In this document: positions 1 through 64,000 of the stretch, in pieces | Layout of the letters: each line of letters opens with the position of its first letter | How positions within the stretch are numbered: position 1 is the first letter of the stretch | Assembly (NCBI RefSeq): GCF_002967075.1 | Contig: NZ_PUGE01000001.1 | Coordinates: 310,001-374,000, forward strand | Direction: 5' to 3' | Length of the DNA stretch: 64,000 bases | From: Corynebacterium sp. J010B-136 | GTDB taxonomy: Bacteria > Actinomycetota > Actinomycetes > Mycobacteriales > Mycobacteriaceae | The notes under the pieces: generated by a model | Databases searched by the model: none | Told to the model about the DNA's origin: nothing | What the model saw: only the letters and a program-made list of their open reading frames with translations | Translations under genes and position numbers: made by a program

Positions 1-1227
1 GCAGAGGCACTCGATACCGGTAAGCGTCTTGTTGAAGCCGAAGGCGATATGGACGATATCGCTAACTGCTTCCGCTACTACGGCAAGATCGCTGATTCCA
101 ACCCGGGCCGGATCGTTGATGCCGGTGACCCCACGGTTCTTTCCCGCGTGGCTTATGAACCAATGGGTGTCTGCGGAATGATTACGCCGTGGAACTTCCC
201 ACTGTTGCAAGCTTCATGGAAGATTGCACCAGCATTGGCAACGGGTAATTCTTTTGTTATTAAACCTTCAGAGCTCACGCCTTCAACCACCCTGTTGATT
301 GCTGATGTTCTGGATTCCCTTGGTCTTCCAGCCGGCGTGGCAAACGTAGTTATGGGCGACGGCGCAAATGTCGGCTCGGTGCTTTCTTCCCACCCAGAAA
401 TTGACCTCATCTCCTTTACCGGCGGTCTGGAGACCGGCAAGAAGATTGCAGAATCCGCAGCGCAGGGCGTAAAGAAGGTCGCGTTGGAGCTCGGTGGCAA
501 GAACCCAAATATTGTCTTCGCTGATGCCGATTTCGATGCCGCCGTGGATAATGCGCTCAATGCCGGATTCCTGGATTCCGGACTGGTGTGCTCCGCTGGT
601 ACCCGCCTGATTGTTGAAGAATCTATCGCCGAGAGATTCGTCGATGAGCTCGTACGCCGCGCCGAAGGCATTGTCATGGGCGGGCCTTTCGATGAAAAGG
701 CAGAGACCGGACCACTCATTTCTGAGCAGCACCGCGATAAGGTCACCTCATACGTCAACCGTGGCATCGAAGCCGGAGGACGTCTACGTTGTGGTGGCCA
801 CTGGGGCGGAGATGAATTAGCTAACGGCTACTTCTATGCTCCAACTGTGATTGACCAGGTCAAATCCGATAACCCCGCTGTGCAAGAAGAAGGTTTCGGC
901 CCTGTCATCACCGTGGAAACCTTCAAGACTGAAGCTGAAGCTATTGCTCTTGGCAATGACACTAACTACGGACTTGCCGGCGCCGTGTGGTCTTCTAACC
1001 AGGGCACGGCACACCGCGTTTCTAGCAAGCTGCGCCACGGCACCATCTGGATCAATGACTACCACCCATACATGCCACAAGCTGAGTGGGGTGGATTCAA
1101 GATGTCCGGTGTAGGCCGCGAATTGGGACCATCGGGGCTGGAGGAATACCAGCAGCCAAAGCACATCTACCAAAACACTGAGCCTGCGGTCACGGGTTGG
1201 TTCCCAGACAAGACCAGCAGCAACTAA
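1..1227 (+). CDS. betB: Betaine-aldehyde dehydrogenase (NAD-dependent ALDH), 5' end outside window
   Basis: Aldehyde dehydrogenase superfamily enzyme, most likely oxidising betaine aldehyde to glycine betaine, a compatible solute. The frame is open from base 1, so the N-terminus lies outside the window; 408 residues are visible, against about 490 for the family. Seen: an LELGGK motif with the general-base Glu codon at 487, an FTGGLETG nucleotide-binding motif, and the catalytic Cys codon at 589 in a VCSAGTRL context, which is typical of betaine-aldehyde dehydrogenases. The C-terminal EWGGFKMSGVGRELG segment is also characteristic. The GMC oxidoreductase gene follows 53 nt downstream on the same strand, which supports the substrate. 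Another aldehyde cannot be excluded. Confidence 0.85.
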   Translation, partial: AEALDTGKRLVEAEGDMDDIANCFRYYGKIADSNPGRIVDAGDPTVLSRVAYEPMGVCGMITPWNFPLLQASWKIAPALATGNSFVIKPSELTPSTTLLIADVLDSLGLPAGVANVVMGDGANVGSVLSSHPEIDLISFTGGLETGKKIAESAAQGVKKVALELGGKNPNIVFADADFDAAVDNALNAGFLDSGLVCSAGTRLIVEESIAERFVDELVRRAEGIVMGGPFDEKAETGPLISEQHRDKVTSYVNRGIEAGGRLRCGGHWGGDELANGYFYAPTVIDQVKSDNPAVQEEGFGPVITVETFKTEAEAIALGNDTNYGLAGAVWSSNQGTAHRVSSKLRHGTIWINDYHPYMPQAEWGGFKMSGVGRELGPSGLEEYQQPKHIYQNTEPAVTGWFPDKTSSN

Positions 1228-1280
1228 GCAAGACAGAGCAAGACAGAGCAAGAAAAGCAAAGACCGAAAAGGAGAATTTA

Positions 1281-2837
1281 ATGGCTGATCAGAAGGACTA
1301 TGACTACATCATCGTTGGTGGTGGATCGAGTGGCGCTGCATTGGCTGCTCGTCTGAGTGAAAACCCTGACGTGACCGTCGCCCTTCTTGAGGCAGGCCCG
1401 CACGATTCAAAGCATGATGAGGTGCTCACACTCAACCGTTGGCCAGAGTTGCTGGAATCGGGGCTGGACTGGGACTACCCCATCGAAAAGCAAGAAAATG
1501 GCAACTCTTTTATGCGCCACTCTCGCGCAAAGGTGCTTGGTGGCTGTTCTTCCCACAACTCGTGCATCGCTTTCCACACGCCTGCAGAAGACGTTGATTT
1601 GTGGGAGAAGCTTGGTGCAACCGGCTGGAACCGCGAGAATGTGCTTCCTTTGATTAAAAAGCTGGAAACCAATGACCATGAGGGTGATCAAAATGGCCAT
1701 GATGGTCCGGTCAACCTCATGACTGTTCCGGCAACTGATCCGGTTGGCGTCGCGGTGTTGGATGCCTGCGAAGAGGCCGGCATTCCGCGAAAAGAATTCA
1801 ACAAGGGAGAAACCGTCAAGCACGGTGCAAACTTCTTCCAGATCAACTCGAAACAGGATGGCACCCGCTCGTCTTCATCTGTGTCCTACCTTCACCCTAT
1901 TGAGGGCCGTGAGAATCTAGATATCCTCACCGATATGTGGGTTTCCCGCATTGTTTTCGACGAAGACAATAACGCAACCGGAATTGAATACCAGCGCGAT
2001 GTTTTCGGCCGCCGTGCAGTTCTCAACGCAAAGCGTGAGGTCATCATTTCTGCCGGTGCGATTAACACGCCACAGCTGTTAATGCTCTCCGGTATCGGCC
2101 CAGCTGATCACCTTAAAGAGGTCGGCATTGATGTGCGCGTTGACTCTCCTGGCGTGGGTTCTAACCTGCAGGACCACCCAGAAGCAGTCATTAACTTTGA
2201 AACCACTGTTGACATGGTTTCGGATTCGACGCAGTGGTGGGAGATCGGTATTTTCACCCAGATCGATGAAGACACCGACCTGCCGGATTTAATGATGCAC
2301 TACGGTTCCGTGCCTTTTGATATGCACACTCTGCGTCAGGGCTACCCAACAGCGGAGAATTCTTTCGCGCTCACACCTAACGTGACCCACGCACGGTCCC
2401 GTGGCACGGTGCGTCTTCGCTCGAATGATTTCCGCGACAAGCCTGCAGTTGATCCTCGCTACTTCACCGATGAGGAAGGCTACGACATGCGCATTGCGGT
2501 CGAAGGCATCAAGCTGGCCCGCAAGATTGCGTCGCAATCAGCGCTTGCCGATGTAGTCAAGCGTGAGCTTTCCCCTGGCCCTGAGGTGCAAACCGATGAG
2601 GAAATTGCCGACTACATTGCGAAGACCCACAACACCGTTTACCACCCAGCAGGTTCCTGCCGGATGGGCTCGGCTGACGATGACATGTCGCCGCTCGATC
2701 CTGAACTACGAGTCAAGGGTGTCAACCGTCTGCGCGTTGCCGATGCCTCCGTGATGCCACAGCTCGTTGCTGTCAATCCGAACATCACCTGCATGATGAT
2801 CGGGGAACGCGCTGCACAACTAATCAGCGAACAATAA
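1281..2837 (+). CDS. betA: GMC-family oxidoreductase, probable choline dehydrogenase
   Basis: FAD-dependent GMC oxidoreductase of 518 residues that probably oxidises choline to betaine aldehyde, feeding the upstream aldehyde dehydrogenase. Seen: a dinucleotide-binding GGGSSG at residues 13-18, an LLEAGP motif after it, a GAINTPQLLMLSGIGP signature in the middle, and a C-terminal HPAGSCRMG with the probable catalytic His455. Asn499 lies 44 residues further on, the same spacing as the His/Asn pair known in choline oxidases. The start is the ATG at 1281, preceded by AAAAGGAGAA; upstream in-frame codons lack a ribosome site. The substrate is inferred from the neighbour; GMC enzymes act on many alcohols. 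Confidence 0.8.
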   Translation: MADQKDYDYIIVGGGSSGAALAARLSENPDVTVALLEAGPHDSKHDEVLTLNRWPELLESGLDWDYPIEKQENGNSFMRHSRAKVLGGCSSHNSCIAFHTPAEDVDLWEKLGATGWNRENVLPLIKKLETNDHEGDQNGHDGPVNLMTVPATDPVGVAVLDACEEAGIPRKEFNKGETVKHGANFFQINSKQDGTRSSSSVSYLHPIEGRENLDILTDMWVSRIVFDEDNNATGIEYQRDVFGRRAVLNAKREVIISAGAINTPQLLMLSGIGPADHLKEVGIDVRVDSPGVGSNLQDHPEAVINFETTVDMVSDSTQWWEIGIFTQIDEDTDLPDLMMHYGSVPFDMHTLRQGYPTAENSFALTPNVTHARSRGTVRLRSNDFRDKPAVDPRYFTDEEGYDMRIAVEGIKLARKIASQSALADVVKRELSPGPEVQTDEEIADYIAKTHNTVYHPAGSCRMGSADDDMSPLDPELRVKGVNRLRVADASVMPQLVAVNPNITCMMIGERAAQLISEQ

Positions 2838-2873
2838 CTACTAAAGGCACAAGTGTTTCTACCTGTGCACGCA

Positions 2874-3989
2874 TTAGTGGTTTAAGAGGAGTTCTTGTCC
2901 GTCACGACCACCACGGTCGCCGGCGGCAAGAGCTCTTTCCTTTTCCTCAACACGCGAAATAGCAATAGCGGCGACCTTTTCTTGGATCCCCATGTCTAGC
3001 TCAGAGGTAAAGCCCACACACGAGCAGTTGATCTCTCCAAGAACATAGGTGTCATGGCCGTCGGCTGCCTCGGCAAGCATGAAATCAGCCGTCCAAACCA
3101 ACGGGATATTGTCCCCGCCGAGCTTTTCGGCGATAACTGGGCGTGCCGCGGCGAACATCTCCACCAACTCCGGCCAGGCTTCGGGGCTGTCATAACTATA
3201 GGTAGCGCCAGAGAACAACGTGGCAGAGAAGTTATCGCCGCCTTCGGCAGGCTTTTTGTGCACAACGAATACTGGATCGGGTCCTACGAGCAGGATGCGA
3301 ATTTCGCCTTCGACGATGCGCGGCATAAAGCGCATATCCACCAACATGCCGTTATCACCGATGATGTAGCGGTCACAGAAATTCATGAACTCACCCAGCT
3401 GGCGAATTTCCGTGTGATTATCCACTGCCTCGGTGCATTTGAGTTCTGTGTCTAGCGGCAACGGGGTTCCAGGCACGATGCTCGCGGCGAGTTCCTTGTC
3501 TTCAATCTGCACGCGCCAGATACCACTGCCGGTGGAGCCGCGGTTTTGCTTGAGGACACGCTCGCCATAAGACAAAGAGGTAGGAAAAGTGTCGTGGAAG
3601 GTTTCCACGTCGTAGTATGCCGCGGTATCTGATGGCACCAGGTCGGTGTCTTTGAGCTTGACCAAAGCATCTTTGGCGCCATAGGCCATCATCTCTTCGG
3701 GAGTAGACATCCCCACGAGCCCTGCCTCTGAAAGCTGGGTGAGCAGTTCGAAGTAGACCTTTTCTCCGCTGGGGATATTGCCGGGATTGACGCGGGAGAT
3801 ATAGGCATCAAAGTTTTCTGAAACATAGGTGAAGATGTCTTCGCTCCATTCTGGGCGAAAATACACGACTTCTGCGTGCCAGCCGGCATCCAGAATGGAA
3901 TTGACGATCGGCATGGTGTCTTTGCGGTGACCGTTGAAATATTTGTCCGATCCGCCTTCGACTTCGAAAACCACAATTGCTTTGTGCAT
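2874..3989 (-). CDS. Cj0069-family protein, possibly ATP-grasp-like
   Basis: A 371-residue soluble protein resembling the Cj0069 family of conserved bacterial proteins with no established function. Seen: no signal peptide or membrane segment; an N-terminal Rossmann-like part (IVVFEVEGGSD, then a paired AEVVYFRPEW segment); a central VLKQNRGSTGSGIWRV stretch; and a C-terminal LGEINCSCVGF. The lysine-plus-glycine-rich loop and the late E-x-N resemble ATP-grasp ligase nucleotide and metal sites; this is inference. The start ATG is preceded by GAAGGGAG. It converges on the betA gene with a 36-nt gap and diverges from the sulfurtransferase gene. It appears monocistronic, so context gives no substrate. 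Confidence 0.6.
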   Translation of the reverse strand: MHKAIVVFEVEGGSDKYFNGHRKDTMPIVNSILDAGWHAEVVYFRPEWSEDIFTYVSENFDAYISRVNPGNIPSGEKVYFELLTQLSEAGLVGMSTPEEMMAYGAKDALVKLKDTDLVPSDTAAYYDVETFHDTFPTSLSYGERVLKQNRGSTGSGIWRVQIEDKELAASIVPGTPLPLDTELKCTEAVDNHTEIRQLGEFMNFCDRYIIGDNGMLVDMRFMPRIVEGEIRILLVGPDPVFVVHKKPAEGGDNFSATLFSGATYSYDSPEAWPELVEMFAAARPVIAEKLGGDNIPLVWTADFMLAEAADGHDTYVLGEINCSCVGFTSELDMGIQEKVAAIAISRVEEKERALAAGDRGGRDGQELLLNH

Positions 3990-4353
3990 GGGGAAACACT
4001 CCCTTCAAGGGCTAGTGAGAAAAAGTGATAAGTAGCGGGTACTGCCAAGGCTCATCACTTTTAGCCGCACCCTCCTTAGAGAAAAATAGTCTATGAACCC
4101 GTGTTGTGCGCACTTAGAACGGCAGCGATTTTTATGGGGGTAACCACTGCCTTTAGCACGATAGGAATTCAAGAAAATCAAGGTCAGATAAAGATTTTTC
4201 GGCACGGCCAGATCGTATTTATACGGATGTGTGATTTGCTGTAGCCAATACCACATTTTGCCATCCCAAGTGACCATTCAAAGCCGAGCACTGTAAGATT
4301 GAGTCGACGCATTGGAGCACATGAAAGTATCCCCCGAAAGAAAGGCCGCCAAC
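3990..4353. promoter_or_regulatory. Divergent intergenic region with a probable sulfurtransferase promoter
   Basis: No gene is supported in these 364 bases, which are more AT-rich than the flanks. A TAAGAT hexamer at 4294-4299 is a good -10 candidate for the rightward sulfurtransferase gene. Two in-frame ATGs at 4312 and 4321 lie in the leader but have poor ribosome-binding spacing. The leftward gene has its ribosome site just inside the region. No operator palindrome was recognised. Confidence 0.4.
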
Positions 4354-5223
4354 GTGACCGAATTTGATCCGCACCCTCCTTTTCAGGATTATGCACACCC
4401 CGGTCGCCTGGTATCAGCACCATGGCTTTCCGCACGTTTAGGCATCAAGGGACTACGTGTTATCGAAGTTGACGAAGATTCCCTGCTTTACGATATCGGG
4501 CATATCCCCACCGCCACGAGAATCAACTTCCACACTGAACTATTAGATCAAAATACCCGCGATGTCGTGGATTCCGCGGGGTTTGCTAATTTAATGCGCT
4601 CTAAAGGCATCAAGCGCGATGACACCATTGTTATCTACGGTGATAAATCCAACTGGTGGGCCGCTTTCGCTCTGTGGATCTTTGAGCTTTACGGCCATGA
4701 AGACGTTCGCCTACTCAATGGTGGACGTGACTCCTGGATGGCCGAAGAGCGCGATACCTCTTATGCGGTTCCTGATTTCCCTGAGTCGGATTACCCAGAG
4801 ACCCCACGCAATGATGCGGCGCACCGCGCGTTTGTAGCGGAGCTCGTCGACAAGCAAGCGGACCGAGCGCTGATTGATACCCGTAGCGCCGAGGAATTCA
4901 ACGGCGAGCCAACTGTCTTTTCCACCAATGGCGACTCCCAGTACGGCACGACTTTCCGCCACGGACATATCCCGGGTGCTACCCACATCAAGTGGGACGC
5001 AGCGACGTATCCCAATGCCACGTTCCGTCCCTTTGCAGAATTGGAAAAGACTTACGCCGACTTGCGTTCGGCTTCTGAAGTAATTCTGTACTCCCACGTT
5101 GGCGCGCAGGCTGCCCACACTTGGTTTGTTCTGAAGTTCCTCTTGGGCTTTGAAAATGTTCGGAATTATGACGGCTCGTGGGCCGAGTGGGGCAACATGG
5201 TTCGCATGCCCATCGAGAAGTAA
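4354..5223 (+). CDS. Rhodanese-like sulfurtransferase homologue with Ser at the catalytic Cys position
   Basis: Two-domain rhodanese of 289 residues, matching the mycobacterial SseA / corynebacterial ThtR type that sits beside the acyl-CoA carboxylase gene. Seen: an N-terminal rhodanese domain (DIGHIPTATRINF, residues about 35-145) and a C-terminal domain with RHGHIPGATHI and the VRNYDGSWAEWGN ending typical of the family. In active relatives the loop reads Y-C-R-I-G-E-R-S-S-H-T-W; here it reads YSHVGAQAAHTW, so Ser247 (codon TCC at 5092) replaces the persulfide-forming Cys. Thiosulfate sulfurtransferase activity by the normal mechanism is therefore doubtful. The GTG at 4354 was chosen because GAAAGAAAGG lies 8 nt upstream and the resulting N-terminus fits relatives; ATGs at 4312 and 4321 are alternatives. 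Confidence 0.8.
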   Translation: MTEFDPHPPFQDYAHPGRLVSAPWLSARLGIKGLRVIEVDEDSLLYDIGHIPTATRINFHTELLDQNTRDVVDSAGFANLMRSKGIKRDDTIVIYGDKSNWWAAFALWIFELYGHEDVRLLNGGRDSWMAEERDTSYAVPDFPESDYPETPRNDAAHRAFVAELVDKQADRALIDTRSAEEFNGEPTVFSTNGDSQYGTTFRHGHIPGATHIKWDAATYPNATFRPFAELEKTYADLRSASEVILYSHVGAQAAHTWFVLKFLLGFENVRNYDGSWAEWGNMVRMPIEK

Positions 5224-5311
5224 CTGAAAAGTAACTGAGAATTAAACCACGGAGTTTTTAACCTCTGCATCTCGGCCGCCACGGCTGTTTGAGCCAGATG
5301 TAACCAAAGAC

Positions 5312-5355
5312 ACGCCCGTATCTGCAAGTATTTACGCAGGTACGGGCGTTTTCAA
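5312..5355 (+). terminator. Intrinsic terminator after the sulfurtransferase gene
   Basis: Arms 5312-5325 and 5336-5349 form a 14-bp stem with one G-T wobble and a 10-nt loop, followed by GTTTTC. It lies about 90 nt after the stop codon and separates the sulfurtransferase transcript from accBC. Confidence 0.75.
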
Positions 5356-5458
5356 TATGGTTTGTTGCGAAAAAGCAAAATATGACGGTATTCTCATGTT
5401 TCTGTGTGTAAGAATAGTTAGAGTTCAAAGTAGTTATGTTTAGGAAGGTCTATTAGCC

Positions 5459-7234
5459 GTGGCAGTTGAATCCCGAAAGATCACCAAGGTTCTGATCGCC
5501 AACCGCGGCGAAATCGCGGTCCGCATTATTCGCGCCGCCCGCGATGCCGACATCGCGTCAGTTGCTGTGTACGCAGAACCGGATGCAAATGCACCATTCG
5601 TAGAGCTTGCAGATGAAGCATTTGCCCTTGGCGGTGAGACTTCCGCAGAGTCTTACCTGGCCATTGACAAGGTGTTGGATGCCGCGCAGAAGTCAGGAGC
5701 AAATGCCGTCCACCCGGGATACGGTTTCTTGGCTGAGAATGCAGAATTTGCGCAAGCTGTAATCGACGCGGGCCTGATTTGGATCGGCCCATCACCACAG
5801 TCCATCGCAGATCTGGGTGACAAGGTCACTGCACGCCACATTGCTGAGCGCGCAGAAGCACCGATGACCCCAGGCACCAAGGACCCAGTGGCAGATGCTG
5901 CTGAGGTAGAGGCTTTCGCTGAAGAATTCGGTTTGCCTATCGCTATTAAGGCAGCTTTCGGTGGCGGTGGCCGCGGTATGAAGGTTGCTTATGAAAAGTC
6001 TGAGGTTGCAGAGCTTTTCGAGTCCGCTACGCGTGAGGCAATTAGCGCCTTCGGCCGTGGTGAGTGCTTTGTTGAGCGCTACCTGGATAAGGCTCGCCAC
6101 GTCGAGGCTCAGGTGCTTGCCGATCAGCACGGTAACGTCATTGTTGCTGGTACCCGCGACTGCTCCTTGCAGCGTCGTTTCCAGAAGCTGGTCGAAGAAG
6201 CTCCTGCCCCATTCTTGACCGATGAGCAGCGCGCTTCCATCCACGAGTCCGCAAAGCGCATCTGCCGCGAGGCAGGCTACTACGGTGCCGGCACCGTAGA
6301 ATACCTGGTCGGCTCCGATGGCCTCATCTCCTTCCTCGAGGTCAACACTCGTTTGCAGGTTGAGCACCCAATCACTGAAGAAACCACCGGCTTGGACTTG
6401 GTGCGCGAGCAATTCCGCATCGCTGAAGGCCAAGAGCTGCGTATCAAGGAAGATCCTGCCCCACGTGGCCACGCTTTCGAGTTCCGCATCAACGGTGAAG
6501 ACGCTGCCGCAGGCTTTATGCCAGCCCCAGGTACCGTCACCCGCTACGAAGAGCCAGCTGGTCCTGGCGTTCGCGTCGACTCCGGTATGCGCGTGGGCTC
6601 TGTCATCGGCGGTCAGTTCGACTCCATGCTGGGCAAGCTGATTGTCTGGGGCGAGACCCGTGAAGAAGCACTTGCTCGTTCGCGTCGTGCGCTTTCCGAG
6701 TACAAGGTCGAAGGCATGCCAACGGTCATTCCTTTCCACCAGGCAATCACCGCAGATCCTGCGTTCATTGGTGATGGCGAGAGCTTCGATATCTACACCA
6801 AGTGGATTGAAGAAGAGTGGAAGAACGAAGTACCTGCGTACGTCGATCCAGCTGAAGCTGCAGAAGAATCTGACGAGCTGCCAGCACAGAAGTACGTTGT
6901 TGAAGTAGACGGTCGTCGCGTCGAAGTCGCTTTGCCTGGCAACTTGGTTGTTGGTGGCGGCGCAGCTCCACGTAAGAAGTCCAAGAAGCGCCGCGGCGCT
7001 GGGGCCAAGGCTGCTGTCTCCGGTGACACTGTAGTAGCGCCAATGCAGGGCACGGTCATCAAGGTCAATGTTGAGAACGGCCAAGAGGTTGAAGAAGGCG
7101 AAGTTATCGTCGTTCTGGAAGCCATGAAGATGGAAAACCCAGTCAAGGCACACAAGTCCGGCATCATCTCCGACTTGGCGGTTGAAACTGGTTCCCAGAT
7201 CAACAAGGGCAACCCAATTCTCGAGATTAAGTAA
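5459..7234 (+). CDS. accBC: Acyl-CoA carboxylase alpha subunit (biotin carboxylase + biotin carrier)
   Basis: A 591-residue biotin-dependent carboxylase subunit. It carboxylates its own biotin with ATP and bicarbonate and passes CO2 to separate beta subunits, making malonyl- and methylmalonyl-CoA for fatty and mycolic acid synthesis. Seen: an N-terminal biotin carboxylase domain ([21 protein letters not shown]-grasp [23 protein letters not shown]) and a C-terminal carrier domain with EAMKMEN, biotinyl Lys557. A Lys/Arg-rich linker ([10 protein letters not shown]) precedes the carrier domain. The GTG start at 5459 follows AGGAAG. No beta-subunit gene is in the window, as is usual for this locus in corynebacteria. 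Confidence 0.93.
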
Positions 7235-7257
7235 GCTGTACTAGCTTCTTAGCAAAC

Positions 7258-7302
7258 GCATCAAGCTGCAGGCACCGGATATGGTGTGCTGCAGCTTGAT
7301 GC
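7258..7302 (+). terminator. Perfect 14-bp hairpin after accBC
   Basis: Arms 7258-7271 (GCATCAAGCTGCAG) and 7289-7302 are perfect inverse complements with a 17-nt loop, starting 24 nt after the accBC stop. There is no U-tract, so termination efficiency is uncertain; an mRNA-stability role is also possible. Its position argues against the GTG at 7286 as start of the next gene. Confidence 0.55.
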
Positions 7303-7339
7303 ATCGATAAGCACGTGCGAATACTCCCCCACTCTGGTT

Positions 7340-7921
7340 ATGCTCGAGGATATGGATCTCAGCAAAGTAAATGACACGCAACTTCGTGTCCGGCTTGCCC
7401 AAGAAGAAGACCGCACCTACCTCTTGCGGCTTTTGTACCTCACCTCTGTCTTTGGGGATGAAACTGCCGAAATTCCGCAGTTCCATATCCCAGACGTGGA
7501 GCGCTATGTGGGCGATTGGTCGCCGCTTGTCGATGGCGGGGTCATCGCCGTATCCGACCACGAGGTACCAGCGGGTGGGGCTTGGTTGCGCTATTTCACC
7601 GGTGAGAACAAGGGTGCGGCGTTTATGGGTGCGCAGCAACCTGGCGCTGACCCGCATGATGAAAGCTTGTGGGCCACCGAGTTCGATCCGGAGACCATTC
7701 CGGAGCTATGCATCGCTGTGGAACGCCGCTATGCAGGCCAAGGTTTGGGCGAGATTCTGTTAAAAAATGTTGTCGACCTTGCGCGTGCACAAGACGCGCC
7801 GGCTATTGCATTGTGGGTAGATTCGGAGAATCCGCGCGCCCGCAAGCTCTACGAAAGCGCCGGCTTTGAAGACATCACTATTCCTAATGCCGCACCAGGT
7901 GCGATGATCAAGTACTTCTAA
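7340..7921 (+). CDS. GNAT-family N-acetyltransferase
   Basis: About 193 residues with the acetyl-CoA binding signature RRYAGQGLGEILL and a following strand-helix (APAIALWVDSENPRARKLYESAGF) diagnostic of the GNAT fold. The substrate is unknown. The N-terminal third carries a FGDETAEIPQFHIPDVERYVGDW-like acidic segment that I cannot assign, here quoted only in outline. The start is uncertain: ATGs at 7340 and 7352 both lack well-spaced ribosome sites, and a GTG at 7286 sits inside the accBC hairpin. It follows accBC on the same strand, but the hairpin suggests separate or reduced co-transcription. Confidence 0.8.
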   Translation: MLEDMDLSKVNDTQLRVRLAQEEDRTYLLRLLYLTSVFGDETAEIPQFHIPDVERYVGDWSPLVDGGVIAVSDHEVPAGGAWLRYFTGENKGAAFMGAQQPGADPHDESLWATEFDPETIPELCIAVERRYAGQGLGEILLKNVVDLARAQDAPAIALWVDSENPRARKLYESAGFEDITIPNAAPGAMIKYF

Positions 7922-7945
7922 TTCTAAATCGCATTCACGGCACGC

Positions 7946-7990
7946 AAATGCCCTCTGCTTCCCGGAATATGGGAGGCAGAGGGCATTTTA
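7946..7990. terminator. Bidirectional terminator between the GNAT gene and pyc
   Basis: Arms ATGCCCTCTGCTTCCC (7948-7963) and 7971-7986 form a 16-bp stem with one G-T wobble and a 7-nt loop, flanked by AAA before and TTTTA after. It can therefore serve both converging genes. Confidence 0.8.
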
Positions 7991-7993
7991 TGT

Positions 7994-8021
7994 GCGCCTA
8001 GCGCCTAGCGCCTAGCGTCTA
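7994..8021. repeat. Four tandem 7-mers ending in the pyc stop codon
   Basis: Three exact GCGCCTA units followed by one GCGTCTA. The last three bases of the final unit are the reverse complement of the pyc stop codon TAG, so the repeat lies just 3' of and into the gene end. Confidence 0.8.
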
Positions 8022-11000
8022 GCTGATGACAGCGATGAGGTCGCCGCCTTCAACCTTGGTGGCTTGTGCGATGGCAACGCGCTCAATCTTGCCGTCCTTG
8101 GTAGCAGAGATGGATGCTTCCATCTTCATCGCTTCAATGACAGCAACCTGATCGCCGGCCTTGACCTCGTCACCCACCTGCACGGTTGGGTTAACCACAC
8201 CGGAAAATGGTGCTGCAACGTGGCCGTCATTCTTCGTGTCCGCCTTTTCCACCGTGGAGGTGACAGACTCGACGGAGTTATCGCGGACCTTCAGCGGACG
8301 AATCTGGCCGTTGACGTTCAAGATGACTGAACGCAAGCCCTTTTCGTCTGGTTCGCCGACGGCATCCAGACGCACAACCATCTGCTTCAAATCGGCACGA
8401 TCGTTGGAGCCTTCTGCGAAGAGGTGGATGATGCGTTCTTCGCCCTCATTGAGGCCGTAGAAGAAGTCAGCGTCATTCAAAGCTTCCGTGTTGCCGTAGT
8501 GGCGACGGAACTCATTGAACTCATCCCACTGCTTCGGGAAGAGCAGGCGGTTTAGCGCTGGGCGACGCTCTGCGGAATCTTCCGATTCGAGATGAACGGC
8601 TTCTTCTGCGGGGACATCGGAAAGCTGAAGCTCACCGTTGCGGCCTGACAAGATCTTATCGCGCAGCGGTGGCCAGCCACCTGGAGGAGTACCGAGCTCG
8701 CCGCGGAGGAAGGAAATAACCGAATCCGGGATGTCGTACTTGGTTGGATTCTCTTCGAAATCAGCTGGAGCCACACCTGCGCCCACAAGGTGCAAGGCCA
8801 AGTCACCAACGACCTTGGACGATGGGGTGACCTTGGTTGGGCGTCCCAGCATCTCGTTGACAGCTGCGTAATTGTCTTCGATGATCTCGAAGCGATCCGC
8901 CAGGCCCAGAGCCGAAGCCTGCGCGCGCAGGTTGGATAGCTGACCACCTGGGATCTCGTGCTTGTACACGCGACCGGTAGGTCCTGGGATGCCATTTTCG
9001 AATGGTGCGTACAGCTGACGCACGGCCTCCCAGTACGGCTCCATGTTGGAGATTGCTTCCAGATCAATCTGGGTATCACGAGGAGTGTTCGCAAAAGCGC
9101 CGACGATGGCCGAAAGCGATGGCTGCGAGGTCGTACCTGCCAGCGGTGCCGAGGCACCGTCGACGGCGTCTGCGCCGGCCAATGCGGCTGCGTAGTAGGT
9201 CGCCAGCTGACCACCAGCGGTGTCGTGAGTGTGTACGTGAACTGGCAAGTCGAAGTTCTTGCGCAGCTCGGTCACGAGCGTCGCAGCAGCATCTGGGCGC
9301 AGCAGACCAGCCATATCCTTAATAGCCAATACGTGTGCACCGGACTTGACGATTTCTTCCGCCAAGTTCAGGTAGTAATCCAGCGTGTAGAGCTTCTCAT
9401 TTGGATCGCTCAAGTTACCGGAGTACGCCATGGCAACCTCGGCGACGGTGGTGTTGGTTTCCAGGACGGCTTCGATGGCTGGGCGCATCTGGGAGACATC
9501 GTTAAGCGCATCGAAAATGCGGAAAACGTCCACACCAGACTTCGCTGCCTCCTGCACGAAAGCGCGGCACACGCTATCTGGGTATGGCGTGTAGCCCACC
9601 GTGTTGCGACCACGCAGCAACATCTGGATATTCACGTTTGGCATGGCCTCACGCAAAAGATCCAGGCGCTGCCATGGGTCTTCGAAGAGGAAACGCATAG
9701 CAACGTCGTAGGTCGCACCACCCCATGCTTCAACGGAGTACAGCTCTGGGGTCAAACGCGCGACGTGCTCAGCTGCGGTGACAAGCGCGGTACCACGCAC
9801 ACGCGTTGCTAGCAGCGACTGGTGGGCGTCACGGAAGGTGGTATCGGTAACCGCCAGCGCGTCCTGGGAGCGAATCTTTTCCGCAAAGCCCTTTGGTCCC
9901 AGCTCCAGCAATTCATCACGTGAACCGCGGGGAAGGTCGATATTTTGGCGGTCGATCTTTGGCAGCTTATCGAAAGGACGAATATCCGTTGGACGCTTGC
10001 CATTGGGCTTATTGACCGTGATATCAGCCAAGTACTCCAAGATGCGGTCTTGCTCATTGGATGCAGGAGGCGCCTTCAACAAATCTGGGTGGCTGTTGAT
10101 GAAGCTGGTGTCAATGCGCTTGGATACAAAGTCAGGCTCACGCAACAGCGCGCGCAAGAAACCAATGTTGGTAGCAACACCAGCGATGTTGAATTCCTTC
10201 AGCGCACGGCGGGTACGCTGCACTGCCTGCTGGAAATCCTTGCCACGGCAGGTCATCTTCACCAGCAAAGAGTCAAAGTTCGGCGAGATTTCCGCACCCA
10301 CGGAAGTCGCACCGTCGAGGCGGACACCAGCGCCACCCGGAGAACGGTAAGCGGTCAGGGTGCCGGTATCTGGACGGAAGCCGTTATTAGGGTCTTCGGT
10401 AGTAATGCGGCACTGCAGCGCAAAGCCATTGAGCTTGACGTCTTCTTGGCGCAGGTCTAAGTCCTCCAAGGTCGCGCCAGCGGCGATCTGCATCTGGGAC
10501 TTTACGATATCGATGCCGGTGACCTCTTCGGTCACGGTGTGCTCTACCTGCACGCGCGGGTTCATCTCAATGAAGACGTGGTTGCCGCGCTCATCGACCA
10601 AGAACTCAACGGTGCCAGCACCCTTGTAGTTGATGTGCTTACAGAAATTCACCGCATCCTGGCAGATGCGGTCACGCAGCTCTGGATCCAAAAATGGCGC
10701 CGGGGCGATCTCCACAACCTTCTGGTGACGACGCTGCACCGAGCAGTCGCGCTCAAATAGGTGCATGACATTGCCTTCGCCATCAGCCAGGATCTGCACC
10801 TCGATGTGCTGTGGCTTAATTACAGCAGTCTCGAGGTACACGCGACCATCGCCGAAAGCTGCTTCAGCTTCACGGGAGGCTTCCGCGACGCGCTCTTTGA
10901 ATTCCTTCTCATTTTCAATAAAGCGCATGCCGCGGCCACCGCCACCGGCTAAAGCCTTCGCGAACATCGGGTATTCAAAATCCTTGGACGCTGCGAAAAG

Positions 11001-11450
11001 CTCGTCCACGTCGGTGGATGCGATGGAGTCATGCAGGGTTGGAAGACCAGCAGCCGTGGCCGCTTCAACTGCTGCTGCCTTATCGCCGGTGAGATCCAGC
11101 GTGTCCGCGGACGGTCCGATAAAGGTAATGCCTTCAGCATCACACGCGCGCGCAAGTTCGGCGCGTTCGGACAAGAATCCATAGCCGGGGTAAATAGCGT
11201 CCGCGCCTGACTTTTTAGCAGCGCGAATGACTTCATCAATGTTGAGATAAGCCTTAACAGGCTGTCCCTCAACACCAATGCGAACTGCTTCATCCGCAAA
11301 TGCGCGGTGGAAGGAGTTACGGTCTTCACGCGGATAAATAGCAACAGTCTTTGCACCGGTCTCATATGCGGCACGGAATGCACGAACTGCAATCTCGCCG
11401 CGGTTTGCGACCAGAATCTTCTTAAACGATGGAAGCGCGGAATCGACCAC
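8019..11450 (-). CDS. pyc: Pyruvate carboxylase
   Basis: Single-chain pyruvate carboxylase of 1143 residues, the full family length. It makes oxaloacetate from pyruvate, bicarbonate and ATP and is a main anaplerotic enzyme in corynebacteria. Seen in order: biotin carboxylase domain ([42 protein letters not shown]), carboxyltransferase domain (TDTTFRDAHQSLLATRVR; HVHTHDTAGG) and a C-terminal biotin carrier domain with EAMKMEA, biotinyl Lys1109. The start is GTG at 11450, with AAAGGAC about 8 nt upstream on the minus strand. The gene is monocistronic, with its own long 5' region and a terminator shared with the GNAT gene. Confidence 0.96.
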   Translation of the reverse strand: MVDSALPSFKKILVANRGEIAVRAFRAAYETGAKTVAIYPREDRNSFHRAFADEAVRIGVEGQPVKAYLNIDEVIRAAKKSGADAIYPGYGFLSERAELARACDAEGITFIGPSADTLDLTGDKAAAVEAATAAGLPTLHDSIASTDVDELFAASKDFEYPMFAKALAGGGGRGMRFIENEKEFKERVAEASREAEAAFGDGRVYLETAVIKPQHIEVQILADGEGNVMHLFERDCSVQRRHQKVVEIAPAPFLDPELRDRICQDAVNFCKHINYKGAGTVEFLVDERGNHVFIEMNPRVQVEHTVTEEVTGIDIVKSQMQIAAGATLEDLDLRQEDVKLNGFALQCRITTEDPNNGFRPDTGTLTAYRSPGGAGVRLDGATSVGAEISPNFDSLLVKMTCRGKDFQQAVQRTRRALKEFNIAGVATNIGFLRALLREPDFVSKRIDTSFINSHPDLLKAPPASNEQDRILEYLADITVNKPNGKRPTDIRPFDKLPKIDRQNIDLPRGSRDELLELGPKGFAEKIRSQDALAVTDTTFRDAHQSLLATRVRGTALVTAAEHVARLTPELYSVEAWGGATYDVAMRFLFEDPWQRLDLLREAMPNVNIQMLLRGRNTVGYTPYPDSVCRAFVQEAAKSGVDVFRIFDALNDVSQMRPAIEAVLETNTTVAEVAMAYSGNLSDPNEKLYTLDYYLNLAEEIVKSGAHVLAIKDMAGLLRPDAAATLVTELRKNFDLPVHVHTHDTAGGQLATYYAAALAGADAVDGASAPLAGTTSQPSLSAIVGAFANTPRDTQIDLEAISNMEPYWEAVRQLYAPFENGIPGPTGRVYKHEIPGGQLSNLRAQASALGLADRFEIIEDNYAAVNEMLGRPTKVTPSSKVVGDLALHLVGAGVAPADFEENPTKYDIPDSVISFLRGELGTPPGGWPPLRDKILSGRNGELQLSDVPAEEAVHLESEDSAERRPALNRLLFPKQWDEFNEFRRHYGNTEALNDADFFYGLNEGEERIIHLFAEGSNDRADLKQMVVRLDAVGEPDEKGLRSVILNVNGQIRPLKVRDNSVESVTSTVEKADTKNDGHVAAPFSGVVNPTVQVGDEVKAGDQVAVIEAMKMEASISATKDGKIERVAIAQATKVEGGDLIAVIS

Positions 11451-11494
11451 GGTTACATGTCCTTTCCTAAAGCCAACAAGATCTAAGCACTCGC

Positions 11495-11525
11495 GAAACT
11501 GGATTTTTCTTTGTTCACCAGTTTC
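11495..11525. repeat. Inverted repeat in the pyc 5' region
   Basis: GAAACTGG at 11495-11502 and CCAGTTTC at 11518-11525, separated by 15 T-rich bases (as read on the plus strand). It lies 45-75 nt upstream of the pyc start codon, so it is either in the leader RNA or at the promoter. Confidence 0.5.
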
Positions 11526-11820
11526 TTATCGGGGTGTCGGTTACGCAGTACCAATCGTGCTGACTGGGATGAATAAGAGCATCTCCTAAACACAGACGCA
11601 TCTAGGGTGACGTCCATAACTATACGTCTATTGGTGGCTCCACAAAACATTTTCGCAAAATTGAATTCTAGCTACCTTATATCGATGTGGATTTACGTCC
11701 ATGACCGGCACACTAATTTTCCGCTGCCAACGGACACAGGAGCCTCAACCAGCAGATTGTGGACATTGTCGTACGACATCTCGCTTATCTACGGCATGGC
11801 TTCGCCGCATGTCAAGCCCG

Positions 11821-11870
11821 TAAACAAAAAGCGAACCCCGTACTTAACAAAATTTGCCAAATACGGGATT
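11821..11870 (-). terminator. Terminator of the prpDBC operon
   Basis: On the minus strand, arms at 11867-11859 and 11845-11837 pair over 9 bp with one mismatch around a 13-nt loop, then comes GTTCGCTTTTTGTTT. It starts about 44 nt after the prpC stop. Confidence 0.7.
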
Positions 11871-11910
11871 TGTTCCGCTTCTTAAGCCAACCGAGTCTTT
11901 AACAAGGGTT

Positions 11911-13059
11911 TTAGAAGGAGCGTGGAGGAACCGAACGCTGCTCTTCGCCTACATAAGCAGACAGCGGACGGATGAGGGAATTGTTCTCATTTTGCTCCAC
12001 GATGTGCGCAGTCCAGCCGGTAATGCGCGCCATGACGAAGATGGGCGTGAAGAACTCAATTGGGAAACCGAGGATATAGTACGCAGGACCCGCTGGGAAG
12101 TCCAGGTTCGGCTTAATCTTGATGGAGGTATTTTCCTCCATCGTCTTAGCCAAGATGTCGTAGATTTCTACCCATTTGGTCTGGCCATGCTCTTCTGCCA
12201 ATTCCTTAAATGCCGCTTCCATGGTTGGCACGCGAGAATCGCCCTTTTTGTAGACACGGTGCCCAAAGCCCATTATCAGGTCCTTGTTGGCGAGCTTTTC
12301 TTTCGCCCAGGCTTCAGCTTTCGATGGGTCGTCGATCTCCAGCATATTGTGCATGACGGCCTCGTTGGCACCACCATGCAACGGGCCCTTGAGCGCGCCG
12401 ATAGCAGCCACTACTGCCGAGTAGGTATCGGACATGGTCGAGGTCACTACACGGCCAGTAAATGTCGAGGCGTTGAAAGAGTGCTCGGCGTAGAGAATCA
12501 ACGACTTATCAAAAGCTTCGATATCGGAGCGGGAATTCGCAGGCGATCCCTCTTCATCACCGAAGACCATCCACAGGAAGTTTTCTGCAAACCCCTTCTT
12601 GCGTGAAGGCTCAATGTAGCCTTTGCCCTGGCGGCGGCGAATATCCAACGCGACGATCGTCGGCAGCTTGGCCATCAGCTCGAGCGCCGAGTGGCGCACA
12701 TGCTCAGAGTTACGTGTGTAGGCATCTGGGTCTTGGGCGCCGATAAACGAAACTGCGGTGCGCAGCACGTCCATCGGGTGGCAAGACAGCGGCATGGACA
12801 TCACCAGGTCGATGAGGTGGCGGTCGAGGTGGCGCAGGGCCTTTTCACGCGCAGAGAAGCGGATGAGGGATTCTTGCTTGGGTAAACGGCCATTCCACAG
12901 CAGGTAGGCTACTTCCTCAAAGCTGCAGTAGCGCGCCAGCTCTTGGACCGGGTAGCCACGGTAGGTCAAAGAGTTGGTCTCTGGGACAACCTTGGACACG
13001 GCGGTTTCATCAACGACGACGCCGTAGAGGCCCTTGCGGATTTCTGGGGTTTCAGACAT
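11911..13059 (-). CDS. prpC: 2-methylcitrate synthase
   Basis: Citrate-synthase family enzyme of 382 residues that condenses propionyl-CoA with oxaloacetate to 2-methylcitrate. Seen: GLYGVVVDETAVSKV near the N-terminus, typical of short methylcitrate synthases; LHGGANEAVM with the active-site His; MGFGHRVYKKGDSR with the second His; and a C-terminal ARITGWTAHIVEQ. The ATG at 13059 was chosen because TAAGGAGAACACC precedes it directly; an upstream in-frame extension runs into prpB. It is the last gene of prpD-prpB-prpC, 10 nt after prpB. True citrate synthase is usually longer, so the operon context decides the call. Confidence 0.93.
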   Translation of the reverse strand: MSETPEIRKGLYGVVVDETAVSKVVPETNSLTYRGYPVQELARYCSFEEVAYLLWNGRLPKQESLIRFSAREKALRHLDRHLIDLVMSMPLSCHPMDVLRTAVSFIGAQDPDAYTRNSEHVRHSALELMAKLPTIVALDIRRRQGKGYIEPSRKKGFAENFLWMVFGDEEGSPANSRSDIEAFDKSLILYAEHSFNASTFTGRVVTSTMSDTYSAVVAAIGALKGPLHGGANEAVMHNMLEIDDPSKAEAWAKEKLANKDLIMGFGHRVYKKGDSRVPTMEAAFKELAEEHGQTKWVEIYDILAKTMEENTSIKIKPNLDFPAGPAYYILGFPIEFFTPIFVMARITGWTAHIVEQNENNSLIRPLSAYVGEEQRSVPPRSF

Positions 13060-13069
13060 GGTGTTCTCC

Positions 13070-13999
13070 TTAAAAAGTGGGCTTGTAGTTTTCTTGGGAG
13101 TAGGTAAAGACGGACTGGTCGAAGTCGTTATATTCCTGATAGCGGACAAGTTCGTACAACCGGGAGCGGTGCTGCATACGCTCTAGCCATTCCTCGGATT
13201 GCAGCCCTTCTGACTGCATATCGCGGAGGAATTCTTCGGTCGCACCCATGGCCACGCGCAGGGTCGATACCGGCCAGATAACCGCGTTGTAACCAAGGTC
13301 CTGGATTTTCTGCGCCGAGAGCAGCTTCGTTTTGCCGAATTCGGTCATATTGGCCAGCAGCGGGATATCAACGGCCGCGCGGAACTTCGCGAAGTCCTCC
13401 TCGGTGTACAAAGCTTCGGTGAAAATCATGTCCGCGCCAGCATCGGCGTAAGCCTTAGCGCGTTCGATGGCTTCCTCAATGCCGTGGATACCCGCGGCAT
13501 CGGTACGCGCACAGATGATGAAATTCTCATCGCGACGTTCATTCACGGCAGCGGTGATGCGACGCACCATCAAATCGGTCGGCACCACTTCCTTGCCATC
13601 GAGGTGCCCACAGCGCTTGGGATTGACTTGGTCTTCCAAGTGGCAGCCAGCCAATCCGGCGTCTTCGAGCGTGGCGATGGTCCGTGCCGCGGACATGGGC
13701 TCACCGAAGCCGGTGTCGGCATCGACAAGCACTGGCAAATCCGTAACCCGTGCGATCTGCCCGGCGCGCTGTGCGACCTCCGTCAAGGTGGTCAAGCCGA
13801 TATCGGGAAGACCCAGGTCATTGGCTAGCACGGCGCCGGAGATGTAGACGCCTTCGAAGCCGCCGATGTCCTGGATAAGCCGTGCGGTCAGCGGGTTGAA
13901 GGCCCCCGGCAGCTTGGTTAGCTCGGAGCTTTCGAGCGATGCACGAAACTCCGCGCGCTTCTCAGCATTGGTTTTCGTAGAGCCAAACAGGCCAGCCAT
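13070..13999 (-). CDS. prpB: 2-methylisocitrate lyase
   Basis: Isocitrate lyase/PEP mutase family, 309 residues. It cleaves 2-methylisocitrate to pyruvate and succinate, the last step of propionate disposal. Seen: metal-binding DADTGFGE at 93-100 and the catalytic loop KRCGH at 128-132 with Cys130, followed by the family-typical EALYTEEDF and NMTEFGKT segments. The ATG directly abuts the prpD stop (TAA then ATG), implying translational coupling. Confidence 0.95.
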   Translation of the reverse strand: MAGLFGSTKTNAEKRAEFRASLESSELTKLPGAFNPLTARLIQDIGGFEGVYISGAVLANDLGLPDIGLTTLTEVAQRAGQIARVTDLPVLVDADTGFGEPMSAARTIATLEDAGLAGCHLEDQVNPKRCGHLDGKEVVPTDLMVRRITAAVNERRDENFIICARTDAAGIHGIEEAIERAKAYADAGADMIFTEALYTEEDFAKFRAAVDIPLLANMTEFGKTKLLSAQKIQDLGYNAVIWPVSTLRVAMGATEEFLRDMQSEGLQSEEWLERMQHRSRLYELVRYQEYNDFDQSVFTYSQENYKPTF

Positions 14000-15511
14000 T
14001 TAGAAAATCCCTTCTGGAGTCTGCGGTGCCTGGGCAAGAGCTTCATCGGTCAGCCGGACGTTGAGCTCACGCAGGTCGGTGAGGTTTTCAACGTTTTCAG
14101 CCGCTGCCAAGAAGCGGTCTTGCTCTTCGGGGGACACAAGGCCATCGGCAAGTGTGCGGAACTTAGCGATGTATTGCTCGCGCGCGAATGGACGTGCGCC
14201 CAGCGGGTGGGCATCGGCCACAGCCATTTCATCTTCAATAACAGTGCCGTCTTTAAAGGTGATGACTGCCTTCGCGCCAAAAGCCTTCTCATTCGGGTCA
14301 TGGGAGTGGTAGCGGCGGGTCCACTCAGCGTCTTCGACCGTGGAAACCTTGTGCCACAGCTCGATGGTCTCCGGGCGATTCGCACGCTCAGGCGCGTAGG
14401 AATCGACGTGGTGCCAGGTGCCATCTTCCAGCGCTACGGCAAAGATGTACATGATGGAGTGATCCAGGGTCTCACGCGAGGCATTCGGATCCATCTTCTG
14501 TGGGTCATTCGCGCCGGTGCCAATCACGTAGTGCGTGTGGTGCGAGGTGTGCAGGACGATGGATTCAATATCGGCGGTGACAAGCCCCTTGTCTTCCAAG
14601 GTGGACTTCATGCGGCGCGCCAGGTCAATCGGTGCCTGCGACTGGTATTCCGCAGAGTGTTCCTTGGTATAGGTCTCCAAAATGGCGCGCTTTTCCTCGC
14701 CTGTCTCAGGCAACGGCACGGTGTAGGTGCGCTCTGGCGAGTGCAGCATCCAGGCGATGAAGCCATCTTCACCTTCCCAAATCGGCGCTGGTGCACCTTC
14801 CCCACGCATGGAACGGTCAACGGCTTCGATGGCCATCTTGCCGGCGAACGCTGGTGCGTAGGCCTTCCAGGAAGAAATCAAGCCCTTGCGGGACTGACGC
14901 GTTGCCGTGGTGGTGTGCAGCGCCTGGCCAATAGCCTGATAGATGGTGTCCACATCCAAATCCAGCATGGTGCCCAGCCCCGCTGCGACCGATGGGCCAA
15001 GGTGTGCCACGTGGTCAATCTTCCACTCGTGCAGGCAAATACCTTTCACGAGGTTGACCTGAATTTCATAGCCGGTAGCAATACCGCGCAATAGCGCCTT
15101 GCCATCAAGGCCCTTGTGCTGCGCTACGGCCAGAATCGGCGGGATATTATCGCCGGGGTGGGAGTAGTCCGCAGCCAAGAAAGTATCGTGGAAGTCCAAC
15201 TCACGCACCGCGGTGCCATTAGCAAGCGCAGCCCACTCCGCGGAGTAGTTGCCATCGACGCCAAAGACGGTCGCGCCGCCTTCTGCCACCTCATGGCCTT
15301 GTGCAATCACACGCGCGGAAGTTACTGGACGGCGAATCACCGAAGCCACCGCAACCGATGCGTTATCAATGATGCGGTTGATGATCATGTCTTTGGTTTC
15401 TTGCCCAACCTCAACCGGGTCGGCCGCCACCTGAGCAATCTTGTAGGCCAAGTGCTCCTCAAGTGGGAATTCTTCTGCTGACTTATGGGTACGTACTGAA
15501 TGCTCGATCAT
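14000..15511 (-). CDS. prpD: 2-methylcitrate dehydratase
   Basis: MmgE/PrpD-family dehydratase, 503 residues from the ATG at 15511. It removes water from 2-methylcitrate to give 2-methylaconitate. Family features: a D-rich [16 protein letters not shown] segment, [13 protein letters not shown], and [18 protein letters not shown]. The upstream in-frame ATG at 15544 gives an unusual MCLKKRTC start without a ribosome site; for 15511 the nearest AAAGGA is about 14 nt away, so the start is moderately certain. First gene of the prpDBC operon, divergent from prpR, which is its likely regulator. Confidence 0.93.
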
Positions 15512-15691
15512 GTCGCTTTTACAAGTCCTTTTCTTCAAACACATCCAATATATGAGCTACCCATCACACTAGAGATTAGCCAATGACCTACGCCATAAGA
15601 TGGATTTGTGTAATAATGTGGTGTTAAATTGTAAAACTTGCAAAACTTGCGTAACCCGCAGGTGATACAGGGTTTTGAAGAAAGGCATGCG
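15512..15691. promoter_or_regulatory. prpD-prpR divergent control region with tandem AAAACTTGC
   Basis: The 180-base region separates the divergent prp operon and its regulator. Two exact head-to-tail copies of AAAACTTGC occupy 15633-15641 and 15642-15650, overlapping a TTGCAAAA core that resembles the TTTGCAAA-type sites of the RamB/PrpR regulator family. TAATAATG around 15611 is a candidate -10 for prpR. Assignment as a PrpR operator is inference. Confidence 0.5.
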
Positions 15692-17014
15692 ATGAGCAAA
15701 CACTATGCGGGGGCACGGATCCATGCACTGCGAAAGACTCATGGGCTCACCCAGGTGGAGATGGCCAAGCAGCTTAACCTTTCCACCAGCTACCTCAACC
15801 AGCTGGAAAATGACCAGCGCCCGCTCACTGTTACCGTGCTGATTCAGCTGGCCGAGGCATTCAATGTTGATAGCACCTATTTCTCTTCTGATAAAGACCT
15901 GCGCGTGGTTAATGAGCTGCGCTCTTTATTTCCCACGGTAGAAGATGACACACTGCATGATTTGGCCGCCCGCTTTCCGGAGTTGATGCCGAACTTGGTG
16001 TCTGTTGCGCAAACGGATCCGCAGGAGACGCCGACTTCCCCGCTGGATATGGTGCAGAAGTTCTTCTTTGAATCACATAACTACATCCATGAATTGGATG
16101 TGTTGGCAGAAGAACTCGCTGGGAAATTGGGCGATAAAATCTTGCGCCTGAATCACTTGGCTAACCTGCTGGACCGTGAATTTGATGTGCACACGCGCTT
16201 TGGCCGCTCCGCGCAGACCGAAAGGCGCATCTTTGAAGCTTCCTCGCGTGAGCTTTCATTGCGTGCAGGGCTTTCCGATGCCCAACTGACCTTCCAACTA
16301 GCGATGCAATATTGCCTTCTCGCCTACCCCGACGTCTTGGATAACCTGGTGCACGAACTGCCCACGGGACTCGCCCGGCAAACTGGGCGCTATGGCCTGG
16401 CACAATACTTCGCCGCCGCGGTCACGCTACCGTATACGGAGTTTTTAGAGACCGCGGAGAATACCCGCTATGACATCGACCGGATTGCATCGATCTTCGG
16501 CACAGGTTTTGAAACCACCGCGCAGCGCTTAACGACGCTTCAGCGCCCCGGTGCGCGCGGTGTACCTTTTGTCTTTATCCGCACTGACCGCGCTGGCAAT
16601 ATTTCCAAACGCCAATCTGCAACGTCGTTTCACTTTTCTCGCACTGGCGGCTCCTGCCCCCTGTGGGCGATTCACCGCGCCTTTGAAACCCCGAACCGCA
16701 TCACCCGGCAGGTTGCCACCATGCCCGATGGGCACACGTATTTGTGGATTGCACGGCATGTGCAAGGCCAGGTGAAATCCTTCGGCACCCCGCGCAAAGA
16801 ATTCGCCGTCGGACTTGGCTGCATGATTTCGCATGCCGATAAGCTCATCTACTCCGATGCGCTTAACCTCTCCCCTGCCTCAGCAACTCCCATCGGCCCG
16901 GGATGTACGATTTGCCCGCGTGAGGCCTGCCCGCAGCGTGCCTTCCCACAGCAGGGCCGCGAGCATGCAATTAATCTCAACACCACCTCGGATACGCCTT
17001 TTGATCTAGCGTAG
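15692..17014 (+). CDS. prpR: PrpR-type transcriptional regulator (short-chain fatty acyl regulator, ScfR)
   Basis: A 440-residue regulator with an N-terminal Cro/cI-type HTH (residues about 8-62, LTQVEMAKQLNLSTSYLNQLE), a central region of the kind found in RamB/PrpR proteins, and a C-terminal cysteine cluster PGCTICPREACPQR typical of that family. In C. glutamicum the homologue activates the prpDBC2 genes with a propionate-derived signal; the same role is inferred here from divergent placement. The start ATG at 15692 has GAAGAAAGG 6 nt upstream; an earlier in-frame codon at 15638 overlaps the tandem operator-like repeat and is unlikely. Confidence 0.9.
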   Translation: MSKHYAGARIHALRKTHGLTQVEMAKQLNLSTSYLNQLENDQRPLTVTVLIQLAEAFNVDSTYFSSDKDLRVVNELRSLFPTVEDDTLHDLAARFPELMPNLVSVAQTDPQETPTSPLDMVQKFFFESHNYIHELDVLAEELAGKLGDKILRLNHLANLLDREFDVHTRFGRSAQTERRIFEASSRELSLRAGLSDAQLTFQLAMQYCLLAYPDVLDNLVHELPTGLARQTGRYGLAQYFAAAVTLPYTEFLETAENTRYDIDRIASIFGTGFETTAQRLTTLQRPGARGVPFVFIRTDRAGNISKRQSATSFHFSRTGGSCPLWAIHRAFETPNRITRQVATMPDGHTYLWIARHVQGQVKSFGTPRKEFAVGLGCMISHADKLIYSDALNLSPASATPIGPGCTICPREACPQRAFPQQGREHAINLNTTSDTPFDLA

Positions 17015-17061
17015 AATCTGCATCTACTAAAGTTTTTACTCATCTCCCGCGGAGGAATCTT

Positions 17062-17838
17062 ATGTCCGGCCCAAACTATGAGCAGCAGCCACAGGCGGAT
17101 TATTCCACCCAAAGCTATGCCGAATACCAAGAATCCCTCAAGCAGAATGCGGTATTTGCCTCCGACCGGAAGCCAGAGAAAAAGCAGAAAAAATCCGGCG
17201 GGAATCGAAATAAAATCATTGCTATTGCTGCCATGGTGATTGTTATCGGCGGCGCTATTGGTTTTAATAGCGTGTGGGATTCAGAGATGGATGAAAAAGT
17301 CCAGGACGGCATTACTGATGGAATCAGCGGTGCCATCGATGAAGGCAGCAACCGCATCAATGAGCTCAATGCATCAACCGATGGAGAGTTAGCCTTGATC
17401 GCTGCCCGCGAAGCACTTGAGCAAAGTCATTATTCGGAATCCGAGCTCGCCGAATATCTCACCAGCCCATATGGCGAGGTCTACACCGACCAAGCTGCGC
17501 AATACGCGCTGGATAATATCGATGCCGATTGGAATGCCGAAGCCTTAGAGGCCGCCGAAAGCTATCTGCGACACAGCCACTACTCTTATGAAGGTTTGCA
17601 CCACCAGCTCAGCGCTGAGTCAGCAGATAACTTCACTGATGCCCAGGCGCGGTATGCGGTAGATAATGTCGAAGCCGACTGGGATGCCGAGGCCGTTGAG
17701 GCCGCCGAATCCTACTGGAGCAATGACAATATTGATATAACCCCTGATGAGCTGCGCGATATTTTGGTCTCCGATACCATCGGCCGGTTTACCGACCAGC
17801 AGGCTGACCACGCGTTAGCCGAACTGGGCATTTCTTAA
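17062..17838 (+). CDS. Membrane-anchored Ltp-family protein (host cell surface-exposed lipoprotein repeats)
   Basis: 258 residues: a hydrophilic Gln/Tyr-rich N-terminus, a Lys-rich stop (EKKQKKSGGNRNK), one membrane helix at about 51-68, and then three tandem Ltp repeats (about 108-155, 155-205, 205-256). The repeats end in patterns such as AQYALDNIDADWNAEALEAAESYL. No lipobox cysteine is present, so the protein is a single-pass membrane protein with the repeats outside. Ltp repeats occur in Gram-positive surface proteins and in phage superinfection-exclusion lipoproteins; cellular function is unknown. A good GGAGGA lies 7 nt before the ATG. A second paralogue follows on the same strand. Confidence 0.8.
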   Translation: MSGPNYEQQPQADYSTQSYAEYQESLKQNAVFASDRKPEKKQKKSGGNRNKIIAIAAMVIVIGGAIGFNSVWDSEMDEKVQDGITDGISGAIDEGSNRINELNASTDGELALIAAREALEQSHYSESELAEYLTSPYGEVYTDQAAQYALDNIDADWNAEALEAAESYLRHSHYSYEGLHHQLSAESADNFTDAQARYAVDNVEADWDAEAVEAAESYWSNDNIDITPDELRDILVSDTIGRFTDQQADHALAELGIS

Positions 17839-17939
17839 AGCCTGTTCGAACACCGCCAGGTGCTTCTACCTGTTCCATTTCGAATGGTTAGCACATAAAT
17901 TCTAGCTCGTCTCAGGGCATTGTCCAGCGTCTTTGACAT

Positions 17940-17999
17940 GATAAGTGACGTACCCAAGCAGTAGCTGCTTGAGTATCTATTCCCTCCCTATCACTTATC
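17940..17999. repeat. Nested inverted repeats upstream of the second Ltp gene
   Basis: The outer arms GATAAGTGA (17940-17948) and TCACTTATC (17991-17999) are perfect complements. The inner arms CAAGCAG (17955-17961) and CTGCTTG (17965-17971) form a tight hairpin with a 3-nt loop. The outer 3' arm ends directly before AAAGGA, the ribosome site of the gene at 18015. Confidence 0.6.
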
Positions 18000-18014
18000 A
18001 AAGGATGTCTTAGT

Positions 18015-18806
18015 ATGTCTGGCTCCCAGCCCAACCCCTATGGAACCTTTCCCCAGGATTCCCAGTCCCCTAACTTCGCCCCGCAAGACTCCGCGAAACC
18101 TAAGAAGAAAAAGCGCGGCTTTCTAAAATGGGGCGTCGGTATCGTTGCAGTCGTTGTTCTCTTCAGTGCTTTTACCAACAATGATGATGACGATGACGTA
18201 GCCACCACCACCGACGATTCCGCCGATACCAACAAGAGCGTCGACTTGGTTGCCGAAGCAGAAGCCGAGGCTGAGCCAGAAGCAGCAGGTGGCGCAGACA
18301 CCGCGGCAGAAAACCCTGACTCTGCTGCCGCCGAGGTTGACGACAATGTTTCCAAAGAATTTCAGAATGCACTGCGCTCAGCTGAACGCTACCTGGACTT
18401 CAGCTCCTTTTCGTACCAGGGTCTCTATGACCAATCGACGTCCGAATACGCCGATGCGTACCCAGCCGATGCAGCCCAATACGCCGTGGACACTGTCACC
18501 GTTGATTGGAACACTGAAGCACTTGAGTCCGCTGAGAACTACCTTGAGTTCAGCCACTTCTCCTACCAGGGGCTCTACGACCAGCTCACTTCTGAATACG
18601 GCGAGCAGTTCACCCCCGAACAAGCGCAGTACGCGGTAGATACCGTTGACGCAGACTGGAACGCCGAGGCTGTTGAGGCCGCTGAAAGCTACCAGGAACT
18701 CATGCCAATGTCGGGTACTGAATTGCTCAACCAGCTCACCTCCGATTACGGCGAGAAGTTCACCCCGGAGCAAGCTCAGCACGCCGTCACTGCAGTTGGC
18801 CTCTAG
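18015..18806 (+). CDS. Second Ltp-family membrane-anchored protein
   Basis: 263 residues with a Pro/Gln/Ser-rich N-terminus, a KPKKKKRG basic stop, a membrane helix at about 37-54, an Asp-run and a 50-residue acidic Ala/Glu linker, then three Ltp repeats with the pattern FSYQGLYDQLTSEYGEQFTP followed by AQYAVDTVDADWNAEAVE. It is a diverged paralogue of the preceding gene: same architecture, longer acidic spacer, closer repeat-to-repeat identity. Surface display is predicted. It is separated from the first gene by 176 nt containing nested inverted repeats, so it is probably regulated separately. Confidence 0.8.
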   Translation: MSGSQPNPYGTFPQDSQSPNFAPQDSAKPKKKKRGFLKWGVGIVAVVVLFSAFTNNDDDDDVATTTDDSADTNKSVDLVAEAEAEAEPEAAGGADTAAENPDSAAAEVDDNVSKEFQNALRSAERYLDFSSFSYQGLYDQSTSEYADAYPADAAQYAVDTVTVDWNTEALESAENYLEFSHFSYQGLYDQLTSEYGEQFTPEQAQYAVDTVDADWNAEAVEAAESYQELMPMSGTELLNQLTSDYGEKFTPEQAQHAVTAVGL

Positions 18807-19286
18807 CAAAACTAGCATCCCACCTGAACAAGGTCTTCTCTGAACACCATTCTCGCCGAGCAGCATTCACATTTAGGCGAGGCGCCAATCACCTACATTT
18901 TAAGCATTGGTACTTTCGTACACCGGCAATATCTGATCTGGCTCCGCAACTACGTTGTTGGAGCCTTCCCCTATCCCTAATTTCATTCATAATGGAATAC
19001 TAATAAACACTTCTGTACTTTCCCCTTAATAATGACGCAAACCGCTCCCCCGCGAACGGTCATATGCTCGGAGTGGAGAGGTCCACCCAACGACAATTTC
19101 GCAATTAGCGCGTTGTAGTCCACGCTAGTAGTGACTTCCATAGCAAGCCAAGGAATCCACACTAAACAATTGGATACTACGTGTTGCTCACTACAGTGGT
19201 AGGAACCGATAAGTTTGCTCAAATTGGCTCGATCTCGTGCTTAAATAGAGATTCAAATCTCCCTACCGGTTTAGGAACCATTACGC
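18807..19286. other. Gene-poor AT-richer stretch
   Basis: No confidently coding sequence in these 480 bases. CTCGCC/GGCGAG arms near 18853 and 18876 could form a weak terminator for the Ltp gene. A leftward 79-codon frame at 18983-19222 begins with TTG, has no ribosome site and no recognisable features. AGGAACC at about 19273 is the ribosome site of the next gene. Confidence 0.4.
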
Positions 19287-19937
19287 ATGAAAAGAACTCT
19301 CGCGTACGCGATCACAATCCTCACGATATTGTCTTTTACTACGCCTTTAGCAACTGCTAAAGAGACCCCTGAAGTCACAGCTCCTCTCATACTGACAGGC
19401 GATACGCCCTCTCCAGAAGAGTTTAATCAGCTGGATTACGACTTCGATTTCACAGTCGAAGTACCTGCAAATGACGATCCAACGGAACCGGATAATGCTG
19501 ATCCGACTGCCCAACAAAGCGACAAAGATCTGCGACATAAAGTTCCGAACTCCTATCCGTCGGAACAGTCTGCTCGTGCCAATTTGACCACGAAAGCTGG
19601 AGTCGTGCCTGTTCGGTGTAAAGGATCACTTGATACGCCTCATCACTCTCACCATGTTCCTGGCACAGTAAATTCCCAGGCCCGAATCACGTGCCAGGTC
19701 CCGCTTCCCGAAATCGATGGATTCGTTCGTCTCATCCGTGATAATAAAACAAGCAAGACGAGTACTGGCCCTCGGGTCTTGCATAAGAAATCTTGGAAAG
19801 AAAACGTATCCATGCGTTGTGACGGAAAGAAGCACCACTACAAGGCATCGACTTATATCAACTGGATCGCGCCCTTCGGTGCACGGCCTCAAACAGGAAC
19901 CGCTTCATATGTCAAACAAGCATATGTTGTCTGTTAA
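19287..19937 (+). CDS. Secreted protein of unknown function with four cysteines
   Basis: 216 residues starting with a clear Sec signal peptide (MKRTLAYAITILTILSFTTP, cleavage probably after TAKA-like residues near 24-25). The mature part begins with an acidic Asp/Glu/Pro segment to about residue 80 and then a basic domain holding four cysteines (VRCKG, ITCQV, MRCDG and the final residue), suggesting two disulfides outside the cell. I do not recognise the family. Base composition is lower in GC than the flanking housekeeping genes, so the gene may have been acquired. It is monocistronic and converges on the orphan gene that follows. Confidence 0.65.
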   Translation: MKRTLAYAITILTILSFTTPLATAKETPEVTAPLILTGDTPSPEEFNQLDYDFDFTVEVPANDDPTEPDNADPTAQQSDKDLRHKVPNSYPSEQSARANLTTKAGVVPVRCKGSLDTPHHSHHVPGTVNSQARITCQVPLPEIDGFVRLIRDNKTSKTSTGPRVLHKKSWKENVSMRCDGKKHHYKASTYINWIAPFGARPQTGTASYVKQAYVVC

Positions 19938-19982
19938 GCCCTTTTCTGGACTTTCGAATCCTTCCCAAAAATGGAAGAGATA

Positions 19983-20324
19983 TCAAACCGTGAATTCGAA
20001 AAAGTCATCTTCACGATGCTTTTCTCCTTCAGGATAGTCGCCATAAACTCGACTTAGCTGGGCAACAGACGGTTCGCGAGATACCTTGGGATAAGCCATC
20101 AGATATACCGCGATAATACGGCCCTTCGCTTGATCTTTTGCCCAAGAGATCACTTCACACGCGTCTTCTGCTCCTTCGACTACGACATAATCCTGGATTA
20201 AGTATTTCCAGTCGAATTCTTGCTCCTCAACTTCCCTCCAGAAAAAGACCATGTAGTCAGGAAGTTTCTCTTTCTCATCGTTCGGAAGTCTAAATGCTTC
20301 AATATCAGGTCGAATCACATGCAT
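19983..20324 (-). CDS. Hypothetical small acidic protein
   Basis: 113 residues, acidic and Trp/Tyr/Phe-rich (DYMVFFWREVEEQEFDWKYL), with no signal peptide or membrane segment and no recognised motif. Codon use and amino acid make-up look protein-like, and no competing longer frame covers the segment. The ATG at 20324 lacks an obvious ribosome site. It converges on the secreted protein gene with a 45-nt gap and lies in the same low-GC segment. Its cytoplasmic role is unknown. Confidence 0.45.
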   Translation of the reverse strand: MHVIRPDIEAFRLPNDEKEKLPDYMVFFWREVEEQEFDWKYLIQDYVVVEGAEDACEVISWAKDQAKGRIIAVYLMAYPKVSREPSVAQLSRVYGDYPEGEKHREDDFFEFTV

Positions 20325-20401
20325 ATCGCCAGTCTACGGTTTCTTTCAGTAGGGAATCATAGATAAGTGCTTTCAAGGCCACTGTATTTCACAGGCAAAT
20401 A

Positions 20402-20478
20402 GAAAATCTTAGAGAATCCTGGGGTCACTCGCACATTTGTGATCTGTACTTGAGGACACTGGATCTCTAAGAATTTTC
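20402..20478. repeat. 77-bp segment bounded by 18-base imperfect inverted repeats
   Basis: Arms 20402-20419 (GAAAATCTTAGAGAATCC) and 20461-20478 match on opposite strands except for one inserted base in each arm. The 41 bases between contain no gene. It could be a hairpin near the lpdA 3' end or a remnant of a small mobile element. Confidence 0.5.
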
Positions 20479-20512
20479 TTTTAGTTAGCAACTTGAGCAG
20501 GCGATCGAGAAC

Positions 20513-21940
20513 CTACTCCAGATCGTCGTGGGCAACGAGGCGGCGGGCCGCCTCAGTGATGGTGCCGGACAGGGATGGGTAGACAGCCATCGAGTCAGCC
20601 AGCTGGTTAACAGTCAGCTGGTTGGTCACGGCAACGGCAATAGGCAGAATCAGCTCGGAAGCAGTAGGTGCAACGATAACGCCACCGATGACGCGGCCAG
20701 AGGTCGCGCGGCAGAACAGCTTCACAAAACCGTGGCGCAGCGAACGCATCTTCGCGCGCGGGTTGGTCGACAGAGGCATCACGACGGTACGCGCAGCAAC
20801 CTCGCCAGCTTCGATTTCCTTCTGGGTGAAGCCAACCGCGGCGATTTCCGGACGAGTAAATACCGCGGTCGCAACAGTCTTCAGACGCAGTGGCGATACA
20901 CCTTCGCCCAAAGAGTGGTACATCGCAATGCGGCCCTGCATCGCAGCAACAGAAGCTAGCGGGAACAGGTCAGAACAGTCACCGGCAGCGTAGATACCTG
21001 GGATATTGGTGCGCGATACGCGGTCGACCATGATGTGACCAGAAGGTGCGGTTTCCACACCGACGTGCTCCAAGCCAAGCTCAGCCGTAGAAGGAACCGA
21101 ACCAATGGACATCAGAGCATGCGAACCGTAAATCTCACGACCATCGGTGGTCTTGACTACAACGCCGCCATCTTCGGTGCGGGTGACGGTATCAACGCGG
21201 CAGTTCTTTTCCAGCTCCACGCCGCGCTCAGCCAGAACCTTTTCCAAAACATCCGCGGCATCGGCGTCATCGTGAGGCAAAATGCGATCACGGGAAGCCA
21301 CCATGGTGACCTTCACGCCTAACTCAGCAAACGCGGAAACAAATTCCGCACCGGTGACACCGGAACCAACAACAATCAGGTGCTCCGGCAACTCAGTGAT
21401 GTCATAGACCTGCTGCCAGTTCAAGATGCGCTCACCATCAGGCTTTGCCCCTGGCAGCACGCGTGGTGTTGCACCCGTGGCAATCAAAACCAGGTCTGCA
21501 TCCAGGACCTCTTCGCGGCCATCTTCATTGTGGGTAACGGTGACCTTGTGTCCACCGCTGGAAGCCGACACCTGGTCCTTGTCAAAGCGTCCCCGGCCGT
21601 TAATGATGCGGACACCGAGCTCTTCAGTACGCGCTCGCACGTCATCCGACTGGCGGTCAGCAAGTGCCGTCACACGCTCATTAAGCGCTTGCAATGCCAA
21701 CTCAGTCTTGGCGAATCCTCCGCTAAGCCCCATGTCATCAGCACGGCGGAGGTCAGTCTTAATATTTGCGCCTGCAATAAAAGACTTGGATGGAACACAG
21801 TCCAATAAGATACTTGCGCCGCCCATGCCTTGATCTTCAACGACAGTAATATCTGCGCCATACTTGGCGCCTGCCTGCGCGGCTTCATAACCGCCCGGGC
21901 CACCGCCGATGATAACAATGCGCTTTTGGTGCTCAGCCAT
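20513..21940 (-). CDS. lpdA: LpdA-type NAD(P)H:quinone oxidoreductase (lipoamide-dehydrogenase-like flavoprotein)
   Basis: FAD-dependent pyridine-nucleotide-disulfide-oxidoreductase family member of 475 residues. Seen: FAD-binding GGGPGG at 12-17, a central NAD(P) site VVGSGVTGAEFVSA, the second FAD motif IYAAGDCSD, and a C-terminal dimerisation domain. The redox-active pair C-x4-C is incomplete: position 43 is Ser and only Cys48 remains (GGASILLDCVPSKS), and the C-terminal His-x-His-Pro motif is replaced by VYPSLS. The same pattern defines mycobacterial Rv3303c LpdA, which reduces quinones rather than lipoamide. AAAGGAG precedes the ATG. Confidence 0.85.
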   Translation of the reverse strand: MAEHQKRIVIIGGGPGGYEAAQAGAKYGADITVVEDQGMGGASILLDCVPSKSFIAGANIKTDLRRADDMGLSGGFAKTELALQALNERVTALADRQSDDVRARTEELGVRIINGRGRFDKDQVSASSGGHKVTVTHNEDGREEVLDADLVLIATGATPRVLPGAKPDGERILNWQQVYDITELPEHLIVVGSGVTGAEFVSAFAELGVKVTMVASRDRILPHDDADAADVLEKVLAERGVELEKNCRVDTVTRTEDGGVVVKTTDGREIYGSHALMSIGSVPSTAELGLEHVGVETAPSGHIMVDRVSRTNIPGIYAAGDCSDLFPLASVAAMQGRIAMYHSLGEGVSPLRLKTVATAVFTRPEIAAVGFTQKEIEAGEVAARTVVMPLSTNPRAKMRSLRHGFVKLFCRATSGRVIGGVIVAPTASELILPIAVAVTNQLTVNQLADSMAVYPSLSGTITEAARRLVAHDDLE

Positions 21941-22055
21941 GTTTAACCGACTCCTTTAAAAGTCATGGGGATTTATTCCCTTAGAGTCTAACTGTTAAAG
22001 GTTAAAAGTTCTTAGCCAGGGCAACCGTTGGAGCAGCCTATGAAAGAAAATAGCG

Positions 22056-23267
22056 CTAGGATTTGGCAGCTTCTTCTTCAATAGCCGTCATAAATTGGCT
22101 AATTACAGAACTAAATAGCTTAATACCCACGCCAATCGCACGCTCATCCACAACTAAGTCTCCTTGGTGCAGGTCGTGCATATCACCGTCACCAGACCAG
22201 CAGCCCAAGCGAACCATAGAGCCTGGCACGTGCTCTAAGTACCACGAGAAATCTTCCCCACCAGAAGATTGCGGAGCTTGCACGATAGATTGCGGGTCAA
22301 TCGCCTTAGCTGCCGATGCAATCAGCGCGGTTGCTACATCATCGTTAAGCACCGGCGGAACACCGCGATGATAAGTCAGTTCATGCTTGACCCCCGTTGG
22401 GGCAAGGACCTGCTCAACCAATTCCTGGAAGATGCCAGAAATTTCGCGCCAGATTCCAATATCAGCGGTGCGCAACGTGCCGGATATCGAACCGGTTTGC
22501 GGAATGGCATTCGGAGCATAGCCAGAGTTAATGGTGCCGAACACCAAAACCGTGCCCGTGCGCGGATCCACCCGGCGCGATAATAACGCCGGCAAATCAG
22601 TAACAACCTTGCTCATGGCGTAGATGACATCAGCAGACAGGTGCGGCCGGGAGGTATGCCCGCCGGGGCCTTTGATATCGATTTCGACGATATCGGTGGC
22701 AGAGGTAATCGCACCGGCGCGGAGTCCGATGCGCCCAACCCGCAGCTTGGGCTCCACGTGCACGGCGTAGATAGAGTGCACGCCTTCGAGCGCACCCCAT
22801 TCAATAACGTCAGTTGCTCCACCGACCCAGACTTCTTCTGCGGGCTGGAAAATAACGCGCACACCAATGCTCAACGGGAATTCGCGGTTATAATCTGCCA
22901 CCGCGCAAGCCACGCCCAAAGCAATAGTGGTGTGCACATCATGTCCACAGGAGTGCGACACCCCAGGCCTTTGGGAGCTGTACTCGAGGCCAGTTACTTC
23001 TTGTACCGGCAGCGCATCAATATCCGCGCGGAAAGCAATGCGGCCTTCTTCGGTATCAGGTCCGATATCAACCATGAGCCCGGTTTCTGGAAAACGCTGA
23101 GCTTCAATGCCGTACTCGCCTAAAATCTTGGCGAGATAATTGGTGGTCTCGAACTCTTGATTGGACGTTTCTGGGTGGCTGTGGATATGCCGGCGCCAGC
23201 CAATGATCTCCGAACGGTGAGTATCAAACCAGTCATTGACGAATTCCGAAACGGTCGGCTGCGTCAT
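22056..23267 (-). CDS. M20 family amidohydrolase / metallopeptidase
   Basis: 403 residues of the peptidase M20D / hippurate-hydrolase type (AmiA1/AmiB1-like), which remove acyl or aminoacyl groups from amino acid amides; the true substrate is unknown. Seen: a SHSCGHDVHTTIALGVA metal-binding segment, FQPAEEVWVGGA with the catalytic Glu pair, the HVEP and GPGGHTSRPH motifs, and SSGGEDFSWYLEHVPG near the C-terminus. No signal peptide. AAGGAGGGT precedes the ATG. In mycobacteria amidohydrolase genes also neighbour lpdA and upp, so the gene order is conserved. Confidence 0.85.
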   Translation of the reverse strand: MTQPTVSEFVNDWFDTHRSEIIGWRRHIHSHPETSNQEFETTNYLAKILGEYGIEAQRFPETGLMVDIGPDTEEGRIAFRADIDALPVQEVTGLEYSSQRPGVSHSCGHDVHTTIALGVACAVADYNREFPLSIGVRVIFQPAEEVWVGGATDVIEWGALEGVHSIYAVHVEPKLRVGRIGLRAGAITSATDIVEIDIKGPGGHTSRPHLSADVIYAMSKVVTDLPALLSRRVDPRTGTVLVFGTINSGYAPNAIPQTGSISGTLRTADIGIWREISGIFQELVEQVLAPTGVKHELTYHRGVPPVLNDDVATALIASAAKAIDPQSIVQAPQSSGGEDFSWYLEHVPGSMVRLGCWSGDGDMHDLHQGDLVVDERAIGVGIKLFSSVISQFMTAIEEEAAKS

Positions 23268-23386
23268 AGTCAGACCCTCCTTGATACACCCGGCGCCCTA
23301 AAAGTGGTGCGCAATAGATTTATTGTGCTCCGTCCGATTCTACAACTAGACCGTGCGGTTCATAAATCCAAGCAGTGCAAGGATAG

Positions 23387-23410
23387 GCCAACCTATGTGC
23401 CAACCTGTGA
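23387..23410. repeat. Tandem 12-mer upstream of the amidohydrolase gene
   Basis: GCCAACCTATGT (23387-23398) is followed directly by GCCAACCTGTGA (23399-23410), 10 of 12 identical. ATAGG-CCAA-CCTAT in the same stretch is also a short inverted repeat. It lies between the amidohydrolase and XRE genes, where a promoter is expected. Confidence 0.45.
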
Positions 23411-23423
23411 TTTTAAAAAGAAT

Positions 23424-24050
23424 TTAAGATAACTGCACACCACCTATTCGCAGCCTCCGGGTAGTTTTGGTGCGCTGTGAATGCGCGGTCTTAGGCGCTG
23501 AACCACTGTGCTTCGCGCTCGCTGCGAGTCGTTTATGCGCCGTGTACTCAGGAGAAAATGGCGCTAATTCCTCTAACGAAGACCCGCTCCCCTCGCCTTC
23601 TTGTTGTAACTCGCTGCTTAATAAATGCTGCTGGCTAGGTGCTGGATGCGCCGGTACAGATTTCACCAAAAGTGCTTGCACTCTGCCTGCGGGCATCGCA
23701 TCGACAGGTGCAATCTCCGCAAGTTCTGCGGGTTGAATTTTCTCTTGCGGCACCCGAGGTGCAGGTGTTGCACACACAGATTGCACATTGTCTTCTGGTT
23801 GCGGCAATAACAGTGCTGGTGGAACCTCTAACGCCAACGCTAACTTGTACACCGTTGATAGCGCCGGATCCGCACTGGTTCCAGAGTTATTTTCATTGCG
23901 TTCTAAATTGCACACTTGTGTCCGCGATAAACCGGCAATTTCAGCCAATGCTTGTTGCGTCACTCCGCGTTTTCGTCGAATCTTTTTCAGGTTTTGTGAA
24001 AACCGAAAACCATAACTTGCCCACAGCAAACGTCCAACGCTTGGCGCCAT
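23424..24050 (-). CDS. XRE-family HTH regulator with low-complexity C-terminus
   Basis: 208 residues from the ATG at 24050, which follows GGGGGGTGAGG. Residues about 16-82 form a Cro/cI-type HTH (LKKIRRKRGVTQQALAEIAG and LSRTQVCNLERNENN). The rest is rich in Pro, Ala, Ser and Glu with no predicted domain and a basic tail (KTTRRLRIGG). The DNA target is unknown; it could control itself or the neighbouring upp or amidohydrolase genes. The N-terminal domain is clear; the tail looks disordered. Confidence 0.75.
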   Translation of the reverse strand: MAPSVGRLLWASYGFRFSQNLKKIRRKRGVTQQALAEIAGLSRTQVCNLERNENNSGTSADPALSTVYKLALALEVPPALLLPQPEDNVQSVCATPAPRVPQEKIQPAELAEIAPVDAMPAGRVQALLVKSVPAHPAPSQQHLLSSELQQEGEGSGSSLEELAPFSPEYTAHKRLAASAKHSGSAPKTAHSQRTKTTRRLRIGGVQLS

Positions 24051-24214
24051 GGACCTCACCCCCCAAGGTCTGTCCAAAAAGATTGCTTAAAAATTATCAA
24101 TCAAAGCTAAAAGACGCCCCTGACGTGCATTCAGGCTCCCCCCCAGGATCCTTGCAGTCATGGACGTCTGCGAGCTTAACCTAGCTTTGGCGATCTTTCC
24201 ACGTTGAAAATGTC

Positions 24215-24266
24215 ACTGTGCGCGTTGCACACATGCTTCGGCGCACGTTAGGCACCGAGCGTGCGC
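24215..24266 (-). terminator. Hairpins after upp
   Basis: Directly after the upp stop, arms 24266-24260 and 24247-24241 (GCGCACG/CGTGCGC) form a 7-bp GC stem with a 12-nt loop, followed by a second TGTGC/GCACA hairpin at 24231-24217. There is no U-tract. Two close GC hairpins fit the U-tract-poor terminators proposed for actinobacteria. Confidence 0.45.
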
Positions 24267-24268
24267 TT

Positions 24269-24904
24269 TTATAAATCGATGTTGCGCGGACCGTAAAGTC
24301 GGTCACCAGCATCGCCCAAGCCTGGAATGATGTAGGCATTTTCATCCAAGGAAGGATCAATGCAGGCGGTAACCAAACGCACTGGGTAGCCAGACTCCGC
24401 GAGGGCATCAACACCAGGCTGTGCTGAAATCAGGCAGATAGCAACAATATCGGTTGCGCCACGGTCCACCAACAGCTTCAAAGAGTGAAGCAGTGAACCA
24501 CCGGTGGCCAGCATCGGATCAACCAGGAAGACGGTGCGTCCGCTGAGGTCTTCGGGTAATGCTTCCAAATACGGAACTGGCTCATGAGTTTCTTCGTTGC
24601 GCGCCATGCCGATAAAGCCAACTTGAGCATCTGGGATCATCGACAGTGCTGGGTCAATCATGCCCAAACCCGCGCGAATAATAGGCACGATAATCGGTGG
24701 GTCAAGCAAACGCGTGCCGTCGGCTACAGCGACTGGGGTATTGCATTCGAAGTGCTCAACGGGCAGATTGCGAGAGGCTTCATAGACTAACATTCCGCCA
24801 AGATCAGCCAGGGCTGCACGAAATGCTGCGTTATCGCTGCGCTCATCGCGCATGAGCGTCAGACGAGATGAAGCAAGTGGGTGGTCTACTACGTGGATAT
24901 CCAT
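24269..24904 (-). CDS. upp: Uracil phosphoribosyltransferase
   Basis: 211 residues, full length for the family. It converts uracil and PRPP to UMP in pyrimidine salvage. Seen: the PRPP-binding strand [21 protein letters not shown] and the C-terminal uracil-binding segment [15 protein letters not shown]. The start ATG at 24904 has no ribosome site, but TACGAT lies 7 nt upstream on the minus strand at a spacing expected for a leaderless transcript, a common arrangement in corynebacteria. Divergent from the EspC-like gene with 59 nt between the start codons. Confidence 0.95.
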
Positions 24905-24963
24905 AAGCTACATCGTAAATCATCGCGGGAACCATTCTTATATTCACGCAGTCTTAATTGAGT

Positions 24964-25257
24964 ATGAACCCAGCTCACACTTTTGAAATTGACCTAGAGT
25001 ACACGCGCTCGCTCGCCCGCGATTTGGATGTGGCCGCGGCTTTTACCCCGCCGCAGCCGACTGTCATGCCTACTGATTCCACCTTGGCTGATTTTGTGGG
25101 CACGCTCAACCAGGCCTTGGATAACCTCACTGCACGTTCGCAGCAATTGCATAGCGATGTCGCGCATATTGCCCGCAGTGGCTTTGCGCTTGCCGATGCC
25201 GCCGAGGCCACCGATTCTTCCGCCAGTTCCGCGTTTGATGGCTTCCAGGTGGGATAA
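24964..25257 (+). CDS. Small EspC-like / WXG100-like protein
   Basis: 97 residues, helical and Ala-rich, without a signal peptide. The pattern (EIDLEYTRSLARDLDVAA, then LADFVGTLNQALDNLTARSQ, then LADAAEATDSSASSAFDGF) resembles the EspC/DUF2580 group of small type VII secretion-associated proteins in actinobacteria. The stop codon is 2 nt before the start of the NlpC/P60 gene, so the two are coupled. The ATG at 24964 follows TTGAGT; an earlier TTG at 24958 is possible. The family assignment rests on overall pattern, not a diagnostic motif. Confidence 0.6.
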   Translation: MNPAHTFEIDLEYTRSLARDLDVAAAFTPPQPTVMPTDSTLADFVGTLNQALDNLTARSQQLHSDVAHIARSGFALADAAEATDSSASSAFDGFQVG

Positions 25258-25259
25258 AG

Positions 25260-26237
25260 ATGAATGTCATTGTTGATACCATCGCGAAGGTTGCCGGCCT
25301 GCAGCCGCCTTCCCTCCCGCAGCTTTCCTTAGTAAATGTTCCAGATATCTCTGCGGTCTCACCGCTGGCAAACATTGCGGGAACCGACCCCAGCAAGATG
25401 CTAAGTGCTGCCGGCGTGCTGGAAAAAGATCAGGACACCATCCGCCGCATCGCCGGTGAAGCCAGCGGCTTAATTGGCGCCTGCGCGCAGGATCTCATTG
25501 GGCTGGCTATGGAATTGGCCTCGCGCGCTGTGCCATTAGCAGTTGGACTATTGGTTCCCCACCCCGCTGCGCGCCTGGGTGCAGAGGCGGCCTTAAAAGC
25601 GTTGGCAATGGAATACCTTGGCCGGGCTGTAGCGCGTACCGGCAGCCTGGTCAATGAACTAGCGGCGATTAGCGCACCGCTGGCCGAGATCGCGACGCGT
25701 ACTATTTCCTCACACGTCGATGGCGGACAACCCGCGTTAAAGGAACTTCAAGCAGTCTCTGGGCAAGCAGGTTTTACTCCCGCAGGTTCCACAACGGCAA
25801 GCTCGTCGGCAGCGGGCGTTGCTCCCATGGCCGAAGAAGATACAGCAGGCTCTGTCGCCGGGGCTTCGTCTACGTCAGGTTCTTCCACGGGGTCTGCGGC
25901 GGGTGAAAAGGCAGTTGATACTGCTCTATCTATGGTCGGAACCCCGTATGTATGGGGTGGGACTACCCCACAAGGATTCGACTGCTCGGGTCTTACCCAA
26001 TATGCCTACCGCGCAGCCGGGGTAGATATCCCGCGTTTGGCAGAAGAACAAACCGTGGGCACTCAGGTCAGCGCCGACGAGCTGGTCAAAGGCGATTTAG
26101 TGGTCTGGGATGGGCATGTTGCTATGTACGCCGGTGATGGACAAATTGTCGAAGCCGGCGACCCAGTTCAGGTCAATCCCCTGCGAACCTCCAACATGGG
26201 GATGGAATTCAAGGGCTTCTGGCGTCCGACTTCTTAG
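25260..26237 (+). CDS. NlpC/P60 (C40) peptidoglycan hydrolase without signal peptide
   Basis: 325 residues. Residues 1-150 are helical and Ala-rich with no Sec signal; 150-215 is a Ser/Thr/Gly/Ala linker; 216-325 is a complete NlpC/P60 endopeptidase domain with Cys242 (GFDCSG), His286 (DGHVAMY) and Glu298, the same 12-residue His-Glu spacing as in mycobacterial RipA. The expected activity is cleavage of the gamma-D-Glu-diaminopimelate bond in peptidoglycan stems, which needs export. Coupling to an EspC-like gene and the absence of a signal peptide suggest type VII export; this is inference. GGGATAAAG precedes the ATG. Confidence 0.85.
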   Translation: MNVIVDTIAKVAGLQPPSLPQLSLVNVPDISAVSPLANIAGTDPSKMLSAAGVLEKDQDTIRRIAGEASGLIGACAQDLIGLAMELASRAVPLAVGLLVPHPAARLGAEAALKALAMEYLGRAVARTGSLVNELAAISAPLAEIATRTISSHVDGGQPALKELQAVSGQAGFTPAGSTTASSSAAGVAPMAEEDTAGSVAGASSTSGSSTGSAAGEKAVDTALSMVGTPYVWGGTTPQGFDCSGLTQYAYRAAGVDIPRLAEEQTVGTQVSADELVKGDLVVWDGHVAMYAGDGQIVEAGDPVQVNPLRTSNMGMEFKGFWRPTS

Positions 26238-26259
26238 GCTTTGGGTAGAATTATCGCCC

Positions 26260-27498
26260 ATGAGCTCACGCGCGATTGTTCCGATTAAAATTTCTTTAAC
26301 TGAAGGCGACTACTATACTCTTTGGGCCCCGAAATGGCGCCAGCAAGGCACCGAATGGCAGGCCCTTTTAGGCGATGATGAATCTGTCTTGGGCTTTCGC
26401 ACTGAAGCAGAGCTTTTGACCTTCATTGAATCCGATAAACCACATGATCTTAAAGACCACCCAGAGTGGGAAGAGTTTAATCAGGGTCCAGCAAACCGCG
26501 TCAGCCCCGAAGAGCGTGATACCTACGATCTCATCGGAACTCCAGAATTTTTAGCCGGCCGCCCGAGCCACACCAATATCTCCGCTGTGGCACGCAACTT
26601 CCAGATGGCAGAGGTCATCGCATCAGTTACAGCTGCGCAACAAACCAGCATTTTCTTCGCCAGCCACTCCCTGCTGCGCAACGCTGCACGCGGTTTGGAC
26701 CATTTCTCTGGCGAGCAAGGTTTGCAGGAATGGACTGCAATTGGTCGCATTGTCTTGACCAATTGGCAAAAAGTCATTGATGACCTCGACGCCCAGGTCC
26801 GCATCGTGCCTTCTACTGAGTTCAACGAAGACACGGTTACCTCCGCTGCATCAAAGATTTCCACTGCGAAACAGGCTGCTCAAGAAAAGCGCGAACAATT
26901 AGAACAGCAGCGCAAGGAAGAAAAGCAGGCGGCAGATCCTTATGATGGATCCGCGTGGGCTGCTGCCGGTATCGACCCAGTCAAAATCACCATCGATGCA
27001 CGTTCGGTTTACACCCTGCGCACTTATATCGGTGAATCCCCCGTCTTTTTGGGCAAGTGGGGCGAAATCTTCACCTTCCCATCGTCCAAGCAGCTCATGC
27101 GTTGGATCATGGAAAATGATGATCACGACCTAGCACGCGTTAGCACCTGGGAAGAATTGGTCACCGCGGCAAATGCCGGCGAACTCGAATTTATAGTTCA
27201 CCCAGATAACCAGTACACCTTCAATGGCATCGTGCGTGATATCACCAAGGGCCCAGAAGCTGTTGATGCACAGCAGATGAGCAGCTGCTATGAAATCTGC
27301 GCGGATGCTGCTGACTGGGCCGGAGATGACTCGATTAACTCGTATATGCTGCAGCACCCACGTTTCCAGGACTACCTGGGATACATGCTGGGTTCAACCG
27401 AGACCGCAGGTTATGTTCCTTCCAAGCCCTTCAATGATCACGCAGAGGCGTGGAAGGGCCTCGAAGAAATGCTGACGAAGCGTTTTTCGAAGTTCTAA
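26260..27498 (+). CDS. Conserved hypothetical protein with an internal duplication
   Basis: 412 residues, acidic, soluble, with no signal peptide. Residues about 7-73 and 239-301 look like copies of one unit: both run from a hydrophobic P-(I/V)-K-I strand through Y-T-L, a W and an F-x-(S/T) segment to an HDL....WEE ending. Residues about 203-232 form a charged coiled-coil-like helix rich in Glu, Gln and Lys. I know similar actinobacterial proteins only as hypothetical. The ATG at 26260 gives an MSSRAIVPIKI start; an upstream extension overlapping the hydrolase is rejected. It follows the NlpC/P60 gene by 22 nt and may be co-transcribed. Confidence 0.75.
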   Translation: MSSRAIVPIKISLTEGDYYTLWAPKWRQQGTEWQALLGDDESVLGFRTEAELLTFIESDKPHDLKDHPEWEEFNQGPANRVSPEERDTYDLIGTPEFLAGRPSHTNISAVARNFQMAEVIASVTAAQQTSIFFASHSLLRNAARGLDHFSGEQGLQEWTAIGRIVLTNWQKVIDDLDAQVRIVPSTEFNEDTVTSAASKISTAKQAAQEKREQLEQQRKEEKQAADPYDGSAWAAAGIDPVKITIDARSVYTLRTYIGESPVFLGKWGEIFTFPSSKQLMRWIMENDDHDLARVSTWEELVTAANAGELEFIVHPDNQYTFNGIVRDITKGPEAVDAQQMSSCYEICADAADWAGDDSINSYMLQHPRFQDYLGYMLGSTETAGYVPSKPFNDHAEAWKGLEEMLTKRFSKF

Positions 27499-27507
27499 CT
27501 CCGCCAG

Positions 27508-28656
27508 CTAATCCGTTTCCAAAGCTTCACGCAGCGCCGCAATAAGATCTGCGTGAAGCTTTGCTGTTTTCTCCGACTGTGGCGCCAGGTGGTCGAACCC
27601 GTGATAGGCACCCTCATAAGAAATAAATTCCACGGGAACGCCGGCTTTATCTAAGCGCTGCGCGAAGGTTAAAGCCTCGGGGTAAAACAAGTCCAAATCC
27701 CCAATGCCAATCCACGTCGGCGGGCAATCTGTGAGGTCCTCGCGATACAGCGGTGACGCATAGGGCGCTAATTCTGAGTCCAAATGGTCATTGCCTAAAT
27801 ACAGGTTCCATGCTGCGGCATTCAACCGCGCGGTCCAGATAAACTGCCCCCATGAGCGCTCATGGGCATCAAATCCCGCGCTAGAGACATTGCCGCTTTG
27901 GTGGTCCAGCATGGGATAGACCAAGCCTTGAAAGGCAACGGGGTGCCCGTCATCAATCGCCCGCTGCACGATGCCTGCCGCCAGACCACCACCAGCGCTA
28001 TCGCCACACACGGCAATGCGCTGCGGATCAACTCCCAATTCTTCCGCATTATCTTGCACCCAACGCACCAGCGCATAGCAATCATCAAGGTCCGCCGGAA
28101 AAGGAGCTTGATTGGCTTTCCGGTAGCTCGGCGCGAAGACCGAGATATTTAATTCATCAGCAATCTTCGCGTTCTGTGGGTCATAAAATCCGGGCGTACC
28201 AATCAGGTGCCCGCCGCCATGCGTCCAGATCATCGCTGGGCGCAGGGGTGCTGGAGCAGATGCTCCAGCACCCCTTAACCGTTGCGGCACAATATGCCGC
28301 GCGCTAAACGGATGCCCATCATCAGGGCTTTCACCATCAATGAGGCGGATGTCAACGTCGCGGTCGGTCTCTCTAATCGCATCAATTTTAGAGACCAAAC
28401 CCATGATAAATAACATCAACGCCGGCGAAATAACGTGGTTGGGAAGATACAACGACCAAGTCCGCAACTCAGGATCCACCTGGCGCAGATACGGCTCCCG
28501 GCTTTCCTTATAAGCCTTGAGCCCCGCACCTAAAGCCCCGACGCTAAAAGCGCCCACACCAAGGGCCACGGCAGCGGACGCAATTTCACGTGCCTTAGGC
28601 GTCGTCTTCAGGTTCTTGGGCGTCTTCGGCAAACTCGGTGTCAGAAAGTTCTTCAT
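27508..28656 (-). CDS. Alpha/beta hydrolase (HSL/esterase type)
   Basis: 382 residues. Hormone-sensitive-lipase-type esterase fold: oxyanion motif HGGGH, nucleophile motif GDSAGGG, a late D in IGIGDLDLFYPEAL and the final GAYHGFDH with the catalytic His. Substrate unknown; probably short acyl esters. The N-terminus contains a hydrophobic Ala/Gly-rich stretch (AAVALGVGAFSVGALGAGL) that may be a membrane anchor. If the ATG at 28656 is used, the gene overlaps the end of the preceding gene by 62 nt; in-frame TTG codons downstream are alternatives and no ribosome site decides. The 3' end converges on the duplicated protein gene 9 nt away. Confidence 0.8.
   Translation of the reverse strand: MKNFLTPSLPKTPKNLKTTPKAREIASAAVALGVGAFSVGALGAGLKAYKESREPYLRQVDPELRTWSLYLPNHVISPALMLFIMGLVSKIDAIRETDRDVDIRLIDGESPDDGHPFSARHIVPQRLRGAGASAPAPLRPAMIWTHGGGHLIGTPGFYDPQNAKIADELNISVFAPSYRKANQAPFPADLDDCYALVRWVQDNAEELGVDPQRIAVCGDSAGGGLAAGIVQRAIDDGHPVAFQGLVYPMLDHQSGNVSSAGFDAHERSWGQFIWTARLNAAAWNLYLGNDHLDSELAPYASPLYREDLTDCPPTWIGIGDLDLFYPEALTFAQRLDKAGVPVEFISYEGAYHGFDHLAPQSEKTAKLHADLIAALREALETD
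27521..27566 (+). terminator. Terminator embedded in the hydrolase 3' coding end
   Basis: Arms AAAGCTTCACGCAG (27521-27534) and 27549-27562 are perfect 14-bp complements with a 14-nt loop, followed by GCTGTTTT. It suits termination of the rightward gene ending at 27498, yet lies wholly inside the leftward hydrolase coding sequence. Confidence 0.7.
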
Positions 28657-29518
28657 AAGCAGGCAAGATCACGCTTTCAATCAGGTGCTGGCGATGTTCC
28701 TGGGTACTAAAGCTATTTTGCATCGCAGCCACGGTCAGCTCAAAGAATTCCTCCAGGCCATAACCTAAAGCTTCATTGAGCGAGACAAATTGCTCGGTCA
28801 ATGCAGATTCTCCCACCGCGCAGGTAAAGCCCAACTGCTGCAACAGCGGCAAGGGGTGATCCGCCAAAGAATCTACTTCCTCGGCGGCGATATTTTCATC
28901 GGGAGTAATCTCCACCGCGATGTGTCGATCCCGAATCCAGCTGGTCAGCTTACCTGGGGCAATTCCTTCGACAGTCGCGGAAAAGTCATCGATGATATCC
29001 ACACCAGCAGCAATGCGGGTAGCACCAGCTTTAACGCCAGCTTCAATATCGTCAAAGCCACCATCGATGACAAAAGGTACGAAACTATCCTGCAGCTTGG
29101 CCAAAACCCCTGCGTGCGCGGCAACATTCTCGCCAACTAGCGCAAAGCCCGCGACCTCGTCGTGGGCAATGGCAGCATCGGCAATCTCTGCGACATTCGC
29201 TGCTTGGGTATCGGCGCTCAGGATAATGCGTGCATCGACGTCGTGGGAATGAAGCGCGGAAGTGGCCTGCGCGATGACATCGCTAAGCAATGCTTCACTT
29301 GTCGATGCATCGTCTGCGTCCGCAAAATCATTCGGGTTTAAGCGCAACTCGGCGTAAATCACATTATCGGCCTGCAGCTTGTCCAGGACGGTTTTCACGG
29401 CGTCAGAAACACTGTGCCCTGCGGCAACCTTCGCAGCAAGGGCTACTTTGGGCAAGGAAGCCAAAGTGTCGGCGGAAGAATCTTTGTTTTCTGGGCTAAT
29501 TAAAGGTGCGTCATACAT
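28595..29518 (-). CDS. Degenerate adenosine-deaminase-like protein, probably not a deaminase
   Basis: 307 residues whose overall pattern follows adenosine deaminase (YAELRLNP, then strand/helix pairs, and a C-terminal LTEQFVSLNEALGYGLEEFFELTVAAMQNSF segment quoted in part). The N-terminal H-x-H zinc motif is absent; the HAGE motif is replaced by VIDGG; the following RIGHG by RIAAG; and the late T-D-D-P by a VGES-like segment. The zinc site and catalytic acid are therefore missing. By position beside upp it corresponds to mycobacterial add. The ATG at 29518 has AGGA 8 nt upstream; earlier ATGs at 29527 and 29554 are poorly placed. Function unknown. Confidence 0.7.
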   Translation of the reverse strand: MYDAPLISPENKDSSADTLASLPKVALAAKVAAGHSVSDAVKTVLDKLQADNVIYAELRLNPNDFADADDASTSEALLSDVIAQATSALHSHDVDARIILSADTQAANVAEIADAAIAHDEVAGFALVGENVAAHAGVLAKLQDSFVPFVIDGGFDDIEAGVKAGATRIAAGVDIIDDFSATVEGIAPGKLTSWIRDRHIAVEITPDENIAAEEVDSLADHPLPLLQQLGFTCAVGESALTEQFVSLNEALGYGLEEFFELTVAAMQNSFSTQEHRQHLIESVILPAYEELSDTEFAEDAQEPEDDA

Positions 29519-29557
29519 GGGAGCCATCCTAAGCCTGAGCCTAAGATATTGCATACA

Positions 29558-30973
29558 ATGACTGTCTTTTCCTCTCGCACTACCACTTCCGAAGCTAAAC
29601 CCACTGGTACTGGAACTACTCCACGACGCTTGCGGTTATCGTTGAATACCTTTGTTGCCACCGCAGTCAGCGCGGCAATTCTTAGCACCTCCGTCCCGGC
29701 GGTGTTGGCGCAAGATTTAGAACCCACAGAACAGGGTCTTACTGGGGTATTTGATGGGCTTTTCGATGACACCCCGCTAGGCGAAGAGGAAGAAGATGCA
29801 CCTGCTTCATCGACCCGCGAGGCCGCACCCAATACTGATAATTGCCCGCAGGCACTGCTTCCCCCAGAACCTGTCACAACCTCTGAAGTAGTAGCACCTG
29901 GTCAGCAATCCCCAGCGCCTTTGCCCGAGGTGCAAGATTCCAACTGTGGAGTGCAAGCTCCTGCTGGATTCGACGTCAATGATGACGTGCGCGCATCCGC
30001 GTGGATGGTCTCTGACCTGGATACCGGGGAGATTGTAGCGATGAAAGATCCCCACGGCCGCTATCGTCCGGCTTCTATTCTTAAAGTCCTGCTGGCGCTC
30101 GAGGCTATCGATGAGTTGGATTTGAAGAAGGTGGTCATTGGCACCGACGAAGATGCAGCTATCGATGGCTCCGCCGTGGGCCTTGGCCCCGGGGGCCGCT
30201 ATACCGTCGAGCAGCTTTTGCAAGGCCTACTTATGGCCTCTGGCAATGATGCCGCGCACGCGTTGGCGCAACAGCTCGGCGGCGATGAGGAGACTTTAAC
30301 CAAGATCAACAAGCTCGCGACTGATCTGGGTGCTCGCTCTACCTTCGCGGCTAGCTACTCTGGCCTCGATGCACCAGGTATGTCTACCTCGGCAGCCGAT
30401 ATGGCGCTGCTTTATACCGCAGCTTTTGAAAACCCCACCTTTGCTCGCATCGTGGGCACCGACAGCGTGAAATTTCCCGGCTACGGTGATTTAGAAGGCT
30501 ACGAGCTGGGCAATGACAATGGCCTCTTTATGAATGACCCCGATGGAATTGGTGGTAAGACCGGCTATACCGATGATGCCAACCACACCTTCGTTGGTGC
30601 CTTAGACCGCGATGGGCGCCGGCTGATGGCGGTCATTTTGGACACCACCATCGACCACGGTCCCCGTGCGTGGGAGCAAGCACAAATGCTTCTCGATGAA
30701 GCCTATAAGATTCCCGCCGGCCAAGGCGTCTCGTCTCTGGAGGAAACAGAGAAAATCACCAAAGAAGAAGAAACACCTGCTGCTACCGCAACAGCGGCGA
30801 ATGCAGAAAATGTATCAGCACCTGATGCGGCATCGGCAGCAGAAAGCCCCACTCACCCAACCTGGATGCCGTGGCTGATTGTGGCCGGTGTAGCAGTGCT
30901 GGTTCTTGTAATTATTTCTTCTTTACTACTTCTGCGTTCGCCCAGCGGTCGTGGGCGCCACGCTGCTCGTTAG
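29558..30973 (+). CDS. dacA: D-alanyl-D-alanine carboxypeptidase (PBP5/DacA type)
   Basis: 471 residues of the S11 penicillin-binding family, which trims the terminal D-Ala from peptidoglycan stem peptides. Seen: a Sec signal or N-terminal membrane segment (TFVATAVSAAILSTSVPAVLA, about 31-51), an acidic Pro-rich region to about 135, the S-x-x-K motif SILK with Ser173 and Lys176, SGN at 228-230, KTG at 334-336, a Glu/Ala-rich linker and a C-terminal membrane helix before a basic RGRHAAR tail. The start ATG lies just after TAAGAT at 29542, possibly a leaderless promoter, and 39 nt from the divergent gene's start. Confidence 0.92.
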   Translation: MTVFSSRTTTSEAKPTGTGTTPRRLRLSLNTFVATAVSAAILSTSVPAVLAQDLEPTEQGLTGVFDGLFDDTPLGEEEEDAPASSTREAAPNTDNCPQALLPPEPVTTSEVVAPGQQSPAPLPEVQDSNCGVQAPAGFDVNDDVRASAWMVSDLDTGEIVAMKDPHGRYRPASILKVLLALEAIDELDLKKVVIGTDEDAAIDGSAVGLGPGGRYTVEQLLQGLLMASGNDAAHALAQQLGGDEETLTKINKLATDLGARSTFAASYSGLDAPGMSTSAADMALLYTAAFENPTFARIVGTDSVKFPGYGDLEGYELGNDNGLFMNDPDGIGGKTGYTDDANHTFVGALDRDGRRLMAVILDTTIDHGPRAWEQAQMLLDEAYKIPAGQGVSSLEETEKITKEEETPAATATAANAENVSAPDAASAAESPTHPTWMPWLIVAGVAVLVLVIISSLLLLRSPSGRGRHAAR

Positions 30974-31895
30974 CTGGGTTGATAGTAAATTGCGTTGCTA
31001 CCGCACCGATGAAACCGATGGTTTGGCCGAGCCCTGGCACAATCAGGATGCTTCTAAACCACTGGCGTTTAATGGATTGCTCGATGCTGAGCTTTTCATG
31101 CGTATCAACATCGCGCACCCGGTAGCCCATCATCAGCTTCGCTGGGGAACCGCCGAAGGCAACTTCGGTGCCGACAAAAATTACTGCCATCAACACTCCG
31201 GCGATAACGCTGGCGAATATCGAGTCACCGGCGAGCAGCCCCAAAGGCACAATCGATAGCAAGAAATAATCTAAAAAGGCCATGCCCACTCGCGTGCTCG
31301 ACGACGGGCGATCAGCAATCCGGCTATCCACTGGAGTTTGATATAAACCCTGTGCCTGCTGCGGAACCATCTGCTGGTGCTGATAATTGGCTTGCTGATA
31401 CGGGTTGAAAGGCTGCGCGTACGGGCTTTGCGCCGGCTGCTGGGGCTGTGCATAAGGCGCCGCATACGGAGGCTGCTGCTGTGATTGGGCTTGCGGCTGT
31501 TGCTGGGGCTGCGGCGGAATAAAAGACTGCCTCTGCGGCCCTTGCTGGGGGCTTCCCTGCGGACTCGACCAGCCGTGAGTCTGCGGCGGGTTCTCGCTCA
31601 CGTTCATACGCGTAACCGGATCAGGCCAGCTCCCGAAATTAGCGAGATGCTCAATTTCCGGCCAGGTAATCTTCCGTCCGGCCGAAATGGCGTCATCATA
31701 GTGCTTGCGCACCTCAGGCTTGGACAAGATGGAGTAGCACAGTTGAATCTCCTTGCGGCGCGGATCATTTGCCGTCACACCATGGCTTTCTAGGTCTGCA
31801 TCGCGCGCAGCCAGCAAAATGCCAAGGGCCGCGCATTCATCGGCGCTATCAAGCTTCATGTGCTTGTACAGATCAGGAGCAAAACTGTGACTCAT
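30912..31895 (-). CDS. RDD-family membrane protein with J-domain-like N-terminus
   Basis: 327 residues. Residues 1-70 resemble a DnaJ-like helical hairpin lacking HPD (CYSILSKPEVRKHYDDAI matches the end of J domains). Residues about 100-195 are a Gln/Pro/Tyr-rich low-complexity segment. The C-terminal part is an RDD domain with hydrophobic helices (FLDYFLLSIVPLGLLAG; SVIAGVLMAVIFVGTEVAFGG shortened) and the family's Arg-Asp pattern (GYRVRDVDT). Function unknown; RDD proteins are linked to transport or cell-envelope roles. The 3' end overlaps the dacA 3' coding end by 62 nt on the opposite strand. The ATG at 31895 was chosen because upstream in-frame sequence is not protein-like. Confidence 0.75.
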   Translation of the reverse strand: MSHSFAPDLYKHMKLDSADECAALGILLAARDADLESHGVTANDPRRKEIQLCYSILSKPEVRKHYDDAISAGRKITWPEIEHLANFGSWPDPVTRMNVSENPPQTHGWSSPQGSPQQGPQRQSFIPPQPQQQPQAQSQQQPPYAAPYAQPQQPAQSPYAQPFNPYQQANYQHQQMVPQQAQGLYQTPVDSRIADRPSSSTRVGMAFLDYFLLSIVPLGLLAGDSIFASVIAGVLMAVIFVGTEVAFGGSPAKLMMGYRVRDVDTHEKLSIEQSIKRQWFRSILIVPGLGQTIGFIGAVATQFTINPANEQRGAHDRWANAEVVKKK

Positions 31896-32003
31896 ATGCC
31901 CAACTATAGCGTGCGACTTACACATCCAACAGGGGACTAATCCAACCTCAGTGGATCCCCTGACCCTTACCCCAACCCCATTATTCAAGGTCGGGCGGAA
32001 GTA

Positions 32004-33086
32004 TTATTTGCGGCGCAACAGCGCAACCGCACCGGCGCCAATCGCGCCGATGGCAGCGCCAGCGCCGAAGCTGGCTCCAGCAGAAGGACCAGAAGAGATT
32101 TCCTGGCGCACTCGGATGACAGCTGGTTCGGGAACAGAGGGCTCTTCCAAAGCCAGGGATTCTTCAGTAGTCGCAGTCCAGGCGTTGATGTACATGACCA
32201 CGCGCCAGATCAGATACATCATGACCATCAACACGATGACCGGGCCGAAGACTGCACCGGCTGGATTACCAGTAGCCGAAGAGATGATGACGGTAGAAAG
32301 CTGCTTGATAGCTTCCAGCGCGATGGCACCCAGTGCTGCGCCCTTGACACCGGATTTCAGCGGAACCTTGGTGCGCGGCAGGACTACAATCATCCACCAC
32401 ATCACCAGGAAGTTCGCCAGCAAACCAATAGCCAGACCAGCAGCGAAGATAACCCAGTTCATGCCTGGGAAGTGGTCTAGGCCAATCCAATCAAATACCT
32501 TCGGGATGATGCCCGAGGTACCAGCAGCAGTAACGCCAAAGGCCAAAATTAAGGCAACGAGCAAACCAATCAGGCCAAGCAAGTCATTAATCTTCTTAAC
32601 CAGGAAGTTGCCGCCGCCTTCGTTAGCATCGAGTCCCCACATGGCAGAAATACCGATGCGCAGGTTATTCATCCAACCCAGTCCAGACCACAAAGTGGTC
32701 AGACCAGCGACACCAAACATGGCGCCGCGTTGGTCAATGGCGGTAACCAACAGCTGGTTGATGGTCTCGCCCAAATCACCTTCGACTGCCCCGGTGATGG
32801 CATCTTGGACTTGCTGCATCAAGTCATCGCGGTTGGCCAGCACGGTTGCCACGACTGCGACCATCAGCATGAAGAGTGGGAAAATCGCCAAAACCGAATA
32901 GTAGGTAACGCCGGCTGAAAACTGGTTGCCGCCCTGCGCTGTGTACCGGTTTTGCATGCGCATGATGTGGTCGACAAAGCCAGAACGTTCACGAATTTTA
33001 TCAACCGCGCCCGGCTCATCTTGCCGGGTGCGTTCAATGCCGGATTCATCAGTCCTGTTGTCACGAGGCTTCGTTGGAGCAGCCAT
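32004..33086 (-). CDS. YihY/BrkB-family (YhjD) inner membrane protein
   Basis: 360 residues with six predicted membrane helices (for example YSVLAIFPLFMLMVAVVATVL, listed as a helix near the first third) and the family pattern QGGNQFSAGVTYYSVLAIFP. Members were once called ribonuclease BN but no RNase activity is established; envelope transport is suspected. The N-terminal 35 residues are charged and soluble; the C-terminus is Gly/Ala-rich (SAGASFGAGAAIGAIGAGAV) before LLRRK. The ATG at 33086 has AAGG 8 nt upstream. Together with trpS on the same strand the order trpS-yhjD is conserved in corynebacteria; the 55-nt gap allows co-transcription. Confidence 0.85.
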   Translation of the reverse strand: MAAPTKPRDNRTDESGIERTRQDEPGAVDKIRERSGFVDHIMRMQNRYTAQGGNQFSAGVTYYSVLAIFPLFMLMVAVVATVLANRDDLMQQVQDAITGAVEGDLGETINQLLVTAIDQRGAMFGVAGLTTLWSGLGWMNNLRIGISAMWGLDANEGGGNFLVKKINDLLGLIGLLVALILAFGVTAAGTSGIIPKVFDWIGLDHFPGMNWVIFAAGLAIGLLANFLVMWWMIVVLPRTKVPLKSGVKGAALGAIALEAIKQLSTVIISSATGNPAGAVFGPVIVLMVMMYLIWRVVMYINAWTATTEESLALEEPSVPEPAVIRVRQEISSGPSAGASFGAGAAIGAIGAGAVALLRRK

Positions 33087-33141
33087 TGTCAAGGCCTTTC
33101 TATGAAACGTTCAGCGGGCTTTTACCTAGCGTAGATCGGAT

Positions 33142-34239
<1,098 letters not shown>

Positions 34240-34252
34240 CTAAAAAGCCGTA

Positions 34253-34308
34253 AAAGCGCCTTGTCCGGAGCACACGAAATTTGTGTGTCTATCCGGCCAA
34301 GGCGCTTT
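34253..34308 (-). terminator. Strong hairpin between the small membrane protein gene and trpS
   Basis: Arms 34298-34308 and 34253-34263 pair over 11 bp (CAAGGCGCTTT), extended by TCCGG/CCGGA and an inner ACAC/GTGT. On the minus strand it is followed by TACGGCTTTTTAGG. Position fits termination of the upstream gene; an attenuator role for trpS is possible but unsupported. Confidence 0.75.
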
Positions 34309-34353
34309 ATGAAGGAAAGTTTAAGAAATCACGCTATTGACAAGCGTTCTTTC

Positions 34354-34545
34354 TTAAATCTTGCGGCTCGTTGGAGAGATAACGTCAAGGGTTGTTGCCA
34401 AGCCAGCGACGAGGAATGCGCCACCTGCGGACATAACGATCAACGGAGCAAGGAAAGCGAAGGACGGACCAACTACGGTCCACCACCAAATACCCACGAC
34501 GAGCCCAATGACTCCGAGGACGTAGTAAAGAATTGCTTGCGACAT
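34354..34545 (-). CDS. Small two-helix membrane protein
   Basis: 63 residues: helix one about 4-27 with a Trp triplet (GIWWWTVVG), helix two about 28-52 (FLAPLIVMSAGGAFLVAGLA), and a short polar tail. GGAG lies 8 nt before the ATG and a strong terminator follows, so it is a complete transcription unit. Similar small proteins are conserved next to trpS or xth in corynebacteria and have no assigned function. Confidence 0.7.
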   Translation of the reverse strand: MSQAILYYVLGVIGLVVGIWWWTVVGPSFAFLAPLIVMSAGGAFLVAGLATTLDVISPTSRKI

Positions 34546-34673
34546 ACGGTCTACTCCATTGCTGTCATGACGGTAGCTACGTGAAATCAGGATAAAGCCA
34601 GCTTCACCAAATATTGTTCACAGGTAGTTTAGCACCCTCATAGCTAAAAACTAAGCTTTACCCCCAATCGCAC

Positions 34674-35582
34674 TTAGCTGTATTCCACCATCAAAGGCGA
34701 GTGGTCAGACCAGCGCTCTTCAACGCTTGGAGCCTTTTCTACCCAGCTGCGCTGTGCACGTTGCAGCATCGCATCGGTTGCCGCCTGGTAGTCGATGCGC
34801 CAGCCTGCGTCATTGTTAAAGGCCTGGCCGCGGTAGGTCCACCAGGTATAAGGACCTTCTGCCTCAGGCGCTAGTCGACGCGCCACGTCGAACCACTGCG
34901 GGTCCGCAGCTGCTTCCCAGTTGGTCTTGGTTTCATAGTCAATAATTCCCAGCCAGTCACCCAGACCCTTTTTCACCTGTGGTTCAGCGTCTGGGAACGC
35001 TCCGAAGACATGGTCCATAAAGGCGCGCTCTTCTGGCAGGTGGCCAGATTTCTTTTCATTCGGCTTGTTATTTTTCAGGTCTTGGGCGCGGTGGCAGATA
35101 TTCCAGTCGCCGCCGATGACCATCTCTGGATGCTGGTTAGCACGGTCTTTTAGGATTTCCGCGAATTCATCTAAGAAGTTGTACTTCTCATCCAGCTTCG
35201 GGGAGTTGGTATCACCCGATGGCAGATAGAGCGAAGCCACGCGCACACCAGCGGTGGTGGCCTCAATCCAACGGCCAGCTTCCAGGAAGGAGCCGAATCC
35301 GATCTCAACATCCGTTAATGGAGTACGCGATAAGATTCCGACCCCGGCGCGTCCCTTGGCGCCTGGGGTTAGGGCATCAGCCATGGCCAGGTGCCAGCCT
35401 GCTTCCAGCGCTGGTTTTAAAGCCAGCTCAGTTTGGGCTGGATTAGCGCGCACTTCTTGCATGAGCACGATGTCAGCGCTGGTTTCTTTCAACCATTCAT
35501 TCATTCCCAGGTTGAGTTCATTGCGCTGCTTGCAGGCAGCGCGAATACCGTTGACGTTGACCGAAGCGATAGTTAAAGACAT
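34674..35582 (-). CDS. xth: Exodeoxyribonuclease III (AP endonuclease)
   Basis: 302 residues of the EEP nuclease superfamily, acting on abasic sites and 3' ends in base-excision repair. Seen: IASVNVNGIRAA at the N-terminus, the metal-ligand Glu in IVLMQEVRA, VIGGDWNICHRAQDL with the catalytic Asp and Asn, and the C-terminal SDHSPLMVEY with the catalytic Asp-His. Relatives usually have 260-310 residues. No ribosome site is evident before the ATG. Confidence 0.92.
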   Translation of the reverse strand: MSLTIASVNVNGIRAACKQRNELNLGMNEWLKETSADIVLMQEVRANPAQTELALKPALEAGWHLAMADALTPGAKGRAGVGILSRTPLTDVEIGFGSFLEAGRWIEATTAGVRVASLYLPSGDTNSPKLDEKYNFLDEFAEILKDRANQHPEMVIGGDWNICHRAQDLKNNKPNEKKSGHLPEERAFMDHVFGAFPDAEPQVKKGLGDWLGIIDYETKTNWEAAADPQWFDVARRLAPEAEGPYTWWTYRGQAFNNDAGWRIDYQAATDAMLQRAQRSWVEKAPSVEERWSDHSPLMVEYS

Positions 35583-35666
35583 GGCAACATTCTAGCTACC
35601 AGCCAGGCTTCCCTGCTGCATCAGCCTTATCCTGCACATACTCCGTACATCTTCGGTACGACTTCG

Positions 35667-35695
35667 GTGACATTACTTGAAAAAAGTAACGTCAC
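35667..35695. terminator. Hairpin overlapping the MFS gene stop
   Basis: GTGACATTACTT (35667-35678) and AAGTAACGTCAC (35684-35695) pair over 11 of 12 positions with a 5-nt loop. The stop codon of the leftward MFS gene (35692-35694) lies in one arm. A second CGTAC/GTACG hairpin is at 35644-35660. Confidence 0.55.
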
Positions 35696-37035
35696 TTCTT
35701 GACAAACTGAGCGCCAATCCAAATCAGAATTGCCACCGCAGAAAGCGCCGCACCCGCAAGCGCTGGGGATGCATATCCCATGCCAGCCCCCACGACAACG
35801 CCACCGATGGCAGCACCAGCCGCATTAGCCAGGTTCAATGCCGAGTGGTTCAGCGACGCTGCCAAAGTTTGTGCATCGCCGGCAACATCCATGAGACGAA
35901 TCTGCAGGCTTGGGGTCAGGGATGCGCCAAAGAATCCGATAAGTCCAAAGTTAATGGTGCCCAAGATTGGATTGTGGGAGGTAAAGAAGAAGGCCACGAG
36001 AATCAACGTGATTGTAATCAGGGAGAATAAAATGCCCTTTTCCAAGCTGCGGTCGGCCAGCCAGCCACCGAAGTAGTTACCGGCAACATTGCCGATACCG
36101 TAGACCATCAGCACCAGCCACATGAGGCTTTCGGCCATTCCGGCACGTTCCGTCATCGTCCAGGTGATGTAGGTATACACGGCGAACATGCCGCCGAATC
36201 CAATCGCACCCATCGCCAAAGAAAGCCATACCTGTGGGCGACTAAATGCACCAAGCTCTGTCTTCACGGAGGTCGCGGGCATCCTCACCATATGCGGCAT
36301 CAAAACCCACAGTCCAGCCAGAGTCACAAGCCCCACCAGGACCACGAGCACGTAGGCAGCCTGCCAGCCCAAGGCCGAGCCCAGCGCCTGCGCGGCCGGC
36401 ACACCAAGCACGGTAGCCACAGATAGACCCATGCCCACCATCGCGACTGCTCTACCGCGCGCACCAGCCGGAGCCATCGACGCAGCTGATAGACCAGCGA
36501 CCGAGAAATACGCGCCGTGTGGCAGTCCTGCGATAAAACGCGCCACCATCAGCAGCGAATAATTTTCCGCAAAGATGCCTAAACCATTGCCGATAATAAA
36601 TGCCAGCATTAAAAACAGCAGCAGGCGTCGGCGCGGAATCTTGCCGGTCAATGCAGTAATCAATGGAGCGCCCACAACTACGCCTAAGGCATAAGCGGAA
36701 ATAATATGACTTGCTTGACCTTCGGAAATTCCCAGGTCGCTAGCAATCATGGGCAAAAGGCCCATCGACACGAACTCCGTGGTGCCGATGGCGAACCCAC
36801 CCATCGCCAAAACGATCACCACGATGATGCGACGGGTATTAGAAATAGAGGTCTGCAGAGGACGTGGACGGCGTCGAATCCGCGCACGCCGAGCCGCAAC
36901 CTCGGCGGCAGTTTCCTCAGCCCCTACCTCACCGTAAGTCGGATCTCCATATCCATCGAAAGACTGGGATGTGTGCGCATTATCACTTTGGTTAAACTGC
37001 TTCGCATTTTCATCATCAATCCGCTTGTCACTCAC
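35692..37035 (-). CDS. MFS efflux transporter
   Basis: 447 residues, 12 predicted membrane helices, of the drug/sugar-efflux DHA1 type (AraJ/NepI-like): FAIGTTEFVSMGLLPMIASD after a charged 70-residue N-terminus, then SAYALGVVVGAPLITALTGK (the conserved helix-4 antiporter-like motif) and GLPHGAYFSVAGL. Substrate unknown. The GTG at 37035 has AAGG 8 nt upstream and starts a VSDKR sequence; the ORF extends further upstream without a ribosome site. It diverges from the siderophore-uptake operon, so an exporter role in iron or drug stress is possible but not shown. Confidence 0.85.
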   Translation of the reverse strand: MSDKRIDDENAKQFNQSDNAHTSQSFDGYGDPTYGEVGAEETAAEVAARRARIRRRPRPLQTSISNTRRIIVVIVLAMGGFAIGTTEFVSMGLLPMIASDLGISEGQASHIISAYALGVVVGAPLITALTGKIPRRRLLLFLMLAFIIGNGLGIFAENYSLLMVARFIAGLPHGAYFSVAGLSAASMAPAGARGRAVAMVGMGLSVATVLGVPAAQALGSALGWQAAYVLVVLVGLVTLAGLWVLMPHMVRMPATSVKTELGAFSRPQVWLSLAMGAIGFGGMFAVYTYITWTMTERAGMAESLMWLVLMVYGIGNVAGNYFGGWLADRSLEKGILFSLITITLILVAFFFTSHNPILGTINFGLIGFFGASLTPSLQIRLMDVAGDAQTLAASLNHSALNLANAAGAAIGGVVVGAGMGYASPALAGAALSAVAILIWIGAQFVKK

Positions 37036-37177
37036 GCGGGCAACCTTACCGAAGCACTCCTTATATCCGCACGTCAAGTGATACACGGATAAAACTACTT
37101 GCCGGTGTGCAACCCGCCACCCACACGCTAAATGCCAGCGATAGGTTTGAGCTATTGAGATTCACAGCGTAATCATA

Positions 37178-37225
37178 TTGACAAAAGCGGTAACCTGCCG
37201 ATTAACATAGGTTAGCCTTAGACAA
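37178..37225 (+). promoter_or_regulatory. Promoter with DtxR-like box before the siderophore-uptake operon
   Basis: TTGACA at 37178-37183 is a candidate -35; TAACAT near 37203 is the -10 candidate. Immediately overlapping it, 37207-37225 reads ATAGGTTAGCCTTAGACAA, a good match in its left 12 bases to the 19-bp DtxR operator and weaker in the right half. Placement over the -10 predicts iron-dependent repression. Confidence 0.65.
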
Positions 37226-37270
37226 ATTAAGGCAGTCTAGCCTGCCTATTTACGTGGAGGACCACACACC

Positions 37271-38374
37271 GTGCAAACATCCAAACTTGTTCGTCTCACT
37301 GCTGTATCTGCCATCGCAGCACTTGCACTAACTGCCTGCTCCGACAGCGGAAGCTCCGATTCTGCAAATACTGACTCTTCTGCAGCATCCGAGTCCGCAG
37401 ACGGAAACGGGTCTGACGCAGATTCCAACAACCCGGCGGATGAGTCCCAGTTCCCCATCACCATGGAGCACGCACTTGGAGAAACCGTCATTGAGTCCAA
37501 GCCAGAGCGCGTTGCCACCGTTGGATGGGCAAACCACGAGGTCCCTCTCTCCTTCGGTATTGTTCCAGTAGGCATGTCCAAGTCCACCTGGGGCGATGAT
37601 GATGAAAACGGCATCATGCCATGGACCGAAGACAAGATTGCAGAACTCGGCGGCGAAGAGCCAGTGCTTTTCGATGAAACCGACGGCATCCCCTTCGAGC
37701 AGGTCGCCGACACCCAGCCTGATGTCATCTTGGCTGCATACTCTGGCCTGACCCAGGAAGATTACGACACCTTGTCTCAAATCGCACCTGTCGTGGCGTA
37801 CCCAGATAAGCCATGGACCACTTCTGCTTTTGACATGGTTTCTTTGGACGCAGCAGGCCTGGGCCTGGCTGATGAAGGCGAAAAGCTCAATGAAGACCTG
37901 AAGAAGCAGGTCGATGAAGCAATGGCGAACTACCCAGAACTCAAGGGCAAGAAGCCACTGTTTACCTCCTTCGGCGGCGCCTCGAGCGAATCCATGATTG
38001 GTTTCTACACCCTGGACGATCCACGCGCGGGCTTCTTGGAGGAAGCTGGTTTTGAAACCCCAGAAATCGTGAAGGAATACACCGGAAACTCCGATTCCTT
38101 CTGGGAAGAAGTCTCGACTGAGAACCCAGAGCAGTTCGACGACGTCGACTTCTTCATCTCCTACTCTTCAGGTGATGAAGCAGCAGATAAGGAAGCACTC
38201 GAGAAGATGCAGGCAGATCCGCTGACCTCCAAGATCCCAGCGATTGCTGAAGGCCGCGTTGTCTTCTTGGAAAATGGCCCACTCGGTGCATCCGCTAACC
38301 CATCCCCACTGTCTATTCCATGGGGTATCGATGATTACTTCGCAGCTCTAAATACTGCTTTCGAAGCTGAGTAA
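37271..38374 (+). CDS. Siderophore ABC transporter substrate-binding lipoprotein
   Basis: 367 residues. Lipoprotein signal peptide with lipobox ALTAC, Cys23, then a Ser/Asp/Ala-rich spacer to about 60 and a FecB/FepB-type periplasmic-binding fold (SKPERVATVGWANHEVPLSFG; VADTQPDVILAAYSGLTQED). It captures Fe(III)-siderophore at the cell surface and hands it to the following permeases. GTG start with GTGGAGGACC upstream. First gene of a five-gene operon behind a DtxR-like box. The siderophore is not identifiable from sequence. Confidence 0.9.
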   Translation: MQTSKLVRLTAVSAIAALALTACSDSGSSDSANTDSSAASESADGNGSDADSNNPADESQFPITMEHALGETVIESKPERVATVGWANHEVPLSFGIVPVGMSKSTWGDDDENGIMPWTEDKIAELGGEEPVLFDETDGIPFEQVADTQPDVILAAYSGLTQEDYDTLSQIAPVVAYPDKPWTTSAFDMVSLDAAGLGLADEGEKLNEDLKKQVDEAMANYPELKGKKPLFTSFGGASSESMIGFYTLDDPRAGFLEEAGFETPEIVKEYTGNSDSFWEEVSTENPEQFDDVDFFISYSSGDEAADKEALEKMQADPLTSKIPAIAEGRVVFLENGPLGASANPSPLSIPWGIDDYFAALNTAFEAE

Positions 38375-38405
38375 CTAACTCGCCGAAGCTAAGAAAGATT
38401 TTCAA

Positions 38406-39533
38406 GTGGTAGACCTCGCAGCGTCAGTAAAATCGGTGGAAGCGCAGGAAAAGGCCCAGGCGCACCATTCTTCAACCGCATCTGGGCTGGCTGAAGCAGC
38501 CCGTGCTTCCCAAACAGGAGTCGCTGGAAAAAAGCACCCCCTCGGCATGCGCATCGCAGTCCTCATCGGATTGCTTATCGCTTTGGCAATCGCGTGTGTT
38601 GCCTCCGTTATGTTCGGTGTTCGTTCCATCTCGGTGGAAGACGCCCTCGCTGCTATCGGCGGTGCAACTGAAACTGCGGAACAAGCCGCCGCCGCTGCGC
38701 GCATGCCACGAACTGTGATGGCATTGCTCGTCGGCGCAGCACTGGCGATGTCAGGTACTACCTTGCAGGGAATCACCCGCAACCCGTTGGCCGATCCGGG
38801 TATTTTCGGCGTACTCTCTGGCGCCTCACTCGCAGTTGTCACGGGCATTGCTTTCTTTGGGCTCTCACGCCCAGTGCCCACCATGATTGCCGCCATGTTC
38901 GGCTCTTTGGCGGCCGCGGTCTTTGTCTACTTCGTGGGCTCTTTGGGCCGCGGTGGTGCCACCCCGCTGAAACTCGCGCTTTCTGGTGCTGCCACCGCTG
39001 CGGCATCGTCAAGCTTGGTCTCTGCGATTTTGCTGCCGCGCGCCGATGTCATGGACCAATTCCGCTTTTGGCAAATTGGTTCCGTCGGCGGTGCCGAGTG
39101 GCCCAATCTGGGTTTGTCGCTGCCTTTCCTAGCCGTTGGTTTGCTCGTCGTTTTAGGCTGTGCACCAGGGCTTAACGCATTAGCGCTTGGCGATGACGTC
39201 GCCACCGGCCTGGGCATCAAAGTCATGACCACCCGTTTGGTCGCAACCTTTGGAGCGGTCATCTTGTGCGGTACTGCAACCGCGCTCGCAGGCCCGATTG
39301 CTTTTGTCGGTTTGATTGTTCCGCACCTGATCCGTCTTGTCTGCGGCACTGACCACCGCTGGCTGCTGCCACTGACCGGTCTTGCCGGAGCGCTATTGCT
39401 GACCGTCGCTGACACCATCGGCCGTGTGGTTACCCGTCCTTCCGAATTGGCAGTGGGCATTTTGGTTCCGCTTATCGGCGCACCGCTGTTTATTTGGATT
39501 GTTCGCAACACCAAGGTTCGGGAGCTTGCCTAA
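38406..39533 (+). CDS. Siderophore ABC transporter permease 1 (FecCD family)
   Basis: 375 residues, about nine membrane helices, with the FecCD signature RMPRTVMALLVGAALAMSGT and QGITRNPLADPGIFGV. A 45-residue soluble N-terminus precedes helix one. It pairs with the next permease, whose start codon overlaps this stop codon (TAATG). GTG start 32 nt after the binding-protein stop; AAGAAAG serves as a ribosome site. Confidence 0.9.
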   Translation: MVDLAASVKSVEAQEKAQAHHSSTASGLAEAARASQTGVAGKKHPLGMRIAVLIGLLIALAIACVASVMFGVRSISVEDALAAIGGATETAEQAAAAARMPRTVMALLVGAALAMSGTTLQGITRNPLADPGIFGVLSGASLAVVTGIAFFGLSRPVPTMIAAMFGSLAAAVFVYFVGSLGRGGATPLKLALSGAATAAASSSLVSAILLPRADVMDQFRFWQIGSVGGAEWPNLGLSLPFLAVGLLVVLGCAPGLNALALGDDVATGLGIKVMTTRLVATFGAVILCGTATALAGPIAFVGLIVPHLIRLVCGTDHRWLLPLTGLAGALLLTVADTIGRVVTRPSELAVGILVPLIGAPLFIWIVRNTKVRELA

Positions 39534-40603
39534 TGACTACTTCCACTCAAACCACTTCTTCAGGCGAGACCAGCTCCTCATCGGTTGCTAAAGACCTCGC
39601 AGCTTCTCTCGCCACTGGTCGCAAAAAGCGCGCACGCCAATACTGGGCTTTAGTTACGTTGCTTGTCATCGCGGTCATCGGCGTCTGGTTGGCCTCGCTC
39701 ATGATTGGCGAGACCTTCTATAGCTTGCAAGACGTCCTAGCCGTTGTCATGGGTGAAACCGTTCCTGGCGCCAGCTTTACCGTCGGCGCGCTGCGACTTC
39801 CGCGCGCAACGGTAGCGATTTTCGTTGGCCTAGCCTTCGGTATTGCCGGCACGATTTTCCAAACCATGCTGCGCAACCAACTGGCCTCACCAGACATCAT
39901 TGGTATTTCCGCCAGTGCATCGGCTGCTGGCGCAACCGGCATCATCATGTTCGGCCTCGGTCAGACCGCAGTGTCGATCATGTCGACCATCGCCTCGCTG
40001 GTAATCGCGCTGACTATCTATCTGTTGTCCATGAAGTCCGGCTTTACGGGTACCCGCATGATTCTGATCGGTATCGGCTGCGCAGCGATTATGCAGGCGT
40101 GGACTTCTTATGTGCTCTCGCATGCTGCTGCCTGGGATTTGGCTACCGCAACCCGCTGGATTACCGGTTCGCTCAACACCATGACTTGGGAACGCGGCCT
40201 ACCAGTTATCTTGACTGTCATTGTGCTGGCACCGCTGATGATTGCCTGCTCGCACCTGCTGTCGATCCTGGGACTGGGTGATGATTTAGCACGCGGTCTC
40301 GGCACTCACTTAACGCTGACCCGGGTGGTGTTATTCGTCGGTGCCGTCGTACTCATCGCCCTAGCTACTGCCGCTACTGGCCCCATCGCGTTTGTCGCCT
40401 TTATGGCAGGCCCCATCGCTTCACGGATTTTCAAACCCGGTGCCTCCCTCGTTCTCCCCGCGGGGCTCATCGGCGCATTGCTCGTGCTAGTCGCAGATCT
40501 GGCTGGCCAATACCTCTTTGGCACCCGCTACCCTGCTGGCGTTATCACCGGTGCGATTGGTGCGCCTTTTTTAATCTATCTACTTACTCGATCCTCGCGA
40601 TAG
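39533..40603 (+). CDS. Siderophore ABC transporter permease 2 (FecCD family)
   Basis: 356 residues with the second FecCD-type permease fold: RLPRATVAIFVGLAFGIAGT and FQTMLRNQLASPDIIGIS. Its ATG overlaps the TAA of the first permease by one base, so translation is coupled; the longer in-frame extension upstream overlaps coding sequence and is rejected. It forms the heterodimeric channel with its neighbour. Confidence 0.9.
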   Translation: MTTSTQTTSSGETSSSSVAKDLAASLATGRKKRARQYWALVTLLVIAVIGVWLASLMIGETFYSLQDVLAVVMGETVPGASFTVGALRLPRATVAIFVGLAFGIAGTIFQTMLRNQLASPDIIGISASASAAGATGIIMFGLGQTAVSIMSTIASLVIALTIYLLSMKSGFTGTRMILIGIGCAAIMQAWTSYVLSHAAAWDLATATRWITGSLNTMTWERGLPVILTVIVLAPLMIACSHLLSILGLGDDLARGLGTHLTLTRVVLFVGAVVLIALATAATGPIAFVAFMAGPIASRIFKPGASLVLPAGLIGALLVLVADLAGQYLFGTRYPAGVITGAIGAPFLIYLLTRSSR

Positions 40604-40610
40604 GACATTC

Positions 40611-41459
40611 ATGACTGCAATGAATATCAATGAACATGCCTCGACGGCGCAGCAGCTGGATTCCACCGCTCTACACGTTAAAGATGTATCGGTCGGCTAC
40701 GGTGAGCGCACGGTTTTAGACACGCTCAACGTCGACATCAAGCGAGGTGCCGTAACTTCCATTGTCGGGCCAAATGGCTGCGGCAAATCTACGTTGCTAC
40801 GCACCATGTCGCGTTTGCTAAACCCGACCAATGGCGAAATTGTCCTCGATGGCAAGTCCATCCATGACATCCCAACCCGTAAGCTCGCAACCCAGCTCGG
40901 CCTTTTGCCGCAGACCCCGATTGCCCCCGATGGCATCGTGGTCGCAGACCTAGTTGGCCGCGGCCGCACCCCGCACCAAGGCATCCTGGGGCGCTGGAGC
41001 CAGCAAGACTACGACATCGTTGCAGAAGCCTTGGAAACCACCGGTATCTCCGATCTCGCTGAACGCTCCATCGATGAGCTGTCCGGTGGTCAACGCCAAC
41101 GCGTGTGGATTGCCATGGCGTTGGCACAACGCACAGATACATTGCTTCTCGATGAGCCCACCACGTACTTAGACGTCAAGCACCAGTTAGATGTCTTGGA
41201 CTTGCTCACTGAGCTCAACCGCGATCGTGGCACCACCATCGTCATGGTGCTGCACGACCTCAATCTGGCCGCACGCTATTCCGATGAGCTCGTTGCAGTT
41301 TCTGGCGGGAAGGTCTTCGCGCATGGGCATCCACGCGAAGTCATCACCAAAGAAAATGTGAAGTCCGTATTCGGAATCGACTCGGTCATCATCACTGACC
41401 CGGTTTCCGATCAACCAGCGGTCATGCCTATTGGCCGCCACCACCTAAGGAATAAGTAG
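40611..41459 (+). CDS. Siderophore ABC transporter ATP-binding protein (FepC type)
   Basis: 282 residues: Walker A GPNGCGKST at 53-61, Q-loop in LGLLPQTPIAPDG, signature LSGGQRQRVWIAMALAQ, Walker B LLLDEPTTYLD and a switch-region HDLN. The DEPTTYLD form is typical of iron-siderophore ATPases. ATG at 40611 lies 7 nt after the permease stop; a second ATG at 40620 is possible. Confidence 0.93.
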   Translation: MTAMNINEHASTAQQLDSTALHVKDVSVGYGERTVLDTLNVDIKRGAVTSIVGPNGCGKSTLLRTMSRLLNPTNGEIVLDGKSIHDIPTRKLATQLGLLPQTPIAPDGIVVADLVGRGRTPHQGILGRWSQQDYDIVAEALETTGISDLAERSIDELSGGQRQRVWIAMALAQRTDTLLLDEPTTYLDVKHQLDVLDLLTELNRDRGTTIVMVLHDLNLAARYSDELVAVSGGKVFAHGHPREVITKENVKSVFGIDSVIITDPVSDQPAVMPIGRHHLRNK

Positions 41460-41466
41460 ATTCTCA

Positions 41467-42456
41467 ATGGCATTTTTCCCATTTCTCGCAACCGTCAAAA
41501 ACTCCGAACGCATCTCTCCTAACTTCCAGCGGGTAACTTTTACTGGCTTAGATGACATGGGCCCCGCAGGTCACATCATGGACTTGCGCATCAAACTAGT
41601 CATCCCGGGTGACCACGGCCTGCCAAAGATGACCGGCGAAGAAAACTGGTACGACGAATGGAAAGCCATTGACCCGGACACGCGCGGTAGCATGCGCACC
41701 TACTCCATCCGCGAGTTTCGTCGAGCAGGTGAGCACGACGAAGGTGCAAACCGTGAAGCTGAGCTCGATATTGACTTCGCTCTGCACGGCGTAGGCACTC
41801 CCGATAGCGGTCCCGCCGCCACCTGGGCAGTCGAAGCACAGCCCGGCGATCAACTCTATGTGGTTGCGCCGCAGAAAGACGACGAATCCGGCCCGGGCAT
41901 TGAATTTCAGCCTGGAGAGGCTACAAATGTTGTCATTTTAGGTGATGAAACTGCCCTGCCAGCTATGCTGCGCATCGCAGACGAGTGGCCTGCGGAACTC
42001 ACCGGCACCATGTACTGCGAATTGGTCGATAGCGCCGATATCCCGCAGATTGATTTCCCTGCAAATCTCACGGTGAACTGGGTCCCGCGTAGCCCAGAGC
42101 ATGCGTACGGTGACCTATTGGTTGAATCTGCAGCGCAGCTTTTTGAAGTTGAGAACCCACGCGGTGAATGCACCCCGCCGGAGCCATCGTCGCCGAAGGC
42201 ATCGACTAGCGATGACGCCGAGCCTGCCCCGCTGGTCTGGGAAACCCCAGCCTATAGCTCTTTCGACGACGATACTGATGCCGCCGAACCAGCTTCAACT
42301 GTTGCTGAACGCTTTGCTGATACTTATTTCTGGATCGCTGGTGAAGCCGGCATGGTCACCACTATTCGTCGCATGTTGGTTAAAGGCGCGGGCATTTCCC
42401 GCCACCGCGTTTCCTTCATGGGGTACTGGAAAACCGGTGTCAAAGCGCTCGGTTAA
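41467..42456 (+). CDS. Siderophore-interacting protein (FAD-binding ferric reductase)
   Basis: 329 residues of the SIP/ViuB flavoprotein family, which reduce Fe(III)-siderophore in the cytoplasm to free iron. Seen: N-terminal FAD-binding barrel with RTYSIREFR (the R-x-Y-S/T motif), VVILGDETALPAMLRI for the nucleotide-binding part, and C-terminal YFWIAGEAGMVTTIRR with HRVSFMGYWKTG. A 45-residue acidic Pro/Ser insert near 230-285 is longer than in most members. Last gene of the iron operon, 7 nt after the ATPase. Confidence 0.88.
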   Translation: MAFFPFLATVKNSERISPNFQRVTFTGLDDMGPAGHIMDLRIKLVIPGDHGLPKMTGEENWYDEWKAIDPDTRGSMRTYSIREFRRAGEHDEGANREAELDIDFALHGVGTPDSGPAATWAVEAQPGDQLYVVAPQKDDESGPGIEFQPGEATNVVILGDETALPAMLRIADEWPAELTGTMYCELVDSADIPQIDFPANLTVNWVPRSPEHAYGDLLVESAAQLFEVENPRGECTPPEPSSPKASTSDDAEPAPLVWETPAYSSFDDDTDAAEPASTVAERFADTYFWIAGEAGMVTTIRRMLVKGAGISRHRVSFMGYWKTGVKALG

Positions 42457-42582
42457 GAGCTGATTGTGCGCACCACTTAGTCCGGCCTTATCTCAAAAGG
42501 GGGCTGCTGCTCCCAAAAGATACGGTAAACCGGTATTCTTAGATGTTGAACATTTTCCAAAACATTAATTTTTAGGAGAAGC

Positions 42583-44757
42583 ATGGCAAAGATTATCTGG
42601 ACCCGTACTGACGAAGCACCATTGCTTGCGTCCTACTCTTTCAAGCCAATCGTTGAAGCATTCGCTTCCGTTGCTGGCATCGAAGTAGAGACTGCAGATA
42701 TCTCACTGGCTGCTCGTATCCTGGCTCAGTTCCCTGAGACCGAGGTTCCAGACGCACTGTCCGAGCTCGGTGAGCTAGCTAAGACCCCGGAAGCGAACAT
42801 CGTAAAGCTTCCAAATATTTCAGCTTCTGAGGTTCAGCTGCGCAAGGCTATTGCCGAGCTGCAGGCTGTTGGCTTCGACCTTCCAGAGTATGACGACGCC
42901 AAGGATAAGTACGACGTAGCTAAGGGTTCCGCTGTAAACCCTGTCCTGCGTGAGGGCAACTCTGACCGTCGTGCACCACAGGCTGTCAAGAACTTTGCTA
43001 AGGCAAACCCACACCGCATGGGCGCATGGTCGAAGGACTCCAAGACCAACGTTGCAACCATGGACGCAAACGACTTCCGCCACAACGAACAGTCCGTCAT
43101 CATCGATGGTGATGACACCTTGACCATCAAGCTAGTTGGCACCGACGGCGCTGAGACCGTTCTGCTCGACGGCCTGAAGGTTCTCGACAAGGAAGTTATC
43201 GACGGCACCTTCATGTCCGCAAAGGCTCTCGATGAGTTCTTGAAGGCACAGGTTGCCCGCGCGAAGGAAGAGGGCGTTCTCTTCTCCGCACACCTGAAGG
43301 CCACCATGATGAAGGTCTCCGACCCAATCATCTTCGGTCACGTTGTGCGCGCATTCTTCGCTGATGTTTACGACAAGTACGGTGAGCAGCTGCTCGAGGC
43401 TGGCCTGAACGGCGAAAACGGCCTGGGCGCTATCTACTCCGGTCTGGAGAAGCTCGACAACGGTGCTGAAATCAAGGCTGCTTTCGATGCTGCTTTGGAA
43501 AACGGCCCAGACCTGGCAATGGTCAACTCCAACAAGGGTATTACCAACCTGCACGTTCCGTCCGATGTCATCATCGACGCTTCCATGCCAGCGATGATCC
43601 GTACCTCCGGCCACATGTGGAACAAGAACGATGAAGAGCAGGACACCCTCGCTGTCATCCCTGACTCCTCTTACGCTGGTGTTTACCAGGCAGTTATCGA
43701 AGACTGCCGCGAAAACGGCGCTTACGACCCAACCACCATGGGTACCTCCCCTAACGTTGGTCTGATGGCTCAGAAGGCTGAGGAGTACGGCTCCCACAAC
43801 AAGACCTTCAAGATCCCAGCTGACGGCGAAGTTCAGGTTGTGAACTCCGCTGGTGATGTTCTGATTTCTCACAACGTTGAGGCAAATGACATCTGGCGCG
43901 CATGCCAGACCAAGGATGCCCCAATCCAGGACTGGGTCAAGCTCGCTGTTAACCGTGCACGTCTGTCCGGCATGAAGACCATCTTCTGGCTCGACACCGA
44001 GCGCGCACACGACCGCAACCTGATCGACTTGGCTAACAAGTACTTGGCCGACCACGATACCGAGGGCTTGGACATTGAGATCCTCTCCCCAATCGAGGCA
44101 ACCAAGGTCACCGTTGAGCGCATCCGTCGCGGCGAGGACACCATCTCTGTTACCGGTAACGTTCTGCGTGACTACAACACCGACTTGTTCCCAATTCTGG
44201 AGCTCGGTACCTCTGCAAAGATGCTCTCGGTTGTTCCTTTGATGGCTGGCGGCGGTCTGTTTGAGACCGGTGCTGGTGGCTCTGCTCCTAAGCACGTTGA
44301 GCAGGTCCAGGAAGAAAACCACCTGCGTTGGGACTCCCTCGGTGAGTTCTTGGCGCTGGCTGAGTCCTTCCGCCACGAGCAGCAGAACCACGGCAACGAG
44401 CGCGCTGGCGTTTTAGCTGCTGCACTCGACAACGCAACCGAGCGTCTGCTGACCGAAGGCTACTCCCCTTCCCGCAAGGTCAAGGAAATCGACAACCGCG
44501 GTTCCCACCTGTACCTCGCAGCATTCTGGGCAGAAGAACTGGCTAAGCAGACCGATGATGCTGAGTTGGCAGAAGGCTTCAAGGCTTTCTCCGCCAAGCT
44601 CAACGAGAACCTCGACGCAATCGCGCAGGAGCTCATCGACATCCAGGGCCAGCCTGCAGACTTGGGCGGCTACTACTGGTTCGACGAGAGCAAGGCTGAA
44701 GAAGTCATGCGTCCTTCCTCCGTTTACAACGAGATCCTGGAATCTCTGAAGAAGTAG
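42583..44757 (+). CDS. icd: Isocitrate dehydrogenase, NADP-dependent, monomeric type
   Basis: 724 residues, close to the 738 of the C. glutamicum enzyme. It oxidises isocitrate to 2-oxoglutarate in the TCA cycle and supplies NADPH. The monomeric IDH family is unmistakable: [18 protein letters not shown] at the N-terminus, [25 protein letters not shown]-type segment (quoted in part), [20 protein letters not shown], and [12 protein letters not shown] near residue 560. AGGAGAAG precedes the ATG; codon use is strongly biased, fitting high expression. A 16-bp terminator follows. It sits immediately after the siderophore operon as in C. glutamicum. Confidence 0.96.
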
Positions 44758-44802
44758 TTCTTCCTAAGTCGCGACATCTAGACCACATCGCGTCTTAAAT
44801 CC

Positions 44803-44846
44803 GACGACGTCCTCTTGATCCGGCACTGGGTCAAGAGGACGTCGTC
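44803..44846 (+). terminator. Terminator after icd
   Basis: Perfect 16-bp stem (44803-44818 with 44831-44846) and a 12-nt loop that can add three more pairs, followed by ATTTC. It begins about 45 nt after the stop. Confidence 0.8.
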
Positions 44847-44850
44847 ATTT

Positions 44851-44880
44851 CACGGGTAGGCACGGGTAGATTGGTCTACT
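44851..44880 (+). promoter_or_regulatory. Short tandem repeat and possible leaderless promoter before the M3 peptidase
   Basis: CACGGGTAG occurs twice, at 44851-44859 and 44861-44869. TAGATT at 44867-44872 is a -10 candidate only 8 nt before the ATG, and GTAGA-TTGG-TCTAC is a short inverted repeat. Confidence 0.35.
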
Positions 44881-46971
44881 ATGGCTAACCCACTACTTAT
44901 TCCTTCTCAACTTCCGTATCAGCTACCACCTTTTGCTGAAATTCGCGTTGAGCATTACCGTCCGGCTTTCGCTGAAGCACTCTCACGTCACGCGGCAGAA
45001 ATCGCTGCCATTGTGGATAATCCTGAAGCACCTTCATGGGCTAATACTGTGGAGGCTTGGGAGCGTTCCGGCCGCGACCTCGAACGGGTCATGTCGGTCT
45101 TCGGCAACCTCTCGGGCACGGATATCACCGAGGAAATGGAAGAGATTGCCGCGGATATTTACCCGCAGCTTTCAGCGCACTTGGATGCGATTTATCAGAA
45201 CGCAGCACTGTACGAGCGCTTCAAGTCCGTCACGGCACCAGAAGATACAGAATCGCAGCGCTTACATGAGCACCTGCTGCGTACTTTCACGCGCAAGGGC
45301 GCCGAGCTTTCCGATGCCGACAAACACACCCTGTCCGAAATCAACCAGCGCCTATCCACTTTGTCAGAAGAATTCGGCCGGAATTTGATGGCAGATACCC
45401 GGGCCCGCGCGGTGCAGTTTAACAACGCCGAGGAGCTTGCTGGCCTGCCGCAAGACCGCATCGATGCGGCAGCGGCGTACGCCAAAGAACTCGGCAAGGA
45501 AGGCTACGTCTTCCCGCTGGAGTTGCCGTCGGTGCAGTCCGAGCAGCAGCGCCTAGCAACGCCGGACGCCCGCGCAGCGCTTTACGATGCCGCCCGTCTG
45601 CGCGGCACGGAAACCAACTCCGCAGTGTTGGTGGAGATGGCGCAGCTACGCGCACAGCGCGCCCAGTTGCTGGGTTATGACACCCACGCGGATTACGTCA
45701 TTGCTGAAGAAACCGCCAAGGAAGCATCGGCGGTAAGTGACATGCTGCGCGGTTTGGTGCCTGCCATTAATACCAATGCGGCCGGCGAGCACAAGATTTT
45801 GGCCGAAGAGGCAGAGCTTAATGGCGAAAGCTTCGGCCCCGCTGACTGGCCTTACTGGGAAGCCAAGGTGCGCCAGCGTGATTTCGCTTTGGATGAAAAT
45901 GAGCTGCGCAAGTACTTCCCGTTGGACGCAGTGCTTGTCGATGGCGTCTTCGCCGCCGCCCATCGCCTCTACGGCATCACGGTGATTCCGCGCGATGATT
46001 TACAAGGTTACGCCGAGGGCGTGCGCGTGTGGGAAGTCTTCGATGATGGCCAAGAGCAAGAACCCAACACCGGTATCGGTCTTTTCCTCACCGACTACTT
46101 CGGCCGTCCCACCAAGCGCGGTGGCGCATGGATGTCAACCTTTATGGAGCAGTCGCATCTTCTTCAGACTCGCCCGGTGGTCATCAACGTCATGGGTATC
46201 TCGCGCCCGGCTGATGGCTCGACGCCGTTGCTAAGCCTCGATGAACTACACACCGTCTTCCACGAATTTGGCCACGCGCTGCATGGTCTGCTTTCCGATG
46301 TCCGCTACCCTACCTTCTCCGGCACCAACGTTCCGCGCGACTGGGTGGAATTCCCTTCGCAAATCAACGAAAACTGGGCACTCGATCCGGCGCTGGTGAA
46401 AAACTACGCGCGCCACGTCGACACCGGTGAGGTCATCCCCGACGAGCTTCTCGATGCCGTCTCCAAGGCCTCCCAGTTCGGCCAAGGCTTCGCCACCGCC
46501 GAATACGTCGCAGCATCCATTATCGACCTCGCATGGCACTCGCTGTCTCCTGAGGAGGCAGTGAAGCTCGAGTCCACCCCAGAAGCTATCGCCGAGTTTG
46601 AACAATCTACTTTGGACGCTGCCGGCATGGATATCGACGCCATCGCGCCGCGTTACCGTTCCACCTATTTCCAGCACATCTTCGCCGGCGGCTACTCCGC
46701 CGGCTACTACTCATACCTGTGGGCAGAGGCCCTCGACGCCGACGGCTTCGAGTGGTTCCGCGAAGAGCACGCCGCCACCCCAGCCGACGACTCTGCGTCG
46801 GCCGAAGTTTCTGATGAAGCAGCGAAAAAAGCAGGTCAGCGCTTCCGCGACCTGATCTTGTCCACCGGCGCCTCGCGGGATTTCTCCGAGGTCTACGCCG
46901 AGTTCCGCGGCCGCGACAAGGACCTCACACCACTATTGGTCCGCCGCGGACTAAACACCCCAATCGTCTAA
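44881..46971 (+). CDS. dcp: M3 family metallopeptidase (peptidyl-dipeptidase / oligopeptidase A type)
   Basis: 696 residues, the normal length for the M3 family, a cytoplasmic zinc oligopeptidase recycling short peptides. Seen: HEFGHALHGLLSDV with the HExxH zinc site, the downstream ENWALDPALVKNYARH with the third-ligand Glu, and YSAGYYSYLWAEALDADGF near the C-terminus. Whether it is dipeptidyl carboxypeptidase or oligopeptidase A cannot be decided; the symbol is tentative. No classical ribosome site; the promoter may be leaderless. Confidence 0.85.
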   Translation: MANPLLIPSQLPYQLPPFAEIRVEHYRPAFAEALSRHAAEIAAIVDNPEAPSWANTVEAWERSGRDLERVMSVFGNLSGTDITEEMEEIAADIYPQLSAHLDAIYQNAALYERFKSVTAPEDTESQRLHEHLLRTFTRKGAELSDADKHTLSEINQRLSTLSEEFGRNLMADTRARAVQFNNAEELAGLPQDRIDAAAAYAKELGKEGYVFPLELPSVQSEQQRLATPDARAALYDAARLRGTETNSAVLVEMAQLRAQRAQLLGYDTHADYVIAEETAKEASAVSDMLRGLVPAINTNAAGEHKILAEEAELNGESFGPADWPYWEAKVRQRDFALDENELRKYFPLDAVLVDGVFAAAHRLYGITVIPRDDLQGYAEGVRVWEVFDDGQEQEPNTGIGLFLTDYFGRPTKRGGAWMSTFMEQSHLLQTRPVVINVMGISRPADGSTPLLSLDELHTVFHEFGHALHGLLSDVRYPTFSGTNVPRDWVEFPSQINENWALDPALVKNYARHVDTGEVIPDELLDAVSKASQFGQGFATAEYVAASIIDLAWHSLSPEEAVKLESTPEAIAEFEQSTLDAAGMDIDAIAPRYRSTYFQHIFAGGYSAGYYSYLWAEALDADGFEWFREEHAATPADDSASAEVSDEAAKKAGQRFRDLILSTGASRDFSEVYAEFRGRDKDLTPLLVRRGLNTPIV

Positions 46972-46993
46972 TACTCGACAGGCCAATACACAA

Positions 46994-47035
46994 CAGAAGC
47001 GGAGGCCATCCTAGAGTGGATGGCCTCCGCTTCTG
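46994..47035. terminator. Perfect 18-bp terminator between the M3 peptidase and dps genes
   Basis: CAGAAGCGGAGGCCATCC (46994-47011) and its exact complement (47018-47035) with a 6-nt loop serve two converging genes. No long U-tract. Confidence 0.8.
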
Positions 47036-47084
47036 CTCTACTCCTTTATTAGAGCCTCAGTGCCAGATGCTCAAACCGCGAAGC

Positions 47085-47564
47085 TTAAGCGTTGTCGAGG
47101 TGTGCCCGCACGAACCACTGGAACTTCTCCAGTTCAGCAGATTGTGCGATGAAGATATCTTCGGTGATTGGGTCGATATCGCCGGCGACCTTCAAGGATT
47201 CACGGACGTTTTCGATGACGGTAGTGTAAACCTCATCGATAGCCGCGAGGTGATCTTGGGTGTTAGCGCGGTTGAGGTCATACTTCAACGGAGTGCGATC
47301 TTCAGCCTGCGCCTTTGGCGTACCCAGTGGCTCGAAGCCCAGGGTGGAGACGCGTTCAGCGACTTCGTCTGCGTAGCCGCGAACCAGTTCAATTTGTGGG
47401 TCAAGCATCTCATGAACAGCAATGAAGTTTGGTCCCACAACGTTCCAGTGGGCATGCTTCAAAATCAAATGCAGGTCATTGTAATCATTCAGACGAGCCT
47501 GCAGCTCTTCAGAGAGCTTCTTGGAATCAACATCGGACAAACCAGGAACAGTGTACTGAGTCAT
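47085..47564 (-). CDS. dps: Dps-family DNA-binding ferritin-like protein
   Basis: 159 residues of the Dps family: dodecameric iron-storage and DNA-protecting protein using peroxide to oxidise Fe(II). Seen: LHLILKHAHWNVVGPNFIAVH with the ferroxidase His and HEMLDPQIELVRGYADEVAERV with Asp/Glu ligands. The start ATG at 47564 follows TATAATGGAGTC, so the -10 hexamer is 6 nt from the ATG and the mRNA may be leaderless. A DtxR-like box lies 68 nt upstream. Confidence 0.93.
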   Translation of the reverse strand: MTQYTVPGLSDVDSKKLSEELQARLNDYNDLHLILKHAHWNVVGPNFIAVHEMLDPQIELVRGYADEVAERVSTLGFEPLGTPKAQAEDRTPLKYDLNRANTQDHLAAIDEVYTTVIENVRESLKVAGDIDPITEDIFIAQSAELEKFQWFVRAHLDNA

Positions 47565-47566
47565 GA

Positions 47567-47650
47567 CTCCATTATAGCCCGAATTTAGTTTTCTTGCATG
47601 AAGTTTTACACCCATCACCGCAGGTCAGGCCTTAGGTTAGCCTCAGGCTA
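47567..47650 (-). promoter_or_regulatory. dps promoter with upstream DtxR-like box
   Basis: On the minus strand TATAAT sits at 47576-47571. Further upstream, 47632-47650 reads TTAGGTTAGCCTCAGGCTA: the first 12 bases match the DtxR operator exactly, the right half partly. The site is at about -68 to -86, outside the RNA polymerase core contacts, as expected for activation, and also lies between dps and the divergent MBL gene. Confidence 0.6.
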
Positions 47651-47699
47651 CCAGGGTGCCCGGCACCACAAGATCCGCAATATTATCTAGGCTGGAGCT

Positions 47700-48323
47700 A
47701 TGAAACTTACTCTCCATGGACATTCCTGCGTTTCTGTTGCCACCGATGAAGGCGTCTTCGTTATTGACCCGGGCCCAGCGTCCAATCTGGCCATCTTGGC
47801 GTCTGCCGATGCGGTACTTCTTACCCACTCGCATCCAGACCATGTTGATGCAGATACCGTCAAAGCATCCGGTCTGCCGGTATGGGGTCCTGCTGATGCC
47901 GTCGGCCTCATCGGCGAAGGCACCGTGCTGCGCCCTGGCGAATCTTTTGAGCTTTTAGGCACCACCATCCACGCTGTCGGCGGATTACACCACGAGATTC
48001 ATCCACGCCTGCCGCGCCCAGTGAACTTGGGATACTACTTCAACGGTGTCCTCCACCCCGGCGACCAGTACATTAAGGGTCTGCACAACGTCGACGTACT
48101 GCTGCTGCCGATTTCCGCGCCATGGGTAAAGAACTCCGAGGCCGCCGCCTACGCTCGCACCGTTTCCGCCACTCGCACCATCCCCATTCACGATGGCGTA
48201 CTGAGCAAGTTCGGGCGCACGCTGTACGACAACGTCATGGTCAAGATGAAGGTCCCCGGCTACGCACGGCTTGAAGAAGGCACCCCCTTGGATCTTTCAC
48301 AGCCCCTAGAATTGGATGAATGA
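47700..48323 (+). CDS. Metallo-beta-lactamase-fold metal-dependent hydrolase
   Basis: 207 residues with the MBL zinc motif THSHPDHVDAD near residue 40, LHGHSCVSV at the N-terminus and IPIHDGVL for the last His. UPF0173-like; reaction unknown, possibly hydrolysing a small phosphoester or lactone. Stop and start overlap with the following gene (ATGA). Start ATG at 47700 with GGAG close by. Confidence 0.8.
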   Translation: MKLTLHGHSCVSVATDEGVFVIDPGPASNLAILASADAVLLTHSHPDHVDADTVKASGLPVWGPADAVGLIGEGTVLRPGESFELLGTTIHAVGGLHHEIHPRLPRPVNLGYYFNGVLHPGDQYIKGLHNVDVLLLPISAPWVKNSEAAAYARTVSATRTIPIHDGVLSKFGRTLYDNVMVKMKVPGYARLEEGTPLDLSQPLELDE

Positions 48324-49507
48324 CACCTCCCACCAACGCGCGCGAATTCGACATCATCGTGTTCGGTGCCACCAGCTTTGCTGGAAAGCTCACCGCGCAA
48401 TATCTGGTAGACAACTACCCAGAGCTTGCCATTGCGGTTGCCGGACGCAATGAGTCAAAGCTGCAAGAATTAGCTCACACATCAAGTATTGAGTTGCCCA
48501 TACTTGTTGCGGATGCATCGCGTATCGATGAACTACGTGAATTAACCGCGCGCACTAAGGTTCTCATCTCCACTGTCGGGCCGTATACCTACTTTGGCGA
48601 CAAAGTCGTCGAGGCATGCGTCAACAACGGCACCCACTACGTCGATCTGTGTGGGGAGGCGCTGTTTATTCGACGGGGCATCGATAAGTGGCACGCCAAA
48701 GCTGAAGAAACCGGCGCGAAGATTGTGCATTCTTGTGGCTTCGATTCTGTCCCTTCCGACATGGGCATGTTTCATCTGCATCAGGTTTCTCAAGCTTCAT
48801 TTAGCACAGTCACCATGGCCGTGGAGTATCTTTCCGGTGGGTTATCGGGCGGCACCATCGATTCCATGCGCGCAGTTAGTGCGGATGCCAAGAAGATGGA
48901 AAAAGGCGGCGCTATCTTGCACAGCCCGTATACGCTTTCCCCAGACCACAAGCTTGAGCCAGACCTGGGCGAGCAAAAAGACCTCGAGGTCACCTTTGAT
49001 CCCTTGACGGGCCAGTGGACCGGACCGTTTTTCATGGCGATGTTTAACACCCGCGTCGTGCGCCGTTCCAATACCCTGTCCAGCTACGCCTATGGCGACA
49101 AGTTGCGCTACCGCGAAGCGATGACCACAGGATACGGGATAAAGGGCCGCATCAAAGCCCAAGCATTGTTGGCAGTCACGGCGCTAGGCTTTGCGATGGT
49201 CATGAATAAACACCTCGCGCGTTTTTTACCCAAGCCCGGCGATGGCCCAAAGAAATTAGACGACGGCGGATTCCGCATTACCCACTATGGTCTAAGCACC
49301 ACCGGCGCATTGCATACTGCCACGGTGACGGCGCAGGGCGACCCGGGATATCGCGTTACCTCGATGATGTTGGGTGAAGCAGCCGTGGTCTTAGCCACCG
49401 AACCCGCCGGACTACCCGAGGTTTCAGGCGGCATTCTCACTCCCGCCACCGCGCTCGGCGCACCGTACATCAAGGCCCTGAATGCGCACGGAATGAAGTT
49501 TTCCTAG
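48320..49507 (+). CDS. Saccharopine-dehydrogenase-like reductase (trans-acting enoyl reductase family)
   Basis: 395 residues. N-terminal Rossmann domain (DIIVFGATSFAGKLTAQYLV, GRNESKLQEL) followed by the LISTVGPYTYFGDKVVEAC and YVDLCGEALFIRRG motifs and the family-typical SCGFDSVPSDMGMFHL. In mycobacteria relatives reduce polyketide or glycolipid intermediates in trans, but in corynebacteria the substrate is unknown. Overlaps the MBL gene by 4 nt (ATGA), so the two are translationally coupled and may work on one pathway. Confidence 0.85.
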   Translation: MTPPTNAREFDIIVFGATSFAGKLTAQYLVDNYPELAIAVAGRNESKLQELAHTSSIELPILVADASRIDELRELTARTKVLISTVGPYTYFGDKVVEACVNNGTHYVDLCGEALFIRRGIDKWHAKAEETGAKIVHSCGFDSVPSDMGMFHLHQVSQASFSTVTMAVEYLSGGLSGGTIDSMRAVSADAKKMEKGGAILHSPYTLSPDHKLEPDLGEQKDLEVTFDPLTGQWTGPFFMAMFNTRVVRRSNTLSSYAYGDKLRYREAMTTGYGIKGRIKAQALLAVTALGFAMVMNKHLARFLPKPGDGPKKLDDGGFRITHYGLSTTGALHTATVTAQGDPGYRVTSMMLGEAAVVLATEPAGLPEVSGGILTPATALGAPYIKALNAHGMKFS

Positions 49508-49529
49508 ACCGCTCATTTCCAGAAACAAT

Positions 49530-49544
49530 ACCGCTTTGTCTATT
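49530..49544 (-). promoter_or_regulatory. Motif shared with metQ, upstream of metY
   Basis: The minus strand reads AATAGACAAAGCGGT, identical over 15 bases to 60537-60551 upstream of metQ. It contains TAGAC, half of the McbR-type TAGAC-N6-GTCTA operator that controls sulfur and methionine genes in C. glutamicum. A second TAGAC occurs on the plus strand at 49505-49509. Confidence 0.6.
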
Positions 49545-49617
49545 TATATTCGCTTTCTGCCAGCGTCTTTATTTTGAAAAGTGAAAGCCTCCCGCTTCCG
49601 CGAGTACGGTGCCAGGT

Positions 49618-50931
49618 ATGACGAAATACGATAACAGCAACTTTGAAAACTGGTCGATTGAAACCCGCGCTTTGCACGTGGGTCAAGATTTGGACGGATC
49701 CACCAACGCCCGCAACGTCCCTATCTACCAGACCACTTCTTATGTCTTTGACTCCGCCGAGCACGCAGCAAACCGCTTTAACCTTTCTGATGCCGGCCCA
49801 ATTTATACCCGCCTGACCAACCCCACCACGGGTGCTTTAGAAGCACGCATCGCAAGCTTGGAAGGCGGCGTTGACGCGGTAGCTTTCGCATCCGGTCAGG
49901 CAGCGCAGACCGCAGCCATCATTAACCTGGCTTCTGCTGGTGACCACATCGTTTCTTCCCCACGCCTGTACGGCGGTACCAACACCCTGTTCACCATCAC
50001 CCTGGCGCGCTTAGGCATTGAAGTTAGCCTCGTTGAAAACCCAGACGACCCACAGTCTTGGGCAGATGCAGTAAAGCCTAATACCCGCGCATTTTATGCA
50101 GAGACCTTCGGCAACCCAGTCGCAGACGTCTTGGACATCCCAGCGGTAGCTGAGGTTGCACACAATAACCAGGTACCACTGATCGTGGACAACACCATCG
50201 CGACCGCTGCAGTCGCACGCCCACTGGAGCTCGGCGCTGACATCGTCGTCGCATCGACCACCAAGTTCTACTCCGGCAACGGCTCCTCCATCGGCGGCAT
50301 CCTCGTGGACGGAGGCAAGTTCGACTGGACCGTTGAGCGCGACGGCAAGCCAGTCTTCCCATATTTTGTCACCCCAGACGCTGCCTACCACGGACTGAAG
50401 TACGCAGACCTCGGCGCACCAGCATTCGCGTTGAAGGCACGCGCGGGCATCTTGCGCGATACCGGCGCCGCAATGTCGCCATTTAACGCCTGGGTCACGC
50501 TGACGGGTCTGGAAACGCTGCAACTGCGCATCGATAAGCATGGCGAAAACGCGCAAAAGGTAGCCGAGTACCTCGAAGCACACGACAAGGTCACCAAGGT
50601 CAACTATGCCGGCCTGGATTCGAGCCCGTACAAGGAAGTCAAAGAACGCCTGGGCTACACCTCCACCGGTTCGGTCCTGTCCTTTGAAATCGAAGGCGGC
50701 AAAGATGAGGCATGGGCATTTATCGATGCTTTGAAGCTGCACTCTAACCTGGCGAATATTGGCGATACCCGCTCGCTGGTTGTGCACCCTGCAACCACCA
50801 CGCACTCGCAGTCCGATGAGGAAGGCCTGCGCGTTGCAGGTATCACCCAATCCACCATCCGTTTGTCGGTCGGTATCGAAAACATCGACGACATCATCGC
50901 TGACCTTGAGTTGGGATTCTCCGCGATCTAA
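49618..50931 (+). CDS. metY: O-acetylhomoserine sulfhydrylase
   Basis: 437 residues of the Cys/Met metabolism PLP family that join O-acetylhomoserine with sulfide (or methanethiol) to give homocysteine (or methionine). Seen: YDNSNFENWSIETRALHVGQ start typical of MetY, SLEGGVDAVAFASGQAAQ, the PLP-Lys segment VVASTTKFYSGNGSS and SVGIENIDDIIADLELGF at the C-terminus. The longer MetY length separates it from cystathionine gamma-synthase. The ATG at 49618 has only weak AGG upstream. Followed by metX with overlapping stop/start. Confidence 0.93.
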   Translation: MTKYDNSNFENWSIETRALHVGQDLDGSTNARNVPIYQTTSYVFDSAEHAANRFNLSDAGPIYTRLTNPTTGALEARIASLEGGVDAVAFASGQAAQTAAIINLASAGDHIVSSPRLYGGTNTLFTITLARLGIEVSLVENPDDPQSWADAVKPNTRAFYAETFGNPVADVLDIPAVAEVAHNNQVPLIVDNTIATAAVARPLELGADIVVASTTKFYSGNGSSIGGILVDGGKFDWTVERDGKPVFPYFVTPDAAYHGLKYADLGAPAFALKARAGILRDTGAAMSPFNAWVTLTGLETLQLRIDKHGENAQKVAEYLEAHDKVTKVNYAGLDSSPYKEVKERLGYTSTGSVLSFEIEGGKDEAWAFIDALKLHSNLANIGDTRSLVVHPATTTHSQSDEEGLRVAGITQSTIRLSVGIENIDDIIADLELGFSAI

Positions 50932-52073
50932 TGGTTTCACCGCACGTATCACTTGCCGATGAAGGCGTTTTGACCACGGTCCCAATCGGATCTTTTACCA
51001 CTGAAGCCGGGGCTGACATCGCCAGCGTTGATATCGCATATCAGCGCTGGGGGAAATTCCGCGGCTCCAATGTGCTGCTCATTGAGCATGCGCTCACGGG
51101 CGACTCTGATGCTGCCACGTGGTGGTGTGACCTGGTGGGGCCAGGCAAAGCGCTGGACACGGATTCTTGGTGCGTTATCGCCACCAATGTCTTAGGCGGC
51201 TGCAATGGCTCAACCGGTCCGAGCTCGGATTTAGACGGCAAGCCCTATGGTTCGCGCTTTCCGGCGGTGTCCATTCGCGACCAGGTGGAGGCGGAAAAGC
51301 GATTCCTGGATGTTCTGGGCATCACTGAGGTTCACGCCGTTATCGGCGGCTCCATGGGTGGGGCGCGGACGCTAGAGTGGACGTTGCTGTACCCGGAGAT
51401 GCTCCAGGCAGCGTGCGTTATTGCCGTGTCGGCGCGGGCTTCGGCCTGGCAGATTGGCATTCAGTCGGCGCAGATCTCTGCGATTGAGCGCGACCCGCTG
51501 TGGCAAGGTGGTGACTACTACGACGGCGAATACCCTGCTGAAGGTTTGGCTGCGGCACGCCGGATTGCGCACTTGACCTACCGCGGGGAAATGGAAATCG
51601 ATGAGCGCTTCGGTACCTCGGCGCAGGCGGGGGAAAATCCGCTCGGCCCTTACCGCAAACTGGATCAGCGCTTTGCCGTCAATTCCTACCTGGATTATCA
51701 GGGAGCGAAGCTAACGCAGCGTTTCGATGCAGGCTCGTATGTCACCTTGACCGAATCCCTCAACCGGCACGACATTGGCCGCGGGCGAGGCGGGCTTAAC
51801 AAGGCCTTGGCCTCTTCGGAGGTTCCGACCATGGTAGTGGGCGTGGATACAGATATCTTATACCCGTATCACCAGCAAGAACACATCTCCCGCAACCTAG
51901 GCAACCTGTTGGCGATGGCCAAGCTGTCCTCGCCCGTCGGTCACGATGCCTTCTTGGTCGAAGGCCGCCAGATGGACCGGATTCTGCGCAACTTTATCCA
52001 GCAGTCCTTGCCTAATGCGACAGAAAGTGTCGATGGTGTGGAATACCGGCTAGGCGACGAATACATCATCTAG
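50931..52073 (+). CDS. metX: Homoserine O-acetyltransferase
   Basis: 380 residues, alpha/beta-hydrolase fold. Transfers acetyl from acetyl-CoA to homoserine, making the substrate for MetY. Seen: the nucleophile elbow GGSMGGARTLEW, NVLGGCNGSTGPSS, and a C-terminal SPVGHDAFLVEG with the catalytic His. The ATG shares its A with the metY stop codon TAA, so translation is coupled and both steps are made together. A GC hairpin at 52076-52103 follows. Confidence 0.95.
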   Translation: MVSPHVSLADEGVLTTVPIGSFTTEAGADIASVDIAYQRWGKFRGSNVLLIEHALTGDSDAATWWCDLVGPGKALDTDSWCVIATNVLGGCNGSTGPSSDLDGKPYGSRFPAVSIRDQVEAEKRFLDVLGITEVHAVIGGSMGGARTLEWTLLYPEMLQAACVIAVSARASAWQIGIQSAQISAIERDPLWQGGDYYDGEYPAEGLAAARRIAHLTYRGEMEIDERFGTSAQAGENPLGPYRKLDQRFAVNSYLDYQGAKLTQRFDAGSYVTLTESLNRHDIGRGRGGLNKALASSEVPTMVVGVDTDILYPYHQQEHISRNLGNLLAMAKLSSPVGHDAFLVEGRQMDRILRNFIQQSLPNATESVDGVEYRLGDEYII

Positions 52074-52075
52074 CA

Positions 52076-52103
52076 GGATGCGTGCTTCGGGGAGCGCGCA
52101 TCC
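52076..52103 (+). terminator. GC hairpin directly after metX
   Basis: GGATGCG (52076-52082) pairs with CGCATCC (52097-52103), extended by an internal GC/GC pair, starting 2 nt after the stop. No U-tract follows. Confidence 0.5.
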
Positions 52104-52111
52104 CGTGAGCA

Positions 52112-52429
52112 TTAGCTTCCGAGGGCATCCACCGATGCAGAGAGCCACACAAGCGCTGCGCCGAGGGCAGTAGAAAATGCCATGTCGAATCGGCGCGAGC
52201 GCACGGCGAATACGCCTACCCGGTCAGAATCACAGGTTCTGCGCACGACCGCGAGCCAAATCATGGCGGCGCCTAACAGGAAAGTAGCGCGGCGCCAATG
52301 CTCCATCAGGCTCATCACGCCGGAAGCCACAACACCGAGGCCAAACAGCGCGATAAATACCCACTGCAGCCAGCCTGGTAATGGCGAAGGCTTCAAGTGG
52401 ATATCGTGCGGGTTCGACACTGACAGCAT
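52112..52429 (-). CDS. DUF3017-like membrane protein
   Basis: 105 residues with three predicted membrane helices (LQWVFIALFGLGVVASGVMS; TFLLGAAMIWLAVV; a C-terminal ALGAALVWLSASV) separated by an Arg-rich loop with one Cys. Actinobacteria often carry a DUF3017 membrane protein directly after folD, as here (24 nt gap). Function unknown. Confidence 0.7.
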   Translation of the reverse strand: MLSVSNPHDIHLKPSPLPGWLQWVFIALFGLGVVASGVMSLMEHWRRATFLLGAAMIWLAVVRRTCDSDRVGVFAVRSRRFDMAFSTALGAALVWLSASVDALGS

Positions 52430-52453
52430 ATCTTTTAACGTTATCTACTTCGG

Positions 52454-53299
52454 TTACTTTGCTGCGAGCTGCTCTGCGCGCTCGACGATGTTAGAGACCA
52501 AGAAGGTACGGGTCAGTGGGCCTACCCCACCTGGGTTCGGGGAGATAAATCCGGCCTTTTCCCACACGTCAGGGTGTACGTCGCCGGCGAGTTTGCCATC
52601 GACACGCGAGACTCCCACGTCCAAGATAGCTGCGCCTTCTTTGACCATATCGGCGGTGAGCATGTGTGGCTTGCCTGCTGCAGCGATGATGATGTCAGCT
52701 TCCAAGGTTTCTTTCTTCAGATCCTTAGTACCGGTGTGGCACAAGGTCACCGTGGCATTTTCGCTACGGCGTGTCAGCATCAAACCAATTGGGCGGCCCA
52801 CGGTCACGCCACGGCCGATGACAACCACCTTGGCGCCGTCAATTTCAACGTTGTAGCGGCGCAGCAAAGAAATGCAGCCATTTGGAGTACATGGCAGTGG
52901 TGCTTCTTCATTAAGCACCAGCTTGCCGAGGTTGACAGGGTGCAGACCGTCAGCATCTTTTTCCGGGTCAATCAATTCCAGGATGCGGTTTTCATTGAGA
53001 TGCTTCGGCAGCGGCAGCTGAACGATGTAGCCGGTGACATTGTCATCGGCGTTGAGCTCTGCAATGACTGCTTCAAGTTCTTCCTGGGTGGTGTCTTCTG
53101 GCAGATCTTTACGAATCGAGGCGATCCCAAGCTCTTCGCAATCGCGGTGCTTCATCTTCACATAAGAGTGTGAACCTGGATCGTCTCCTACCAAAACGGT
53201 AGCCAGCCCTGGCTGCTTATCCAGTGCGGCAACTCGCTTTTTGAGGTCTTCAAATAGCTCGGCGCGGTACAGTTTTCCATCCAAAGTGGTTGCAGTCAT
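52454..53299 (-). CDS. folD: Methylenetetrahydrofolate dehydrogenase/cyclohydrolase
   Basis: 281 residues, bifunctional enzyme interconverting methylene-, methenyl- and formyl-tetrahydrofolate. Seen: [20 protein letters not shown] with the catalytic Lys, [23 protein letters not shown] and the C-terminal [23 protein letters not shown] is 6 nt upstream of the ATG, so the transcript may be leaderless; the start is 17 nt from that of the divergent trmL gene. Confidence 0.95.
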
Positions 53300-53316
53300 G
53301 CACCCATCTTAAACTT

Positions 53317-53790
53317 ATGGTTATGCCGTTACACATCGTGTTCGATAATCCTGTCATTCCCACCAATACTGGCAACGCCATCCGCACCGCCGCGGTGACT
53401 GGCGCCAAGCTGCACTTGGTGGAACCACTGGGCTTTAACTTTGACGATAAGCACCTCAAACGCGCAGGCCTTGACTACCATGACCTGGCAGATCTGAAAA
53501 TCCACGCCGACTTTGACGCGTGCATGGAAGCGTTGCCCGGCGCGCGGGTATTCGCGTTTACAACCTCTGCCACCAAGTGGTTCAGTGATGTCGAATACAC
53601 CGACGGGGACATACTACTTTTCGGCACCGAACCAAGCGGCCTGCCGGCCGAGCATCTCGCCCATCCGCGGATCACTGAAGAGGTACGCATCCCGATGGTT
53701 CCAGCACGCCGCTCGATGAATCTCTCCAATGCCGCTTCTACTGCGGTCTACGAAGCCTGGCGCCAGCTCGGCTTCCCCGGTGGCGTCTAG
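53317..53790 (+). CDS. trmL: tRNA (cytidine(34)/uridine(34)-2'-O)-methyltransferase
   Basis: 157 residues from the ATG at 53317 (155 from 53323). SPOUT-fold methyltransferase that methylates the wobble ribose in certain tRNA-Leu. Seen: VIPTNTGNAIRTAA, LFGTEPSGLP (SAM-binding knot) and the knot-forming IPMVPARRSMNLSNAASTAV. No ribosome site; leaderless translation is likely. Stop overlaps the end of the leftward PH-domain gene by 4 nt on opposite strands. Confidence 0.9.
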   Translation: MVMPLHIVFDNPVIPTNTGNAIRTAAVTGAKLHLVEPLGFNFDDKHLKRAGLDYHDLADLKIHADFDACMEALPGARVFAFTTSATKWFSDVEYTDGDILLFGTEPSGLPAEHLAHPRITEEVRIPMVPARRSMNLSNAASTAVYEAWRQLGFPGGV

Positions 53791-55274
53791 TCTTTTCGTT
53801 CGACCTCGGCGATGGTGGGTTGGCTGGCGGATGTCATGGCGGGAAGCTTGCGGGCACGCAGCCTATCCATTATTTCCACGCAGGCAGTAAATTCTAAGTC
53901 TTCCCCTGCTAAGGTGGCAGGACCTGCGACCATCTCAAACCTCACGGTGCCTAAGCGCAGCATCTGACGAATCGGACCTGCCTTAAACGTCAGCTCCTGG
54001 ATGTGCGAGGTAGTCACCGCAGTTACCCGACGATTAATCCGGCCGGCGTGCGCGATGGCGATGGTGTCATCGTCAAGCAGCGTAACCGCCTGCTTGGTAT
54101 GGTCCAGCGGCGACGACCAGACCGCACGCTTCGGGGAAGTGAAATCGGCCTGTGTATGCCCTTCGGGCTGTGCGTACGTCGCGATTTGTTCTGCGGTCAA
54201 GTCACTGACGCGTTCAAATAATGTCAGCGCGAGTTCCCTACTGCCGACGGGAAGAATGCGCGTCGAGCCAGATTGTTTGCCACCACTGGCTTGCCCATAT
54301 CCTGCTACGGAGACATTGACTTCGTACCAACCGAAGAAACGCCACAACAGCGGCTGGGTAATGCGCACCCCGTGAATACGTTCAATGCGGATGGATTGCC
54401 GGCGACGGTCGGCTAAACCGTAGGCAATATTGAGCGTATTTTCTTCCTCGTTGACCTGTGCATTAAAACGCCAAGAAGAATCCAACAAGCCCCACACGGA
54501 GGGGACGATACCGACCAGAATCGGAACAACAGTGCTCAAAGGGACCGGGGTGACAATAATGACGACGACAAAAGCCACGGTAAAAATCGTGGTGGCGCGC
54601 AAAGTGGCGGCCACTATTGAACGGCGAATCGGGATCTCCGGGACAATATCTGGGTTGGTTTGATCCTCGTTAGTTTGCTCTGGTTCATCGTCAAGCGCTG
54701 CATCGACGACCCCGTGCACGTGGGCGAGGACTTCCAAGCGTAAATCCTCTGCTTCGGCTTTCTTCAGGTAAGCAATTTCAATCACTGACGAGGTACCGCC
54801 GGCAGTTTCCACGCGCACCGCCGCCAGGCCAAAGATGCGCGCGATGAGATTTTCTACCACGTCGACAGCCTGCGTGCGGTCATAACGGGCAGAGCGCAGT
54901 GACTTCGATAGCACTCCCCGACGCAAAGAAATTTCTTCTTCTCCGAGCTTGAAGCCTAAGCGCCGCCACCAGATGCCAGAAACAAACCACAAAATCAGGC
55001 ACAGCAGAATAAAACCGCCCACCGCAATGGCAGTTCCCCGCATTGCTTCGCCTAAGTGACCATCGTTGAAGAAAGCGTAGATATCACCCAGCACTTCCAG
55101 ATTTACCTGCAAAACAAAGACGGTGATCATGGCCAGAATTACCGACCAAAAGCGCAGCAGAGGGGTTAGGCGGTGTACGCGCCGGTAGCCTGCATCGGGA
55201 GTTGCGGCATCTGCATCAATCGCCGCAACGTCTTCGGGAGCCTCACTACGTTCTTCTTCAAAGTCGTGGCTCAT
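53787..55274 (-). CDS. PH-domain membrane protein, YdbT type
   Basis: 495 residues with several membrane helices (FWSVILAMITVFVLQVNLEV-type near the N-terminus and a pair around residue 230) and three copies of the bacterial PH domain (bPH2), e.g. EEEISLRRGVLSKSLRSARY and RIERIHGVRITQPLLWRFFG. Function unknown; YdbS/YdbT pairs affect cell-envelope traits in Bacillus. The N-terminus is acidic. The start overlaps the YdbS-like stop by 4 nt (ATGA), giving a coupled pair. Confidence 0.85.
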   Translation of the reverse strand: MSHDFEEERSEAPEDVAAIDADAATPDAGYRRVHRLTPLLRFWSVILAMITVFVLQVNLEVLGDIYAFFNDGHLGEAMRGTAIAVGGFILLCLILWFVSGIWWRRLGFKLGEEEISLRRGVLSKSLRSARYDRTQAVDVVENLIARIFGLAAVRVETAGGTSSVIEIAYLKKAEAEDLRLEVLAHVHGVVDAALDDEPEQTNEDQTNPDIVPEIPIRRSIVAATLRATTIFTVAFVVVIIVTPVPLSTVVPILVGIVPSVWGLLDSSWRFNAQVNEEENTLNIAYGLADRRRQSIRIERIHGVRITQPLLWRFFGWYEVNVSVAGYGQASGGKQSGSTRILPVGSRELALTLFERVSDLTAEQIATYAQPEGHTQADFTSPKRAVWSSPLDHTKQAVTLLDDDTIAIAHAGRINRRVTAVTTSHIQELTFKAGPIRQMLRLGTVRFEMVAGPATLAGEDLEFTACVEIMDRLRARKLPAMTSASQPTIAEVERKD

Positions 55275-55750
55275 AGACCGCTCATCCTCTCTCGCGCCTT
55301 ATCGGCCAAGCGCTCACGCAGAGCATCGGCGGTATCTGCCTCGAGTCCTTTGACGGTCGCATCGGTGCCAGCTGATGCGGTGTGCAGCTTGACGCTTTTC
55401 AACCCGTACATGCGCGCAATCGGGCCGGAGGAAACATCCACGAATTGAATACGGCCATAGGGCACGACGGTAAACCTGTGCCATAAACGGCCCTTAGTAA
55501 TTAGCAGCTCATCATCGGTCTCTTGCCAGCCCATGAGTTTGACTTGGGAAGGAATGAGCCACAACAGCCATAGGATCAACGCGACGAAGACGCCGGCGAC
55601 GATATAAAAGGACCAGTGCAAAAAATAGCCCGCGACGCCCGCTGCAATTGTAAAAAACGCCATCCAAGAAAGATTGACAATATAACGTGCTTTGATCAGT
55701 TGCCTGGATACCGGATTCATGCCATCGGGTACGACGTCGCGTGAGTTCAT
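55271..55750 (-). CDS. PH-domain membrane protein, YdbS type
   Basis: 159 residues: two membrane helices (AFFTIAAGVAGYFLHW; YIVAGVFVALILWLLWL) followed by one bPH2 domain (DDELLITKGRLWHRFTVVPYGRIQFVD and RMYGLKSVKLHTAS, in part). Forms a pair with the larger PH-domain protein. No signal of regulation in the 222-nt gap upstream except the DnaA-box pair. Confidence 0.85.
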   Translation of the reverse strand: MNSRDVVPDGMNPVSRQLIKARYIVNLSWMAFFTIAAGVAGYFLHWSFYIVAGVFVALILWLLWLIPSQVKLMGWQETDDELLITKGRLWHRFTVVPYGRIQFVDVSSGPIARMYGLKSVKLHTASAGTDATVKGLEADTADALRERLADKARERMSGL

Positions 55751-55869
55751 AAAGCCCCACCCTAGTGGAATTCCCTACTGCCCCGCGATAGAAAAGTGTC
55801 TCCTTGTGGTCGTGCGTGGCAGCCCCAGAAGGCTCCAAACTACTCTCAATTCCTGCACAAATGGGCTTC

Positions 55870-55919
55870 CTGTGGATAACCTTGCCAGTTGCGTGACGTG
55901 TCAACGTAGTTATCCACAG
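55870..55919. repeat. Inverted pair of perfect DnaA boxes
   Basis: TGTGGATAA at 55871-55879 and TTATCCACA at 55910-55918 are both exact consensus DnaA boxes in opposite orientation, within perfect 11-bp arms CTGTGGATAAC / GTTATCCACAG (55870-55880, 55909-55919) spaced by 28 bases that include TGACGTGTCA. They lie 54 nt before the HNH start. Confidence 0.75.
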
Positions 55920-55972
55920 ATTTTCAAGCTTGCACTAGCGCACACTTGCAAAGGCGTTTTAGTGTCAAAGTT

Positions 55973-57097
55973 ATGAACGGACAACAAATAATAAAACTCT
56001 TCTACACCAGCGGAATACCCATCCTCCGCGACGTTTATCAGTGCTCCCCACACGACCTCGCCGGTGACCTGATGCCACTGAACACCGCACGCAAATACAC
56101 CAGGCTTGCCGATGTCCTCTTCGGGCCCGCTGACTCGCCCAAGGCGCAGCGCGATTCAGTAGCGCTTGCCGAAGCAAGGCAATTAAGCCTCGAATACTTA
56201 GACATGGTCAATAAACACGCCAAGAAACTCAACGCCCGCGGCGCCGCGTGGAAACTGCGTGCAGAACTTATCGCTTATGAAGGCACCTTCGAAGAAGTCG
56301 AAGCCCACGCGAAAAAGCGCGTTACCGAAGAAGGCGGCGACACCAAAAAGAAACCCGGTGTGCGCGTAGGTCGAGCTATCGACGGTCTCCGCACCATCTC
56401 TATCACTGATACCCAACGCCGCATTACCGATTTAGAAAAGACGCTTGATGCTGGCATCAAGCACGATGAGGACCAACCACGCTCCGAAGCCCTTCTGGAG
56501 CCTTTCTGGGATTTAGTCGAAGGCAATGGTACTGGCCTCATCAAACCTGAATACCGCACCGTCATCGCTATCGGTCTCGATGATTTCGCCAAAGTCTCCT
56601 GCGGCAAAGGCGACGAGGTCATCATTGGACTATCTGATGGCACCACCATGACCGGCGCAGAATTTATCAACGCCGCGATGGAAGGAGCCCTCGGCGACAA
56701 GCTCTTCGTCGGGCTCTTCCACCCCACCGCCGGACCCGTCAACCTCTACGAAGCGCGGTTCGCATCCGAGAAACTACGCGCCCTAGCCATGGCAGAGAAC
56801 CTGGTATGCCCCTGGCCAGACTGCAATGTTCCGGCCGATAGGTGCCAAGTCCACCACATCGACGCCCACAAACACGGCGGACACACCAAACCCTCGAATC
56901 TAACGATGCTGTGCAAATATCACAACGGCGTCAACGACGACGATGACCCGAGTAATCCCGGGGCACAGAAAAGAAAACGACCGAGCCGTGGCAGAATGCG
57001 ACGCCACCGCGGCAAAGTCCGACTGCACACCCCAGGCGGCAAACTAGTGGGCAATACGCATGACCTGAGCAGCATGGGGGCGATGAACCTCATCTAA
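55973..57097 (+). CDS. HNH endonuclease domain protein
   Basis: 374 residues. The C-terminal third carries an HNH nuclease domain (CPWPDCNVPADRCQVHHIDA, then HGGHTKPSNLTMLCKYHN) with paired cysteines that bind zinc and the HH-N-H catalytic arrangement. The N-terminal part resembles the DUF222-type proteins abundant in actinobacteria; function is unknown, possibly mobile-element or DNA-repair related. A charged tail (KRKRPSRGRMRRHRGK) follows the nuclease. No ribosome site; a perfect DnaA-box pair lies just upstream. Confidence 0.8.
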   Translation: MNGQQIIKLFYTSGIPILRDVYQCSPHDLAGDLMPLNTARKYTRLADVLFGPADSPKAQRDSVALAEARQLSLEYLDMVNKHAKKLNARGAAWKLRAELIAYEGTFEEVEAHAKKRVTEEGGDTKKKPGVRVGRAIDGLRTISITDTQRRITDLEKTLDAGIKHDEDQPRSEALLEPFWDLVEGNGTGLIKPEYRTVIAIGLDDFAKVSCGKGDEVIIGLSDGTTMTGAEFINAAMEGALGDKLFVGLFHPTAGPVNLYEARFASEKLRALAMAENLVCPWPDCNVPADRCQVHHIDAHKHGGHTKPSNLTMLCKYHNGVNDDDDPSNPGAQKRKRPSRGRMRRHRGKVRLHTPGGKLVGNTHDLSSMGAMNLI

Positions 57098-57127
57098 AAC
57101 CAAGGCGCTCCCCACCGCTAGCAAAAA

Positions 57128-57152
57128 CTAACTAGCCAAACAGGCTGGTTAG
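57128..57152. terminator. Hairpin between the HNH and dnaE2 genes
   Basis: CTAACTAGCC (57128-57137) pairs with GGCTGGTTAG (57143-57152), 9 of 10 with one wobble, between two converging genes. Confidence 0.5.
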
Positions 57153-57197
57153 CCAATTTGGCGATCCTTTTCCCGAAAGTGCGAATTCTTCGCACGT

Positions 57198-60100
57198 CTA
57201 GTGGAAATCTCGGCTGCCGCGTGAGAAGAAACTTCCCACATCGAGTGCTTCCAATTTGTCGGCAGTAACTGTTGCTGCTCCATTAGCGTTAGAGACAATT
57301 CCGCGAATCACCAAAGCCTTCGCGGTGCGCGCAACGACCTTGTTGCGCTTCCACAGCCCCGGGGTCACCATCACATTAATCAGCCCGGTTTCATCTTCGA
57401 GGCCGAAAAAGGTCACGCCGCTCGCGGTCTGCGGGCGCTGGCGGTGGGTGACAATACCCGCCACGCGAATCCGCGAACCGTCTTCGGCAGTCTTTAACTC
57501 CGCCGCGGTTAACACGCCTGGTGGGCGAATTAGCTGCATTGGCTGCAGATTATGCGTAACACCCGTCGAGGAAATATCGGTCGCTACCAATTCCATCAGG
57601 CTCATCCCGGGCAGCGCGGGAGCTTCGGTAATCGTTAGCCCCGGCAGCATGCCCTCGCGCTCCGTTGCCGCCACACGCGCATTCCATAACGCTTGCCGGC
57701 GACTTAGCCCAAAGCAATCCAACGCACCTGCTTTTGCCAGTGCCTCCAAATTCGCCGTGTTCAAATCAGCCCGGCGCGCTAAATCCGCCATGTCCTTGTA
57801 CGGCGCATTCTCCTCAATGCGATCGGTGACTTTGCTTAGTCCCTGCACGAGGTTGAGTCCCACGCGAATGGCAAAAGCACCATCTGAGTGCGCTTCGAGG
57901 CGGGCCTCGGTGCCAGAGGCGTTGACATCGACGGGCAAAATGCGCACCCCATGCCGGCGGGCATCCTGGATAAGCGACTGCGGCGAGTAAAACCCCATGG
58001 GCTGCGCGCGCAGCAAACCGACGCAGAACTCCGCCGGGTAATAGTGCTTAAACCACGCCGAGAAATACACCAGGGAGGCAAAAGACTGTGCGTGCGATTC
58101 GGGGAAGCCATAGGCTGCAAACGCCACGATCTTATTCCACAAGGTCAAGGCGACCTCGCCCTCAATCTGGTTGGTTTCCCACAGGCCAGTAAAGAAACGC
58201 TGGCGCAGTGCCTCCATACGCTCTGGGGAGCGTTTCGAGCCCATCGCACGGCGCAGCTCGTCGGCTTCGGCGCCGGTAAAGCCGGCTGCATCGACAGCAA
58301 TCTGCATCAGTTGTTCCTGAAACAGCGGAATACCTAAGGTCTTGCCCAGGGATTTCTCCAGCACCGGATGATCATAGGTGACTTCTTCTTCCCCATTGCG
58401 CCGGCGCAGATACGGGTGCACCGAACCACCTTGGATGGGGCCGGGACGAATCAGGGCAACTTCCACCACTAGGTCAAAAAAGCGGCGGGGTTTAAGACGC
58501 GGCAGGGTTGCTAGCTGCGCGCGGGATTCGACTTGGAATACCCCCACGGCATCGGCACGCGACAACATCGCGTAAACCTCCGGGTCCGCAAGGTCCAGCT
58601 CCCAGAGATTGATGGTCTTGCCGCGGGTTTCTTTCACCAAATCCACCATGTGGTGAATAGCTTCGAGCATGCCTAAGCCCAGCAGGTCGAATTTCACCAG
58701 CCCGGCTGCGGCACAGTCGTCTTTATCCCACTGCAGCACCGAACGATTATCCATGCGCGCCCACTCCATGGGCACGACATCGGCAATCGGGCGGTCGCAT
58801 AAGACCATACCGCCTGAGTGGATGCCTAAATGCCGGGGTTGGCCGCGAAATTGCTCGGCAAGGTTAGAGACGTCTGCGGGAGGATCCGCAATACCTTTCG
58901 ACCACGCATCGCCGGCGCCTTGCGGGTAGCCCAAGGCACGCGCGGCATCGCGAAGCGCGCCCTTGCGGCGGTAGGTAATTACATTCGCTACCTGCGCGGC
59001 GCGGTCACGGCCGTAGAAATCATAGACGTACTGAATGACTTCTTCCCTACGGCCAGATTCAATATCAACATCGATATCGGGCGGGCCATCGCGGTCCGGG
59101 GATAAAAAGCGCTCAAACAACAACTGCGCCGAAATCGGCTCCGCATTAGTAATGCCGAGGACAAAACACACCACGGAGTTCGCCGCCGAACCACGGCCCT
59201 GACACAAGATACTGTTGCGGGAACAGAAATCGACGATATCGGTGACAATCAGAAAGTAGCCGGGAAAGCCTAGCTTTTCGATGACCCCCAGCTCATGCTC
59301 AATCTGCTTTTTCGCTTTGTCCCACGACTTTGGGTGCGCACGGTAGCGCTGCGGGGCACGCTGGGCGACAAGCTCGCGCAGCCAGCTCATTTCATCAAAA
59401 CCTTCGGGTACCTCGCAGTGCGGCAGGTTCGGGGCGAGCGCGTCCCAGGTAAATGCGCACGCTCGAGCAAGCTCAACGGTAAAGGCGATTTCCTCAGCGC
59501 GGTTGGGCACAAGCATGCGCATCTGCTCGCCCGAGCGCAGCCACTGCGCACCCATGGGATGTTGGGCCGGTTCTGCCTGTTCCAAAGATTCCCGCCGAAA
59601 CAATGCGTGCTTCGCCGCGGCCAAGCGCGTATGCGTGCGCGTCGCGGCAGCCGGCAGCGCGGTAGCAATCGCGCGCAACTGATGCCGCGCGCACATGGCA
59701 TCTACTATGTCGTGGTGGTCAGTATCTTCTGGCTTAAGTGTTGCGGCATATTCCAGCACCACATTCTCGGCGCCAAAAGCCGCCACCAGCTCGTCAAGCT
59801 CATCTGCCCACTCGTAACCGACGATAATAACGCACTCCTCGCCCAGGTGTTCGGCAACTTCCGCAGGTGAAGGATAACGCACTTCGTCTTTTTCGCCCGT
59901 CGCCATCCGCGCCTGCGCCACCAGTCGCGATAGACGCCGATACCCTTCTGGCCCACGCGCGATCGCAAGCAGGCCTTTGCCGATGGACAGCTCCACGCCA
60001 TAGACCGTCGGCAGTTCACGCAAAGCAGCTGCTTCGGCAAATTTCATCAAGCCATAAAAGCCATCACGATCCACAATCGCTAAAGCTTCTAACCCCAGCT

Positions 60101-60335
60101 CAACTGCTCTATCCACCATCTCTTCTGGTTCGGAAGCTCCAGCTAAAAAGGAGTAGCATGAGATGGCATGTAGTTCCGCAAAAGGTACTTGAGATTGGGC
60201 CTTAGGACGGCGCGGGGTGGCATCGATAAGCTGTGGCGAATCGTCATAAACCCGCACGGGAGTAGGCCCTGGCCGGCCGGATAAAATCCTTTCAATGCGC
60301 GACCAAGACAGCTGACTTCCGCCGTTGAACCTCAT
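57198..60335 (-). CDS. dnaE2: Error-prone DNA polymerase III alpha subunit DnaE2 (ImuC)
   Basis: 1045 residues, the DnaE2/ImuC group used in SOS mutagenesis. Seen: PHP domain at the N-terminus (FAELHAISCYSFLAGASEPEE), the polymerase catalytic aspartates in PDIDVDIESGRREEVIQYVY, GRGSAANSVVCFVLGIT, AAYGFPESHAQSFASLVYFS, and a C-terminal OB fold (GVTFFGLEDETGLINVMV). The ATG at 60335 gives an MRFNGGSQLSWSRIERILSG start, matching the mycobacterial DnaE2 start; the ATG at 60380 lies upstream of the SOS box. The partner imuA/imuB genes are not in the window. Confidence 0.92.
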   Translation of the reverse strand: MRFNGGSQLSWSRIERILSGRPGPTPVRVYDDSPQLIDATPRRPKAQSQVPFAELHAISCYSFLAGASEPEEMVDRAVELGLEALAIVDRDGFYGLMKFAEAAALRELPTVYGVELSIGKGLLAIARGPEGYRRLSRLVAQARMATGEKDEVRYPSPAEVAEHLGEECVIIVGYEWADELDELVAAFGAENVVLEYAATLKPEDTDHHDIVDAMCARHQLRAIATALPAAATRTHTRLAAAKHALFRRESLEQAEPAQHPMGAQWLRSGEQMRMLVPNRAEEIAFTVELARACAFTWDALAPNLPHCEVPEGFDEMSWLRELVAQRAPQRYRAHPKSWDKAKKQIEHELGVIEKLGFPGYFLIVTDIVDFCSRNSILCQGRGSAANSVVCFVLGITNAEPISAQLLFERFLSPDRDGPPDIDVDIESGRREEVIQYVYDFYGRDRAAQVANVITYRRKGALRDAARALGYPQGAGDAWSKGIADPPADVSNLAEQFRGQPRHLGIHSGGMVLCDRPIADVVPMEWARMDNRSVLQWDKDDCAAAGLVKFDLLGLGMLEAIHHMVDLVKETRGKTINLWELDLADPEVYAMLSRADAVGVFQVESRAQLATLPRLKPRRFFDLVVEVALIRPGPIQGGSVHPYLRRRNGEEEVTYDHPVLEKSLGKTLGIPLFQEQLMQIAVDAAGFTGAEADELRRAMGSKRSPERMEALRQRFFTGLWETNQIEGEVALTLWNKIVAFAAYGFPESHAQSFASLVYFSAWFKHYYPAEFCVGLLRAQPMGFYSPQSLIQDARRHGVRILPVDVNASGTEARLEAHSDGAFAIRVGLNLVQGLSKVTDRIEENAPYKDMADLARRADLNTANLEALAKAGALDCFGLSRRQALWNARVAATEREGMLPGLTITEAPALPGMSLMELVATDISSTGVTHNLQPMQLIRPPGVLTAAELKTAEDGSRIRVAGIVTHRQRPQTASGVTFFGLEDETGLINVMVTPGLWKRNKVVARTAKALVIRGIVSNANGAATVTADKLEALDVGSFFSRGSRDFH

Positions 60336-60356
60336 AGCGAAAACACTACACCCAAT

Positions 60357-60372
60357 GCGAACTCCTGTTCTA
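60357..60372 (-). promoter_or_regulatory. SOS (LexA) box before dnaE2
   Basis: 60357-60372 reads GCGAACTCCTGTTCTA, matching the actinobacterial SOS box TCGAAC-N4-GTTCGA at 10 of 12 specified positions. It lies 22-37 nt upstream of the dnaE2 start, so LexA binding would block transcription. Confidence 0.7.
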
Positions 60373-60536
60373 ATCCCCAAGGAACGGGCATCTCGCCCGC
60401 GACAGCCAGCAGGCGCCCTAGCAAAAAGCTGCGAGAAACAGTGCGGTCTATTAATATTCAGCGGCGTGAAAATTGCTATACAAGCTGGTTACAGGCAGCG
60501 AAAACACCTATTGCAACCATCGTGAATAAAACGTCG

Positions 60537-60551
60537 AATAGACAAAGCGGT
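60537..60551 (+). promoter_or_regulatory. Motif shared with metY, upstream of metQ
   Basis: AATAGACAAAGCGGT, exact 15-base match to the minus strand at 49530-49544. It lies 86 nt before the metQ start. GTCTA at 60446-60450 is a possible second half-site further upstream. Proposed McbR-type operator; inference. Confidence 0.6.
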
Positions 60552-60636
60552 TCGCTAGTTGTTAATTTCAATCCAGCAATAAACCACTAATCCCTGTTTC
60601 CACAACCTCCGTTTTGAAAAGAAAGACGTAATAGAC

Positions 60637-61539
60637 ATGCAGATTCGTCGCGTACTAGCCGCTACCTCGGCAGCAGTTATCGCTGCAACTGGCCTGGTTG
60701 CCTGCTCCTCTGATTCCTCCGACTCCGCTTCCGGCGATTCCGAGTCCGCAGAGCAAGACGGCCCAATCCGCGTCGGCACCACCGATGCCGCCAAGAAGGC
60801 ATGGGCTGCGCTGGAAGAGGCAGCTGAGGCTGAAGGCATCGATATCGAAATCGAGAACTTCGCTGACTACTCCACCCCTAACCAGGCTTTGGAGCAGGGC
60901 CAGCTGGACACCAACAACTTCCAGCACCTGAAGTTCCTGGCAGAGTACAACGTCGGCAACGACTCGGATCTGACCCCAATCGTGGCCACCGAAATCATTC
61001 CTTTGGCACTGTTTTGGAAGGACCACGACTCCCTCGACGGCATTGAGGGCGAATCCATCGCTATCCCGAATGACCCATCCAACCAGGGTCGCGCCATCAA
61101 CGTTCTGGTTCAGGCTGACCTGATCACCTTGAAGGAAGAGGGTCTGGTTACCCCAACCCCAGCTGACATCGACACCGAGGCTTCCAAGGTTCAGATCACC
61201 CCAGTTGACGCTGCACAGACCCCTTCTGCTTACGGCGAGGGCACCCCAGCAATCATCAACAACTCCTTCCTGGACCGCGCAGGCATTGACCCTAACTTGG
61301 CTGTCTTCCAGGATGACCCTTCCTCTCCTGAGGCTGAGCCTTACATCAACGCTTTCGTAGTCCGCGCAGAAGACGCAGACAACGAGACCATCAAGAAGTT
61401 GGCTGAACTCTGGCACTCCCCAGAAGTCCAGGCTGCTGTCGATGAAGATGCCAAGGGCACTTCCGTTCAGGTAGAGCGCACTCAGGAAGAGCTGCAGGAA
61501 ATCTTGGACCGCCTCGAAGAAGCAGAGCGCAACAGCTAA
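60637..61539 (+). CDS. metQ: Methionine ABC transporter substrate-binding lipoprotein
   Basis: 300 residues. Lipobox at GLVACSS with Cys23, a Ser/Asp/Glu-rich spacer, then the NlpA/MetQ fold (IRVGTTDAAKKAWAALEEAA; LEQGQLDTNNFQHLKFL; IAIPNDPSNQGRAINVLVQA; GTPAIINNSFLDRAGIDP). It binds D- or L-methionine outside the membrane. First gene of metQNI; it shares an upstream 15-mer with metY, which fits methionine or sulfur control. Confidence 0.92.
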   Translation: MQIRRVLAATSAAVIAATGLVACSSDSSDSASGDSESAEQDGPIRVGTTDAAKKAWAALEEAAEAEGIDIEIENFADYSTPNQALEQGQLDTNNFQHLKFLAEYNVGNDSDLTPIVATEIIPLALFWKDHDSLDGIEGESIAIPNDPSNQGRAINVLVQADLITLKEEGLVTPTPADIDTEASKVQITPVDAAQTPSAYGEGTPAIINNSFLDRAGIDPNLAVFQDDPSSPEAEPYINAFVVRAEDADNETIKKLAELWHSPEVQAAVDEDAKGTSVQVERTQEELQEILDRLEEAERNS

Positions 61540-61563
61540 GATTTCTTAAGTACACATCGAATA

Positions 61564-61593
61564 CCCCGTCGGCGAATCGCGCTTGGCGGGGTT
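61564..61593 (+). terminator. Hairpin between metQ and metN
   Basis: CCCCG (61564-61568) and CGGGG (61587-61591) with inner partial pairing are followed by TTTCC. It may reduce expression of metNI relative to metQ, as is common for binding proteins. Confidence 0.45.
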
Positions 61594-61603
61594 TCCAACT
61601 GAA

Positions 61604-62644
61604 ATGAGTAAAGCCATGAGCACTGTTGGAACGCGGGTAGAATTCCGCAATCTCACCAAGGTTTTCAAACAGAAAAAAGCTGAGATTAAAGCACTAGACA
61701 ATGTTTCGCTGACTGTGGAAGCAGGCGAAATCATGGGCATTATCGGCTATTCCGGTGCCGGTAAGTCCACGCTGGTGCGCATGATTAATGGACTGGATCA
61801 GCCGTCTTCGGGCAGCGTGTTACTGGACGGCACCGACATCGCGAAGATGCCGGAGTCTAAATTACGCGGAATTCGTAAGAATATCGGCATGATTTTCCAA
61901 CAGTTCAACCTGTTTACCTCACGCACCGCAGCGGGCAATATTGAGTATCCGCTCAAGCTGCAGGGCATGGGGAAAGCTGAGCGTAAAAAGCGCGTGGCTG
62001 AACTCTTGGACTTCGTTGGTTTGGCTGACCGGGGCGGCAACTACCCGGAGCAGCTTTCAGGTGGTCAGAAGCAGCGCGTGGGTATCGCGCGTGCGTTGGC
62101 TACCAACCCGACGCTATTGCTTGCCGATGAAGCCACCTCCGCCCTTGACCCCTCCACCACCAAGGAAGTGCTCGAGCTTCTGCGTGAGGTCAATAAGGAA
62201 TTCGGCATCACCATCGTAGTGATTACTCACGAGATGGAAGTTGTTCGTTCTATCGCTGACAAGGTTGCGGTGATGGAAAACGGTGTCGTCGTGGAACAGG
62301 GCTCTATCTACGAGGTCTTCTCCAACCCGCAGACTTCCGTGGCGCAAAGCTTCGTGGCTACCTCGCTGCGTAACACTCCTGACCAGGTCGAAGCCGATGA
62401 CTTGCTGGCTTATGATGGCCGCCTGTTCACCATCGAGCTGGCTGAGGACTCCGGCTTCTTTGGCGCGGCTGCCGATGCCCGCAACGCCGGCGTTAATATC
62501 TCCATCGTCCACGGTGGTGTGACCACGCTGCAAAAGCATTCCTTTGGCAAGATGACCGTTCGTCTTAACGGTCCACAGGCTGCAATCCAGAACTTCTACA
62601 ACACCTTGAACGCCACGACCGATATTCAGGAGATCACCCGATGA
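61604..62644 (+). CDS. metN: Methionine ABC transporter ATP-binding protein
   Basis: 346 residues: Walker A GYSGAGKST at 48-56, signature LSGGQKQRVGIARALA, Walker B LLLADEATSALDP, switch THEMEVV, then the C-terminal NIL regulatory domain (about 260-346) that binds methionine and inhibits the ATPase. Start is uncertain between the ATGs at 61604 and 61616; no decisive ribosome site. The stop overlaps the metI start (ATGA). Confidence 0.93.
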   Translation: MSKAMSTVGTRVEFRNLTKVFKQKKAEIKALDNVSLTVEAGEIMGIIGYSGAGKSTLVRMINGLDQPSSGSVLLDGTDIAKMPESKLRGIRKNIGMIFQQFNLFTSRTAAGNIEYPLKLQGMGKAERKKRVAELLDFVGLADRGGNYPEQLSGGQKQRVGIARALATNPTLLLADEATSALDPSTTKEVLELLREVNKEFGITIVVITHEMEVVRSIADKVAVMENGVVVEQGSIYEVFSNPQTSVAQSFVATSLRNTPDQVEADDLLAYDGRLFTIELAEDSGFFGAAADARNAGVNISIVHGGVTTLQKHSFGKMTVRLNGPQAAIQNFYNTLNATTDIQEITR

Positions 62645-63321
62645 ACATCAACTATCTGGCAGAAGCCGACTGGGATCGCCTGGGCAGCACGCTAACCACC
62701 GCTATCCAAGACACCCTTATCATGGTCATTGTCACCATGCTGGTGGCGGGCATTTTGGGGTTGTTCATTGGTATCTTGCTCTACACCACGCGCCCATCGG
62801 GCATCTTGAAAAACCGCGTGGTTTACACCGTGTTGAACGTACTGGTGAACTTTGTTCGCCCGATTCCGTTCATTATCTTGCTGGCCTTTGTCCAGCCCGT
62901 CACCTTGGCTGTGATGGGCACGTCGATTGGCCGTAACCCCGCAACATTCGTCATGGCTATCGCCGCGACCTTTGCGGTTGCTCGTATCGTCGAGCAAAAC
63001 CTAGTTGCCATCGACCCTGGCGTGATTGAAGCTGCCCGCGCCATGGGCGCAGGTCCGTGGCGCATCATCACCACCGTCATCATCCCCGAAGCACTTGGCC
63101 CACTGGTTTTGGGCTACACCTTCCTGTTCATCGGTGTGGTCGATATGTCCGCGATGGCCGGCTACGTCGGCGGCGGCGGCCTGGGTGACTTCGCAATTGT
63201 CTACGGCTACCGTGCCTTCGAGTGGGAAGTCACCCTGGTGGCAACCCTTATCATCATCGTCCTGGTTCAGGCAGCGCAGTTCTTCGGCAACTGGCTGTCC
63301 GCCAAGATCATGCGTCGTTAA
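62641..63321 (+). CDS. metI: Methionine ABC transporter permease
   Basis: 226 residues, five membrane helices, with the inner-membrane ABC EAA loop (EAARAMGAGPWRIITTVIIPEA) quoted in part. Its ATG overlaps the metN stop by 4 nt. Completes the MetQNI importer. A weak hairpin (AAACGC/GCGTTT at 63321-63336) follows the stop. Confidence 0.92.
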   Translation: MNINYLAEADWDRLGSTLTTAIQDTLIMVIVTMLVAGILGLFIGILLYTTRPSGILKNRVVYTVLNVLVNFVRPIPFIILLAFVQPVTLAVMGTSIGRNPATFVMAIAATFAVARIVEQNLVAIDPGVIEAARAMGAGPWRIITTVIIPEALGPLVLGYTFLFIGVVDMSAMAGYVGGGGLGDFAIVYGYRAFEWEVTLVATLIIIVLVQAAQFFGNWLSAKIMRR

Positions 63322-63358
63322 AACGCTAACGCGTTTAACGACGGAAAAGACGAGAAAC

Positions 63359-63430
63359 GCTTTAACGTGGCTGCGCGGCTTAACGTAGCTGAGCCGCTTT
63401 AACGTGGCTGCGCGGCTTTTAAAAGCGCAG
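63359..63430. repeat. Tandem repeat across the 3' end of the sucrase/ferredoxin-like gene
   Basis: GCTTTAACGTGGCTGCGCGGCT occurs at 63359-63380 and again at 63396-63417; between them GCTTAACGTAGCTGAGCC is a degenerate copy. The TAA stop of the leftward gene is inside the second copy at 63399-63401. GCTGCGC/GCGCAGC arms (63407-63413, 63424-63430) form a hairpin inside the coding end. Confidence 0.7.
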
Positions 63431-64000
63431 CTACCCAGGCTGAGGAAGTCTTTGGTTTGTCTCCACAGGAGGAGATAACACCGGAGACTTCCTTTTTCTT
63501 TAGCTCCACGCGCCAGCTGCGACCATCTACGTGGGTTACTTCCACGGGCTGGTGGTATTTGCCTTTCGGGTCCTCGTCGATCACGCTGAGGTCGCCGTAG
63601 TGGAGGGGCTCGGAGGCATCGATAAGCTGCTGCGCCACCGCTAGCTCTGCGACCTGTCCCCTGCCAGACAACAAGCCATTGCCGCGGTTGCCGGGGAAGA
63701 AATACTCTTTGTTGAGCGCAGCATTCACTAGCTGCTTGCCGGCCTCGGCGTTCAAGCGGCCGAAAGAATAGGCCCAGGGCATCAGCAAACTTACGGCCGC
63801 AAAGCGATGGCCTTTCATGTGCGAAGCTTCCCACACGAGGTCTTCACCAAAATGCTCACTGAGCTCGGCGGCCAGCGGGCGACCTTTGACCGCACAGCAG
63901 ACATCGCGCTTGCCGTGGGTACAGACTAAAAGCACAGGCTTATCGATGACCTCGGCGCCATTTTTACCCGGCCCCGACAAATCCAGAGTAAGGATTTCTT
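63399..64000 (-). CDS. Sucrase/ferredoxin-like family protein, 5' end outside window
   Basis: The frame is open from the window edge; about 200 residues are visible. Thioredoxin-like fold of the sucraseferredoxin-like family: PVLLVCTHGKRDVCCAVKGRPL with the conserved CTHGxRDxCC and, further on, WEASHMKGHRFAAVSLLMPW. These residues usually ligate an iron-sulfur cluster; family role is unclear, possibly electron transfer. The TTG at 63980 is only an internal codon, since upstream residues (EILTLDLSGPG) continue the frame. Function unknown. Confidence 0.8.
   Translation of the reverse strand, partial: EILTLDLSGPGKNGAEVIDKPVLLVCTHGKRDVCCAVKGRPLAAELSEHFGEDLVWEASHMKGHRFAAVSLLMPWAYSFGRLNAEAGKQLVNAALNKEYFFPGNRGNGLLSGRGQVAELAVAQQLIDASEPLHYGDLSVIDEDPKGKYHQPVEVTHVDGRSWRVELKKKEVSGVISSCGDKPKTSSAWVAALLKAAQPR

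What the first reader, a model, noticed from the sequence alone, without database searches (positions are those of the whole stretch)
28595..29518. Adenosine deaminase relative stripped of its active site
The protein aligns in outline with adenosine deaminase and has its gene position, but the N-terminal HxH zinc pair, the HAGE motif and the late Asp-Asp are all missing. The frame is intact and acidic at its end, so it is a conserved pseudoenzyme rather than a decaying gene. It may bind a nucleoside or have a new role.
Basis: partly seen in the sequence, partly recalled or inferred. Interest (0 to 1): 0.65.

Follow-up and report, generated by a model that had tools for sequence, protein, structure and literature searches.

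The report
Adenosine deaminase turned conserved pseudoenzyme
In Corynebacterium bacteria the gene for a purine-degrading enzyme has lost its active site several separate times, yet the protein is kept intact at the same place in the genome, which suggests that the enzyme had a second, non-chemical job that still matters.

Summary
The gene (28595-29518, minus strand, 307 aa) is the only adenosine deaminase (ADA) relative over the cut-off in its genome. It keeps the ADA barrel (AlphaFold pLDDT 89.9; best solved matches are ADA-family) but none of six metal/catalytic positions, and about 55 residues covering the active site are missing. It is not decaying: dN/dS is 0.07-0.13 against three relatives, like its working neighbours, and it has a conserved, probably leaderless promoter shared with a divergent D-Ala-D-Ala carboxypeptidase gene.

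It is one of many. Of 129 proteins examined from the same slot across Corynebacterium, 51 keep all six residues, 77 do not, 1 is split. Damage is graded (1 to 6 residues lost). Loss is repeated: heavily damaged proteins need 5 changes of state on a neighbour-gene tree (4 forced; one clade rejected, p = 4e-6). In dead proteins the old pocket is the least conserved part, whereas an N-terminal peptide and the C-terminal helices became more conserved than in the enzymes. A protein-binding (scaffold or regulatory) role, probably already a second job of the ancestral enzyme, fits best; nucleoside binding fits worse. The partner is unknown. I found no description in the papers searched.

The parts
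28595..29518 (-). Non-catalytic adenosine-deaminase-fold protein, 307 aa (pseudo-ADA)
29477..29518 (-). Codons 1-14, conserved N-terminal peptide MYDAPLISPENKDS; low model confidence for residues 1-11, so probably flexible
   Evidence: Mostly invariant in A2; residues 2-11 conservation 0.85 in dead against 0.28 in catalytic proteins; pLDDT under 50 for 1-11
28820..28861 (-). Codons 220-233, DHPLPLLQQLGFTC, conserved segment of the dead proteins (includes model helix 223-228 and strand 233-235)
   Evidence: conservation 0.94 over residues 222-231 in dead proteins against 0.81 in catalytic ones
28742..28762 (-). Codons 253-259, YGLEEFF, conserved segment of the dead proteins at the start of model helix 255-267
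   Evidence: conservation 0.91 over residues 252-261 in dead against 0.67 in catalytic
29519..29531 (-). -10-like TAGGAT (29526-29531) and the 7 bases before the start codon: probably a leaderless transcript
   Evidence: consensus and conservation only; no expression data
29542..29547 (+). Divergent -10-like TAAGAT for dacB, 10 bases from the pseudo-ADA -10: compact bidirectional promoter
   Evidence: Pattern unique in the window, 0 in 100 shuffles; in 32 of 71 non-catalytic loci read, 0 of 51 catalytic, 0 of 2440 shuffled regions
29558..30973 (+). dacB, D-alanyl-D-alanine carboxypeptidase (Peptidase S11), divergent neighbour; start at 29558 inferred (ORF listed from 29549)
27508..28656 (-). 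Abhydrolase_3 esterase, downstream on the same strand; its longest ORF overlaps the pseudo-ADA end by 62 bases
   Evidence: found beside the slot only in some lineages
26260..27498 (+). satS-like gene (NCBIfam NF050072, 304 bits, below its cut-off of 700), convergent neighbour (part of the ORF 26110-27498)

Best explanation
A conserved pseudoenzyme: the former adenosine deaminase of the trpS-dacB-satS-upp slot, now unable to bind catalytic zinc or deaminate adenosine, kept as a folded ADA barrel that works by binding another macromolecule. The likely contact surface is the flexible N-terminal peptide plus the outer C-terminal helices, not the barrel mouth. Because catalysis was lost repeatedly while the gene stayed in its slot and in frame, the ancestral corynebacterial ADA probably already had this second role. 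Shown: fold (predicted model), loss of all six residues, purifying selection, repeated loss, shift of constraint. Inferred: no activity, binding function, ancestral second role, and that catalysis became dispensable where the downstream purine-nucleoside route was missing. Unknown: the partner; DacB is only a guess from the shared promoter.
For: Fold: AF2 pLDDT 89.9, pTM 0.86; all 50 listed Foldseek matches are ADA-family, best 7.2e-14; VIA Z above 28 to ADAs, 257-273 residues at 2.1-3.4 A. Six of six positions lost. dN/dS 0.072/0.107/0.095 against three relatives, dacB 0.103/0.115/0.124; 0.047-0.282 in the 17 computable of 18 chosen pairs across damaged clades. One slot: 74 of 75 non-catalytic genomes with a long locus have yhjD or dacB on one side and satS on the other. 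77 of 129 examined non-catalytic. Repeated loss: with 20 damaged genomes 7 changes of state, 5 forced by starred branches, one clade rejected at p 1.1e-8; with the three mildest (G080, G163, G174) left out, 5 changes, 4 forced, p 3.7e-6, log-likelihood difference 208. Loss-only counting on a larger rooted tree gives 8 clades. Constraint shift: pocket columns 0.929 against 0.702 in catalytic, 0.515 against 0.668 in dead. PunA phosphorylase (TIGR01697) in 32 of 201 genomes: 31 with a motif-intact ADA and G176, none with a dead one. Precedents: Dis3L2/Ssd1, active site lost at least four times with a retained non-nuclease role (PMC8097288, abstract read); mammalian ADA as a moonlighting protein (PMC5818423, passages read).
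Against: No expression, interaction or activity data. 66 of 201 genus genomes have no match at all, so the function is dispensable in many species. No partner gene co-varies with it in what I examined: dacB and satS persist in 18 of 20 fetched regions without the gene. 20 of the 51 motif-intact genomes also lack PunA, and PunA sits in few related clades, so that link is weak. Changes of state do not tell loss from gain: if G194 regained its site or gene, the tree forces only about three to four losses. Constraint is not uniform: 25 of 124 close pairs of damaged genes have dN/dS over 0.3, up to 0.64, the eight highest all in the partly damaged lineage. In the HxH-keeping proteins the pocket is still conserved. 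The permutation test ignores relatedness and I chose the pocket columns. Only one of five AF2 models was highly confident (others 70-72).
Confidence: 0.6

Rival explanations
1. Nucleoside or nucleotide sensor: the barrel lost catalysis but still binds a purine and reports it to a partner.
For: The ADA fold is kept in the model; some lineages keep both HxH histidines, H214 and H238 (the HHHLHG type), and in the 18 HxH-keeping proteins the pocket is still the better conserved part, so a metal or ligand site may persist there.
Against: In the fully dead proteins, the window's included, the pocket-mouth columns are the least conserved, and residues that would lid the pocket are missing (25 against about 80 residues between the H17 position and strand 2).
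Confidence: 0.15
2. A new enzyme: a different reaction catalysed by residues elsewhere on the barrel.
For: Several polar residues are invariant or nearly so in A1 or A3: Y55, E57, D178, D197, R198, R276, H221.
Against: D197/R198 lie just before a strand (201-204) and R276 near the start of the last helix (273-300), not at strand C-termini where barrel active sites sit; D197 (column 236) is equally invariant in catalytic ADAs, so it is probably structural.
Confidence: 0.12
3. A decaying gene on its way out.
For: Many relatives have lost the gene (66 of 201 without a match); the partly damaged lineage evolves faster, with dN/dS up to 0.64 in close pairs; some single lineages (G008, G080, G058) have no close damaged relative in which selection was tested.
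Against: dN/dS of the window protein 0.072-0.107 and median 0.11 over 124 pairs; stop-to-stop frames of at least 295 codons in all 77 non-catalytic proteins; lineage-specific conserved motifs.
Confidence: 0.03
4. Several separate new functions: each dead lineage recruited the barrel independently, with no ancestral second role.
For: Dead lineages differ greatly: the 'late' group shares few of the window clade's motifs.
Against: Same slot, similar trimmed size and the same pattern of relaxed pocket in the separate groups.
Confidence: 0.25

Closest known systems
Adenosine deaminase (PF00962; NCBIfam NF006847 and TIGR01430), the actinobacterial Add type
   Same: Fold, gene slot, orthology by position
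   Different: No zinc ligands, no catalytic Glu/Asp/His, active-site cover missing, conserved N-terminal peptide and C-terminal helix motifs of its own, fails the equivalog cut-offs
Ssd1/Dis3L2 fungal pseudonucleases (PMC8097288, abstract read)
   Same: Active site lost repeatedly and independently while the protein is kept, attributed there to an ancestral second function
   Different: Unrelated fold; there in some cases after gene duplication, and the second function (RNA binding, cytokinesis) is known; here it is not
Mammalian ADA bound to CD26 and adenosine receptors (PMC5818423, passages read; 1w1i)
   Same: An ADA barrel acting as a protein-binding partner
   Different: Catalytic, on the cell surface, eukaryotic; no evidence that the same surface is used
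ADA-family proteins with other roles: CARF-ADA (Cad1), ADGF/ADA2, ADAL
   Same: Same barrel
   Different: Seen only as titles, where they are named as deaminases; their sites were not compared here

Membership tests
Adenosine deaminase enzyme (Add) | ADA-type beta/alpha barrel | tested here: met
   Predicted model
Adenosine deaminase enzyme (Add) | N-terminal HxH zinc pair | tested here: not met
   A28 and K30 in the window protein
Adenosine deaminase enzyme (Add) | HAGE motif (zinc His and catalytic Glu) | tested here: not met
   D152 and a gap
Adenosine deaminase enzyme (Add) | Catalytic His of the GHG motif | tested here: not met
   A171
Adenosine deaminase enzyme (Add) | Zinc Asp of the NTD(N/D) motif | tested here: not met
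   Gap
Adenosine deaminase enzyme (Add) | NCBIfam equivalog cut-off | tested here: not met
   NF006847 133.2 bits against 412, TIGR01430 50.1 against 216.55; three catalytic orthologues 473-579 on NF006847. L142, with only D295 and its neighbour changed, still passes NF006847 (480) but not TIGR01430 (201.9), so the cut-off is no clean test of activity
Adenosine deaminase enzyme (Add) | Deamination of adenosine | not testable with these tools
   Needs an assay
Pfam A_deaminase superfamily by homology | Profile match over the gathering score | tested here: met
   63.6 bits against 27; PF00962 matched at E <= 0.01 in 24 of 24 members of A3 (their scores against the cut-off were not shown)
Pseudoenzyme | Fold of an enzyme family without its catalytic motifs | tested here: met
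Pseudoenzyme | Kept by selection | tested here: met
Pseudoenzyme | Demonstrated non-catalytic function | not testable with these tools
   No functional data found

The most novel reading that the evidence does not exclude
The housekeeping adenosine deaminase of this bacterial family is bifunctional. A binding role, carried by the outer surface of the barrel, is the part that selection protects in Corynebacterium, and deamination is the dispensable half. Several lineages (at least three to four, five to eight on a loss-only reading) have discarded the chemistry and kept the protein, so the catalytic orthologues still in the genus (and perhaps in sister genera) also moonlight.
Probability: 0.35. 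Interest if true: 0.8.

Novelty: new variant of a known kind. Interest (0 to 1): 0.62.

Why it matters
It is a natural series of steps from enzyme to pseudoenzyme in one orthologous slot: intact; one residue lost (D295 to Gly); zinc histidines kept with Glu and Asp lost; all six lost. The series was run more than once, with close catalytic relatives for comparison, which makes the question 'what non-catalytic job can a metabolic enzyme have?' directly testable. Practically, Pfam's adenosine deaminase model matches these proteins, so metabolic models of skin and clinical corynebacteria (C. striatum, C. aurimucosum, C. tuberculostearicum and C. minutissimum genomes examined here have lost three to five of the six residues) may contain a reaction that is probably absent. 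A published selection scan reported add among positively selected genes of the C. pseudotuberculosis lineage and described it by its enzymatic role (PMC8857904, passages read); whether that copy is catalytic was not checked here.

Tried and rejected
Rejected: gene decay for the window's clade (dN/dS, frames); annotation or frame error (start and promoter conserved, orthologues align over the whole length); a second, working ADA elsewhere in the genome (one PF00962 match over the cut-off; a second match at E 0.13, G000:C10:353345-353530, is below it and was treated as chance).

Tried without result: papers on a corynebacterial or bacterial pseudo-ADA. Only the open PMC library is covered and I read listings: 0 of 0, 15 of 360, 11 of 11, 20 of 133, 10 of 367, 4 of 4 and 1 of 1 papers. 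Of the papers three were opened for passages; in two of them the passages concern tRNA-specific adenosine deaminase. A partner by gene neighbourhood (neighbours persist when the gene is lost). Naming the VIT-like gene found in some slots without ADA (NCBIfam gave nothing at E 1e-5 for one of them).

Limits: 129 of about 135 genomes with the protein were examined residue by residue (G034, G069, G102, G113, G115, G159 were not; all six have full-length PF00962 matches). One search counted 136; the extra one (G035, E 3e-4) was not matched and is treated as chance. The tree tests used 20 of the 77 non-catalytic and 20 of the 51 catalytic genomes, chosen by me after seeing the larger tree, under LG+G4 without mixture. 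On the larger rooted tree the outgroup was not monophyletic, so its count of 8 rests on an imperfect root. In one search, 7 of 129 loci were skipped for lack of the anchor motif (six non-catalytic and G176; listed), and some others were missed by the regular expression although their promoter is visible (for example L157). Residue states in the most divergent proteins depend on the alignment. No model coordinates were available to test surface clustering.

Full report
What is there. The finding lies in a Corynebacterium genome: contigs of the same genus code match named Corynebacterium contigs by length, for example G057:C348 and NZ_VDTC01000001.1 (C. aurimucosum), both 591,081 bases. The gene runs on the minus strand from an ATG at 29518 to a stop at 28595 and encodes 307 residues. 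Pfam finds adenosine deaminase at E 2.2e-17, profile positions 74-328 only. It is the only match over the cut-off in its genome.

The active site is gone. In an alignment of 111 rows from the same slot (109 genomes), 35 rows have the full catalytic pattern. The window protein has Ala28, Lys30, Asp152, a gap, Ala171 and a gap at the six metal and catalytic positions (residue names of the mouse enzyme are recalled). The stretch between the second HxH position and strand 2 is 25 residues in the window protein and about 80 in the enzymes.

The fold is kept. AlphaFold2 with 24 rows gives pLDDT 89.9 and pTM 0.86 for the best model (the other four 70-72). All 50 listed Foldseek matches are ADA-family structures (best 7.2e-14); VIA-align gives Z above 28 to ADAs over 257-273 residues at 2.1-3.4 A. 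Residues 1-11 are of low confidence although their sequence is conserved.

It is selected. Against three relatives its dN/dS is 0.072, 0.107 and 0.095; the divergent neighbour dacB gives 0.103, 0.115 and 0.124, trpS about 0.03. Across damaged proteins the median of 124 close pairs is 0.11 and across catalytic ones 0.17 in 421 pairs (pairs share species and are not independent). Among 18 pairs chosen from separate damaged clades, 17 give 0.047-0.282 and one is saturated. Constraint is looser in places: 25 of the 124 pairs exceed 0.3, the highest being 0.64, and the eight highest all involve the partly damaged lineage.

It is widespread and orthologous by position. Of 201 genus genomes, 135 match the profile of these proteins and 66 do not. 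Of 119 genomes with a locus of 8 kb or more around the gene, 119 have yhjD or dacB on its 5' side and 102 also have satS on its 3' side within the flank; among 75 non-catalytic ones 74 have both. In 4 of 6 genomes of other genera the fetched stretches (20 to 32 kb) hold trpS, yhjD, satS and a motif-intact ADA, with dacB in three of them; gene order was not checked. In the other two (g3) the ADA match lies elsewhere. Of 20 genomes without the gene whose region was fetched, 18 could be read between dacB and satS, and none of the 20 regions holds an ADA-like frame.

There is a graded series. Of 129 slot proteins, 51 keep all six residues, 18 keep the HxH pair but lack others, 43 lack more, 16 form a very divergent set and one (G176) is a catalytic type in two frames. 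Of the 77 non-catalytic proteins 2 have lost one residue, 14 two, 5 three, 10 four, 23 five and 23 all six (states in the most divergent ones depend on the alignment). Examples: in G163/G174 the zinc Asp is Gly; in G154 Glu217 is Ser, Asp295 is Gly and the cover is cut to 43 residues; in C. lemuris and C. hylobatis (contig lengths of G061 and G018) the zinc histidines remain, Glu is Leu and Asp is Gly. The examined genomes of C. striatum, C. aurimucosum and C. minutissimum have lost five of six, two of C. tuberculostearicum three and four, the window protein six. Asp295 to Gly appears in separate lineages.

The loss is repeated. On an IQ-TREE of concatenated neighbour proteins (44 genomes: 20 catalytic, 20 not, 4 outgroup) the damaged label needs 7 changes and strongly supported branches force 5; one clade is rejected (log-likelihood difference 1095, p-AU 1.1e-8). 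With the three mildest cases (G080, G163, G174) left out, 5 changes remain, 4 forced, difference 208, p 3.7e-6. Changes do not tell loss from gain: G194, motif-intact, groups with damaged G008 inside an otherwise dead part of the tree, so either more losses or a regain. With a regain the forced losses are about three to four. Counting losses only, a larger FastTree gives 8 maximal clades without a catalytic member that hold damaged proteins, with the reservation that the outgroup was not monophyletic.

Constraint has moved. Thirty-nine columns at the mouth of the barrel have mean conservation 0.929 in catalytic proteins against 0.702 elsewhere. In the dead proteins they have 0.515 against 0.668, lower than in any of 5000 permutations; in the divergent set 0.482 against 0.590. 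In the 18 HxH-keeping proteins the pocket is still better conserved (0.774 against 0.699, p 0.009). Conversely residues 2-11 (0.85 against 0.28), 222-231 (0.94 against 0.81) and 252-261 (0.91 against 0.67) are more conserved in dead proteins than in enzymes. Relatedness is not corrected for. This is what one expects if the outer surface and the N-terminal peptide bind something and the pocket does not.

Promoter. The start codon follows a TAGGAT by 7 bases, and a divergent TAAGAT for dacB lies 10 bases further (one match in the window, none in 100 shuffles). The arrangement is found in 32 of 71 non-catalytic loci read and in 0 of 51 catalytic ones, against 0 of 2440 shuffled regions; the -10 next to the start alone is in 47 of 71 and 18 of 51, against 38 of 2440. 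It suggests a leaderless transcript and shared control with dacB; no expression data were seen.

Why catalysis could go. Purine nucleoside phosphorylase PunA (TIGR01697) is found in 32 of 201 genomes. Thirty-one of these hold a motif-intact ADA and one is G176; none holds a dead ADA. But 20 of the 51 motif-intact genomes lack PunA too, and PunA sits in few related clades, so this is suggestive only.

What is known. Searches for a bacterial or corynebacterial pseudo-ADA listed nothing relevant (listings read, some capped). The closest parallel is the repeated inactivation of fungal Dis3L2, explained by an ancestral second function (PMC8097288, abstract). Mammalian ADA is described as moonlighting through CD26 and adenosine receptors (PMC5818423, passages). 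Pseudoenzymes can act by scaffolding or allosteric regulation (PMC10211241, abstract).

Verdict. The evidence extends the case from one odd gene to repeated conversion of an enzyme into a pseudoenzyme in one genus, with a non-catalytic role that probably preceded the loss. The partner and the role itself remain to be found.

Noticed in passing
L175, L179, L184, L188 between dacB and satS: Some Corynebacterium genomes without ADA carry a VIT1/CCC1-like membrane protein gene in the slot (resemblance recalled; NCBIfam gave no hit for the L184 copy at E 1e-5).
   Followed up: partly
Genus-wide: PunA purine nucleoside phosphorylase occurs only in genomes whose ADA is motif-intact (31) or split (G176); 20 motif-intact genomes lack it.
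   Followed up: partly
G176:C1:39897-40960 (L121): A catalytic-type ADA in two frames (assembly error or recent break).
   Followed up: no
G163 (L142): Full-length ADA that passes the NCBIfam cut-off NF006847 (480 bits) although its zinc Asp is Gly: the cut-off does not detect a lost active site.
   Followed up: partly
window 17062-17838 and 18015-18806 (+): Two neighbouring genes of the 'host cell surface-exposed lipoprotein' family (PF07553), three matched stretches each.
   Followed up: no
window 28595-28656: The esterase ORF overlaps the pseudo-ADA 3' end by 62 bases, possibly coupled translation.
   Followed up: no
G093:C1:2433522-2433864: A second, partial pseudo-ADA fragment at the end of a contig, with a stop; probably an assembly end.
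   Followed up: no
G194 (L137): A motif-intact ADA that groups with strong support with G008 (damaged) inside an otherwise dead part of the tree: a late survivor or a regained copy.
   Followed up: partly
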